Source: Trebouxia sp. TZW2008
Taxonomy: Eukaryota > Chlorophyta > Trebouxiophyceae > Trebouxiales > Trebouxiaceae
Direction of reading: 5' to 3'
Assembly: GCA_002118135.1 (NCBI GenBank)
Contig: BDIU01000051.1
Coordinates: 1 to 64,000, forward strand
DNA: 64,000 nucleotides
Shown here: one piece after another, positions 1 through 64,000 of the stretch
Position numbering within the stretch: position 1 is the first letter of the stretch
How the letters are laid out: each line of letters opens with the position of its first letter
Made by a program: the position numbers and the translations under genes
The notes under the pieces: generated by a model
The model's input: the letters and a program-made list of their open reading frames with translations, nothing else
The model's database searches: none
What the model was told of the DNA's origin: nothing

Positions 1-1492
1 ATTTCGTGGAGAGGACCCGAACTTAAGCTCTTAGCACCTTTCTTGTGCGCAAAAGTCCGAATCTAAGTGCCGATGTGTTAATTCCTGGATCTGAAGACGT
101 AACTCTGTTACACGAAGGTAGCTGTCATCATCCTTTCAGCGGCTGGGTCCTGCCTGCAAGCAAAGTAGAAGAGTGAAGGAGAAGTTCCTAGTCTGCAGCA
201 GCATCACAAAATCCAATGATGCATTTTCTTTTGCTGTCAGCATTGACAGCAAGCACAGCATCTGAGTAATCAAGTGAGAATGTAAAGACATTGATGTGAT
301 GGGCCTGCTGACACCAAGCCTGTGAGTAGTACCTCAGGATGTCTAGAGCCAGCGTTGTCACATTGCGATTGAGACTTTCCAACAGCGACGGTGGTAAAGT
401 GACGCCTTTAATACCTTTGTGATCAAAATCGCCGTATGCACAGCAAATCTTGCAAGAAGAAATACACAGGGTAGTTCAAAGTGCTGAACAAGCAGCTGTT
501 GAAAAGTGACACATTTCATGTGATGGCGATAAGGGTGACCACATGACAAGTGTCGCATTCTGAGAGGGTTTGCAATGATCAGCCTATTGTGCTTACTGTA
601 ACGGATTACCGTCACTACAATTTACATTACACATGCTGATGATTACTCATCACTTCTTCCGCTTACTAGACCTGCACATCAACTAAACCGACCAGACCGC
701 AACGTTGTTTGCATGGCGAAGGTGCAGCGAAAGAGTGCGCATGCATCATGCAAGCGCAAAATGAGCCGGCAGTACCGCTGATCTTACCGGTAGACACTGC
801 TAGCAGCAGCACAACGAAAAGGATTGTATTACATCAACCACCAGTGTTATCTCAACACTCCCTATTCACGGAAGTTACTGTGTGACAAGCGCAGACTTGT
901 TACACTTACGGTCTACAGCAAGCCACCATTGCGGCCGTCTCACACCCCAGCAAGCCTGATGGTATAACAAAGTAGGTTGAGTCATCACAAAACAACCAGC
1001 TGGTCACTAGCCAGAGTGTACGGACAACCCGATAGTAAACAGCACTAGGACACATGCGCAGCCTTGTGCATGGGAAAATACCCTCTGCTCAACACAGTTG
1101 CGCCATACAGGGGTTGTCTTGCGGAAGCAACAGGCAAGCCCAGACCCTGGTTTTGGTGTGCCTGAGGCGCTCTCTGGTCAAAACCTGCATGCCTGCCGCT
1201 GAGAAGCTTGCACAACAGCCATCAACGCCATGTCAGTTATCAGGCCAGCAGTCTGCCTTGTTGTGGCAAAACAGCCCTGAAACGCCTGCAGCATCATGAT
1301 CACATCCATGATCACGTATAAGCACAGCAGAGTCTCAGTTCCTGCTGATCAGGTGGAGCACGTTAAGCTTTTGCTTGAGCACTGATGCTTGTGTAACAGA
1401 CTTACGTCTTGAGATACAGGAATTAACATGTCGGCACTTAGATTCGGACTTTTGCGCACAAGAAAGAGCTTGAGTTCGGGTCCTCTTCACCA
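1..1492. repeat. Segment bounded by ~110-nt inverted repeats
   Basis: Positions 1-117 and 1388-1492 are near-perfect reverse complements, with about 10 mismatches or small gaps. Both contain a shared core around the sequence ttcggacttttgcgcaca. The ~1.27 kb between them has no reading frame over 85 codons and no recognisable protein. This is the shape of a non-autonomous terminal-inverted-repeat or foldback element, but no target-site duplication can be checked because the left arm begins at the window edge. The arms may continue to the left. Confidence 0.55.
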
Positions 1493-3105
1493 AGTCGTCG
1501 TGGGTTCGAATCCAGTAGGTTACAGCTAGCTTGGAGCTTCCAGCCCGTACGGCCTTCCCTGGTGATGTTTTGACCAAAAGACAATAAGCTCAGAAAACCT
1601 GCTGGAGTTCATACAGACAGATGGATCCTTGCCAACCTGTGACAAGCTGCACCACTCCGGGGTCGAATATTGTCTGTGCCAATGGCACGGTCTGGGTAAG
1701 GTAGTTGGAAAACAGGTAGGCAACAAGGACATGCAATCCTTGTGTCTTCCTCTGCGTTTGCCCATTCAGGCAGACTGCTTGCAAATGCAGATTGCGCTTT
1801 GCAGCAACGTTCGATAATGTGTGTGTAGGTCTGATGACCTACTGAGCCCATAAGTCACTGACTTGATACGTGAGTATCCATAGCGTTGCCCAGTATGACT
1901 TTGCCACAAACACAACTGCCACCGGCTCTCTGACAGAAGGCTCAGGCTGACTTCATGTGCATGTTTGCTACTGTCATTATGTTGCAATGTGTGGGTGCTG
2001 AAGCGCCTGACTACCTGCAGTCAAAGGCATGCAACGAGGTGCTTACCAAACAGCCATGAACCTGATGCGCCTATGGGATACGCTACCACCAGTCACAAGT
2101 CCATTGCAAGCTGCCAAGTGGGACTGGACCAATTTAGCGGACCCAGAAAGCTCAGCATCACAATCTTGAGCCAAGGCAGCCACTATTGAAGAAGAGAAAG
2201 GGCGTTGAGGAGACTAACAGTCGCAAGAGAGGGCTGAGCATGCTTGTAATTGCTAATTGGGGCTTGAGCCTGGCAGCCCTGTGGCTTGTCAGCCATTTGT
2301 GTTTGCTTGGCAGCGTGAGCTTCAGGAACAGCTTCAACAGCCTCAGCAGCTGCAGCTGCAGGCAAAGAAGAAGAGTCATCTGCCAAACAAGATGCTGCAT
2401 GGCAGTTGTTGATGATGTTGAAGACAAGAAGAATTCAAATGACAACAAACACAGCGTCTGAGAGAGCAAGACAGCATGCAAAATCATCATGCCTGCCACC
2501 GGCCTGTTCACTTGTCACTAAAACACCAGCCTATCTGATGTGCATTTGCATGCGTTGCGCCAGATGGTATCTCATAGCGACTGCACTGATCCTTCTGCCA
2601 GGCCTATGGAAGTGACAAAACTCACAATGGTGCACACATACACTCAGTTAGGTTGGGATATCATAACAGAGTAGCGTGCATGTCTAGGGAATAAGTAAGT
2701 CGGTCACCCTAGAGTCACCTGCTGATCGCTAGATGGCACCAAAAGACATACAAAGCCTAACAGAGAGCAGTAGCTTGTATTCAAATCCCAACACAGCTGC
2801 GCCTTACAGGAATCGTCTTGCAAAAGGATTCGGCCAATCAAGAAGTGATGCCTCCCTTGAAGCAAGGTACGCACCTGATGCAGTCTGATCGCGTCAAATA
2901 TTTCGGAGCAGCCTTGGAAGTGGAAGCTGTTACACTATCACCCACAATTGAGCTACATATCAGGCAACAAGTTGTCTGGTTGACGAGACCAACACCAGGA
3001 GCAAAGCCTGCAGCATCACATACAACCTCAAAGCACTTTCTGATGACCGGGTGAAGCAAAATCTTGAGCATAAGTAAGCCTATGCTTGAGCCCTGATGTA
3101 CCAAG
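1089..3105. repeat. Diverged repeat pair, 1089-1400 and 2788-3105
   Basis: Two blocks of about 310 bp share the same order of motifs. These are caacacag.tgcgcc.tacagg near 1090 and 2789, cctgcagcatca near 1288 and 3007, and gcttgagc.ctgatg near 1374 and 3085. They look like two old copies of one dispersed element. The first copy runs into the right inverted-repeat arm ending at 1492. No coding capacity is evident. Confidence 0.4.
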
Positions 3106-4905
3106 ACAAGGCGCAGTGTAGGTGTATTTCACCACAGCAGGCAACTACCCTGGATGACACAACACCAAGAGGTGAGTGTGTTTGGCGAAGCGTCATGCAG
3201 TCGTCTTAAGTTCCATTGCTGCTGAGGCTGCCTCTTTGAAGGGTGTTCTTCTCTCGTGTCTTTCCATTGCATGCAGGTAGCAGCATTGACTGCTCACAGC
3301 ACGCTAGCTTTGTCCAGAGCAAGGGCATGTGGCAGATAGGAACAGAACAGTCTCTTTTGTCACAACCGGCTGCCTTCCTCCCAGAAGGAGCTTGGCATAT
3401 TGCGTATGTTGATCAAAGGTCTCAGTTCGAGACTGGCATATTGCTGATGTCAACAGCATGCACAGGTGAGCCTGCTTGATGCAATGATGATGCTACAATG
3501 CAAGTCATCAAATTGAGGCATGCATTGCATGCAAGCATACAAACATTGCATGATGGTCTTACTTAACAGATCCAACATTTCGGCTGCAATTTTCGTTGTA
3601 GACAACTAGAAAGCATGATTTGGCGGGGCTACGACCATGCCTGCCTGTGACTTTGGCCTGCCGTTATTGCCATTTAGTTATTAATGTGCCAGCAACGCAT
3701 GCGCCATTCGCACATGTGCTGGTAGTCAATTCTGCTCTGCGCATTCAATGTCGTCGCTTCCTGCCCGACGTTGACAAAACATGTCGAACCACGACTTGCG
3801 CTCTGAGTCTGCAACGCCAGACTTCGGTGACAAGCAGCTCGGCTACACCGAGGTACTGCGGACAGATCGTGCTGATCACTCCCGCAAGCCGTGTACAACT
3901 GTCGGCACCGTCTGGAATTGCCGCAGCATGCACTCGTTTGAAACTCACAGACTTGATGCTGAGGTGACAGTTCGCTTTCTTGAGTAGATCGAACAACCTC
4001 TGTCACACGTGTGCAGGACTGACCTGCTTACAATCAGCTGCAAACCTGAAGGCGACTACCACCAAGAAAGACACAAATCTCAAACAAATCGACAGCTTGC
4101 AGTCAGCTCGGAAGCGTCTGGTCAGCGATTTTGCTGAAGGAGCTCAGCAGTCCTGATGACAAGGGTTCATAGTTGATTGCCTACAGCTGGTGGCATCATC
4201 TTTCCCTGTGAACAGCTACCCAATGGTGGTTCCTGGCACTTGCTGGTACTTAGATGGCATGCTTGTGTAAAAATGCAAAAGCGTCCCCAAAACTGTTCAG
4301 GTACTTGACCTACACACTGTCAAGCTGCAACACCTAATGAATGCATTTGCAATGACGCCTAACGGCACAGAATTTTCTTTTCTCTCTTGCAATCTGGACT
4401 GGCAACGTCCATCGGACTTCTTCATAAAGAGATCTGGTGCTAGGGAATCCAAGCACTTTGTGCGAAGCTCTATAAGTGTGTGCTCCTAGATTGCTGCCAA
4501 TGACATGCAATCCAACTCCATGCACATGCTATATGCATGTAGCCTAGTAGCACTGCGTTGGCCACGCTGTACTGGTACGGTACTAGCTATTGCTTATCAA
4601 TTGCAAGTGATAGCCAGTAGTTGCATCTTGCAAAGGGTTACAGTATTGCCTCCTCGGGCGGAGGAGCTCAATGTGATGGCTACTCATTTCAGGAGAAATA
4701 CAGTGCTTGACATGGCAAGAGTTCAATTCTCTGAGTGTGTATGCGCCTGATAACTGTGATGCTCAGCATGCCATTCCTGAAGCGTCTTCTTCTTCTTGCA
4801 CCAGAATCCGAGCCAGCCAAACTGATTGACCTAACACCTGCAGAAGTCTTGGCCCACCGCATTAGCGGCATCTCCAGACGTGACGCATTAGCGGCGAGAG
4901 TCAAG
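1493..4905. other. Intergenic region, no supportable gene
   Basis: Several open frames of 60-117 codons occur on both strands (for example 2183-2386 minus, Ala-rich, and 3620-3967 plus). None shows a recognisable domain, a splice-consistent neighbour or a repeated protein signature. The last few hundred bases before 4906 must hold the promoter and 5' leader of the ferritin-like gene. An in-frame upstream ATG at 4765 could lengthen that protein. Confidence 0.5.
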
Positions 4906-7900
4906 ATGAGCTTGAGTTTATGCCTGCTCGCATTGGCAGGTAAGCGTCATTCGTTGCTCTGATTGACCGAGATTTGCGTTAGTATGGTAAAACAGTGGTT
5001 GAGCGTGGCTTGCATTCGCCATTTCAACATGCTTAGTCTCTGCTGCAGTCTTTGGAGGTGCGCACGGGCGAGTTTTGCTGGATAGCGAGACCGCTCAGGT
5101 GCTGCCAAGATATGCCCAGTGTGGAGGGAGCGGAGGTGATTGTGCGCAGTTTGGGGCGTGCAGCAACAGCCCGTTCGAGGGCTACACCTGCTCCAATGAC
5201 GACGTAAGTCTTGACTGAAGCTGGCTAATTCGCTCCTTCCGCCAGTTTGACGCAACAAGTGCACGATAGATATGCACACCCTAACCTGCTCACCTAAGAA
5301 ACCTGTCAGTGTGTTTGGTGAAAGCTTTGTTTGCATTGTCAAGAAACATGGCTGTGCCTGTCCTTTTGCGTGGCCAATTGCTCACTCCCCAACATCAGGC
5401 ATGCTGTCCCAAGTGGCCGTTTCAGCCCTCTTTCACAGCACAGTGCAGGCTGAAAGCTTAAGCATCCTTCTTCGTGTGTCTGCAGGTGTGCACTGCTGTG
5501 GATGACTCATACTGGCAGTGCGTCGCAGCGCCATCACCACCCTCCCTGACGCAGATAGATGCCTATGCCCAGTGCGGTGGCATCAACTGCGCGCCAGCCC
5601 TTGGCAGTGCGGCCGGTGACATCACTTGTGCCAATGCTGCTTGGGATAACGTTGTGTGTGCTGACAGCAGCACCAGCTGTCAAAGGGTTGACGACTACTT
5701 CTGGCAGTGTCTGCCTACTGAGTCTACTGATGACAGCAGCTCAGCTGCTCAGACTACTACCGATGACGGCTCAGCCGCTCAGACAGATGCTGACGCATCT
5801 TTGTCTCCCCAGACTGCTGTTGACAACACAGCAGTGGCCACCACTCAGGGCTTCACAGACACGCACCAGTCGGGCATCAACCCTGGTGATGTCAAGTTCA
5901 GCACCAAGGCTGTCAGCAGCAGCCCTGTTTCAGCTGGAAATGCCCCAGAAGCTGAGTCAGCAGCTGCGTCAAACCAAAATGACGTTACCACTGAACCAGA
6001 AGATGTTGCCTCAGAGTCTTCTCCTGCTGCTGCTTCAAGTGATGACTCATCCGCTGAAGCGTCTGGTCTGGGCATGCTGATCCTGCCCAGCAGTGATGAC
6101 AGCGCTGATGATGATTCAAGCAGTGCTTCAGCTGATGAGACTGGCGATCTTGACAAGGACCTGTTGACATTTGCCTTCAACCTGGAGTGCCTTGAGGTAT
6201 GACAATGCAAGCACATGCCACACACACAGCATCCGTAGTATTTGTTGCAGCAAAGCACCATGCTTTGATTGTTGCTACCGATTCTGACAATGCAAGCATC
6301 ATTGGCATTATGCTCAATGAAAACATGCCGTCATGGATGCTTTGCATTGGCTGTGCTCATTGCAGACAGTGTGCTGAGCATCAGAGCTTGCTTGTGGAAA
6401 ATCACAATAAAGTCTGCCTGTTTCCCACAAGTGGATTTTGGCCTGTGCACATGTCATGCAGCCTTTGTAAGTTCTCACATCACTCCGGCGCATGCACCCT
6501 GCTTGCTGTTTTCTCGAAATCAGGAACCACAGTTTGTGCACAACCACATGCCTGTAGATTACATCTCCATCAGCTCACTTTTTGTGTGCATGCAGAGTGC
6601 CTTGTATGCCTGTGCACTGGAAGGAGATGCAGGGCTAGTTTGGCCAATGAGATGCTGCATAACCAGAAAGCGCAACTCTATGCCTCATTTCTATAAGCCC
6701 ATCAGCTCACTTGTTGTATGTAGAGCACTTTGTATGCCTTTGCCTTGACAGGAATGCAGGGCCAGTTTGGGCAATGAAGGGCTGTACCATCAGGAAGCGC
6801 AGCATTTGCACCAATTTATGCCCATCATTTGAGATCCTTCTTTTCACACCTCTGAAAGCTCAATTGTTGTGTGCGTGCAGAGTGCCTTGTATGCCTGTGC
6901 CTTGGACGGAGATGCAGGGCCAGTAGGGGCGGTAAAGGGCTGCACAGCTGCCAATCTGCCGCAGGGCTATGTGGCAGATGAGACCAGGGAGATCAGCCAT
7001 GCCAAGAGGCAACATGTCCAGTAAGACATCTACACCATACTGATATTTGCATTGCAGACTTTCCTGCTGCTGTTTTGCATGCAAGCAGTCAGTCTCGTTG
7101 TATTGACTAAGCCTGGTACGATGAGTTTGTGCAAGCATGGTGCAATGAGTTTTAGGTCCTTCAGCCAGGGCTACTCCTTGGCAGGTCGAAGCTGATATGT
7201 CAAACATCTTAACTTTTGTCCTGATGTACCAGAAACCCCTGAGAGCATTGTTCACATGCATGTCCTTGGAGGGAAATCACCTTCCAAGACCTGCTATACA
7301 GATGCCTATAGAGCTCAGTACATCCGCATTGCCAAGAACATGGTGTCTTTTCCAAGTACGTGATGTCACCATCAAACCTTCTCCACTTGTTGCTGCACAC
7401 TTGCAGGTGAAGACATCTGTCACCACCCACTGATTTGCTGACTGCTGCCTGCAGGTACCTTCAGAGCGAGCTTCAGATCTCCTGCCCAGTCATTGACCTG
7501 ACAGCCTTCACAGCTGTGGCCAATGCAGCAGTAGATGTGAGCAGCAACCAGACATACAATGCCCTGGCTCCTGATTTCACCGTGGCACGATCTGCTCTCA
7601 CCACCATCTTGCTTTTTCCTGCAGGACATCACTGTGACATCACTAATTTGCTGACTGATGCCTGCAGGTGTCCTCAGAGTGTGCTTCAGATCTCCTGCCC
7701 TGTCATTGACCTGACAGTCATCACAGCTGCGGCCAATGCAGCAGTAGATGTGGCCAGCAACCAGACCTATAACACTCTGGCTCCTGAGTTTGCAATGATA
7801 GTTGCTAATATGTAACAAGTTGCTGCATGATGCCTGCAGGTACCTTCAGAGCGTGCTTCAGATCTCCTGTCCAGTCATCGACCTGACAGCCTTCACAGCT

Positions 7901-9967
7901 GTGGCCAACGCAGCAGTAGATGTGAGCAGCAACCAGACATACAATGCTCTGGCTCCTGAATTCACAGTGGCAGGATCCCCTCTCAACATCTTCTTGGCTG
8001 GCTTCTTCTTGGAGGATGTTACTGTGGGCATGTACCAGAGTCTCATTCCCAACATTGTGTCCAGGGATCTTCTCATTGGTGCTACAGGTGAGAGTTGCAT
8101 GACGCACTGTTGCGCAATGACACACATGCGGCTTGTGGTTTGACTGTACCACACGGTAGGCATTAAACAGAATCTCCTTCCCCGCATTGTGTCAAGAGAC
8201 CTCTTCATTAATGCTACAGATATGGACATGTTGATGGCAAGCTTGCATCTTGCTGACCAAGTGCTAGGCTGGCAGAGCATACAGTCCTATTGGATGATAT
8301 CGGCGTGCATGGCACACACTACTGCTGCCCACTGACTTTTCATCATTTGCTGGACCCATGTGACCCCCATGTGGGTCTTTACATTCAGCCATGCATGGCA
8401 TTTGCATATTATCTGTTCGCTATGCCGTGAAGCTGTTTTCTTTAGACAGGCATGTTTGATCATCAGCTGCAAAGTCTTGGCATCAGTGACTCAGCTCAGA
8501 TCGCCTGAAACGGCTTTGGTATACATCCTTTGCAGGCCTCTGGCATAGCATTGAGTGCTTCACATTGCTGTCCTTGCACTGGCTGGTCAGTGTCTGTCGT
8601 TCAGATTGTACTGAGATGACATAACGCAAAACATGCCAGTTGCACAGCTCAGCAGATCAGACTGCCATATTTGAGTCTTTGCATGTGGGGGCTGGTGACA
8701 TATTGTGTGTCTGCATACCATGGCCTGCTGGTGGTGATGGTGTGACATCTATCCCGTCTGTTGTATTGACACAAAGGCTTGCTGCTGGTCATCTTGTGCC
8801 ATCTATCATGCGTTTGCTGTGGGCATGTAGACTGGCTGTTGATGGGGCTGTTGATCATCACATAAATACCTGCCTTGTATGTGACAACAATACAAAGGCT
8901 GATTGATGATTGCCTGGTGGCACTGGTCATATTTCGCTGTCAACATGCAGGTCTGCTGGTGGACAACACATACCACGCTGGCACAGTACGCGACGTAGCT
9001 GCCATGAATGCTGCCAGCAGCACAGGTTACACTATGACCAATGCTGCTACCAGCGCCTCGGCTGACTCACAGCTGAGCGTACATGATCTGCTGGCTGGCA
9101 TGGCTCAGCTGCGAGATGCCCTGGACAACACCAATGATGACAACAGTTCTGTCGGCTCAGACTTGGTAGGCCTCTCGTGCTTGTAGCAACGACCGTAACT
9201 CTGAGCTGCTAGTCAATACAGCCGTTGCGCTTCTCTCTTGGCGTGCTCAATGATACCAATCAAGCCAGCTGGGTACCGTGTTTGCGTATGAATTTTCCGC
9301 TCTGAGTCCTTGCTTACACAGCACGCTGTGATGATCATGCTGTTGAGCGCATGGCTTGCAAACTGCATCTGCAGCTTCTCTGTCAAGTCAGTCAGCTGTG
9401 CACTGCAAGTAATTTGTTTGATTCAAAACAGGCATCTATGCTTGCCATGGGCCTTTTCAACATCTTTGATAGCGGGAAGGACAGCAGTTATGCTCCAGGG
9501 TAGCGTTGGTTATAGTTCTTGTCCAATTGTATGAACTATTGCTGATTTATGCTGCTGAATTTGCAGGGCTTGGCCAGTGTGTCCGGCAAGCGGAGTGCAA
9601 CAGGCGTTGCCTCAGACGACAATGGCATGACCTTTGTCAAGACTCCTGGACAGGTAACAATGCAGTTTTGGTGCTCAACAACAAATCATGTCTTAGCCGC
9701 AGTTTGTGTGCAAGACGACATCCATGTGCCTGAAGTGCGAATCAGATGCAGTGGCAAAGCATAGATTGCCTGTTGGCTTACTGCGTATAAAGTGTCTATG
9801 CGGGAAGTTTTCACGACCTGAAGTGCTGTACAACAAATGAGAGCTGTTTTGTTGCGATGCAGGTCTTGGCTATTGTCTTGGGCAACAGCAACATTGGCAC
9901 CAGCAGTGGACTCTTCTTCCCTGAGGGTGTGGCTGGTAGCAATTCAGATTTTACAGCGGTCTCATAG
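4906..9967 (+). CDS. Secreted CBM1-like / ferritin-like domain protein
   Basis: Eight exons (4906-4939, 5049-5203, 5486-6196, 6881-7020, 7840-8087, 8951-9165, 9567-9653, 9863-9967) join in phase to 564 residues. Residues 1-18 are a signal peptide, so the protein is probably exported. Residues 33-76 and 90-139 each begin YAQCGG and end YWQC or FWQC, as in fungal-type CBM1 cellulose-binding modules. A Ser/Asp/Ala/Thr-rich linker follows to about 280. Residues ~284-564 match the ferritin-like family of plant desiccation-related PCC13-62 proteins: FAFNLECLE, an ExxxH segment (EISHAKRQH), FLEDVTVGMY and YHAGTVRD. Joining CBM1-like modules to a ferritin-like domain is unusual. A role in the cell wall or drying tolerance is inference. 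Introns 3, 4 and 5 carry extra exon copies. The start at 4906 was chosen because it gives a clean signal peptide. Confidence 0.82.
6594..6760 (+). repeat. Decoy copies of exon 4 5' edge (ferritin-like gene)
   Basis: Two copies of the start of exon 4 lie in the intron before it. The copy at ~6597 reads SALYACALEGDAG after a tgcag acceptor, then degenerates. The copy near 6724 reads STLYAFAL and is more decayed. The intact exon begins at 6881 with SALYACALDGDAG. Neither copy retains the exon's 3' part or donor. Confidence 0.75.
7455..7839 (+). repeat. Two truncated copies of exon 5 (ferritin-like gene)
   Basis: Starts at 7455 and 7668 repeat the first ~125-140 nt of exon 5, whose intact copy starts at 7840. 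All three have the same phase-2 acceptor and the ISCPVIDLT segment. Copies one and two lose similarity after the APDF/APEF segment and have no matching 3' half. The second runs into a stop. They are either inactive decoys or alternative or poison exons. The copy spacings are 213 and 172 bp. Confidence 0.85.
8155..8286 (+). repeat. 3'-edge copy of exon 5 (ferritin-like gene)
   Basis: Just downstream of intact exon 5 (ends 8087), the sequence again encodes the exon's last ~20 residues in diverged form (NLLPRIVSRDLFINAT against SLIPNIVSRDLLIGAT). It lacks the exon's 5' half and acceptor and sits inside intron 5. Confidence 0.75.
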
Positions 9968-10797
9968 CTTTAGTTTTGATTTGTGTGTTGGCTCACATTA
10001 ACTTCGTGCAGATTGCTAGACCATGTTTCTGCATATCAATTTCATGTCTACTTGGCTTACTTTGCCCATCATCATCAAATTAGGCTGTCTCAAACTTTTG
10101 GGGCCAAGTCATTTATGCATCTGCATGCTGCTCTTCATGCAGAAGTTCATGAAGCACAAAACAAGGCATGCCACTTTGCAAGTGCTTATTTTGCGTAGCA
10201 GCAGAAAGTTACTCAGGGTTTGCATGCACACATCATGCTCAGCCCGAATGCAGTCACAACCAAAAAGTCAGCTGCCCTAGCTTGCCGTTTGATTAGTGAC
10301 AATTTAATGACCCTATAGGCAGCGTATCTTGCCATGCAGATCTTGACACGGGCATTTCCAGGATAGTGTACCAACTCAGGCTTGGCAAGCATGCCATTGA
10401 TCTTCTTAGCAGATGCTAGAACAGGCAGGAACGCAAAGGCTCCAGCACATGCTTGCGCACATAAGCCCACTTTTGATTGTGTTGGCATTATTGCAACTGC
10501 AAACTACGGGACGCAGTGCTGCTCGTGAGGCAAGTCCGTAAATTTCTTGCAGGGGCAGCTTGCTTGTGCATGCACTACTGCAGGTTTGCAGAACAAACAG
10601 ACGTGCTAATTACAAGTCCACCTGCAAGCAAGCAGATTGCTTGACTAGCAACGACAAGTGACTGCGAGCGTCTCACCTGAGATGCCCTGTTCGTGAGACT
10701 GCTCGTACCCAAGTGACTATGTCGAGCTTTGCGTGACTTGAGCGCACCGTCAGACTTCAGCGCACGCACACGTTTCTAAATCCCAAAGCTTCTCAGC
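9968..10797. other. Intergenic region between ferritin-like gene and RBL13
   Basis: Nothing beyond short shadow frames is visible. It should contain the 3' UTR of the ferritin-like gene and the promoter of the rhomboid gene. Both genes are on the plus strand and 830 bp apart. Confidence 0.5.
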
Positions 10798-11183
10798 ATG
10801 GCGCCTCCGCTGCATGTCCAGGTAGCTTTCATGTGCTTGTAATGGATCTGCCGGTGTAGATCAACCCTCAGATCAGTGCTGTTGCAGATTCTGGAGCGCC
10901 CTGTGACCAGCATCATAGCTGTGGGCTGTACATCAGTGTGGGCGTGGCTTAATCACAAGCACCTGGGCTACCAAGATGTCGGCCTCAGCTATGACTTGGT
11001 GATTCAGAGGCGACAATTTTGGCGCATAGTCACCTCTCAGCTGAGCCATGTTGACTTTGTTCATCTGCTGTTCAACATGAGCAGCCTATGGTCTCTTGGT
11101 GGATTTGAGCGAGGAGGGGCAAACTCACTTGTGTTCCTTCAGCAGTCTCTCTGGCTGCTTGTGGGCTCAGGCCTGGTAAGGTA

Positions 11184-11214
<31 letters not shown>

Positions 11215-12439
11215 GCGTGGTGCTGGATTGACGAATGGCGTTCTATTGCAAGACTCTGCCTTTAAGATTTTGACAGGTGCTGTTGCTGCAGATATGCTTG
11301 GCAATATATCATATTGCTATCTTTGCACTGCAAAAGGAGCAGTACAGGACTGTGACAGCTGTTGGCTACTCTGCTGTCATCTTTGGGTGGATGGCCTTGC
11401 TTTCAGCACGTAAGGCACGACTGCCGATCACTTGTTCATTGTCTCTCAACCATTTATGCATGACATTCAGATGCATGCAGCATGATTGCTCTATCTGCTC
11501 AACTCAATCAAGCTGACCTGAGACATGAAGTGAGCTCTCAGCGCCAAAGAACTGCTCACACAAACGTTTCTGAAGGCTCCTTATGCAGTCCCGTGTGACT
11601 GTATAGCTGCTGTATGCAATGAGACACATTGCATCGCAAGTGCATGCACATCATGCTTGTGACATGCTTGCTGTGAAGGAGCGTCAGCTGCTCATACATC
11701 CCCAACACATCAGGCTGAGGCACAAGTTTGGCATTCTGGAAGATTGCATTCTCATGGAGTGCACTTGCCCAGCATGAAAGGTATTATATTTTGCAGGTGG
11801 CATCAGTAACTTCAGCATCTTTGGGATGGTGCAATTGCCCATGAGCCTAGCACCATTTGGGGCACTGGTTATCACATCCATTCTTATACCGCAAGCCAGC
11901 TTCATTGGCCATTTGAGCGGCATCCTCATGGGCTACCTCATGGCATTTGTACTGTATGGCTTGACGGTCAATGCCTGGAGCTCTCTGGCATTGCTGGGGC
12001 TGGTTTGTGCAGGTCAGGCAAAGCATAGCCCTTACAGCGCATACCTGTGTTGCCTGACATGGTCTGCATATCTTTGTGGAGCATTGACTTGCCACAGAAG
12101 GGACCTGGCATCCAACTGTGCATACATACTGCTCTGTGAGACGCATTTGTGCAGCAAGCATGACCAGGATCGTTTAAGGGCAACAAATTTCCAAGACAAG
12201 TACACAACTGTACAAAGGTGGTTGTCTGCTTGTAGCTGTTGCACATGCTGCTGTTTTGTGACTTTTGACTCATCATTTTGTGTCCAGGCTGTTTGTGGAG
12301 CTTGAAAGATGAGCTTGGCTCAGACCACCTGCCATCATTGCAACTGCCTGCTTTCTTCAGACCCACAGCCGCAAGAAGCGATATTGAAGCTGGTACCCAT
12401 GAGGCGTTGTTGTCTGGGCAGTCCAACAGCACACAGTAG
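10798..12439 (+). CDS. RBL13: Rhomboid-like intramembrane serine protease (RBL13 type)
   Basis: Five exons (10798-10821, 10888-11175, 11277-11409, 11797-12012, 12288-12439) join to 270 residues, close to plant RHOMBOID-LIKE 13 as I recall it. The protein is mostly hydrophobic helices. The catalytic serine motif GYSAVIFGWM places Ser at residue 136. The catalytic histidine lies in FIGHLSG at residue 187. HVDFVHLLFNM in exon 2 is the conserved loop/helix region before the active site. Rhomboids cut transmembrane substrates within the membrane; substrate and organelle cannot be told from sequence. Reading through the last intron instead would end at 12305. I prefer the spliced form because the last exon gives a coherent hydrophilic tail and keeps phase. 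The gene is convergent with PEX5. Confidence 0.88.
11181..11215. repeat. CTG microsatellite in RBL13 intron 2
   Basis: A run of about nine CTG/GCT triplets lies immediately after the exon 2 donor and turns into ctggcggcg. It is intronic in the chosen model. Confidence 0.8.
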
Positions 12440-13537
12440 CTGCCTGTACTATGCTCAGCAGTCGAGCAGTTACGTCTATGATCAAGCATGATGCCTGTGG
12501 TGCAGTACAGCTGTCGTGACTCATGACCAAAATGCAGCGCTCATCTACTGTCTGATCAGGGCTGTAAGGCAAGCTTCAGCAACAATGCCACATGACACTC
12601 TCGTCAAAAAGTGTCTAAGGCATGCACAGCGCTGTCTGGTTTTGTCGACATGTACACTCTGTTTGAATTATCTGCTTCAGTGATGCATGTGGGCATGCGC
12701 TGATTTGCCAGCGTCCAATGCACGAGTGTACGTACAGTCGGCTTGCACACCTTGGGCCTCTTTCCTGCTTTGTTTGCTGATGTCCAGCTGCCAATGCATT
12801 GTCCCACAGTGTGTGCATTGGAACTTTGCAAATATACGTAACAGTGATCTATTGATAGATTTGTTCGTCAGTAGCGTGGCGAAGGACACTTTGGAACACT
12901 GCCTTTTGTCAAACGATGTGAGTGCCAAGCAGAGTCATGAGGCGCGATGATGCGGTTGCTCCACAGGTGCCAAACACAGACATGCATGTAACTTAGCAGC
13001 AAGCTCATTGCAAGCAGTAGCATTGACAGTAGGCAAACGGAATCAGCCAGGCTGCTTGTGACTGTTTACTAAACTTGGCAGCCCGAAGTTGTGTGAATGG
13101 CATTATGTTAAGGCATTTTCAACTCGTGTAAGTGTACACCTGCACAGACTATACGCCTTGCTCTCCGACCTTGTTGATTGCGGACAGCAGCAGGCATTTC
13201 TTTGTGAGACAATTCAGATTGGTTGTGCTATGACTCAGCAATCAGTCTTGGCTAAGCCGTAGAACATGCTAAGCAAGCAGACAGATATGAATTGACAATA
13301 CTGATTCGTCTTCTCCCCTAATTGCATGTACAAAACAGCATTCACTACCTAGCTATGAAATGATACTGTGGAGCACTTGGTCTGATCCGACTTCCTTTGG
13401 CATCTGCATTGATAAAACGCTTTTGGGCAGCTGGACCGAGGCACCCCTGGAACATGCATCCCAATTATTGCAATCATTGAAGCTTGAAGCTGCTCTGTCA
13501 ATATTTTGCCGCATGTGAGTGAGACTGATTAGCTTAA
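12440..13537. other. Convergent intergenic region RBL13 / PEX5
   Basis: This 1.1 kb lies between two stop codons facing each other. It holds only short frames and should contain both 3' UTRs and polyadenylation signals. No repeat or RNA gene was recognised. Confidence 0.5.
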
Positions 13538-16500
13538 TTACTCAATAGGCAGCTCCAGCTGCAGTTGCTTCAGATCCTCCTCATCAACTGCTGGCATGAG
13601 CTCAAGCTTGCCAGAGCAAGCCAGACTAGTTCTCAAGTAACCCCAGACATTCACTGCCTGGGGGTTGAGACTCAGCGCCCTGACATAGTACCGCGCTGAC
13701 GCATCATAGTTACCCACATTGGCCTGCAGACCAGAACCTGATCAATACACTGCTATAGCAGCCAATCCAGTAGGCAGTAACTGCAGGATGCCATACATAT
13801 TGTTGCAAGCTGATAGCTCATTTGAAGTGAGCACCAAGTCAGCATGCTGGCTGTTACATTTGTGCACTTGACAGCGGCAACAGGTGAGGAACCACAGCAC
13901 CGCATGTGGCATGCAACACTAGTGCAGTATTGATGCTTACGCAGACATACACAGACAAGGCAGTGCCCATGTAAGGTCAGTGTTTGTCCCAAAAGAAACG
14001 TCACATTGCTACCACCACCATATGTATTTGATCAACAGTATCCCCAGCATTATACCTGGCTGATGCCCATGTTAGTCCAGGCGCGCATGTAGTTGGGTTT
14101 AAGATCCAGGGCCTTCTGGTAGGCTGTTATGGCTTCCCCGCTCTGGCTAGAGTTGGCTAGTGTGGCGCCCAGTTTGTTCCACAGGCTATAGTCTTGAGGT
14201 CGCACCTGCAGAGCTGTCTTGAAGGCCGCCACTGCCCTGTCAAAGTTCCTGGACAGATTGTGCAGCACACCCAACGCAGCCTGCATGTACAGGTACATCA
14301 GACTGTGTCCATTGGGCTGTTTCTGCACTTGATGATCGGGTGCCAGCTCCATGTATGATGTATGCAGGCATGCACACTTTCTGATAATGCAAGGAGCTCT
14401 GTAAATTAATTGTTGACTTTGGCGTTGAGCAACACAAAGAGTGTTGCATTGGTCGAGCAAGCTAGCCCATGACGCTCAGCTGAATGGACACAGCACGAGA
14501 TGGACTGCGCATGCAGTTTCTCAGCTACACAAAGCCAAGATGCAAGGCACTGCTGCGCCACTCATGCAAAGACATGGTGCACTTGACACCATACAGCATG
14601 CTAAGCTGGAGTGGCAAACAGCTTGACAGCATGCATAGATGCAGCTGGGCTTCTGGAAAGGGTCGGCAGGCCCCGGGCGCATTCTGAGCCAATGCAAGAC
14701 AACAGCACAAAGCCACATTCAATCTTGTGCATACCTGGACATCAGCATCAGCAGGCGCTGCAGCAGCTGCCTTCTCAAACAGGTCGATGACCCAGCTCAG
14801 CCTCTGTGATGTGTCGTCTGGGTGGGGAATGCCAGAGATCTGAGGCCCATGCTTTGCATGGTTGGCAAGCCAGGTGTGCAGATAGCTCAACGCCCGCCGT
14901 TGATCTAGCTCATTGGTGTAGCTGACACCCAGTGACAGCAGAACCTGAGAACAACGTCACACAAGCGTTTGATGAGCTGTGATGTCAGCAGCATGCAACA
15001 AAGATACAACAACAGAATCAATTTGGGGCTCAGGCTTTGCATGGTTGGCAAGCCAGATTTGCAGTCAGCTCAAAGCTCGCCTTTGTTCTAGTTTATTGAT
15101 GTAGCTGACCCCCAAAATAGCAGCACCTGGAGCATCAACACGTCTGGTTGCTTTTGTGAGCTATGAAACGTGCAATATGAAACAGATAGCAGCCTGGACA
15201 ATATAACAGTATATGCGTACGCCTCTGATCCAGCTATTGGTGTAGGTGACGCCCAGCGACAGCAGCACCTGGAAACAACATCATGCCTGCTTGCTTTTGC
15301 CGGCTTTGAACTGTGCAGCATGCAATTAACAGCAACCATGCAAGTCTAGTCTGTATCCTACGACAGCTTGTCAAGTCTTTGGCCTCTTCACTTTGGTGTG
15401 GACAAACTCAGCAGAGGTAGTGCTAGTGCCAACAAACAGCAAGCAATGCACGAAACGTTTCACACAACGCACCATTACAAAGCGGCTGACAGCCATGAAG
15501 CGCTTCAGGCATACATGGCTTTGACACATGCTCTGTTGTCCTGCATTTGACCAGTTGTACAAAAAGACACGTGGCACTGACCTCAGCATTGTTGGGATCT
15601 GCTTTGAGAGCACGAGCCATGGCAGCGATGGCCTGCGTGTCATCATCATTCTCTGCGTGAACTGTACCCAGCAGCCGCCACGCATCAACATTGCCCTCAT
15701 TCCTCTGGACCTGTTGCAGTCACCAGCAAGGTGTCTCAAATCAGCTGAGGAATTGCATCAAAACTACAGCGTCCAAGTCACAGCAACTTCTACAAAGGTC
15801 ACCTTCATCCTGAAAAGAAGGATGCACTGCATTCAAAGGCTGTCTTTGACTTTGACAATTGCAGCAACAGCCAGCTATATTATGAAAAGTGACCACACAG
15901 TGGTGCCAAAGCAGTGGACCTTACAGCATGCAGCCTATCACTGTTGATAATGCAAGAAATGGATATCCAGAAAGCTTAGACAGGCCAGTTTTCAGACTCT
16001 CAAACGACGACATCATGTGCATGACAGCAACTGTGGAGGTGACTCATATGCGGGACCGCAACAGTGTGTGCACACAGGCATACCTCTGCTTCCAGGGCAT
16101 ACACAGCTTCTGACAGGATGCCATGCCTGAAGAGGGACTTGGCCTTGGCAAAGCTGTGCAGATCGCTCATGAAGGGGTTGTTGGGCTTGAACACGTACTC
16201 TCCTGCTATGTCACTCACATCCACACCTGCAACAGCACTGCAATCAGTCTCTGCTGCTCTGTGACCCGCAACCCTCCAAAAAGCAACATGCCAATATGAA
16301 AGTTGTGCAGGCTCGCATATATATATACACTTGCAACAGCACTGCATGCAAGCTCTGCCGACTTCCCACCAATCGAAAAGCACTCTGTTATATTGAGACT
16401 TCCATGCAGTGCAGCCGTGCATTGTCAGCTCAACAACTGCCTTTGCTGGTGCATCTATCTGGACTCGGTGCAGTTGTAAATGGGGAAACTGCTGTCAAGT

Positions 16501-19500
16501 CCAAGCGCTGTGACGATGACAAGTCCTGGGTCAGGGTCAAGATACATACAGTGCAGCTGTTTGCTGCAGGCAATATCAAAACACCCTCTCAATCGTCAGC
16601 CAGATCTGTTGCTTCATGCAGTGGTTTATGTAGATCAGAACAATGGTTGCAAAAGTTCTTTGAAGGCAAGCAGGGGGAGACCTGCTTCAGCAGCAGTGGC
16701 ACGGGCGTCCATGTCCTGAGCAAATTCCTCCATCCACTGGTTGGGGTCTGTGCCGTCAGCAAACTGGTTGGCAAACTGATCCGCCCAGTCCCGCTCAGCA
16801 TGATCAGATGCAAACTGATTTACCCACTGATCAGCTGGTCCCTGTAGTGCAGTGCATGTTTGGTTGCAGGCATGTATACAATTACAGATCTGGTGCATGA
16901 TTGTGTGTTGAGATCAGATGTGATGCCTGGCGAAAGGCAACTTTTGCCAGGGAGTGTCCCAAAGCCAATGACACTAGGCCTGTCAAATGGCTGACAAGAT
17001 GCTGTCTGCCTGACCTAGCGGCCCTGAGCATCTACGCTTATCATTATGCTTGCTTCATATGCACAGATTGCAAGGGTATCTGCTGCAGCCATTGTGAGCA
17101 TTGGTCCTAAGGGTGAAAACTCGCAGTACTTGTTAGCCATACTTGTGAGCTGGAGTCTGGATTCCGCAACATGGGCATGCAGCGCCGTCTCATGACCAAG
17201 CTTGCCTGATGTCAGAGCCTGCTTGGTTTTATGCTAAAACGGTTGACAAGCAGAAGGTCTCTACGCAATGTCAGCACAGCTGATGCCAGTCAGCTTGCTC
17301 ATGTATGCGGTCTCAGGAGTCAATGGCTGTTCAGTACAGCATGCGAGCACAAGCTGAAAGGGCTGTACCCCGTTGAATTGTCTCCAGACATCCTCGTGGT
17401 CCTGAGCTTCTTGCTGTGCATCATATTCAGACGCCCAAGCATTCCCCGTAACAGCACTAGGCACCTCTTTTGCCTGCAGCAGCATAAGCCAATTTGGTGA
17501 AGCTTCGTTGCTGTGAGCATTCAGTCCCAAGAAGCTGAGGGTGGCTTTCAGTAAAAGCAATCAAAGCAGTTCTTGCTGCTCCTGCTTGTGACCAGCTGGG
17601 CCTTCCCTGCCTGACAATGATGTGTAGAGTTGGGGAGAGGAGATCATGGCTGGCAATCAGTTTTGCATGACAGCAATAATTGTAGTGATATGACAGCTGC
17701 CACATTGGACTCATGCACGCTCGACAATGCGTTCCACAGCCTTCCTGATGCACAACCATACATGCTATGTAGCATGAAAACAAGGAAGAAGATGTCTCAT
17801 TTTGACTTGTGTCGGCATCAGCTTGCTCAAAGGCAGTCCTTGTATGGCAACAAGCTCCCAAATGTGGTGGGCAAGACAGCATTGAGCCACACACACCTAG
17901 CATTTGTGCTTGAAGGATCACATCCGCTGTGAGTATTTATTATTGAAATCGTTATGAAGGATGATATTGTGGGTATAGGTATAACCACGAGTGTAATTAT
18001 GTTGATTATTGTGACTGTCAATCCTGAAGTTGCCATTGATCATTACCAACCTGGTTATCTTCAAGTATGATCTCCCCTCTGCTCATCTTGCTGATAAATT
18101 GCAAAAACTTGCTGTTCTTCATCTTGGGATTTGTGTCCTGGCTCAGCACGTCAGCCAGTGCTTTTGTGTCTCCCTTAGTTGCAGCATCAAGCTGTTGATC
18201 CCGGCCACTGACAGACGCAGTTGCACCTGTTTGGGTGCGCTCAAACTCAGATGCCCATTGATTCTCTGGCTGTTGATCGAACTCGTCAGCCCACCTGTTC
18301 CGTTGTGCATCTGCCTGTATCAGCAGCACTGCGGCACTTGAGTTGCAGCTGATACATCTTGGCAGGGCTGTTGCAGATTGTGCCTACGCTTTGTGAGCGT
18401 GAGGTCTACGTTGTTGATCCCTGCCATTGACAGATGCAGTTGCCCCTGTCTGGGTGCGTTCAAATTCAGATGCCCATTTAGTCTCCGGCTGCTGGGCCAA
18501 CTCATCAGCCCACCTGTCCCGTCATGCATCTGCCTGTATCAGCAACACTGAAGCAGTTGGGTTGCTGCTGAATCATCTTTGCATGGCTGTTGCCAACAGC
18601 ATTTGCAGGTCATGAGCGTGACCGCATGAATGATGGACTTCAAGGTCACTGCGTCAACGCCACACGGCATGAATGTGCTGGGGTATGATCAAGTGCAACC
18701 CAGATTGTTATCGAATAGTCAGATTGGGCCTAAGTCGCAGCCTGTTTTACAAGATGGAGTTTGCCAGCTCCACCAATGCTACCATGTATTTGCACTGCTG
18801 TTTGTGGCATGGCCCCTGTGTCAAAAATGCCCAAGCTCAGCAGACGTAATGTTCAGAGTGCTTTGCATCATCCATCACAACTCAACAGCTCATGCATGTC
18901 AAGACAAACGCCTGGGTATGTGCGACAAGCAACAAGGACAAGCAGTGCAAATGCAACAGCCATGTGAGGTTGACATAGTGTCACCTGAGCAAATTCATTG
19001 ACCCAAGAGCCTGGCTGCTGTCCTTGTCCCAGCCTGAGCTGACTGAACTGGTCTGCCCAGTCGCTGTGCCCATTGGCCACCAGCTGACCTGCAGCGACGT
19101 CCTGTGCCACTGGAGGCTCTGCCATACCCCGCCCACCTACAACAACAGACAAGAATGATGCACTTTAGATGGATCAGAAAATAGTGCAGCCTGAACTGAC
19201 TGAACTGGTCTGCCCAGTCGCTGTGCGCATTGGCCACCAGTTGGCCTGCCGCCACGTCCTGTGCCACTGAAGCCTCTGCCATGCCCCGCGTACCTGCAAC
19301 AACAGCACAGAGTGAGAGGCTCTTGATGTGTGCAAGAAAGTAGTGCAACCTGAGCTGACTGAATTGGTCTGCCCAGTCGCTGTGCTCATTGGCAACCATT
19401 TGGCCTGCCGCCACGTTTTGTGCCATACCCCGCCCACCAGCAAACCCCAATCGGTAAATGCATCTAGGTCTGCCTTCTGCCAAAGCATACAGGACTGTCT

Positions 19501-22132
19501 GCTGGGTAAATCTTGGCATATGATGCATGACTGGAGGTTACCTTGAGCATAGAGTCTGTCCCAGTTTTGTGTGGCGGCAGGCCCAGATGGCAGCTGCATT
19601 GGGTCTATATTCAAGGAGAACAGCAGCTTGCCAACCTGCAATCGTACAATAGTACTTGAGACCATTTCTAGCAACAAATGCAGCAAGCAACAGCATCACC
19701 CTCAAGAGGTATGCACTTACTGATGTTTGAACATAATTGTAACATGTGGGGCGCCTTGTCACAAGCTGCATGCTCTCAAAGTTCTGTCCAAAGGGACAGG
19801 CAATTTACAGGCACATGGACCAGCAACATGCTCCTGAGAGGCAGCTTATATGTGGCAGTAACCACAGGCAAAGAGCCGTGGCATACACTTGGGCTTCAAC
19901 ATAAGATTCTGTCAGAAATCCAGAACAAATGAACGGAAAGCACACTTCTTGTGATGCCATATAAATCAGCATTGCGGCTGCAATGCAATTCATTGACAGA
20001 ACGACCAATCACATTGGGTGTTGTGAACCTGCGCAGCAGCGTACTGATCACTTGGCGTATAGTCTGAAGCTGTGCATCAAATTACTGATCACACAGGTTG
20101 ACCCAAACATCTGCATCAGCAGGCTGATTACATAAAGTGGCATGAGTTTGTGCATCAGCACACTGATCAAACAAAGTGGCATGATCCTGTGCATCATCTT
20201 GCGATCACACGGGGTGACATGAATCTGTGCGTCAGTTTATTGATCACTCGGGATGACACGCAAATATGCATCGGTGGCAGATCACATAGATGACATGAAC
20301 CTGTGCATCAGCATACTGACTGCCCTGGGAGGCATACATCTGCCTCGCCATGATGGTGCTGCGGTCTCGCAAGCGGCACTGGTCCTCTACAGTCAGCCGC
20401 AGCTGTGGCAGAGGCATGGGCTGGAAGTCTGCTTGGGCACGCCCGCTTGCCATGAAAGACTGCAAAGAAGCAAGACCTTCTTTGTTACAGACAGCCTAGC
20501 AACAACATCTTGGGTAACACAAGTTTTCTAGCAGCAGCCCTTGTCATGCAAGACTGCAAAGCAGCAAATGCCTTGTGCAGAAGACAGCTTTGCTACTGCA
20601 TCTTGCATGAGAAAAATATATAGCAGCAGACCTGTCCATGAAAGACTGCAAAGCAACCAGAGATATCATGGTGACAGCTTCGTTACAGTAGCTATACATT
20701 GACAATCAGTGCTCATGAGTTACATGACAGAATGCATGTGTCATGGATATCTGGTGACCTGGTTGACAATGAGAGAGGGTGTCAGACTCCTATCTTTGCA
20801 TCATTTCAGGCATCTGCTGCTGTCTTTGCTTCTGATCAGTGTAGGTCAACAGGAAAATGGAGAATAGGCGTGTCTGTACTGTGTTTGATGTCTGAGGTGG
20901 ACAACTGCAACTAGACCTACAAGCAAGGCTTGATGAGTCTGGTGTCATAACCGCCAGGCAGCTGGAAAGCTGCCCCAGGAGAAAATAAGCTAAGAATACG
21001 TAAATTCGTCATTTCTAGGTGAGCACTGCAAGGCAGACCTGTAAGCAAGGCTCAATGAGTCTGGTCTCATGGCCGTCAGGCGGCTAAAAGGCTGTTTCCG
21101 GAGAAGGTAAGCTAAGAACATGTCAGTCTGTGATCTGTGGGTACATGGTTGAATGCATACCTGTAAGCAAGGCTCAATGAGTCTGGTTTCATGGCCATCA
21201 GGCGGCTGGAAAGCTGCCCCTGGCGGCCTGCCATGCTGCCTGCCCTGCTCAAAGATGTCATCAAATTGCTGATGCGACAAGCCCTCCTGCTGCTCAAAAT
21301 CTCGCAAGAAATCTGCGCCTGGGAAGTCTGCAGGCCTAGCTGCTCCAGGGATGTCAAATGCACCACCTGAAAAACAGCACACTGCTTAGTTACTGCAGTT
21401 GGGATGCTGTTGCTTTGCTGAGAGGCTATACCTTGATTTAACTTGTGTGCAGTGCACAAACTATCATGTTGTGGGGGCAACTGGCTGTCGCCCAAAAGAA
21501 TGCCTAGTAGCTGAAAGAAGCTGGCGTGCGCGAGGAGCATTGCCATTGTGGAAGTGTTGCTGACACAAGCATCAAGCAGCCATATGCCATTGAGCTGCAC
21601 TTTGCCGTGAAGTAGGAAAATGCATGCAAAGCATGTCTTCAATTCTTGCCAATACGATTGCATGCATGTGGGCATTGGTTCAATCAGTAGTGACTTGTAG
21701 AAAGCCTGTAATGTGAGCATGATATGCACTCTGCAGCAAGTTATGCACAACAACAGTGTAACATCTCAGCAGAACTCACCCTCTGCAGCTGCTTGAGCAA
21801 CAGAGTCGATTGTGGGAATTTGAGCTCCTCCATAAACGGAAGGGCCAGGAAGGCCTTGGACTCCTGGTACCTGCGAGACAGCACGGCTGCTCACAAACAG
21901 TTTGCCGCGGTCACGGCAGCTGTCTCTTATGCATGCTGCGCTCTGGGCAAACAATACACGGCTGTCAATGCAGTCGTACATGCCCATACACGCGCACCTC
22001 GCGAAGTCGTTCTTGATCTTTGGCTGACCGCCCCAGCAAGCTGTTTGCGAACGTCGCGGCAGCGTTTGAAGGTCCAGCACCTTCATCAGGCGTGCACATA
22101 TCGCTGCCGGTCACGAAGTCGCGAAGCGCCAT
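13538..22132 (-). CDS. PEX5: PEX5, peroxisomal PTS1 import receptor
   Basis: Fourteen exons, read from 22132 down to 13538, join in phase to 752 residues. Exons: 21998-22132, 21780-21870, 21161-21366, 20301-20459, 19542-19635, 18985-19136, 18051-18314, 17369-17473, 16682-16841, 16084-16226, 15582-15710, 14735-14944, 14056-14280, 13538-13723. The N-terminus [13 protein letters not shown] matches plant PEX5 and has the conserved Cys (residue 13) used for receptor recycling by ubiquitination. Residues ~145-228 hold the PEX7/PTS2 co-receptor region ([13 protein letters not shown]), so PEX5 probably serves both PTS1 and PTS2 import. Residues ~229-455 carry at least eight WxxxF/Y motifs for PEX14/PEX13 docking (WADQF, WVNEF, WADEF, WASEF, WASEY, WVNQF, WADQF, WMEEF). 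Residues ~456-752 are the TPR domain that binds SKL-type signals. Many introns contain partial exon copies. Confidence 0.95.
15080..15290 (-). repeat. Two decoy copies of PEX5 exon 12 5' edge
   Basis: Upstream (in gene sense) of intact exon 12 (14735-14944) lie two copies of its start. One near 15269 begins [11 protein letters not shown]. One near 15127 is more decayed but still shows the QRRALS and WLANHAKP segments, the former followed by a stop. Both keep an acceptor-like AG. Confidence 0.75.
18400..18530 (-). repeat. Decoy copy of PEX5 exon 7 with an in-frame stop
   Basis: A copy of the first ~120 nt of exon 7 lies upstream of the intact exon (18051-18314). It encodes [20 protein letters not shown] and then [16 protein letters not shown]. 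The fourth codon of the original exon has become TGA, so inclusion would truncate the protein. It still carries two WxxxF-type motifs. Confidence 0.8.
19175..19470 (-). repeat. Two copies of PEX5 exon 6 5' part, each with WADQF
   Basis: Copies starting near 19470 and 19294 repeat the first ~100 nt of exon 6, intact at 18985-19136. Each encodes [10 protein letters not shown], a peroxisomal docking motif. The intact exon continues to a second motif (WVNEF) and a good donor; the copies do not. The copy near 19294 has a clear TTGCAG acceptor. The copy near 19470 does not. Confidence 0.85.
20025..20300 (-). repeat. ~48-bp tandem repeat of PEX5 exon 4 3' edge and donor
   Basis: About six diverged units follow exon 4 (ends 20301 on the minus strand). 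On that strand each resembles gatgcacaggttcatg then a tgtgatca-type segment. The exon itself ends GATGCACAG before GTTCATG, so the array is made of copies of the exon end plus the start of the intron. Several units keep the potential donor. Confidence 0.75.
20463..20665 (-). repeat. ~95-bp repeats of PEX5 exon 4 5' edge
   Basis: Exon 4 begins (minus strand) after TTTGCAG with TCTTTCATGG. The same TTTGCAGTCTTTCATGG or TTTGCAGTCTTGCATG sequence recurs twice in the intron upstream of the exon, near 20558 and 20650. These are decoy acceptors. Confidence 0.7.
20905..21150 (-). repeat. Two copies of PEX5 exon 3 3' edge
   Basis: Downstream (gene sense) of exon 3 (21161-21366) are two ~125-bp units. 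Both resemble the final ~60 nt of the exon, which encodes [15 protein letters not shown]. The nearer keeps a CAG/GT-like junction. Both lie inside intron 3. Confidence 0.75.
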
Positions 22133-22540
22133 CGTGCTCCGCGATCCGAGATCGTCAATGGGGCCGAGATCACTACAAGACGCGATGCTCGCGACGATCT
22201 GCTTTGCCTTGCTGAGCTGTGTAGAGCATGCTCCGCATATGAGCTGGGTGTAGTAATCTTAGTCATGACTTCTTTTGTCACAGTTCCCTTGTTAGCAGAG
22301 TTTTGCAGGCTTGACCAAGCGATTGCGCGTCAGATCGCCAGCGATGTGACCTCGTTACCATTGACCTCGACGGGCGCGCATACGTGGACACGTTCCAGAT
22401 AGGAGCTGAAGCCATACAGCCATAAGTCCGGCAGGGGCTGCTGTTGCGGGCGTTGGCAACCCTTCTGTCGCTGATAGGTCATTGCGAGCTGTGAATCCGC
22501 AATTCTAGCACTTATTCTGCAGAAACATTGGTGCTTCGAC
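22133..22540. promoter_or_regulatory. Bidirectional promoter region PEX5 / large coiled-coil gene
   Basis: The start codons of PEX5 (minus) and of the large gene (plus) are 408 bp apart and divergent. Both promoters and 5' leaders must lie here. No individual element can be identified with confidence. Confidence 0.5.
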
Positions 22541-25500
22541 ATGTCGGGTGAGTTTTGAACGCGATGGTCTTCAGCAAAGCCACTCTGGCCCAGAGGCCCT
22601 GCCAAGCAATACAACCTCCATACGCTATGTTGCGAAGGCAGATGTTGCTCACAGTTCAAATTGTTTGTGTGTCTTACAGATGTCAGCCATGAGCTACATT
22701 ACGCTTCCCTAGAACGCAACAAGCTGCTGTCAAGAGCTGTTGATGTCATCAACACCTTACAGTCAGACTCAGACAAGCTCATAGCAGCAGCAGATCTGCA
22801 TCACCATGACAGCATCAGCTTACAAAGTGATGCAGCACCTAAGCTGCTGGAAGCTGGTGCATCTGTAAAGCTCGGCATCCTGCCTACCATACAGATCCCA
22901 TCTCGCTTCAAGTCAACCACTGCCGGCACTGCTAATTCAGACCATGCCTATCAGCGCACAATGCACGCTGCAGCTCAACAGAGGAATGCGCTCCTGAAGC
23001 GGGCATATGATGTCATCAGCAATCTTCAGGTGCAGTGTGCATGCCATGCTGACTGTAGAGTATGCTTTGCTCCGCAGCAAAATGGCATCACTGCAGACAA
23101 GTTGTCCAGAAATTCCAAAGAAGTATTCAGAGTCCATACACAATCCTCCTGGTCCCTTCTCTGTTACAATGACACGGCAAGCACACACTCCAGCTTGCCC
23201 TTCTTGGATGCTTTACTTTTGGGTCAACAAGCAGTATACAACTGCAAGCTGTTGGCCATGCCTGCAGCTCAGGCTTGCAGTCTTCTGTTGCAAGAGACTG
23301 CAATGAATTCAGCGTGCTGCAGACTGATGTGGATTGTCTGGTGGAAGAAGTTTCCATTGGTTCTGCAGCATCACCTGGCACAGCGCCAAGGCTGCAGCAG
23401 CATACCCATGATGTAATCACCTCAGAGGACCATGCAGGTACAAGTGGCAAACTGACAAAATGCCAAGCTCCAATGTGTCAGCAGTGACACTGTGATACAG
23501 CTGCCTACATGCAATATTGTGTCCTGCATTGCACACATTCAGTACACCTCGTCTTGATGCCACAGACAACAGTCACATGCAAGTTGTTCCCCTGCAGTGC
23601 TATGACCAATCTCAAAGATGTTGCAAGTCATGTTACGGTAGAACAGTACATTTTGACAGTGCAGCACAAGGGCATTGCAGCTCAGAGCATCCCAAAAGCC
23701 ATGCTCAAGCATGCACACTGATGCCAGCATCACTCTTACAAACTGTATCTAATAATGATGAAATCATGACTGTACATGCCAGCATCACTCTGATCGTATT
23801 GTATCTCATCATGATGGAATCATGATTGCACATGCCAGCACATCTGCTAGATTTGTGTGGCACACATCTTGTCTCGCCAGGCCTGCTTGTTCATGGCCCC
23901 AGATGGCAAGCATGCCTGATGTTCAAGTGTTGGAAGTCAGACAAAACAATGTCAGTTCAGATCTTCCTATGTCGGCTTGGAAGGTTTGTGCCTCCGACTT
24001 GCCCAAACAATATGACCTTAGGCAGCCTCATGTCTAGCATCCTGCAGACAACAATACTCTGATCAAGCAATTTGATGCAGGAAATGGGTTGGTGGACATT
24101 ATGCGCACAGCAGCAGCTACCTCAGCATCTGCAGCCCGCCTTATGTCCAGAGCAGGTGTGTCATATGCATTACTTTCCAGGCATATTCATTAAACAGCTG
24201 AATCTTTTTCTCTTACCACATTTTGAAAAAGTCCCATTGTTGTCAACAAAAAAAAGGATTTCCTCTTTTTTAAGGAAATTGTAGAAAGTATCAGCAGTTT
24301 CACCTGTAGGAAAAGCTGTGTACGTATTATGCATCATAAACATGGGCTAGGCAGGCTCAGCAGGCCCAACTAGGTATGTACAGAAGCAATCAACTGTCTC
24401 CAACGAGTTCAATCATGTGCTAACCTAAACCATCTGTATTGGACATGGAGGGCGGAAAGGCCCTTGTACACAGTCGACTGCTAAGTATCTCTGGTCTACA
24501 CTTGGCCTGAGTGCCTGATAAATGCCCAAACATACACTGATAAGGCAGTCTGTCCTGTGACATACGTGCCGTGTGACCAAGCCATCTAAGGCGACAATTT
24601 GATCAAGGCAAGGCAGCTTGCAAAAGGTCCAGGTAAAGCCACATGAAATCTCTGGCAGTTCATCTGGAAAACCTCAAGGCGGTTCAAGTGACTCATCATA
24701 TCATGCAAAGCTGGACCGTAGCTGCATTTTGCAAACCAGAGCAGGTGTGTCGCATGCACTCATCTCACGTCCAAACTGTGAAGTTTGGTTCAAGCTACAA
24801 TGATTGAGCATCATTGCAGCTGCAAACTGCTACCAATGCTTGCCTGCAAGCCAGCAATATGACGGCAGTATCAAAGAAGAGTTTATGCACTATGCTATCT
24901 TCCCTACCGTTTTACCAAATTCCGTCCGTAATGTGACAAAAAGGATGAGGTTTTTGAAAAATTAAAGAGAGTCAGTTTGTTGGCAACAGTGTGCGGTCCT
25001 TTGGGTAGAGTTATCAGCCTTGTCATGTTTGTATAGATGGACTGCTAATTCAGCACACGTGCATGAAAGATTACTGTGTCAGCAGTGAGTTGCCAGATTC
25101 TGAAGGGGTGCAGAAACACACAAGTCCAGTCACACATTGCTGAAACTCCATCATCTCTCTAAACTCAACAAGTGTGTACAAACCAACTTTTAATTGTCTT
25201 CAAAGCACATATCTACTCACAAGCGATGCAGGCAGTGTCATGTCACATGATGCATGCATGCAGAGGTAGCCCAGAAGCAGGCTAGGGAAGCTGAAGAGGC
25301 ACAGCGCAGCGCTGTGGAAGAAGAGGCAAAGGCTGAGAAGCTGGCAGGGCAGGCGGAGCTGCGGGCTGTACAAGAGCAGGCCAAAGGGAATCTGGCCGCA
25401 GCTGTCGCAGCATCATCAACAGCATCCAGGTAACAGGCTGAAATGCTAAACAGGATCTCCCTTCAATGCAGTGGGCAATAGCTGCAAGTCAGGCAAGGAG

Positions 25501-28500
25501 TGCAAGCGCTGACTGCGGTGAGATTGGGTTGTCACGGCCCAGAAGCATGTGTGCCATACAACCCTTGGCATCATCTGCACCAAGCATGTTTGATATTGGT
25601 TGCAGGTTGCGCAAAGCTGCCTCTACAGCTCAAGCTCAGGTGCGCCAGCTCAGGGCTCGAGCTGAGGTGAAAGCCAGGGAAGCTCAGGATAGCCTAGCCC
25701 TAGCCCAAGCAGCAGAGCAGAAGGCACAAGCCCTAGAGGCCGCAGGGCTGGCCCACGCAGGGCCCTTCAGCCCTGCCCTCCCTGGCAGCCCTGCAGCCAA
25801 CAGCCCCCTGCTCCTGCAGAGCTCAGCCCTGCTTAGGGGCCTGGCTGGGGGGCTGGGCCCAGCAGGGCAGGGCTGGATACAATCCTCAAAGCAGGACACC
25901 GGCCCTGGGGCTGCAGCCACGGCTGCTGGCAGCAGCCCCTATGGCAAGGACCCAAAGCTGCGCCCATCTACACCAATCAAGTCAGTGGAGCACTCTGAGG
26001 AGCAAGCTCAGCTGCTGAAAGCCACCATGTAAGCGCGTTAGCTGCAAGCACCTGCAGGCATTGCAGCTAGTGCCGGCCCTGTAGACATGCATTGCTGTTG
26101 TCAAGGCTGCTTGCATCTTGTTGCTGCAATGCTGCTCTGCACAAGATGACTCTCCATGTACTGTACCGCATTGATTGTGCTGTGGGCAATTGCTGATCAA
26201 GATGGCTTTGAAGTGGTAGACTATCTCTACCTATCTATGCATATGCGCATGCTTGTATGTAAAGTCAAACCGTAGCATCCATGCATTGCTGCAAGAGACA
26301 GCTTTGTTCGCTTGTGCAGCAGGTACAGCGGCATCGATGAGCAGCGCCTTGCACGCGCAGCTGAAGCTGTTACATTTACAGTTAGCATATTGTACCTGAG
26401 GCCCCCAATGGTCATCATTGCCTTGTTGCTATCTTTGAGAGATGCATCTCAATTGCATGAATGTGCTGTCATGGCCAAAAACCCTATCATGAAGCCACGT
26501 CCATGGGGAAGGTCTTTCAGGAGGCAGCAGTGTCAGCACATAGAAGCCCAGCAATATTAGCCACAGCATAGCAAGCAGGCAAAGCAGCAAGCACCTGCTG
26601 AGTCCATAGCAAAACATAAAGCCTCACTTGTCAGCATTGTCTCTTTGCTGTTGAGAAACGTGCGCATGTATGGAGGGCGGCTGCAGGAAGCAAAAGCAGT
26701 AATGCCGAAGCACAGCAGACCTGGCAAAGCAGGCAGCACGGCAGGCAGCTGCTGAGGTGGCAGACAAGCTCAAATCCTGGATTGTCAAGTCACTTAAACA
26801 TTTGCTGTTGACAAGCTTTTGATCATGCAGGAGGAGGCTAGAGGAAGCAACAGCAGCGGTGCAGCAGAGCGAAGCAAAGCAGGCCACAGCACAGCAGGCA
26901 AAGCAGGCAGCGCAGCAGGCAGCTACTGAAGTGGCAGACAAGCACAAGGCTGCCAGCAAGGCCAGAGCAGCTGCTGAGAAGCTGCAGAACCAGGCCTTCC
27001 AGCTGAAGACAGCCGGGCAAGCTGCAGAAGCCAAGAAGGCAAACCAGCAAGCCAAAAGGTGCAAAAACACACCATGACTATGTCATCATGCACTGCATAA
27101 GCTGTCATGTGAACAACAAGGTTCACAGCCAGGAAGGCGCACCAGCAAGCCAAATGGCAAGGCACGTTCTGCACTACACATTCCTGAACATGTAGAGCAT
27201 GAGCTGTTATGTCAAGGAGATTCTGATCGTTACATGCTTAAGCACCACAGCTCAAAAGGCACACCAGCAAGCCAAAAGAGGAGGCAGGTTTTGCAGCACA
27301 AGTGCCGTTCTGATCATGTAGAGCATGAGTTATCACGTGCGCAACATCATTACTTTGTGCATTGCAACACGGCAGCTTGCTGAAGCATGGACAGCATGCT
27401 GATGAGCCAGAAATTGACAATTGTCAGTGACTTGACACCAATTGTTTTTGTGACAATTTTAGTCTAGGACAATGCAACAGCAACAAAAAGATGATGCCAC
27501 TGATCACGTGCTTGGCACACTGTCATCAAGTACATTTGAATGTAACGTTTGTACGGAGTCATTGCAAGCTGAGCAGACAGCTGATTAGTAGTTGACAGCA
27601 AATAACTGCAGCATCACTTGACTTTTCTCACATGGCTCACGCAGCACATTGCCACCACAAAGCGCAGAAAGACAGCTGGGCAGTTTGATCTAACATGATT
27701 GCCGTGGTGACAGGTGGCAGCAGGCGGCCACAGAAGCTGCACAGGCAGTTGAAGCAGCAGAGAAGCAGGAGAAGGCAGCTGCTGAAGCAGCTCAAGCAGC
27801 AGCTGCTGCCAGCTTTGCAGCTGAAGCCCAGGCTGACAAACTCACAGGCGCTGTCAAGCAATTGCAGGTATATAATGTGATGTGCTCTGCAACCCACCAG
27901 CAATATGCTTGCTCTTGACAATAGTATCAGGCTCATATCAACAGCAAGCACAGTGATAATGTCAGCTGCCAACACAAAGTGCTGGAGAGGACAAATTGCT
28001 GCATTATGTAGCCAAAACAATTAATCGAGCTGACATAAAATGCTCTGACTCAACAGCTGAAGCGTGCACTTGTGTGCACAGTCTTTGAGCTATTGCATGA
28101 GCAAGTCCCAAGGGACATCGACATGTAACAAGGCTCTGCTTTGGTGCAGGAAGCCACAGAAGCAGGTGCCCTGGCAGCTAGCTGGAGAAAGAAGGCCCTG
28201 GAAGCAGCTCACAAGGTGCGCTGTGCCATGCTGTGCTGTGCCATGCTGTGCTGTGCCGTGCTGTGTTGTGCTGTGCTATGTTGCAACAAGCTGTGATGTG
28301 CTCTGTTCTGTTGTGCTGTGCTGTGGTCTGCTCAGGCTTGGCTGGTACGACAGGCATTCATGACAGCACTTTCAATCTGGTGCCGACGATGGAGGTGCAG
28401 GAGCTGATGCAGCAGCGCGGCCTACAGTCTGTCTTGACCTTTGAAGACATACATCACTGGCACATTGCATACCAGGCTCTTAAAAATCTTATTTGTGCAG

Positions 28501-31500
28501 GCAGTGGAGGTGCAGGAGCAGGCACAGCAACACAGTCAGCAGGCGGCTGCTGCTGGCAGCAGAGCAGCCGCAGCTGACCAGCAAGCTCAGCAGCTGGAGG
28601 CCCAGGGCAAGTTTGCAGATGCAGCAGCAGCTGCCTTGCAAGCCGACAGGTCCATATCAAGCTCGTAGAACTGCTCATCCATCTCCTTTCGTGATCACGA
28701 TTGATACTGTTGGTCACAGCATAGCAAGCATCCACTTTCTGCAGTAGATCTTTACAAGCTCAGCTGTTTATCATTTGGTTGATAAGGCCTTCAAGCCGTT
28801 GCAAGTGTCAGGTTCCTGCACAGGATGTCGCCTGTGTTCCTTCTGACTTAATGTGCCGCGTGACATGTTGCATGGCAGCGAGCAATCAAGTCAATTTGAC
28901 TGGCAGCTTTACGTGTGCATCTGAGAGGGCAAAACAGTCAGTGGACTGTCACAAATGGCACAAGACAGCAGGTGATGCAGCCAAGCAGGCAGCTAAGCTA
29001 CAGATACAAGCCAAGGCCGCCACTGCTGCATAAGCGAGGTCGTGTACTTCAGTGAGAGATCATATGTGGCATGAGGTAGTTAGCGATGCAGCCAGCATAG
29101 CTGCAGGAAGCCAATTGCTTGACATATGCAAGCAGAGGGAATTTTTTGCTATTGCAGGTGGCATAAGGCTGCGGGTGATGCAGCCAAACAGGCAGCTAAG
29201 CTACAGGCACAGGCCAAGGCTGCCACCGCTCAGACTGACACTGCCACAGCTGCGGCGGCAGAGGCTCAGAGGCTGGCCATGAGCCTGCACATTGCCACCG
29301 CTCCTCTTCGCAGGGAGTCACCGCCCTCAGGTCTTCAGGTACCTGAACTGACAGGGTGCTCTGTATTTGTAAGTGCATGCCCCCAGTCATGAATTTCTGC
29401 ACCCTTCTGTTAGAATGCAACACAAACATCGATGTAAACCAACCTTGGAGCACTGTTGCATGTTTGTGATAACCTAAATGCCTGTACCATGAGTTGTGCA
29501 ACGCCCTACAATCCGTGTGACACATGGTTTGCCTGCCTTGAGTTGCCTTGAAAGCCAACTTGCCCAGCCGTTTGACCAGCATGGCCTGGTGATACATTGG
29601 TCAAATTATTGTGCAAGCACTCTGCCTGAGTTTCCTGCCTGATGGTATTCCCATGCCTTAAACACAGGCAGCAGGAGCTCAAGCAGGCTCAGCTGTTGGT
29701 GCCCCAAAGCAGTCCTCTTTGGTAGCAAGCGGTCCAGCCAAGTCTCCTTCCCTGCTGCTCACCAGAGGAGCGTTGTCCAAAAACGCACAGACTGTCAGCC
29801 CCAGTCGCCTTTCCAGAATGACCATCCAAGACCCTGAGGAAATTGATGATTCACAACTTAGTCAGCCTGGTGACTCATTGCCTGTCAACCTGGACGCTCC
29901 CAATGGCAATGTCATGGGCAATGCAAGCTCAGTGGCTGGTAAAGGGAGAGCGACGGGAGAGCTGGCTAGTCCTAGGGCTTCAGTAGGGTCCAAGCCTGGT
30001 TTGCAGCTGCAGCTGTCAAGCAATGCAGAGGCTACAAGACGGTCAATGGGAATTGCAAGCCCAAGATCATCCCAAGATCATGTAGTCAGCAATGACTCAA
30101 GCCCTGCAGCAGTGCCAGCATGGGAAAGCAACAGTGCAGCTGCTTGGGTGAAGCAAAAGAGTCTGGAGAAATCTCAAAGCAATGCAAACCAGGTGAGTGA
30201 GTGGGCGGAGGAAGAGGCACAGCAACTGGCGCAGCAGGCGCATCCTGACCAGGGTGCTGGCATCAGCCCCTCAGGGGCTCAGGGCATTTCTCCAGCTAAG
30301 AGCAGGGCTGTGGGCAGCAGCCCCAAAGGGGCGCAGGGCCCTGCTGCTGGCAAGGGCAGGGCTGTTGGCGGTCTGCACATTGAGGTTCAGGCAAGTGCCC
30401 AACAGAGTGACTTACAGGAATGGACTGAGTCGGGCCTGGATGACATTGCAGCTGCTGTGGCAGAATACACAGGTTCCACGTTGGCAGATCTGCTGACTAA
30501 TACCCCAGATGATCAGCAGGATCAGCCAGCTAACCAAGAACAGCAGCGCGCCATCCCAACTGCAGTGGACTCTCCACGATTGTCTCCAGGCAGAGCATAC
30601 TTGGCTCAGCAAAAGCAGATGGATGCAGATTTTGATGCTGCCATGGCTGCTGACCAGACAACAGCCCCACAGTATGCTAATGCTCAGGAGCAGATGGAAG
30701 CTGAGCTAGAAGCTGCCATGGCAGCTGATTTGGCTGCTGGTGGCGAATCTGAGCAGCAGGGTGATGACCAATGGCAGCAGCTGCAAGTGGAAGCTGAAAG
30801 GGCTGCTGACAATGTCCTGAGCGGTACGTCATCTGTATTGGGAACCTTTTATATGTGCACTAGCACGATCAACATTATTGACTGGCAGCGCTAAACATGG
30901 AGCGTAGAAGTTTGGGCACCGTATCTGCATGGAGGCTTTGCATAAGGCTGCCTTGATAGAATTTCTGTCTTGCTTTGCTAGGCAGATCAAGTTCTTGCTT
31001 TGGACAAGCTTAATGCTAGCGGCTGTCACAAGGCATCAAACTGGAATGAAAGCACCAAGCTAGCTATCAAGATGGCAGCATGCTCTTCAGGTGAGCATTC
31101 AAAGCCAGGCAAAAAAGCGTACGCAACAGCTCAAGAAGAGATGGAAGCAGAGCTAGAAGCTGCCATGGAAGCTGATGCTGCAGCTGTGACTAACGAGGGC
31201 AGTCCCAGGGCTGTTGGCCCTCAGTCACCAGCAAAGAGCCCTGGCCACAAACTGCACCTGCCTGGTGTTGCTAGTCAAGAAGACAGTGATGCTGGATTCA
31301 TGGCAGAAGCAGAAGGCTTTCAGGTGAGTCTCTATAGTAATTATTACATCCTATGCTTGCCCTTATAGCTATTGTCCATCATCAACTCTACTATTATGTC
31401 GTTGTCACTGTCATCATCAAAGTTGCGATTGTCATTGTCGTTGTTATCCGTGGATGGTTTGTTTGTTGTTGTTACTGTAACTGTTCCTGATTGCAGGTGC

Positions 31501-34500
31501 AGACAGCAGAAAGAGCACAGGTGGAGGAAGCTGTGCAGAAGTGGCAGAGGGCAGCACACAAGGCTCAGCGCCACGCTGATGCCTGCTATGCTGAGGCTCA
31601 AGCTAAAGAAGAAGAGGCTGCAGAGGCTGCAGCCCAGGTCTGCCCCCTTGATCTTCTTCTTTTTCTGTACAACCCCAGAACAAACTGATTGATCAAGTCA
31701 GAGAAGGAGGGAGGAAGCGGCTAAGGCCATTGCCTCAGCCTGCCAGTCCTGCACTGTGCTGTCAACAATCAACGCTACATTCTGCGCCTGCCGTGATACA
31801 AGAATGCACGTGTGCATGTTTGTTGCTCGATACAATCTTGACTTTGATCTCCACGCACCAACAGCAGTGCAGAAGGCAGAGCAGGCAGCAGCAATCAGCA
31901 GGCAAAGCAGACATCATAACACCCTTGTCTTGCCACAGCTGCAGATTAGGCAGCATCATTACACTGCTCCACAGCTGCGGCGAGTGCTGGAAATACTGCA
32001 AGCAGACAGTCATGGGACTAAGCCCTCACTGTATTGCTGTGCAGGTGGCGTCAGCAAGGCGGGAGGCGGAACAGGCAACAGAGGCCGGCAGGCACAATGG
32101 TGCAGAGGTGACCGCTGCTGCAGCCCAGCTGCCTCTGTTTGTGTCCACAGCTGTAGCACTGCTTGCATCACTGCAAAGATACACTTGTCAGGTCTAGTTG
32201 TATAATGCTGCTGTAGGCGGCTTCAGCAAGGCAGGAGGCGGAGCAGGCAGCAGAGGCTGGCAGGCACAATGATGCAGAGGTGGCCACCGCTGCAGCCCAG
32301 CTGCTTCACTTTGTGTCCACAGCTGTAGCACTGCTTGGGGTTAAATGAACATATCCTTGATGGACTCAAACATGGATGTATACTGCTGTTGTAGGCGGCA
32401 TCAGCAAGGCAGGAGGCAGAGCAGGCAGTTGAGGCCGGCAGGCATAATGATGCAGAGGTGGCCACCGCTGCAGCCCAGCGCTGGGCCCGCCGTGCTGCCA
32501 AAGCCAAAGAGTCAGTTCCTCCTGCCCATCAATCTTAGTGTGCTGTTGCTGGATCAGCTTGCTGTTTGATGCACTGCTGTGCATTCACTACTCAATGCAA
32601 GTGCAGCCGCATGCCTGAGCCAAGCCTGCAGCTGGGCGCATGTATGACTGTTCAACCACCATGGCATGATCTGTATCAAACATGATGCATATGCAAATGA
32701 CAATGGCAGCACTCAAAAAATACACTGCACAATTCTACACAACAATACCATCGTAAGTGATCTATCATCAGAGCAACACCTCCGTCAGCTTGTTTTGGGC
32801 AGTCATTTGAAAGTGTGAGTTGTTAGGGGCATTCTCACGACATTCTGTGCTTGTACAGGAGCGGTGACTCAGCTCGAGCTGAGGCAGACGGCAAGGTGGA
32901 AGAAGCCAAGGCTGCTGCTGCTCAAGCTGAACAGGTCAGCACCAGCTGTGCTTCTGCTGCTACTCAGCGCTGGCCCATCAGTGCATTGCAAGCATCCAAG
33001 TCAGACGTGCCAACAAGCTTGACCACTCAACCTGCTGTCACCCGTTGGCATTGAACCCATTCAGTCAGAATGCTGTAAAAGTCAAAGTTGCTAATGCAAT
33101 CCAGCATTGCCAAAAAGCGCTAATCCTGATGTAGGCTCAGCAAGGCCTGTTTCAACAGCAGGCAATGCCAGTCAGTCCACAAGGCCCAGCTGTTGGTGAC
33201 ACCACTGCAAGCCAAGCTGATGATATCCATGCTGCAGCACTCATGCAAGAGGTCTCTGAAGCACTGCAGCAGGTACGTGAATACATGAGCAGCTTCACAA
33301 GCATCTTCTTGAGAGATTGTCCTGTGCACACTGTCAGAGAATCAACTGAAATGCTGTCCAGCGTCACAATGGAAGCCTGTGAGCGTGAAAGTCATCTGGA
33401 GCATGCTGAACTTTGTGAATCTCAAATTTTGCTCTGGGCTTTTGTGCAGCATGTGTCACAATGGCTGCAGGAATTCAGCGCACAAAAGCTGCGGCATTAG
33501 GTGCAAATTGTATTCTGTTGTTGTAACTATATGCGACATGATGGTTCAAGTGCTGCAGGCTGAGTTGGCTCAGGAGCAAGCTGAGCAGCAGCAAGGGTCA
33601 GGGCTATTGGCTGAGGCCGATGCCCTGTCCTCACAGGCCCACAAGTGGCGCAACAGAGCTGCAAAGGTGCTCACTGACTGCAACCCTTCACCACATACCA
33701 TCTGCCATGCCACGACTCACCCAAATGTCAGTATAGGGCATCTTCACAAGCCAGCATCAGACATGAGCTTCCCATAGTGACACCTTACAGCAAATGTTCT
33801 GCAGCCTACCTGTGTTGAGGCACAACGCGTGTGCAATGCCCAGGAAAGCACACCATCACTGATCACATGAGCAGTGCATCAATATGTTGCAGTTTTGCAT
33901 CATGTAGCTGATATGTCAGAAAGCGTTAATCTGCTTGTGCACGCTGTTGCAGGCCAAAAGGGCTCTTGCAGCAGTCAGGGGAGCAGGCAACACAAGCTCA
34001 GGGGCTGCTCCAGACAGCCCCAGCTATGAGACATCGCCTCACAGCCCTGGGTATGGGGCATCCCCTCGCAGCCCGGGACGATGGACGCTGTCAGGAAGCC
34101 CTAGGAGAAAGCCCCTGGGGGAAAGCCCAAGCCTTGGGGCTTTTCCAGAAAGCCCCAGGACAGGGCTCTACGGCGACAGCCCCAGAGCAGGGCTGTTGGG
34201 CATCAGCCCTCATGACAGGCTCTCTGCTGTTCCTGAGTGGCTCAGCAGTCCTAGAAGCACGCCTTCAGGAAGCAAGCGCTTGACTCCAGAATCCTCCCAG
34301 AGCGCAATCCTGCATGACACCCCACCCTCGAGGAGTGAAAGGGCTATCCGCAAAGCGGGTAGTAGGCGTGACTCATTCAGGAAGCAGGCAAGCAATCCTA
34401 TCAGCAGTGACGGCTCAGCAGACGCAGGATCAGCAGGGACTGGAGCCAAGGCGGAGACTCTGGCAGTGCAAGCAGATCAGGAAGATGGTTTGCACGCTGC

Positions 34501-37500
34501 AACCCAACCCGCTCTGGCAAGTTTGGCCACTGCAATCTTAGGCTCAGGTTACAATGTGCTGCTGCCGGATGTGAATGACATTTGCATTGGCTGCTGGGTA
34601 TACAATCTGTGTTGATAAATTCTCCCTTGTTTCATGCTGTAGATTGCTGTAGAGGTCAACTTTGGCTGCTTCCAGGCTTTTGAGGCTATCCTGCGATGCA
34701 TTCCTGCATGAACGCTATTGGTGGGCTACGGGCGTCTCATAGCATCAAAGGCAGTGATGCATGAACGCCAAGGCAGCTTTGTGCCTTTACACATGGCTCC
34801 TTGAACCTCTGGAGTTTGCAGATGGTTGGCCCTTCTCCTTGTACGCAATTCAGGATGAATTCAATCTGCATGCAGTTCACTGTCAAGTTTGCACTCAACT
34901 TGGACTTGCAGAAATGCAAAGTTGACAGCAGTTATGTGCAGGTGGCAGCAGGTGCATCACAGCTGCTCCAGGAGGCGGCCCGGTGGGCCAAGCGTAATGC
35001 CAAGGCTCTCAAGCTTGCCAGGTATTGCCTCATAACCCATGCATACACCATGCAGACAGTGCATTGCAGCGTATTCTGAGCCATGATAGCCTGTTGTTCT
35101 GTCCTGGCTCACACTCATGCCAGCCAAGTCTAAGGTTCTGTAAGCCACACCGATTGATGCAAAATCAGTCAAGCCTGAGTCTGTCACTTGTAATAAGCGA
35201 GGCACAGCTTCTTGAAAAGAGGCAGACAACTGTGTTGCAACTGCTGCTGTCCATGCTGCTGTTTTCACAACTCATGAATGGCATGACAAACAGATGTGGG
35301 TGCTGACCACTGTAAACTTCATTCTGTGACTTCTTGACGTAACGCTGTACATGTTGAAGCAGCTTGCTTTGTCAACAGGCGAGCCAGAGAAGCTGCTGCC
35401 GCAGCTGACAAGGAAGCCTCAGCAGCAGCTGAGGAAGCTGAGCGTGCAGCCTTGCAGGTGGAGCAGGCGGAATTTGAAGGCAGAGGCGAAGAGCAAGGGG
35501 AAGCATTTAAGCAGGCTGCTGCTAAATGGAGTAAAAGGTAAATGCTGTGTGCTACTGCAGCCAAAATTGACCACAAGCATCCTTCATCAATTGCTATGCA
35601 TCAAAGATATGCATGACTGGCACAAGGGTTCTAGCCATCATGGAAGGAGCAAATGGAGAGTGCTAGGTTCTGCTGCAGCTAAAAGTGACCACAACCATCT
35701 GCAACTGCAGATCACAGGGGTTCATACTCTGGGCAAACTCTTGGGCAGCAAATGCTCCCAAGTCTGGACACACATCTCGGTGCCAACAGTTCTTTTAGAA
35801 GGACGTGAAACGCTCTCCTTTATTGTTTCTGAAGGGCTGCCAGAGGCTGACGGCTGATCCTGCTCACGGCATGCTTGCATCTGCCGTTGTCCTTGGCCTG
35901 CCAGCTGTTCTTGTTTGCTCAACTTGCTCTGAGGTGCTCTTCTTTTTTGCTATTTCAGTCTTGACCTTGCTCTTCTTCTCTGCTGCTACTGCATTGACCT
36001 TGCTCTTCTGCTTGTAAGGCTGGCAAGGCCCAGATTGCATCCGCCAAGGCAAGGGCAGAAGCCATTGCCCAGCTCTTCTTCGTTCGTTTTGCTTTGATCT
36101 TGCTCTTGTTCTTGCTGCTCTGGCCTTGACCTTGCTCTTCTTCTTATAGCGCTGGCAAGGCCCAGAGGGCAGCTGCCAGGGCCAGGGCAGAAGCTGAAGC
36201 CCAGGAATCTGAAGCAGCTCAGGCGGCGCAGCTTGCACAACAGGCCACAGATTTGAACTCAAAGGCTGTGGCTGAAGCTCACGCAGAAGCTGCAGCGCAG
36301 CATGCTGAGGCAGGTGCTGCAACAGCTGCCAAGGTGAGACTTACAGCTGTCAGGTCAATGGCAGTTTGATTTGCTGCTGTCTTGCTTAATGCGTAGCAGC
36401 AGCATTGCCCCTGTGAGGACTGCGTTACAATTTGTAGTAAGCTCTGAGCAGCTGCAAATCATCTATTGTCTTCATATGCTTCAATTTGAGGATAAACTTA
36501 CAAGCAGATGTAAGCTGGCAGCATGTCATGTGAACGCATGTCTCAGCCCGACAAAATTGACAAGCTGTTTGCATATTCTGCTGCAATACGCTTGTATGCT
36601 GCCTTATTCCTGATTCCAGGCTGACACCAGCTCAGCGCAAACTAGGCAATGACCTTAGCTTCAATGGTGCCTAAAGCAAAGTCGCTTGACAGGGAACACA
36701 CGTATTGACCGGTGAAGAAGCTCCTGTACTCTGGCACAGGTCTGCAATGCAAGCAGACGCCTCTTAGTCTTCTTTATGCCGATTGTTACTTACAAGAAGA
36801 GCAGTACACATGAGCAGGGATGTGTCACTGAACTCTCAGGAGACTTGAGACACAAATGCAGGCAAGGCAGGAGGCTGACAGCCTCCAGGCGCTAGTAAGC
36901 GAGGCAGCTGGGCAAGCAGCTGATGCATGGGCTCAGGTACAAGCCTTTGAAGCCAAGGGAGATGCTGCAGCAGCTGCATCAGCAGCTGCTCAAGCGGTTG
37001 CGCTGCAGCAGCGGTGTCAGGAGAAGCAAGAAGTTGTTGAGGCAGCTGCAAGGCAGGCTGCTGGCCAGGTCAGATGTGCACAAATACACTTTAAAAGGCT
37101 AAACGGTCATGTGCAAAGCCTGATGACAGACGCCGAGGCACATGCTGTGCAGAGCAGTGCAGTGTGGTGATGTGCTGTGTCATGCTGTGCCATTTTGTGG
37201 TGTGCTATGCTATGTGTAGCTGTGCAATGCAATATCATGCTATGCTCTGCTGTGCTGTGCTAAGCTTTGCTGTTCTATAATAGGCTAAACTGTGCTGTGC
37301 TGTGCTGTGCTGTGCTATGCTATGCTACGCTACGCTACGCTACGCTGTGCTGGCTGCTTTAGACAGGTATTGCATGACAGCAGAGGGTCCCGTGACAAGC
37401 CCAGCATGCACTTGAGGCAATGTACCACCCCACCTGCTGCACTCAAGACTCACTGCAGCACAAGCCGTAGGCAACAGCTGGGCCAAATGCACAGCAGCTG

Positions 37501-40500
37501 ACGACCGCCAGCCTGCCTTGTCAGCGCATTCTTTGGCGGCAACATGCTGCGCATGCTGTGCAGGAAGCTGCTGCAGCGCAGCTGATAGCGATGGCCACCG
37601 CTGCAGCACAAGAAGCAGGCATCAGCAGCAGCAGCCTGCGCAATCTACAGCGTCTGCAATCCCAAGCCTCGGGCAGTTCACCTGTTCCATCTTCAGGCTT
37701 GATGCCTGAGGTTACCAAGTCAAGCGCTGTGCTGCATTTGCTGCACTCCGATGTGAGTGAGTTGAATGCCGCCTCTGATCAACAGCAGTCTACATGGGAC
37801 CGTCCCACTTCACAGCTTGATGCAATATCCTCTGGCAATGAGCAAAGTGGTGCTACCCAGGGTGACGGAGAATCTGTCATGGATGATGTAAGGAGACTCG
37901 GCCCTCATCAGCAGGATGAGTCATGGAAAACTTCTCCATGGACTGTCCCTAGTAACATTGCAAGCATTGCTGTGTACCATCAGCAGCAAGACCAGCAGCA
38001 GCACCCAAAGCATTTCCTGCTGCAGCAAGCAGAGCAGCAACAGCAGCCGAAGCAGTCACTGCTGAAGCAGCAAGTGTCTGATCAGGCGCCTGATACACCT
38101 CATCAGTTTGAGCTTCACCACCAGCAGCTGCAACAACAGCAGTCAGTGCTGTCAACTGCCTCTGGCATTGCACCAGACGCTCCTGCCACTGCTACACATG
38201 CTGTTGGGCTGTGGCAAAGAGCTTCATTACAAGATGAGTCAGCTGCCAATGAGGCAACCACGCTGCAGCAGAGTACTGCTACAGTCACTCAGACAGATCA
38301 GTCTGGTGGCAGCCTGTCTGCTCATGCAATGCTGCAGCCCAGCGCTGCAATGCAGAGTGACTTGAGTTCTGCCGGAGGTTCTGCCACGCCACAGCTGCAG
38401 AATGAGATGCTAGGAAATGAACAGGAGGATGCTGCCAGGGCTGCGTACAGGCAGTGGAGTGACAGCTTTGAGGCCAGTCAGGTAAGATAGCGTCGAACAA
38501 GCACAGATCTGCAAATAGATCATGTCGACATTTGTTTCATTCATTGCAAGTGGGAGCCTGCATCTCTCTAATTTGATGAAACAAACAAAATACACAAGTC
38601 TTTGTAACCTCCTTGTCCCTTTTGCAAATGGCCGCTTCTGGTTGGCCATTGACATGTGAAGCTTAAACCTCTACATGCCTTATGGTTGCTCTGGGACGTT
38701 CCATTCAATGAAAGCATACTGAGCAGTGTGTTCTGGTTGGGGAGTGGCTGCTGTTGCCCAAAGCCAGAATCTGCATTTCTCTGAATTCTTGATGTTGAGT
38801 ATAGGCTTATGAAGCTTGGAACTCTGCAGGCCTCAAGAAAAATCTGCCATCTAGGAAACAGTGCATAGGGAGCGTCAGTACGTCGACTGCATGGGCAAGA
38901 GGCTGCTGCTAGGTCAATGCACCCATGCACAGACAGACTGGTTGACCCTACCACTGTCGAGTCCAGTGTATGCTTGCAGGCTGGAGCGCATTTTGAAGAC
39001 AGTCCCAATCAGGCAAGTCAGGGGCTCTTTGCTGCAACAGCCCCTGCCAACAGCCCTGCCTTGCTCACCTGGGACAGCTTCAGAAATCAAGCCAAGCCTG
39101 GGGATACCCTCAGACTCACAGGGGACGAGTCATCCTTGAGTGGACCCCCTGCCCAGTCAGCACAGGGATTACTCGTGCCAGCTGGCAGCAACGCACCGCT
39201 GACTCAGCATGCTCATGTGGCAGCATGGGCATCCAGCACAGTTTCTGGGGGTTGGGCCAACCCTAGGGGCAGCAGGGCAGAAGGGCTACACCAAGGCTCT
39301 GCAGCTGGCACTGGGGCTGTCTCCATTCAGCAGGCTGCTATCGGTCAGGCTTACCAGACCCCAGAAGCTGATGCAGCAGCTGCTGGGGCAGAAGGAGAAG
39401 GGCTGAGGGGCCAGACTTCAGAGACTGTAAGCTCTCAGGCAGAACGGCTGCTGCAGCTTGCTGAGGTAATCCTTCAGTGTGTGACTCTGCTGGGCACATG
39501 ACACAATTGCTATATGACACCCTTCTCACAGCTTTGTGACAGTTCCAGTTGCTGCCAATGAGCATCTTCAGCCATGGAGTGTAGTGTCACCGCTGATACG
39601 GTGTTGTCACGTGTCGATCTTCTGCCTGGCTTGCAGGCAAAAGAGCAGGAGGCAATGGGCCACGCACAGCGGGCATTGGAATTGCAGCAACTAGCAAGCA
39701 GCAGTCAGTTAGAAGCTCAACAGCTATTAGCTGCCGCCAGTGCCTGTCATTACTGGTGTAGTGTCGTTGTTGTTGGAGTGCTGTGATTGACAAGTCTGTG
39801 TCTGGCTTGCAGGCAAGAGAGCAGGAGGCAATAGGCCACACACAGCGGGCATTGGAGTTGCAGCAACTAGCAAGCAGCAGTCACAGCCTGTTAGAAGCTC
39901 AACAGCTATTAGCTGCCGCCAGTGCCTGTCATTACTGGTGTAGTGACGTTGTTGTTGGAGTGCTGTGATTGACAAGTCTCTGTCTGGCTTGCAGGCAAGA
40001 GAGCAGGAGACAATAGGCCACACACAGCGGGCATTGGAGTTGCAGCAACTAGCAAGCAGCAGTCACAGCCTGTTAGAAGCTCAACAGCTATCAGCTGCCG
40101 CCCAGCGTTACACTGAGCAAGCAGATGCAGCAGCCCACATGGCTTCCCTAGCCAGAGCTGAGGCTGACGTCCTTACTGGCCCTGGCCCTGTGGGGCTGTC
40201 TGCTGATGGCCCTGCCCCGGGGCTGCCTGCTGATGACTCTGTCCTAGGGCTGTCTGCTGGCTTTGCAGCTGACCATGCACTGAAACTGTCTGCAGACGGC
40301 CCTGCTGTAGGGCTATCTGCTGATGGCCCTGCCTTGAGGCTGTCTGCTGATGACCCTGCTGTCCGGCTGTCTGCTGATGGCCCTGCCGTTTGGCTGTCTG
40401 CTGATGGCCCTGAACTAGCTGCTGCTGAGTCGCAGCCAGAGACTTCAGGGACCGATTTGCCAGAGCTGAGCTTGCATGAGTCAGCTGCTGGCTGCTCTGA

Positions 40501-43295
40501 ATTTGTGCACAGTCTGAGTGCAGAGCTACAGGCTGCAATGCAGCAGCTCATTGACTCCACTGGCCTCAGTCTCAGCACAGCATCAGCTGCTGATTTAGCG
40601 TCCCATGAAGTACAAAGCCGACAGCAAACTTGGCAACAGCCCAGAGGATCAGCTCCCAGTGAAGATCACTTGTCTGTGATGTCAGGCACATCACAGAGTC
40701 ACACTGCATCACAACAGGCCCTGGAGCGGCCAATTCACATTCCCTGGCGGATCCCAACACTGACTGTCCCCTCTGTGCCAGCAGCCACCTCAACCGCAAG
40801 GGGGTACAAGTCAGCCCCTGGTGGGTCAGAGCCTGCTGTGGGGGATGAACGGGGTTCAGCCCAGGGCTCAGCAGAAGACAGCCCTTCTGGTTTGCAGCTG
40901 CATCTGATGCATCAGCTGGCAGGCTTGGAGCGCAGTGTACAGCGGGTAGAGCAGGGTGTCAGCAGCTCAAAGCAGACCAGGCGCCGCCTCAAGACAGCCC
41001 AAACACCATCTGCTCCCCAGGTACAATGTACCAATGTTTGCTGCTGTACTTCAGCTTGCTGTACAGCCCTATTCAGCTTGCTATACAGCCCAAAGGGGAT
41101 GTTCTTCAGAGGGAACGCTCAGTAGGTACTCATTGCTGCTGCTTGTGCTGCCTGTGCCTTGCCTGTACTGTGATATTCTGGCCTAGCAGACCAGGCGCTG
41201 CCTCAAGACAGCCCAATCCGGACCTGCTCCCTAGGTGATATGTACCAATGATTGCTGCTGCACTTCAGCTTGCTATACAGCCCAAACAGGATCATTTGAC
41301 AAGGGAACGTTCTGTAGACAATCATTGCTGCTGCTTGTGCTGCCCGTGCCTTGCCTGTACTGTGATGTTTTGGCCTAGAAGACCAGGCGCCGCCTCAAGA
41401 CAGCCCAAGCAGGACCTGCTCTCCACGTGACGGTAAGCAACTATTGCTGCTGCTACAGCTGTGTGTGGTACCTAAGCGTTGCCATGAGCATTCCTTTTTG
41501 GCAAAGCAGAACCGGCGCCACCTGGAGCTGCTTCCTACAGCTGCTTGTGTTGACTGTGCCTTGCCAACTGGGTTTTGTTTGCCCTGGTCAAAGCATACCA
41601 GACGCCGCCTTCCGGCGGCCCGTACAGGATCTGCTCCTTAGGTAATGTAAGCAACTATTGCTGCTGCTACCGCTGTGTGTGTTGCCTATGCCCTGCCAGT
41701 CTTATGGTGTTCTGCCTTGCCAGCATCATTCTGTTTTGGCAAAGCAGACCAGGCGCCGCCCCAAGACAGCCCATACAAGCTCTGCTCCCCAGGTAATGTT
41801 TGATGATGATCACTGCTGCTACAGCTGCTCAGCTCCTTGTACAGCCCACACAAAATCTGTTCCTGAGGTGATGCTGAGCGACCGTCGCTACTGCTGTTCC
41901 TACAGCTGCTTGTGTTGACTGTGCTTTGCCGATTTGGTCGTGGTTTGACTTGGTCAAAGTAGACCAGGTGCCGCCTTAAGACAGCCCAATCAGGACCTGC
42001 TCCCCAGTAGCCTTTGCCCTTTTCTGACTGAGGTTGCCCCTTTTGACATTGCCTTGCCCTGCATGACTTGAGTTGTCTCATTGACCTGTCCCGTTCTTGC
42101 AGACTGAAGGCCAGCGCACAGGCATTTCATATTTAGATGGATTGCCTTTGGAGTACTGGGTCATTCCCCCCAGATCAACAAGTCTGCCTGGTCTTGCTGT
42201 CACTGCCAGCTTGCCAGCAATCAGCAGAGCCAGAACTAGCTTGAGCAGCAGTACTGGGCAGCGACACAGTGGTGCAGCCAGCCATTTTATGCGCACAAGG
42301 TGACAGCTGCTGCTTGAGCATCACCGTTACTTCCAGAATGCTGTCACAGCAGCAAATACGGCTCTAGTTTTGGCTAGCCCATGGGCTTCAGTCCAGCTAC
42401 AAGCAGCAACTGTCACTGGCTTGTGCATCCTATGCTGATTGCCAGGAATGTCTGACTCTTGTGCCGTAGATGTTGTGGATTGCAGCCTGCATCCTCGTCA
42501 GCATGCTCTTCAGTCAGCGACTGTGACATTCAGCACTGTCGAAATCCAGGTGACTCATTTGCTGCAGGCATTCTGCTGATGCAAACTGGACAGGTTCAAC
42601 ATGTGTCATCCCTCAACATCCTTGAGAACTTGCTTGCCCATGATTGCTTTGCGGGCTTTCTGCTGATGCAAATTGCACAATTGCACAGTGCATCACCCTC
42701 AAATGTCCTTGAATGTTGTCCAGTTCTGATGCAGGCATTCTGCTGATGCAAGCTGGCCAGATTTAATGAAGCAGCCTTGCCTGACGTCACTGAGAATCCG
42801 CTTGCGCATGAGGGCCCTTGCAGCAGCATCCTCATAATGCAGATTGGACAAATGCGCGCTGTATCACCCTCAAATGTCCCTCGACGTTGAGTGATTCTGT
42901 TGCAGGCATTCTGCTGATGCCAAATGCACAGATGCAACAGTGCGCAATTCCTCAGGACTCACTTGCCAATGAGTGCCTTTGCTGCTGACTTTCTCTTGAT
43001 GCAGATTGGACAGATGCACATTGTAACACCTTCAAACATCTCTCAAAATTGCTGCTCCTGCTGCAGGCATTCTGCTGATGCAACTTGGGCAAATTCAGCA
43101 ATGTGTCATCCGCCACTGTCTCTCAGAACTCGCTTGCCAATGAGTGCCTTTGCCAGCCCAGCATTGTCGCCTCAGTCACTTGCTCAGCGCAAAGAGAACC
43201 AGCAGGATGTGCATGATACTGCAAAGTTGCTTGTACAGTCACCCAGGGCTCTGCAGTTGAGTCAGAACCCTTTGCAGGATAGTAATCAGCTCTGA
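22541..43295 (+). CDS. Very large Ala/Gln-rich coiled-coil protein, unknown function
   Basis: I do not recognise this gene. Twenty-eight exons join without a phase conflict to 8,067 nt (2,688 residues): 22541-22547, 22680-23029, 23281-23437, 24081-24155, 25264-25429, 25606-26028, 26831-27058, 27714-27867, 28150-28215, 28501-28649, 29158-29338, 29668-30823, 31091-31323, 31497-31637, 32395-32510, 32859-32934, 33135-33272, 33559-33666, 33953-34597, 34942-35021, 35379-35537, 36150-36333, 36850-37068, 37564-38481, 38980-39465, 39995-41020, 42103-42299, 43067-43295. Residues 13-30 and 102-119 share a RNxLLxRAxDVIxxLQ motif. Ala/Gln/Glu/Lys-rich helices follow (~200-650, ~1100-1300, ~1524-1737), typical of long coiled coils. 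Serine-proline-rich stretches (~1309-1523) resemble disordered, phosphorylated linkers. Residues ~2280-2350 repeat LSADGPA. No membrane segment or enzyme motif is seen, so a cytoskeletal or scaffold role is inference. The least certain junctions are the donors at 32510 and 34597, the acceptor at 36849, and a possible extra exon at 26323. It could be more than one gene. Confidence 0.62.
24735..24765 (+). repeat. Decoy donor copy of exon 4 end (large gene)
   Basis: The sequence ccagagcaggtgtgtc followed by gcatgcact repeats the exon 4 end and its donor at 24148-24170, about 585 bp further into the intron. Confidence 0.55.
26671..26777 (+). repeat. Decayed copy of exon 7 5' part (large gene)
   Basis: A frame-broken copy of the start of the exon at 26831-27058 lies upstream of it (ggcggctgcaggaagcaaaag, then aggcagctgctgaggtggcagacaagc). 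The intact exon encodes RRLEEATAAVQQ and later AATEVADKHKAA. Confidence 0.7.
27129..27290 (+). repeat. Two copies of exon 7 3' edge (large gene)
   Basis: Segments at 27129-27160 and 27251-27285 repeat the exon end encoding AKKANQQAK, with a spacing of ~120 bp. Both lie downstream of the intact exon end at 27058. Confidence 0.7.
28216..28335. repeat. TGCTG-type simple repeat in an intron
   Basis: Irregular pentamer-like repeats of tgctg and tgccatgc start right after the exon ending at 28215. A related tract lies at 37150-37350, also just inside an intron of the same gene. Confidence 0.8.
28393..28435 (+). repeat. Decoy copy of exon 10 5' edge (large gene)
   Basis: The sequence tggaggtgcaggagctgatgc resembles the beginning of the exon at 28501 (gtggaggtgcaggagcaggc), about 108 bp upstream of it. 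Confidence 0.55.
28955..29032 (+). repeat. Truncated copy of exon 11 (large gene)
   Basis: This copy encodes WHKTAGDAAKQAAKLQ and then a stop. It lies upstream of the intact exon at 29158-29338, which encodes WHKAAGDAAKQAAKLQ and continues. The 3' half is missing. Confidence 0.8.
32045..32394 (+). repeat. Two truncated copies of exon 15 (large gene)
   Basis: Copies start at 32045 and 32217; the intact exon starts at 32395 (spacings 172 and 178 bp). All have an AG acceptor in the same phase and encode ASARxEAEQAxEAGRHN. Only the third has the final WARRAAKAKE segment and a donor. The first two diverge after AAQL. Confidence 0.88.
36010..36065 (+). repeat. Decoy copy of exon 22 5' edge (large gene)
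   Basis: The segment gctggcaaggcccag, followed by a diverged copy of the next ~45 nt, precedes the intact exon at 36150 by ~130 bp. Both copies are preceded by a ttgaccttgctcttct tract. Confidence 0.75.
37150..37350. repeat. Second TGCTG / TACGC simple-repeat tract
   Basis: Irregular repeats of tgctgtg and tgctatgc end in four tacgc units. The tract is intronic in the large gene and similar in composition to 28216-28335. Confidence 0.8.
39637..39994 (+). repeat. Two truncated copies of exon 26 5' edge (large gene)
   Basis: Near-identical ~180-bp units start at 39637 and 39813, before the intact exon at 39995-41020 (spacings 176 and 182 bp). Each has the ttgcag acceptor and encodes AREQEAIGHTQRALELQQLA or a close variant. 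The copies diverge just after the LLAAASA segment. High identity suggests recent duplication. Confidence 0.9.
41021..42010 (+). repeat. ~6 tandem copies of exon 26 3' edge (RRRLKTAQ array)
   Basis: After the exon ending at 41020 (encoding QTRRRLKTAQTPSAPQ and then GT), the same ~50-nt exon end plus following intron recurs near 41186, 41377, 41505, 41592, 41742 and 41956. Units are ~110-215 bp. Several keep a CAG/GT donor; others have lost it (ctaggt, cacgtg, cagtag). The array fills most of the intron before 42103. Confidence 0.85.
42560..43066 (+). repeat. Tandem array of terminal-exon copies
   Basis: About six ~85-165-bp units precede the intact last exon at 43067. At least three (near 42567, 42738 and 42907) keep the same gcag acceptor and open with gcattctgctgatgc in the same phase. 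Each then meets its own stop within 18-40 codons. Splicing to any of these would give a different, shorter C-terminus. Confidence 0.8.
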
Positions 43296-44431
43296 CACAG
43301 TTTTCTGAATGCATGATTGCTTTTGAGGCTCATTTAGTCAGACCTCTTTGCAGAAAATAGCAACCAGCTGTAGAACAACTTCTACATGCATGATTGCTTT
43401 TGAGGCTCACATAGCTTGCTGTGTTGAATTTTGTGTGACACATTCCAGCTGCAATTTGTAAAATTTGCTGCATTGGGAGGCTCAATCAACAAACAGATCA
43501 TGGCGTCTGTTGGCAAGACTAACATTCATTACTGGTTTGAGCTACATAGTTGGTGCACTGTTTGATTCAGCGGCTACAGTTGTTGCAAAAGATGCAAGTT
43601 CTTGCATGGGCTACTTGATGCATCTAATGCAGAATGGACCCTGAATCGGAGGCTCAGGGAAGGTATAACATCAAGTGTCATGTTTACAGTGGCAACAGTC
43701 GTACTATACTATATAATCACCGCAGTGTGTCAGACGCCAAAACGTGGATGTGACGTCAAATCATATTGTACAGAAATCAAAGTTGTAAGACTCTTCTTCA
43801 CGAATCAGGAGGTAAGGTTGCAAACAAAGGATTGTCATGATCAGATAGACACACATGGACCATCAGAATTTGCAACACTCTGTGATCAAGTACACCAATC
43901 TGATCCTGGCTACGCACAGATGCAACAGCACCCCCAGATTCAAAAAGCATAGTTTCAAAAGACTACGAGAGTGAGCACACAGACAGCACTGTAGCTAGCT
44001 AGCTGAGCCCACACTGCTGCTCCCTCAATCAATGCAAGGACTGATCCAGAGCGACTAAGTTCATCACCCGCCTTCAGACCAACCAATACCTCCAGCCAGC
44101 ACATCCAAACACTTTTCCTGCACATTGGGCCATTTCACAGACCTGTAACTCATTATGCCATTGCCATGGCATGCACACTTGACGCTATGCAACTCAAGTT
44201 GGCCTCTGTATGGCAGCTATATAGGAGTGCAATGGAGGCAAGCATTTGTTGCTGCACGTGACATGGGCAGACAAACGCATGTGGCACACCATGTCTCACA
44301 TGTATGTCAGCACAAGTGAGCCTCACCATGAGCATGACATGGGATGTTGCACCTCTATACCTACACTGAAACAATTGCAGCTCTGCTGCTGTCAAAGCAA
44401 AATAAGCAGTCTTCTCACCTTGCACCAGAAA
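43296..44431. other. Convergent intergenic region
   Basis: This 1.1 kb lies between the stop of the large gene and the stop of the secreted repeat gene. It contains only short frames, the longest 116 codons with no recognisable feature, and should hold the two 3' UTRs. Confidence 0.45.
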
Positions 44432-47400
44432 TCAGCCCTGCTTGGCTGCAGCTTCACTGTCCAGAAGCTTCTGAACATCTGCAGCCACAGTCTCAATAGC
44501 TTCATCCTGAACAGGGAACTCCTGGCCCTCCAAGAGCCTGCGGCCGCTGCCTGGGGGTGGCTGCACCGCCCCTGCATTGGTGCCGGAGGGCTGTGCCTGC
44601 CCATCAGGCTTCCCAGGACCATCAGCACCATTGCTGCGGCCACTGCCCACATCTGCAAGCAACAGCAAGCAATGGTGTTTTGGAGTGCACTGACTGCAGG
44701 CAATGTATGTCTTTCCCGTTTGCACCGTTGCTGCGATCACTACAGACATCTGCAGAACATAAGACAACTGGCAGTATCTATATGCACAAGTAAACTTCCT
44801 GTGCGGCAAGTCATTGACAGCATCTAAGCCATGCAGCGCGCTTAGGAAGCTGCTGACAGCATGAAACATATCAGAAGTCCTTCCAAAAGGGTCCATATAT
44901 GGGGAGCTTGACACTGCTGAATCCTGAACCAGTCGCCTTGTGAACAATACAAGCAGTCTACAGCATTTGTCACCAATGCACTGTGCACAATGTGCATGTC
45001 CAGATCATGCACTGCAACAGTAAAAAAGATGTACAGCATTTGTCACCAATGCACTGTGCACAGTGTGCATGTCCAGATCATGCACTGCAGTAGTAAAAAA
45101 GATGTACAGCATTTGTCACCAATGCAGTATGCACAGTGTGCATGCCCAGATCATGCACTGCAACAGTACCAAAGATGTAAATGATAAGGCAGCCAAACAT
45201 GGACAGTGGTGGAGCATGCAATCATCAGATGGTCATGCTGAAGGGAGCATGATGCCTTCGTAGACAAGACTTGCACATGACATATAATCGCGTAGACGGG
45301 TGCTGATGCCAATGTAGCTAGGGCGTATCAGAGCATTCAGGGACATTGCCAAAAGAATCATTAATGAGGGTGTCAGATGGTCAAGCTGACAGATGAATGG
45401 TGCCATTGCGAGCAGGGCACACAACAGCATTCAGCAATCTTACCAAAGGCATCGTCAATGAGGGTGTCCACAATGTCAGCATTGGCCTCATCCTCTAGGT
45501 CTTGCACGTTGCCTCCCACCTGGTGCACCTGATCTGCAGCACCAGCAAAACCAAGTGTACAAAACAGAAAAGCAGAAAGTCTACGCCTTAGGCATCATAA
45601 CAGGATGCAGCAGCATCAAGACCATGTCTAGGAAAAAGAAAAGCGGAAAGTCTGCGCCTCTAGGCATCATAACAGGAGCCTTCATGAGCAGAGAAAGCCT
45701 GGAACATGTCTACAGTAGCATAAGACTCTACTTGAGAGGGTACTGAGCTTGCAAATGACCAAGAAAGACCCAGCAATGCCAGCAACATATGCAGTGAGCT
45801 TACCAAAACAACACTACAAGCATGCTCTATGTTTGCTGCATTGAAGACGGTTGACACTAGTGATACTTTTAGAGTACAAGTTTGCCTGCTTGGCCAGAGA
45901 CAGCGCGCATACAATACTGCGAGAATGTTGCACGGTCACAAAGCAATATGTGTGAGCCTGTGATCAAGAAGATCAGCCGTGCATTGCGCTGATGCATGAG
46001 CAACTCTGCAGCTATGCACTCAACAAGCCTCTTCCTTAAACTTAGTGTACTCTTCCCTAAAATCTCAAACCCTACAACCGCGCCTCTAAATATCAAAGGG
46101 TAGGCCTAATATCAATCCAAATTTCAGAAACCCTAAGCATACCCTAAGCGTCAAGTGTACACTACAGTCAAGGAAAATGCTCAACCAGCATGTTCCACAC
46201 TTGCAAAGCAAGGCAGGCGAGGCTGCAGCCTTCTCAGCTGTTCTGATGAAAACTGGCATACACTAATTTGTGGTCAGGCACACCCAACATTGCTTTCCAC
46301 ACAATTGTGCAACAGGATTGTGCTCTATGCCACTGTGGCGAAACTAAAACATCCGAAAGGAAAAGGGTACACACACCGGCTTGCAGGAGGTGCCTCTGGG
46401 GTGGGAAAGGGGGAGCGGGTCCATCATAGCCATTGGTACGCCCACTCACCAAGTCTGCATCAAACACACAACATATGTGTTGATCTATTTTGCAGTAGCA
46501 AAGGCATCTGATGCATGATGAAAGGTCAGCTAAGGCTTTCATGAACACAAACTGCAGGTATGATCAAGTCTGGAGTAGCAAAGGCATCTGATGCATGATG
46601 AAAAATTAGCTAAGACTAGGGTAAACAAAAGCTTGCAGGCAGGAAATACATCAAATCATGTGCTGGCAGCCTGCAGATGCTGATGCGTCAGATATCAAAA
46701 TCTGCTGAAAAACATATTGCTGTGACAACACCCTGTTAAACAAGTAAGCCAAGTTCACAACAGCAGCACGTAAAGGAACTGTTTGCAGCCCACCTAGACC
46801 ATCATCAGCAGCCTGGTCAACAACATTGGCATTGGCCACATCCTCAAGGGTCTGCACTTCACCAACCAGGCCCTGAGCACCGTTCAAGGCTTCCTGCAGA
46901 AGGTGCCTCTGGGGTGGGAATGGGGGAGCTGGTCCATCATACCCATTGGTCCGCCCACTCACCAAGTCTGCGAGAACAGGCAAGCCAACTCAATACTCAG
47001 CGCATGTACAAAGGCACATGCCTGTATCACTCGCAAGGATTTGTATTGCCATATGCAGTTCCCAACTTTAGCGCACGCCCGGCTGGCAAGACAGGAAAAC
47101 AGATACTGGACACATGCGTTGTGCTGGGTCTAAATTGTTTGCCATGGTGCGATTGCTGATGGTTGGTGCAGAGGCTTTAAAGACAGACAAGCAGATGGCA
47201 GTTAGCGCTGGTGAGTGTCACGCCGAGTACAAGCTGCCAAGCATCAATAATAACAGAGACAATGCCAAGTCTGGGCATACATACCAAACTGTTATCACGC
47301 AGCTGGTGGCTTACTCATGCTGCAATCAAACATGATGCTTGATGGAGCTTTGCAAGTCAACTAAATGCAAGGCAACAAAATGTTACACAATGACAGAGAG

Positions 47401-48461
47401 CACCTACCTAGGCCATCATCAGCAGCCTGGTCAACAACATTGGCATTGGCCACGTCTTCAAGGGTCTGCACTTCACCAACTAGGCCCTGGGCACCATTCA
47501 GGGCTTCCTGCAGGAGATGCCTTTTGCCCTGCTTGGCTGCAGCCTCACTGTCCAGAAGTTTCTGAACATCCGCAGCCACAGTCTCAATGGCTTCATCCTG
47601 AACAGGGAACTCCTGGCCCTCCAAGAGCCTGCGGCCGCTGCCTGGGGGTGGCTGCACCGCCCCTGCATTGGTGCCGGAAGGCTGTGCCTGCCCATCAGGC
47701 TTTCCAGGACCGTCAGCACCATTGCTGCGGCCACTGCCCACATCTGCAGCAGAGCATACCAAAAGTAAGATTTTGTTGAGCTCAGTGTCAGTTCGACTTG
47801 TGCCAACGAGACAGGCAGCTGGGGTCTAGCTACGATATGCCAGAATACACAACGGCTGCTGCAGCTCAACACCGCGATCCTGCATGAAACAGTAGACCAG
47901 ATGCATATCAACTTTGCTGAAGTGCCAGGCAACAATAGGATGAGCGTTGCAGCAGTCGTCGCGGTTACCGAAAGCATCGTCGATCAGGGTATCCACTATA
48001 TCAGCGTTGGCCTCATCTTCAAGGTCTTGCACGTTGCCTCCGATTCCATGCACCGCATCTGCATTTGCGAAACGTCATGAGCATTCATGAGCACACAGGT
48101 GGCACAGACGGACCAAGGCAATGGAGGGAAATTGAAAAGAGCACAGAAAGTCAAACGTGCCAGTAGCCGACTGCAGCAGCTTGCGAGGCGCCCAGGCACG
48201 GTGTGCGCCTGCAGTCACAGCGCAGTTATTTTGAGTGCATGCACGGTCGTGGCTCATGGTTTTCGACTGCAACGGCACCAGTGCGCAAACGACGTCGACA
48301 CAGTTAACTCCAGGTCGGATCACACATGTAACACACACGTACGGGATAAGCTGACGCAACTTTCTTGTCATTCATGCACGCCGCAAGACTATACAGAAAG
48401 ACTTACTGGTCGAAGCCGCTAGCAGCAGCACGGCAAACAAGATGCCGGAGGGTCTGGCCAT
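44432..48461 (-). CDS. Secreted repeat protein, unknown function
   Basis: I do not recognise this family. Seven exons (48407-48461, 47969-48058, 47408-47743, 46794-46967, 46377-46454, 45444-45533, 44432-44652) join to 347 residues. Every intron is phase 1. Exon 1 is a signal peptide (MARPSGILFAVLLLAAST). The rest is built from reused modules: an acidic helix (NVQDLEDEANADIVD) in exons 2 and 6, a Gly/Pro-rich block (GSGRSNGADGPGKPDG) ending in RRLLEG in exons 3 and 7, a block beginning RHLLQEALNGAQG in exons 3 and 4, and DLVSGRTNGYDGPAPPF in exons 4 and 5. Exon 7 is a near-identical copy of the first part of exon 3 that stops right after AAKQG. RRLL/RHLL sites suggest cleavage or a cell-wall-type protein, which is inference. 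The symmetrical intron phases let whole exons duplicate without frame loss. Confidence 0.72.
44957..45176. repeat. Three 73-bp tandem repeats in an intron
   Basis: Units at 44957-45030, 45031-45103 and 45104-45176 start with tacagcatttgtcaccaatg and are more than 90% identical. They lie in the last intron of the secreted repeat gene and match no exon. Confidence 0.92.
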
Positions 48462-49850
48462 CTTAACCCGGAGTGTCACGGAATGAAATGAAATATGAGC
48501 CTGCGGCAGCAAAAAGTCATCTTGCAGGCACCGCCAGCTCAAGGACGTGCGTATGAGCCAGTGTAGGGACACACATCGCCCTGCGAGATCGACTTTGTGT
48601 GTTGCAAGACCATTGAAGGCAAGCAGGTGCACGGCGCCGACGGATCACAAGCACAAGCATCAAGCAGTCTGGCAAAAGAAACGTACCTTAGCGACGGAGG
48701 ACTCGCTCGAAGTTGGTCTGTTTCCAAAGCTCGGAAAGTTAGATGCTTGTCAAAGCCTCTAGCTGTTGCTTCTCTTATACAGCCATCGGCAAGCATGCAC
48801 AGGGACACACGTGCCTTGAGCCACACGTGCAAGACGATGCATGCATGCATGCCATGAGGTCTTAAGTACTGCGTGCTTAGCGGATCTCTAATATGACATC
48901 ATGAAAAAGGCATGTGACTGCGTGCGAGAGTCCGTTCCTTGACTAAAAGCTGCATTTGCCCAGCTTGTCTGCAGTGCAACTGCAACTTTCACCAAGCTGC
49001 ATGTGCTAAGGTTGGGCGTGTGCTGGCGAGTGAGCCGTTGCTGTAAGCAATCACGACAATGCAGTGACGTGAGTAAGTCCGCTGGCATGTATTGCCATGC
49101 TCACACCTGATGGCTGGCCGCTTGTGACAGACAAATTCCCACATAAATTCGCTCTCATGATCAGCCGCTTTGCCAAATCGGCGGAATGTACAGCCGCTCG
49201 AAGACGTTTATCATAAATGATTCTGCAGCTTACACGGAAAAATCCGCCGATGACGGGGGCTCTGCGCGCAGCGTGCCCGTCAACGAAGCACATGATGTGC
49301 AGGCATGCCAACTCAGTGAACACCAAAGATTGTTGATGTTGGATTGAATGGTGTTTTGTGGCCCCCTGTTGGGCCTCTAAAGGACGTAAAATGTAATTGT
49401 AATTACAACTTTGTTACAAGTAATTATAATAGTAAATTACCATTCATTGTATCGTCGAAATTTCGCTGCTAGGAGATGCAACGCAACAACATAGACCGTG
49501 CAAGCAATTTAGTCAGGCTCTGAGGCGCAATCTACGCAGCATATATATACTTCAGACAGGCTGCAACATAGCTCACACATTACAATTGTCACGTAATCAA
49601 GATTGTCCAAGTCTCCTCACAAACTCCTCCACGCAATCTTGCAGGACCTTGTTGACATGCTATCCGGCTATGCATGAATGACAATAGCGCTGCAACAGCA
49701 AGGGGATGTACACATTGAAACATTATGTCCTGAGTCTACAACTAAAAGTCAATGCCAATCAAACATAGATATTGCAAAGTCATGACCCATTTGTACAAAT
49801 CATGTACATGTGCAGTTACGTCAGGTGTGAAGCGCAGCCCCAAGGTCAGG
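48462..49850. other. Upstream region of the secreted repeat gene
   Basis: The promoter of the minus-strand gene should lie in the first few hundred bases after 48461. A short AT-rich stretch (about 49390-49445) stands out from the surrounding composition. No gene was recognised. Confidence 0.4.
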
Positions 49851-49906
49851 ATGATTCCACATATTGCGACCAAGTTGCAACAGATGGTCGCAATATGTGG
49901 AATCAT
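49851..49906. repeat. Perfect 22-bp inverted repeat (hairpin)
   Basis: Positions 49851-49872 (atgattccacatattgcgac plus ca) and 49885-49906 are exact reverse complements, separated by a 12-base loop. Transcribed, this folds into a perfect 22-bp stem. It lies just upstream of the pogo-like remnant. It could be a small-RNA precursor, a MITE relic or a palindrome made during transposition. Confidence 0.9.
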
Positions 49907-49999
49907 GCGCCCCAACTTACCACCAAAGTCCTTCTGTCAGTTGCAAACAGGTTTTAGCCTGGCTTTGGGTGGGCAATTTGCTTTCTGAACTCCAAGAAT

Positions 50000-50932
50000 A
50001 GGCCTATTTGGTTCGCAAATGCATTGCAGTTTGCAACAAGGTCTTGTACAAGTGTACGCCAGGCTATTCTCTGGTGTGTGGCTGCTTTGGCACAGATTTC
50101 AGATCAAAGCATTAGCAACTGCTGGCGCAAGACTGGAATTCTGCCGCCCACTATGTCAGCTGAAATTGCCAGCAGTGATCATCGTGAGCGTCAAAGGGAC
50201 ATAGCAGCAGCATCAGAGCTGTCCATGCTCAACCTGGGATCTGATGCTATGACTGTTGAGGAGTATTAGCAGTTGCCAGGGGAGAAGGAGGTGGGATGCA
50301 TTGCCATGCAATGCAAAGCATCACAGCTTGTGTTCCCTGAATTTGCTCGCATTGCATTGACAGCATCTTGTCAATGCAGGTCGAGCCTGACCTTACAGAT
50401 GATGAGCTCATAGCTCTTGTATCAGATGCACCTGAGTCCACTGAGTCAGCAACTGACGTGAACAGCTGTGATGAAGTAGAGGATGTTGTGGTAGCACCGT
50501 CATTGCATGACATGAAACAACAGCTCAAGGGCTTTGCAGCTTTCATGGCAGACAATCCTCAGTTCTCTGCTGAAGATGAGATCACCTTGCAAAGTTTCAG
50601 TGACAAAGTGGCCAAGATGCTGGTTTCTCGTGTCAATCATCGCCGTCAGCAAAGCATCACATCGTACTTCACAGCTTCTTAAGACAAATTCTGCCATGGG
50701 CTTAATACATCAGTGAATTGCTGCTTTTGATGTTTGGCACTGAGCATCCAGCCAAACTGGACCACGTGCAGCTGTTTTCATTTGAAATGACTCATTATTC
50801 TGGCAGTTACAGCCATCTCTCGTTGTAATAACATTTAGGGGTTGTTTGTTGTTACTTCAAACTAGCAACAATTTGATGTAACAACAAATTTTCTGGTAAC
50901 CAGTGCGGTTGTTACATCGAGATGTTACTGTA
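50000..50932 (+). mobile_element. 5'-truncated pogo/Tigger-like DNA transposon
   Basis: The coding remnant (below) is followed by 50907-50930. Its reverse complement starts CAGTAACATCTCGATGTAAC, the CAGT..CTCGAT..AAC form of pogo/Tigger terminal inverted repeats. It is followed by TA at 50931-50932, the expected target dinucleotide. No matching left repeat or DDE catalytic region was found upstream, so the element is truncated. Confidence 0.68.
50024..50682 (+). pseudogene. C-terminal remnant of pogo-like transposase with PIP box
   Basis: One frame from 50024 encodes SISNCWRKTGILP, typical of the end of the DDE region in Tigger/CENP-B-like transposases. It meets a stop after MTVEEY (50267-50269). 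Beyond that codon the frame reads QLPGEKE up to a GT at ~50290. It rejoins in frame after a CAG at ~50379 with VEPDLTDDELIALVSD and runs to 50682. The C-terminus ends QQSITSYFTAS, and QxxIxxYF fits a PCNA-interacting (PIP) box, known at the C-terminus of Drosophila pogo transposase. The in-frame stop and the missing catalytic part mark it as dead, although the 50368-50682 frame alone is intact. Confidence 0.65.
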
Positions 50933-51026
50933 GTTGGCGGCCTGATCACTGGCACTTTGCAACTGCAAAAGCCAATTGTATCCCTAAAATTGCCTCTTGT
51001 ACTTGCGTACATTCAAGGCACAGCAG

Positions 51027-53190
51027 CTACTGTGCCTGATTTCCTGTTTGTGCTGCTGAGAGCAGGAACTTGTCTTTGGCATAGGAAACCAACATGCTAT
51101 CTTTCAGAGCAGCCTCACTTACAGCAGCATCCTCATGAATGCGCTTGACTAAAGCATCTAGTGACTCAAAATTGGCTTCAGGCCTGATGTATCCACACAC
51201 TAACAGTCTCAGTTCCTCACCATAGAAGTCCTGCTCAAAGGTGTGCAACAGCCATGGCTCAGCAGTCTTCTCAGTGTTGTTGTAATATGGGTTGAAGCCG
51301 ATGCTCATGACCATCTTGTACACCTGCTGTGACGACCCAACGCTAGCCCAACCAAGGTAGATTCCTGTAACAGCCTCCGCCAAAGCGCCCTGTGAGTGAC
51401 AAGAGACCGTTACATCAATGGGAATGGATGCTCTGGAGGTCATTGCGTATCATGCATGCAGTTGAGCTGGCATTCATGGCTAAGAGCAGTATTACTGCAG
51501 CAGTGGGCTGAGCTGTTTCTGAGCTGCTGACAAAGCTGAGCAAAACCTTGCTTGCGTGTGCTCTGTCACAACAACGGCAAGCCATATGAAACATGCAAGG
51601 AACTTAGAAATTCCTGCGTCGCCGGTCAGACATGGCAAGCATTAGCCATGGCAACAAGGGAAATGCACGAGTCCGTGCCCAACGGGGCGCACCTGCAAAG
51701 AGGCTGCATCTAGATTGGCTGTTGGGATGCCCAGCTCTTTGGAGCCCCTGCCAAATCCTTTGACAACTTTGCCCTTCAGTCTCCAGACAGGCTCCAATGG
51801 GACTACACCATTGATCATGTCATCAAAGGCAGGTAGCCCATACTGCTCAGGCTTGAAGTCAAGCAGGGATGGTAGCACTGAGCAACAGCCTGTCAGAGCA
51901 ACAGCCTGTCAAGCAGCATCTGCAGCTGTATGTGCTAAATATCCATGTATGAAAGAGTTTATATGCACACTCATGTGAATGAGGTCTGACGCCCAAGCAG
52001 GCGTCAGACCGCTCGGACAAGACCTTGCGCACAGCGTGTTGCACTAGCAATCATGTGTCTTCACAATTTTAGTGCTTGCATGCCACAATGTTTTGACTTG
52101 GTATATCCTGCCACAATTACACTTGATACTATGTTTGTTTGGACCGACAAGCATGCTGAGCCAAGGCTTCAGGACATGCAAGTAGTACCTGCAGGAGCAT
52201 CAGGCAGGGGTTTGGGATATGCCTGATGGTCTCGAAGGGAAGGTATGACAGCTACACGCATGCCAGCTGCCACAGCAGCTTCCACACCATTTGGCGCATC
52301 CTCAATTGCCAAGCACTCTGATGCTTGAAGTCCAAGTTTCTTTGCAGCTGCTCTGAAACCATCTGGTGCTGGCTTGCCGTTCTGAACTTCATCTCCACAG
52401 CTGACACAAGCAAAAATGGATTGAAGCTGTTCATGTCCGGCCATCTTGGCTCCGTAGGTAGCTCTTGATGTGCTGGTGGCCAGCGCAACTGGTACTTTGT
52501 GTTTGTGTAGATGCCAGAGCAGTCTATGTGCGCCAGGCATCAGCTTTGCTTCATGCCACCTGCACAGGATGTTGCATTGTCAATGCTCATGTAGTCTGGC
52601 AAGGTAGGTCCTTATGTACCACAATCACTAAAGGGTCCTATTGCTGCTCCTGATTGGCTGGGTCAATTCTGAGTTTGCTGTGCTGTCTTGCCTTGCAGTC
52701 AGAATAGCCTCACATTCCTCAAACAGCTCCCCAGAGGTTCAGGAGGTTTGTGTGTGGCTGCGAGACGTGCAAGGTGGCTGGTCACGCAAAGCATTCACTC
52801 ATGCAGTCTTCTTTTGGGCACAAGTGACAAGGGTCATTCATGCCCGTTTCAGTGCTAAGCTTGTTTTATCTGTGATACCTTTCTGTCAAGATAGGTTCGC
52901 TTTCCTCAAACAGCTCCTGAGCTGTGCAGTCTATGTCAAGCACCTCCTTGACTGACTGCCAAGCTTCCAAGGGGCGCCGTCCCGTTGATGCTTGCAAGGC
53001 TTCTGGTGTCAGTGTTTTCCCATGGGCCTCAACCACATCTTTGACTGCTTCCAGCACAAAGCTTTCTGCAAGGCATGCAGGTGTCAGCAGCGCGGTGGCA
53101 GGCCCGTTTATGATTCCTGCAGGTTGAAATTCCACCTGTGTCTAGCAGGGTTCCGTCAAGATCGAATATGACACCCTTAACGTTGCCCAT
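51027..53190 (-). CDS. FMN/FHY: Bifunctional FMN hydrolase / riboflavin kinase
   Basis: Five exons (53136-53190, 52879-53065, 52189-52559, 51693-51877, 51027-51389) join to 386 residues, about the length of the Arabidopsis FMN/FHY protein. Residues 1-204 form a HAD phosphatase that removes phosphate from FMN. The nucleophile motif is FDLDGT (Asp10, Asp12), and later HAD motifs are seen as [17 protein letters not shown] and [12 protein letters not shown]. Residues ~205-386 form the riboflavin kinase that makes FMN from riboflavin and [21 protein letters not shown], then GIYLGWA and the C-terminal [17 protein letters not shown]. The fusion is typical of plants and green algae. Intron 2 contains a copy of the exon 2 end. 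Exon phases all agree. Confidence 0.95.
52698..52735 (-). repeat. Copy of FMN/FHY exon 2 3' edge
   Basis: On the minus strand this encodes [11 protein letters not shown], a diverged copy of the exon 2 end [13 protein letters not shown] (exon ends at 52879). It lies downstream of the intact exon, inside intron 2. Confidence 0.75.
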
Positions 53191-56100
53191 CAGAGACCTA
53201 GCTGCGCAACTTGGTGCTACAGTCAGTGACGATCATCTGTGATCGAGCTTGCCACGGGATCTATGTTGTATTGTACAATACTTTCGGCAGCTGCTGAAAT
53301 TGCAAAGTCCTTGCACGCAATGGAACTCAGGCCTTGATCGCAGTCAGTGTCATCGCAAAACTGCAGGTCCTGCATTGCCTGCATGCTTTGACCGCTGCAT
53401 TATGACTAAGGCTAACCAAGCATGCACAGCACGATACAGTTGATGGTCTCCTGTCGAACCCGCACATCGCCAGACGTTCTTCTATTTGATGTCAGCCACA
53501 GCTGAAATGCATTGCAAGACACAGAGCCCTTCCGTCGTCAATTATGCACAGCAGCGCGTCTCATCGCCGTATTGGCAAGCGGCATGCATAGGCTCAAAAG
53601 CTGACAGCGAACACCAACGCACCAACACAATCATTCCAAGAGCTGACACATCTGGCCAACCGCTGCTCAACGCTCGGCTGTCGTCCGGCCTCCTTCAGGA
53701 TACACTTTTGCGATGTATACTTCCGGCCGGCGGCAAATAGCGCCGGGATTGACCTCGCCGCACTAGTTAAGGTGCGATTGGGATAGTTGCTGGTCCTTCT
53801 CGATACAGTCGTCAAAGCAAAACAGTTTTAGCTGCGCGTGCCTCGAACTTCGGCGTGCCTATAGGTGCCTTAGGTAAAGATTCAGGAGTGATCGTCTTGC
53901 GCCAAGACTTCTTGGTACCCCGCTGGTGGGGTTTGTACGCCAGTGGCCTTTCAGAGTTGGAGAAGGTCGAAACCTGCTTGAACATACTTAGCAGAATCAT
54001 CCCAGCAGTTCCTGGCAGCCTGTTCTGGGTGTGGAGAGAACAAGAAGTGGCGCCGCCCAGCGTTGCCAGAGGTAGGCATTTGGTAGAGCGCCTTTGCCTT
54101 TGTCCTCTTGCTGCTACTCAACATGCGCAATGCTAAAAACATGCTCAGAGATGTTTGCTCTGCAGCAGTGGCTCACCTGGTCAGGGACAAGGAGGTGTCA
54201 AGAAGGCCAAGTTGGAGGGTTTCATAATGTGAAATAGCTGTGGTGGATGTTTTGCTGTGGTGGATGAGGGTGCTGGAAAGAGCAGTATCATGAGTGCAGC
54301 AGCATGGCAGAAGAGAAAGACTGAACATCGGGCAGCATATGTTCAGAATTAGAGGAGGCTGCTAATTCTGAACTTAGCACAGAGGACCACAGTCATTGTC
54401 CCACACCGCTGCCTGTTCAGCTGCCTGGGATGGCTTGGGTTGCTTCTTTTGCCCGGCCCCTTCTGCCTGGTCCCTACATCTTCTCCAACTTTTCCCCTGC
54501 ATTCCCTGCAACTTCACACAAAGTTCCCATGTAGTGAGGGCCCGTCCCCTCCATAAGTCCCCTCACTACGTCCACGCAATGTACCACAGACCTTCCATAT
54601 CAGCACGCTGCAGGGCAGCCCCCCTCAGCTGTATGAGCGCTTGTAGCTTCCATCTCCCTCATTTTATGCCTTGCATCTTACCACAAGCTTACCAAATCAT
54701 CACACTTCACCGCTCAGCAGCAGCCCATGCAGCTTCAAAATCTTCCCCTCAAGTATTCTGTGGAACATACAAAATGGAACTCATGACTTACTAGACCACC
54801 AGGCATTAGGGCGCTAGCAGCATGAACTCTTCAGGTGTCATATCCTTTCTGCAACCCTGAGTTCTCGCTTTGTGAAGATTGCGTGCACACTTGATGACCA
54901 TAAGTGATGATTTGCAATTAAAATACAACGATGCTTGAGAAGCTCGTGTCATGCTTAACTTGGCCATGTCCCAATAGCAATGCGCACAAATGCATTTGAC
55001 AAATTGCAAGGAATTAACTCAAAATTCCACTACAAGAGTTGTTATTTGCAAATAATTGCTTGCGTGCCTGAATTCTGCAAAGAATGATACGCATGCAGGG
55101 TCTGGTGGAAACTGTGAGGCTCAAAATGAGGGGAACAGCTGTTGACTTGGCTTGACTGTTGGAATCGACGGGGTGCGCTCCTCCCTTTGTCCATGGGCAT
55201 GGGTACAACATTGGGGAGTGCATCTGACATAGGCCTCTTGAACGAACTGCGGATGGCTAGTGTTTTGCTGTCAGCACAGTGCTTGTCTGTGTCGAGCTTT
55301 GTTTGCCACAATGCAACCCGTGCTTGACTGGTACTTACTGGCTGCATGCAAAACACCGCTCTGTTGCATTCACAGTCTCACCTCCTGTCCATGTAGTCCC
55401 TGTCATCTTCAACACATGCTGTCTTAGTGTCTCGTCTAAGGGCTGTCTGTTTGCAGACCCATGGATAAAGGGCTATCACTTCTGCAAAGAATTTGAGCAA
55501 CCAGAGCTTCATGCAGAGGTGGGCATGACAGCAGACGACGGAATCTCCTGATAGGCAAGGGTCTAGAGGCAGCAGGCACGGGTTTGGGAGGCAGTGTGCA
55601 AAAGTCTGGAGGCAGCACATGGGTTGAGGAGGAAGTGTGCAAGGGTATAGTGGCAGCAGGCATGGGATTAGGAGGAAGTAGGCAAGGGTCTAGAGGCAGC
55701 AGGCATGGGTTTAGGAGGAAGTGTGCAAGGGTATAGAGGCAGCAGGCAAGGGTCTACAGGCAGCAGGCATGTGTTTAGGAGGAAGTGTGCAAGGGTCTGG
55801 AGGCAGTGTACATGGGTCTGCAGTGCGGTTGCATAGCTTACACAGCAGACATGAGTGCAAACCCTGTCAAAAGCTATTGCTTAGGTGCTGTTCTGTATGT
55901 GCCAGCTTGGTCTCAGTTTGCGTGAGTACTTGCCGTTTCCAGACGTTATCTTGTGTCCATGCTGGACAGCCCTTGCACTTGTGTGCAGTAGATGCAGTGG
56001 GATTGATTTGACTGCTGCACACGCATCCTGCTGATGTCAAAAGCCGAACAAGGCTGCCATGTCAACACGCATGCTCTCACAGGAAAAGCAGTGGTATCAG

Positions 56101-56617
56101 CACTTGTGTCTGCCAGTTGTAATCCTCTTTGCAGCACCGGATCATGCCTCCAAGCCTGCCAGCAATTCATGCATGGTTCTGCAGCCGCCAAACAGCTGGT
56201 CAAGCGCTGATCATGCATGAGCAGCAGACCCTCACAACTTAGAATTGTGACTGACTGCATGGCTTGAAGTTTTGGTTCAAGAAAGGGAATATGTTTAGGA
56301 GTAACCTGCGCTGTTCAGCCAATGGCTGATGATATTCAAGCTTCTGCCTCAAACACAACACACAGCTGTACTTTCGAAAGCTACCAGCTTTTACTGATAA
56401 TTGGGGTTTGGCCCCGATGCTGACTGTTTGTCATTCATCCACATTGTTTCCCGTTCCATAGTGCAGCAGCTGACAGTATCCCTCAATCACTCAGTTCACT
56501 TGTCTTATAAGTGAATCATCTTTGCACTTCTGTTGGCTGACATCATAAGACCTGACAGTCCAAAACACATGTCGACAACTCTTGTCAGACCATCAACAAG
56601 CGTTGAGAAGCCTGCCA
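53191..56617. other. Long region without a supportable gene
   Basis: The first few hundred bases hold the FMN/FHY promoter. The best unassigned frames overlap on opposite strands at 53812-54142 (plus 53855-54136; minus 53812-54000, ending KPHQRGTKKSWRKTITPES and a basic tail). I cannot assign either to a family or link it to further exons. No RNA gene was recognised. A minisatellite lies at 55554-55822. Confidence 0.45.
55554..55822. repeat. ~45-bp minisatellite, about six units
   Basis: Units resemble gtctagaggcagcaggcatg followed by ggtttaggaggaagtgtgcaag. Variation is mainly gtctaga/gtataga/gtctgga and small deletions. It is purine-rich on the plus strand and intergenic. Confidence 0.9.
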
Positions 56618-59600
56618 TCACTCGAGAGTGCGCTGTCTGAAGTTCGCAAATTTGGTCTTGGTCCCATACTTATAGGAAATGCCTTTGCTTCCCAAAAACT
56701 TCTCAAGCTTAGCTTTGGTCGGCTCAGGGTCATCCTGCAGTAAGTAGAGATGTTGTGAAAAGATGCTTTTGCAAGAGACCTGTGCAGCCTCAGCAAATGA
56801 GCAATGGACAGCTCTACTGGCAGTGACTATGTCCAGCGTTCTTGCAGACAGGACAAAAGCTTGGCAGCTGGCTTGCAGTATAGCTATAGCCAAAGCCAGA
56901 CTGCCCATGCCTTGCTTACAATGTGATACAGCCAAAACAGAAATGACCACACCATTAGGCATCATAATAGGAGCGTATGTGAGAGAAAGCAGACTGGGAA
57001 TTAAAAAAAAGCAACCAGTCACAGAACCATAAAACAAACAACAAAACTGTCAAAACCTTTTCAACAAGAAAACTTGAAGACATTGATAATTATTGAGGGC
57101 TGTAATCTGTAAGAAGTGCAACATGGACCAAAGCCGGCTGTTCCACAGCAAGTAATAACGCTTGTTATGACACAGTCGCTTGGTGATATACATGCCTAGC
57201 AAGGCCATTGAGCCCAACTGGCGTGTATTTCTGTGTGTCTTATGTAGGTAGTATAACAGGTCCTAGATGTGTGTAACCCAAGACCTGTCTTGCCAGACCA
57301 GCTCCTGTTGTGTGGGCATAACAACAAGGGAGCATGCCATTCACTATGAAAGTAAGACTATGTTGCGACAGCAACTCACCGTTTTAATCTCAATCTCATA
57401 GCATGTGCCCCACTCTAAGCTCGTTTGTGTCATCATGATGAGGACGCATGACATGCAATCGCAGCATGGCAGATTAGACAATATTGTCACAGTAAGTCAC
57501 CGTTTCAATCTCAATCTCATAGCAGGTGCCCCACTCATAGGTTGTTTCATCTAGCTCCATCTTCAAGCCCTCATACTTGTAGTCCTGCCTCAGGTTTTTG
57601 AAGCCACCTAGGCAAATCAGATGCTTGGGCTTCAGCTCACTACAACACAACAGGATACACTGTAGAGCCATTGCTAGCAGGACCGACGTGCCTAGAGTAC
57701 TGTACCAAATGCATGTATCAAACAAATCCTGGCATGAGATACTCAGGCTACACATCCATGCACGTCGTTTGAGATTCTGAAGCTGAGCTTCACAAGAAGC
57801 AACTGCCATAATTTCAGTTTCAAGAGCAGACCCAGCTTGGTCATGAGTCAGAATCCACTATGAGCCAGGCCCAAAACTGTGTCACCCATGACATGTCATG
57901 TAAGCAGTATGATGCAATGTGACAATTGGAAGCTGATTGGTGCTGAAAATGCTTGCAATGCAATGCAGTGCCAAAATCTACACACATGCCGCTGCAATGC
58001 AGCGCTCAAATATGTGCATGTGCCACTGCAATCAGCAGCTTCACACGTGTCAATATGACTCAAGACATGGAGCTTTTCATCAGCAGTTTACTATGTGCAG
58101 GCTGAGCCAAACTGAGTGCACATCGCACTTGCAAGTGGACCCTTGATCTGTGCTTACTTCCTCACTCTTCCCAGGATGTCTGAGCCTTGCAGATTGAGCA
58201 GTGCGTCTGGATCCTTGAGCCACTTGCGAGCATCAGCTGGGCTGCAGTCCTCTTCTACTTCTGTGGCTGTGCCCACTCCGCCTATCATGCTTTGCCGACC
58301 CTGTTGTAGGCAATCCACAAATTAAATTTCAAATGCATTGTTGTTGATGACATTTTTGACTTTGATGGTGATTGGTTCTGACCGTTTGAAACAGTTGATG
58401 GTTTTGTATTTTGTTCAGATTTATCAGACAGAAGTTGTAAAAACTTCAATGCTATTGTGCATGTTTGTATACTGCCCCTGCTTGTGTGTTTGGAAAGTCA
58501 GACTGCATACTCATGCAAGCACGTAGTCTGACTTTGCAAGCTAGTTTGTGACAAACTGACTTGCACAGACAGGCTGCGCCAGGCATGGAACGTTGCAGTG
58601 CGGCCCAAGGCTATCTGTTTCAAGCACTGTCCTGGACATGAAATCTGGAAATGGGCTTATCTGCATGCAAGATCTGTCTGCTGTGCCACATTAGGCATTG
58701 CTGCCGTTGAAAGCATGAATACATATGATATTGATGTATGTTGCATTCCAAATGTCTTGTATGGTCATCATGCTTGGCATCTGACCAGGTGAGTCAAGGA
58801 TGCACGCACAGAAGCACCAGCCCAGTATCAGTGTTGGCTGGCCACAAGCACAGATGATGTCTATGGCTGACAGACACCCTGCGACTCTAGAAAGGCAGCC
58901 TGACGTTTGTGTAACACAATGTGTGCACCAACAGTCTCACGCCTAGCTGTTGAAGTTTGCTTGCTGGGCACACATGCATGCAGGAGAATGGTGACGATTG
59001 TAGGTCACAGAATCTGGTCAGCTTGCCCGTGTGCAGCCCCAGTCAAGCCTTGCCAGCTTGACAGATGATTTGAAAGCAGATCAGGGCTCAGTGACACTGA
59101 TGAATGTATCGCTGCTTGCAAGGCATGCTGCTGTTTGAAAGGCATGTGTTACCTTCATTGTGATAACACATTTCTTGTCTCCTCCATAGAACCTGGTGCG
59201 CAGGGAGACTTTAGCTTTGCTGAGCTCTTTCTCAGAACCCTCATAGAAGAAGTTCTCCTGGTCATGTGTTTCAATGTAGGAGTCCTTCAGTGCCTCTGCA
59301 ACTTTGTCATGTGCTGCCTTGTCTGGTAGCCGCAGCTTGATCTCGACCTGTACCAGGTAGAACAAGTGAGCAGACATTTGAGTGAGTCAAGGTTTCAGCT
59401 GCATCAGCATAGATTGGCGTTTGACTGCATGGTTTGGAGACAGCCTGTTGTTGTTGGCTGGGTCACAGAACCCCACTGCCAAGCACGCAGGTGATGATGA
59501 TGGTGATGATGTTGAATCAAGCAAAAGCCGTCCTCATTTACATGCTTGGCAGTCAGGTTGGCTGACCCTGGTAGCTGCATATCAAAGCAGTCAACGCCTT

Positions 59601-59927
59601 CAAATTGAGCAAACTTTTGCGCAGGAAATGAATCTGGCAATAAATGTGTACAATGCAGCATTGGCAAGCTCTCAAGACACCTCATCACTGTTTGCTTTAT
59701 TGTCTGCTGCTGACCCCATCAGCTTGAAACATGACTTTCTTTGCCTTGAGCAGGCCATGACTGGGCGTAGAAGACATGCTTTGTGCAAGACATGTGCAGG
59801 AAGGCCAAAATGCGCTGGAGCCCGCGAGCAAAGTGCCGCCATGCTACTGCAAGCCAAAGAAACAAGTCAAAGTCTGTTCCATGCAGCATGCAGTCTTGCA
59901 TAGTGTGGTAGCAGGGCTCACCTCCAT
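56618..59927 (-). CDS. TTM3: TTM3-type triphosphate tunnel metalloenzyme (CYTH)
   Basis: Five exons (59922-59927, 59153-59347, 58158-58300, 57501-57639, 56618-56734) join to 199 residues. The CYTH signature ExExK is residues 2-6 (MEVEIKLRLPD), split by the first intron after the second codon. Further family motifs are SLRTRFYGGDKKCVITMK, a VEED segment, ICLGGFKNLRQDYKYEGLK, LDETTYEWGTCYEIEIET and KYGTKTKFANF. Arabidopsis TTM3 hydrolyses tripolyphosphate in an acidic metal-binding tunnel. The start codon lies in the third exon of CDC26, one base after its stop. Both are probably translated from one mRNA, TTM3 by reinitiation or leaky scanning (inference). Intron 4 contains a copy of the exon 4 end. 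Confidence 0.93.
57376..57424 (-). repeat. Copy of TTM3 exon 4 3' edge
   Basis: On the minus strand it encodes EWGTCYEIEIKT-like sequence before a GTGAG-type donor, repeating the end of exon 4 (57501-57639). It lies ~115 bp downstream in intron 4. Confidence 0.85.
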
Positions 59928-59928
59928 G

Positions 59929-60265
59929 CTATCTTCGATAGCCGATCCTCGTAGCTACGGACTGCTTGGGAGGCTGCAAGACACAGGCACATGACAATTA
60001 GGCTTTGCGAGTCGCAAGACCTGTTGATGCAATGGTTCCAGCCCATCTCGCACCTGTTGCTGCTCAAACTTCCGTTGTTGTCCGCTGTCAGCCGCTTGTT
60101 TGGCTTGCGCTTCGGCTTGAGCCTTCTTGACGGTTTCGTACTGCAGTGCGCGCAGTGTGTCGAGGGTCCTGTATACAAGTTTTGCATGTGCTGTTGCAGC
60201 TTTTGCCGCCTTACCTCCTTGTCCTCCGGCTTGAGTTCGATCCTTGTAGGCTTTCTGAGCAGCAT
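59929..60265 (-). CDS. CDC26: CDC26, anaphase-promoting complex subunit
   Basis: Three exons (60215-60265, 60054-60140, 59929-59973), all phase 0, encode 60 residues. The N-terminus MLLRKPTRIELKPEDKE is the CDC26 (APC12) signature that stabilises the TPR subunit APC6/CDC16. A charged, Gln/Ala-rich helix follows (YETVKKAQAEAQAKQAA). The C-terminus RIGYRR keeps the RIG motif. The protein belongs to the cell-cycle ubiquitin ligase APC/C in the nucleus. Its stop TAG (59929-59931) is one base from the TTM3 ATG. An in-frame ATG upstream (60421, also 60448) would add 52 or 61 residues. I chose 60265 because the family starts there. Its short length and three small exons make it easy to miss in automatic annotation. 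Confidence 0.9.
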
Positions 60266-60546
60266 CAATTCGCAAAGAGGCGACGATGAGGAAATCGCAG
60301 CGATGACTCGCTGCAAATGTTGCGCTGCAAAGCTTCTTGCGGCGTCTCTCAAAGTCAATCGTCTTTCCGAAGTCCAATGCACTCGAATGCCCCCTCCTGT
60401 TTGACCAGCGTCGTAACTCATCGAGCTATGAATGACAATATGATACATATACGCGCATGACTAGAGCGTCATGAGCGACACCAGCGCCAGTTGGTCGTGA
60501 CGGGACATCAACAGACCGACGCAAAGCACAGCATCGAGGCACGAGC
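60266..60546. promoter_or_regulatory. Bidirectional promoter, CDC26-TTM3 / MnmG
   Basis: Only 281 bp separate the divergent start codons of CDC26 (minus) and the MnmG-like gene (plus). Both transcription starts probably lie here. The short space argues against a long CDC26 5' leader and against use of the distant upstream ATGs. It is rich in CG-containing words compared with the introns nearby. Confidence 0.55.
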
Positions 60547-63500
60547 ATGCTGCTCGCGGCCAGACAACTTGCGCTGCGGCATCAGACCCACGGCAGCGGC
60601 TTTCCGAGATCAATCTGCGGTCAGTCTCGCACAGCCCTTGCGCTGCGCGGCCTACAGACACGCGCGCGGGCGAGCAGCAGAGATGTAGACGTTGTGGTGG
60701 TTGGCGGTGGACACGCGGGTACTTGCCGTGCTCAATTTTCTATACTCGCCATTGTCACCATTGTCACCATCACCATGTCCAGCCTTCGAGGAATCAACAC
60801 GTTTGTGCCTTGACAGGATGCGAAGCTGCAGCAGCAGCTGCAAGGCGAGGTGCCAGCACTTTGCTGGTAACACCGCGCCCACAAGCAAGCATTGGTGAAA
60901 TGAGCTGCAACCCAAGCATAGGAGGGCTTGCCAAAGGAACGCTGGTCAGAGAAGTCGATGCACTGGATGGGCTCATGGTACAAGCACCAACCATTTGCAT
61001 GCAATCAAGTATCGCCAACCTTTGACATTCTTTGATGTAGCACATCATCTCATGCCTGATCAAGAGATATGTATAAAGCCCAGCAGCTACTATGCATGAT
61101 CAACAGATCATGTCTTTCCAGGTCGCGTAGCGCTTATCACGGCACAGATGTTGCAAAGTGACTTCTGGAAGTACATTTCCTGCTTTGCTGCAACAAAGCG
61201 ACAGATGCTGCTGTTCGCAAGGACTTAAGCAGGCACTTGTCAAATGCACAACACACTGCCTGCAACACGGTCGTGTACAGTAGACGGTATCAGTTGTCTT
61301 CTTACATAGTCTGTATAGCCCCGTGTTGGTGCCCTATTCTTGTGACCCACTGATTGATGAATGGAGTACAGTGCTGAACCCCCTTTTGATCTGTTGCTAC
61401 TGGTCTGCCAGGAAAGCTGCTGGGATCCAATTTCAGTTGCTCAATGCCTCAAGAGGTCCTGCAATGAGAGGCCCTAGGGCACACATGGACCGCCACCTGT
61501 ACAAGCACCACATGTGAAACTAGTTGTTTTCAGTGCCAGCTTTTCAGACATGCAAGTTTAACGCTTGATACTTGTTGTGATCTTGTGCTTTTTGTTTGCA
61601 GGGCAAAGTGGCAGATGCTGCTGTTATCCAATGAATGCCTCCAAGGGCCCTGCAGTCAGGGGGCCTAGGGCACACATGAATCGTCAGCTGTACAAGCACC
61701 ACATGCAAAGCCAATTAGCTTCAGTGCCAGCTTTTCAGACATGCAAGTTTAACACTTGATACTTGTTGTGATCTTGTGCTTTTTATTTGCAGGGCAAAGT
61801 GGCAGATGCTGCTGGTATCCAATTCCGCATGCTAAATGCCTCCAAGGGCCCTGCAGTCAGGGGCCCTAGGGCACAGATGGACCGTCAGCTGTACAAGCAT
61901 TACATGCAAAGACATCTGGCTGCTGTACCCAGATTGGAGATTGTTGACGATGCTGTCACCAACATCCTGCTGGAATCTGGAGTGGAGGGCGCAAGAGCAA
62001 CAGCTGGCGTCATGCTTGCATCAGGTGACTCAGCGCAAGTCTCACACTGATTTATCAGCGTCATCAACACCTCTGTCATCACCATCATTGATATGCTGTT
62101 TGGCAAGATTTCAGCTGACTGCCTCTATGTGTACCTAGTTGGGCCTGCTGAGCCTGCCTAGCCCACGTTTATAATGAGCGAATGAATGAAGATTTCAAGA
62201 CTTTGCAGCATTGCATGCAGCGCCACTTGGCTGCAGTGCCCAACTTACAGATTGTTGATGACGTTGTTACAATCATCCTGTTGGAATCTGGCAGGAACAG
62301 TACAAGATCAACAGCTGGAGTCATGCTTGCATGAAATGACTTCAGCACAAGCTCAAAATTGTCTTATTATGCTTGGAGACCGTTGATGACATTGTGACAA
62401 TCATCCTGCTGGAATCTGGCAGGAACAGCACATGATCAACAGCTGGTCTCATGCATGCATCAGGTAATGATGATGATAAGTTAGAACACCCAGCACAGGT
62501 GCTGGGTGTGCGTGACGCTAACACATTCGCACCAAGTCAATCAGTGCACATCTTGCTCTGTTTAGGTATTCAGCTCTGCAAAACTGCATCTCAAAGGGGT
62601 GCAACGGTACAAACTGGTGAAGCTTGACATCAAGGCATTGCAACATGCAGCTGCTCTGCATTCACACAGTGCAACCTAGCACAGCTGTCAGGGTCATTTG
62701 GTCTGAGTCGGCAGCGTGTTTCTGCATGCTGTGTCCACACTGTGAAATGATGCAGCCTTCTGCTTGTAGGTGAACACATCACATGCAAGAGCGTGGTGAT
62801 CACAACAGGCACGTTTCTGAGGGGAGTAATTCACATTGGCAGCAGGACTAAGGCTGCAGGCCGCATGCCAAGCTCAACCACTCAGGTACAGGATATCTTG
62901 GTCTCATCACTGGACACGATCCTTGGCCATGCTTCTTATGCCAAAATGGCTAAAACCACAAATAACAGGGCAGCCAGATTGCGGCGGTCAGATTCCGGAG
63001 GCTTTGTGCGAACAACAGAGATGTTCTTACATTGAGTGTCCTCCGAGCAAGAGTGTACTGCACATGTGCTGTGTTCTTCTGTTTGTTATCGTATGTCAGG
63101 AACTGGAGTCAAATAATCTTTCTCCATTGCCCAGAATGCAAAAGCCACAAGGCAAAAGATTCTTTTCCCATTTGACTGCAGGACAGGTCTGACAGGACAG
63201 CCGAAGCATCCACCTCTGCATCCTCCTCCTCAACTTCTTCATCAGACTCCTTCATGACAGATAAGGCAGATGCTGTGGCAGCCGCCGCAGCAGGGACCCT
63301 AGCACAAACCCTGGCAGATGCCGGTTTTGCCTTGGGCAGGCTCAAAACAGGCACTCCCCCCAGACTAGCTGCTGACACAATTGATTTTGGTCATCTGGAA
63401 CATCAGCCCGGTGACCAGAACCCCTTGCCATTTAGTTTCATGCACATGGGCAGCCCAGGCTGGCGGCCAGATTCCCGCCAGGTGTCATGCTATGGCACAA

Positions 63501-64000
63501 GGACGACTGAAGCTACTGAGAAGTGGGTGAACGAGTGCGTCGCCTCTGGCAGGGGAGCTAAGTTTGGCGTTGATTTGCTAGGGGTGACGCAGGGAGGCTG
63601 CATTGAGCCCAGGTGAGAAGTTGTTCATCAACGGGCATTATGTTTAAGGTGCAGTGTTTCGGCTGCTTTGAATCAAATATGGCTAGGGGTTTTGCTGGGC
63701 CTGGCAAAGCAGTACTGTCATCTGTGTTGATTGCCCATGACATCAGCAAGAGCCTCGTGAGGCTTGATCGAGTGCCAAAACAAACTCTGATGCGGCTTGT
63801 GAGTCTGCGTCTGCCTTGACATTGTCATTGTTATACAGCAGCTGCGTAATTTGCTATTTGTCTGGAGTACATGATAATCAGATTGGCAGCATGGAGATGA
63901 CATGCTGAACACAAATCCCAAGGAGTGTATTGACCGTCATGATGCTAACTGGCATAGGCTTTCTTTTCTTTGATTGCCATTTCTTGTCTCCCTTTGTTTT
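60547..64000 (+). CDS. MTO1: Mitochondrial MnmG/MTO1 (GidA), partial, cut at window end
   Basis: Five exons are visible (60547-60718, 60817-60977, 61793-62024, 62770-62885, 63182-63612), with consistent phases; the last ends in phase 2 and the next is not seen. Residues 1-50 are Arg/Ala/Ser-rich like an organelle transit peptide. The FAD-binding motif is VVGGGHAG (Gly53-Gly58). Then come [50 protein letters not shown] and [11 protein letters not shown], all diagnostic of MnmG. With MnmE this enzyme adds carboxymethylaminomethyl or a related group to the wobble uridine of organellar tRNAs. A Ser-rich, low-complexity insert of about 40 residues ([13 protein letters not shown]) precedes GRLKTGTPP. 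The intron either side of exon 3 carries partial exon copies. Confidence 0.93.
61411..61792 (+). repeat. Two copies of MnmG exon 3 5' part
   Basis: Copies start near 61411 and at 61602, before intact exon 3 at 61793; the spacing is 191 bp in both cases. Each has a CAG acceptor and sequence for GPRAHMxRxLYKHHM. The first reaches a TGA. The second has lost the reading frame through a deletion. The flanking intron sequence (cttgatacttgttgtgatct) is duplicated too. Confidence 0.92.
62195..62470 (+). repeat. Two copies of MnmG exon 3 3' part
   Basis: Downstream of exon 3 (ends 62024), copies of its second half occur at ~62205-62335 ([21 protein letters not shown]) and ~62380-62465 ([17 protein letters not shown]). 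The second is followed by a potential donor (catcaggtaatg). They lie in the intron before 62770. Confidence 0.88.

Follow-up and report, generated by a model that had tools for sequence, protein, structure and literature searches.

The minus strand of the analyzed window (a 64,000-nucleotide stretch of the Trebouxia sp. TZW2008 genome) carries CDC26 and TTM3 in such close order that the stop codon of the first and the start codon of the second are separated by a single base. The arrangement raises two questions: whether both proteins are made from the same mRNA and, if so, how ribosomes reach the start codon of TTM3. Our analysis points to a probable answer, namely, that this is a nuclear CDC26-TTM3 bicistronic gene with a single mRNA, on which TTM3 would be translated mainly through leaky scanning.

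Structure of the CDC26-TTM3 locus

A gene model was assembled on the basis of homology and splice signals. Its features are as follows.

60266..60546, no strand assigned: gap of 281 bases from the CDC26 start codon to the inferred start codon of an MnmG/GidA-like gene
60215..60265, minus strand: CDC26 exon 1 (ATG at 60265-60263; MLLRKPTRIELKPEDKE)
60054..60140, minus strand: CDC26 exon 2
59922..59973, minus strand: shared exon, with the CDC26 C terminus and TAG, the spacer C, and TTM3 ATG GAG
59348..59921, minus strand: 574-base intron after TTM3 codon 2, with an in-frame ATG at 59377-59375
59153..59347, minus strand: TTM3 exon, begins VEIKLRLP
58158..58300, minus strand: TTM3 exon
57501..57639, minus strand: TTM3 exon, ends YEIEIET
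56618..56734, minus strand: last TTM3 exon, with the stop codon TGA

CDC26 (60 amino acids) is encoded by segments 60265-60215, 60140-60054, and 59973-59929, which are separated by short introns of 74 and 80 bases, and it ends RIGYRR-TAG. At the place matching the first of these introns, the related sequences P0039, P0040, P0041, and P0043 read through the intron. The CDC26 stop codon (TAG, 59931-59929), the spacer C (59928), and the TTM3 start codon (ATG, 59927-59925) lie in the same exon of the minus strand; ORF 1 measures 183 nt, the inter-ORF distance is 1 nt, and ORF 2 measures 600 nt. The preliminary description of this DNA had placed the stop and start codons one base apart in an exon ending at 59922, and this was exact to the base. 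Codon 2 of TTM3 (GAG, 59924-59922) completes the shared exon and is followed directly by a GTGAGC donor at 59921. Four further exons lead to the TGA at 56618, giving a protein of 199 residues whose coding exons span 3.3 kb in the window. The model has six introns, each of the GT-AG type, and the TTM3 frame is open throughout when spliced.

Two kinds of fusion protein were considered. Readthrough of the CDC26 stop codon was ruled out as a source of a CDC26-TTM3 fusion because TTM3 is in a different frame. A +1 frameshift fusion is a possibility on paper, as the frame of TTM3 stays open for eight codons ahead of its ATG, and it found no support.

The neighboring gene upstream is divergent (plus strand, inferred ATG at 60547) and resembles the tRNA-modification gene MnmG/GidA. 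It matches Pfam PF01134 in two pieces, at 70 and 57 bits, and its first piece has no Pfam match. The intervening 281 bases probably hold the CDC26 promoter and leader. Provided that the transcription start site avoids the coding start of the divergent gene, the CDC26 leader is shorter than about 281 bases. The frame upstream of CDC26 (60266-60460, minus strand) is open and contains in-frame ATGs at -156, the nearest upstream ATG to CDC26, and at -183. On paper, an N-terminally extended CDC26 could begin at either of these codons, with no stop codon in between. We consider it unlikely, as two matching sequences (P0044 and P0045) differ from the window in the residues that precede MLLRK.

Toward the other end of the locus, we observed a 72-base direct repeat (57355-57426 and 57476-57547; 83% identical, starts 121 bases apart). 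Through it, the final part of a TTM3 exon, together with the donor site, is present a second time in the intron that comes next. By hand reading, splicing in this second copy from the AG directly preceding it would disrupt the frame.

Identity of the two proteins

Homology searches indicate that the CDC26 and TTM3 genes are both real and that their similarities are not chance matches. Spliced CDC26 scored 33.8 bits against Pfam PF10471 (cut-off, 24.5), with the domain at the N terminus, and the protein is predicted to be a subunit of the APC/C. Full-length alignment with a Trebouxia sp. C0010 protein shows 75% identity, its relatives (nine proteins) include sequences of Trebouxia sp. C0010 and C0004, and it aligns with human CDC26 (E value of 0.006). 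Spliced TTM3 scored 74.1 bits against the CYTH family (PF01928; cut-off, 23.2). The closest of its 36 protein relatives is 89% identical, followed by that of Trebouxia sp. C0009 (88% over the full length), and the structure of Arabidopsis TTM3 (5A5Y) matches it with an E value of 1.6e-33.

A search of the whole genome (68.5 Mb, 527 contigs) revealed one place for CDC26 and one for TTM3. When the genome was searched in six frames with the PF10471 profile there was no match, and 0 of 14 control genomes gave one; this does not mean absence and most likely reflects the division of CDC26 among three exons. No protein relatives of TTM3 were found in the scanned IMG/VR contigs or GTDB genomes. One relative, P0022 (labeled Phypoly_transcript), is 45% identical to this TTM3, starts MEVEVKIRLP, and falls near the plant-type enzymes. 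From its name, we take its source to be Physarum, outside the plant lineage.

The second codon of TTM3 and the intron that follows it

The ExExK motif characteristic of CYTH enzymes (PMC8233210, in part) reads EVEIK in this TTM3. Its first Glu is codon 2 and is therefore encoded in the last exon of CDC26. According to sections of PMC4641920, Glu2 of Arabidopsis TTM3 (AtTTM3) takes part in metal coordination, and mutating it strongly lowers activity. Because Glu2 lies in the CDC26 exon, a TTM3 started further downstream would be without a residue needed for activity.

Among the 36 TTM3 relatives, the motif was found in 29, and the preceding residue was Glu in 26 of these and Gln in 3. The Gln cases resemble intron ends. 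In P0015, IEVK is preceded by SPTFPPPFPQ, which resembles a polypyrimidine tract and CAG acceptor taken as coding sequence. P0029 and P0030 are Trebouxia-like exon frames whose residues are unlike each other, with Gln right before VEIK. Since all three look like intron ends, this analysis, read from proteins, suggests that the intron after TTM3 codon 2 is common to the relatives. The shared exon also offers a simple structural reason why automated annotation may put the start of TTM3 in the wrong place, of which P0015 seems to be an example.

These sequences bear on one alternative route to TTM3. A promoter within the intron, combined with an in-frame ATG situated 30 bases ahead of the second exon of TTM3, would yield a TTM3 beginning MSAHLFYLVQVEIK, in which Gln replaces Glu2. 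Both the ATG and an open frame are present, and in-frame Met codons also occur directly ahead of that exon in the exon frames of P0029 and P0030. However, the upstream residues are dissimilar among the window, P0029, and P0030, the three Gln cases (P0029, P0030, and P0015) are all explained by an intron end, and 26 of the 29 motif-bearing relatives have Glu before the motif. Moreover, the product should be nearly inactive given the strong loss of activity on mutation of Glu2 in AtTTM3 (PMC4641920, in part). We regard an intronic start as extremely improbable.

Transcription of CDC26 and TTM3

From the layout of the two genes, we infer that CDC26 and TTM3 are transcribed as one mRNA. Three Trebouxia-like TTM3 proteins that start MEVE (P0001, P0003, and P0004) are encoded on contigs of 976 to 1215 bases, compared with the 3.3 kb occupied by TTM3 here. 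Because of this difference in length, the contigs look like spliced transcripts, and they are best explained as transcripts in which the shared exon is joined to the rest of TTM3. Among the matches listed, the named transcripts were inspected for a second record of one transcript with both CDC26 and TTM3, and no pair was found.

According to the preliminary description, the locus leaves space neither for a promoter of TTM3 nor for a separate cap site from which the TTM3 ATG would be retained. This was overstated, as a cap site anywhere from 60264 to 59928 keeps the ATG. A separate capped TTM3 transcript could thus start inside CDC26 and use the same ATG as its first start codon. The sequence is compatible with this; the two start codons are separated by CDC26 exons and introns totaling about 337 bases. 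Its promoter, however, would overlap the CDC26 coding exons and their two introns (74 and 80 bases). A promoter scan of 1301 bases, of a bacterial kind and hence of little bearing on a eukaryotic gene, gave a single match, which was no better than chance and fell in the intron that comes next. Such a transcript appears very unlikely, and a single mRNA remains our preferred reading.

A single mRNA of this structure has a further predicted property. Relative to the CDC26 stop codon, exon junctions lie 7, 202, 345, and 484 bases downstream. Nonsense-mediated decay (NMD) follows a general 50-55 base rule. Three of the four junctions lie beyond 50 bases, and under this rule translation of CDC26 alone should make the mRNA a target of NMD.

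Start codon contexts

The start codon of CDC26 (gaattgATGC, with T at -3 and C at +4) is weak, and that of TTM3 (gatagcATGG, with A at -3 and G at +4) is strong. Reference start codons were collected from the same genome (n = 22: 16 of histone H3/H4, 3 of ubiquitin, and 3 of tubulin, with 9 internal polyubiquitin repeats excluded and EF1A not in the set). A purine occupies -3 in 20 of the 22, and the other 2 (L009 and L054) are as weak as that of CDC26 at both -3 and +4, in a set that is biased toward strong contexts because its genes are highly expressed and that is partly paralogous. One of the nine H4 places added no new context, and L007 has a stop codon inside the match.

In the course of this comparison, the nine histone H4 places (among L001-L018 and L020-L036) were found to be split in two pieces at about residues 57-67, which suggests a shared intron. 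H3 and H4 genes lie about 2-3 kb apart on five contigs of the genome.

Features of the two proteins themselves bear on the start contexts. P0044 and P0045, which are weak matches (E values of 3.4 and 7.1), are identical to CDC26 over MLLRKPTRIELKPEDKE. In both frames, the codon before the CDC26 ATG is for Leu, and -3 is therefore C or T there as well. Weighing against leaky scanning, Leu at position 2 is common to this CDC26 and human CDC26; with Leu in this position, CDC26 is without G at +4. At the second start codon, the favorable A at -3 of the TTM3 ATG is supplied by the CDC26 stop codon. With a gap of one base, it is the second base of the stop codon that falls at -3, and this base is always a purine.

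No ATG occurs between the CDC26 and TTM3 start codons. The probability of finding none was 0.23 by synonymous resampling, 0.51 by permutation of codons within the ORF, and 0.14 from base composition; for comparison, none of 137 overlapping 180-nt windows in TTM3 was free of ATG. With probabilities from 0.14 to 0.51, the absence of ATG from ORF 1 is not significant alone, and we rejected it as proof of leaky scanning. The absence of an internal Met from CDC26 was likewise rejected as a mark of bicistrony, because it is also absent in 54 of 114 further CDC26 matches (among the 120 best of 330), nearly all of them vertebrate and some partial.

Translation of TTM3

Experiments on another green alga, Auxenochlorella protothecoides, are informative in this regard. 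As described in sections of PMC11892635, ORF 2 output at two natural loci and one synthetic locus was inverse to the strength of the ORF 1 start, and green algal bicistrons have weak ORF 1 contexts and are depleted in AUG. Its authors favor leaky scanning, with some reinitiation not fully excluded. We prefer leaky scanning for CDC26-TTM3 because these mutations at other loci, as well as the start contexts here, fit it.

We propose the following sequence of events. One capped, spliced mRNA, probably starting in the 281-base gap, would carry both CDC26 and TTM3. Scanning ribosomes would meet the weak CDC26 ATG first, and some would initiate there to produce the APC/C subunit. The remaining ribosomes would bypass this codon and come next to the strong TTM3 start 184 bases further on, where TTM3 would be made. 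Reinitiation after CDC26 may contribute a minor share of TTM3. Both frames would then be translated, with leaky scanning as the main route to the second.

The preliminary description had instead assigned TTM3 to termination-reinitiation, in which ribosomes that complete CDC26 remain bound to the mRNA and initiate again at the ATG that follows after a single base. The one-base gap suits such a mechanism, and ORF 1 is only 60 codons long. There are also precedents: in the sections concerned, expression from synthetic Chlamydomonas bicistrons with a TAGCAT junction was ascribed by the authors to reinitiation (PMC5144980), and reinitiation across a single base, in UAAAAUG, occurs in a yeast strain obtained by selection (PMC11952965). 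If reinitiation were the main route, however, ORF 2 output in A. protothecoides should not behave as it does. A stronger ORF 1 start reduces it, as does restoring an AUG within ORF 1, both effects being the opposite of what reinitiation predicts (PMC11892635, in part). The in vivo tests on other Auxenochlorella bicistrons favor leaky scanning, and the contexts here agree. Reinitiation as the main mechanism is thus unlikely, and leaky scanning is retained as the principal route. With its one-base gap, the locus is well suited to distinguishing directly between leaky scanning and reinitiation.

The shared exon also provides a reason why the linkage of the two genes may be hard to break. It is possible, and we put this forward tentatively, that exon sharing locks CDC26 and TTM3 together through the ATG, Glu2, the recurring intron, and the -3 purine supplied by the stop codon. 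An active TTM3 could then not gain an independent downstream promoter, because Glu2 would be lost. If true, such a lock would help to explain the long-lasting linkage of CDC26 and TTM3.

Comparison with known systems

The CDC26-TTM3 bicistron is already known from Arabidopsis and green algae. The Arabidopsis bicistronic transcript was described by Lorenzo-Orts et al. (2019), as reported in other papers, and CDC26_TTM3 is named as a bicistron of Chlamydomonas reinhardtii and plants in sections of PMC11892635. According to these sections, plants and green algae have both conserved the bicistron, which supports the earlier proposal of an old linkage common to land plants. A CDC26-TTM3 bicistron in Trebouxia was not found in the open-license titles and abstracts surveyed, which is not proof of absence, and neither gene name is present in the one Trebouxia genome paper checked. 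These sections of PMC11892635 do not name the Trebouxia-like alga studied here.

The Arabidopsis gene encodes the same two proteins in the same order, with CDC26 upstream and TTM3 downstream. Transcript, translation, and NMD data have been reported for it, whereas the alga is known here from its genes. In Arabidopsis, the bicistronic mRNA is upregulated in NMD mutants, and translation of TTM3 supports CDC26 output (PMC11892635, in part, citing earlier work). At the protein level, the TTM3 described here belongs to the same CYTH family as the AtTTM3 tripolyphosphatase (PDB 5A5Y and 3V85), with the ExExK motif (EVEIK) and an acidic motif (YEIEIET), a likeness of sequence.

The green algal bicistrons of Duenas et al. 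(2025; PMC11892635, in part) likewise have a short ORF 1, a weak ORF 1 start and a stronger ORF 2 start, a short inter-ORF distance, and no AUG between the two starts. The inter-ORF distance here is 1 base, compared with medians of 183 nt in C. reinhardtii and 40 nt in A. protothecoides; at some loci of the latter, the stop and start codons overlap (preprint PMC11291117, in part). With this locus, a two-protein gene that is deeply conserved in eukaryotes is extended to a relative of the lichen alga Trebouxia.
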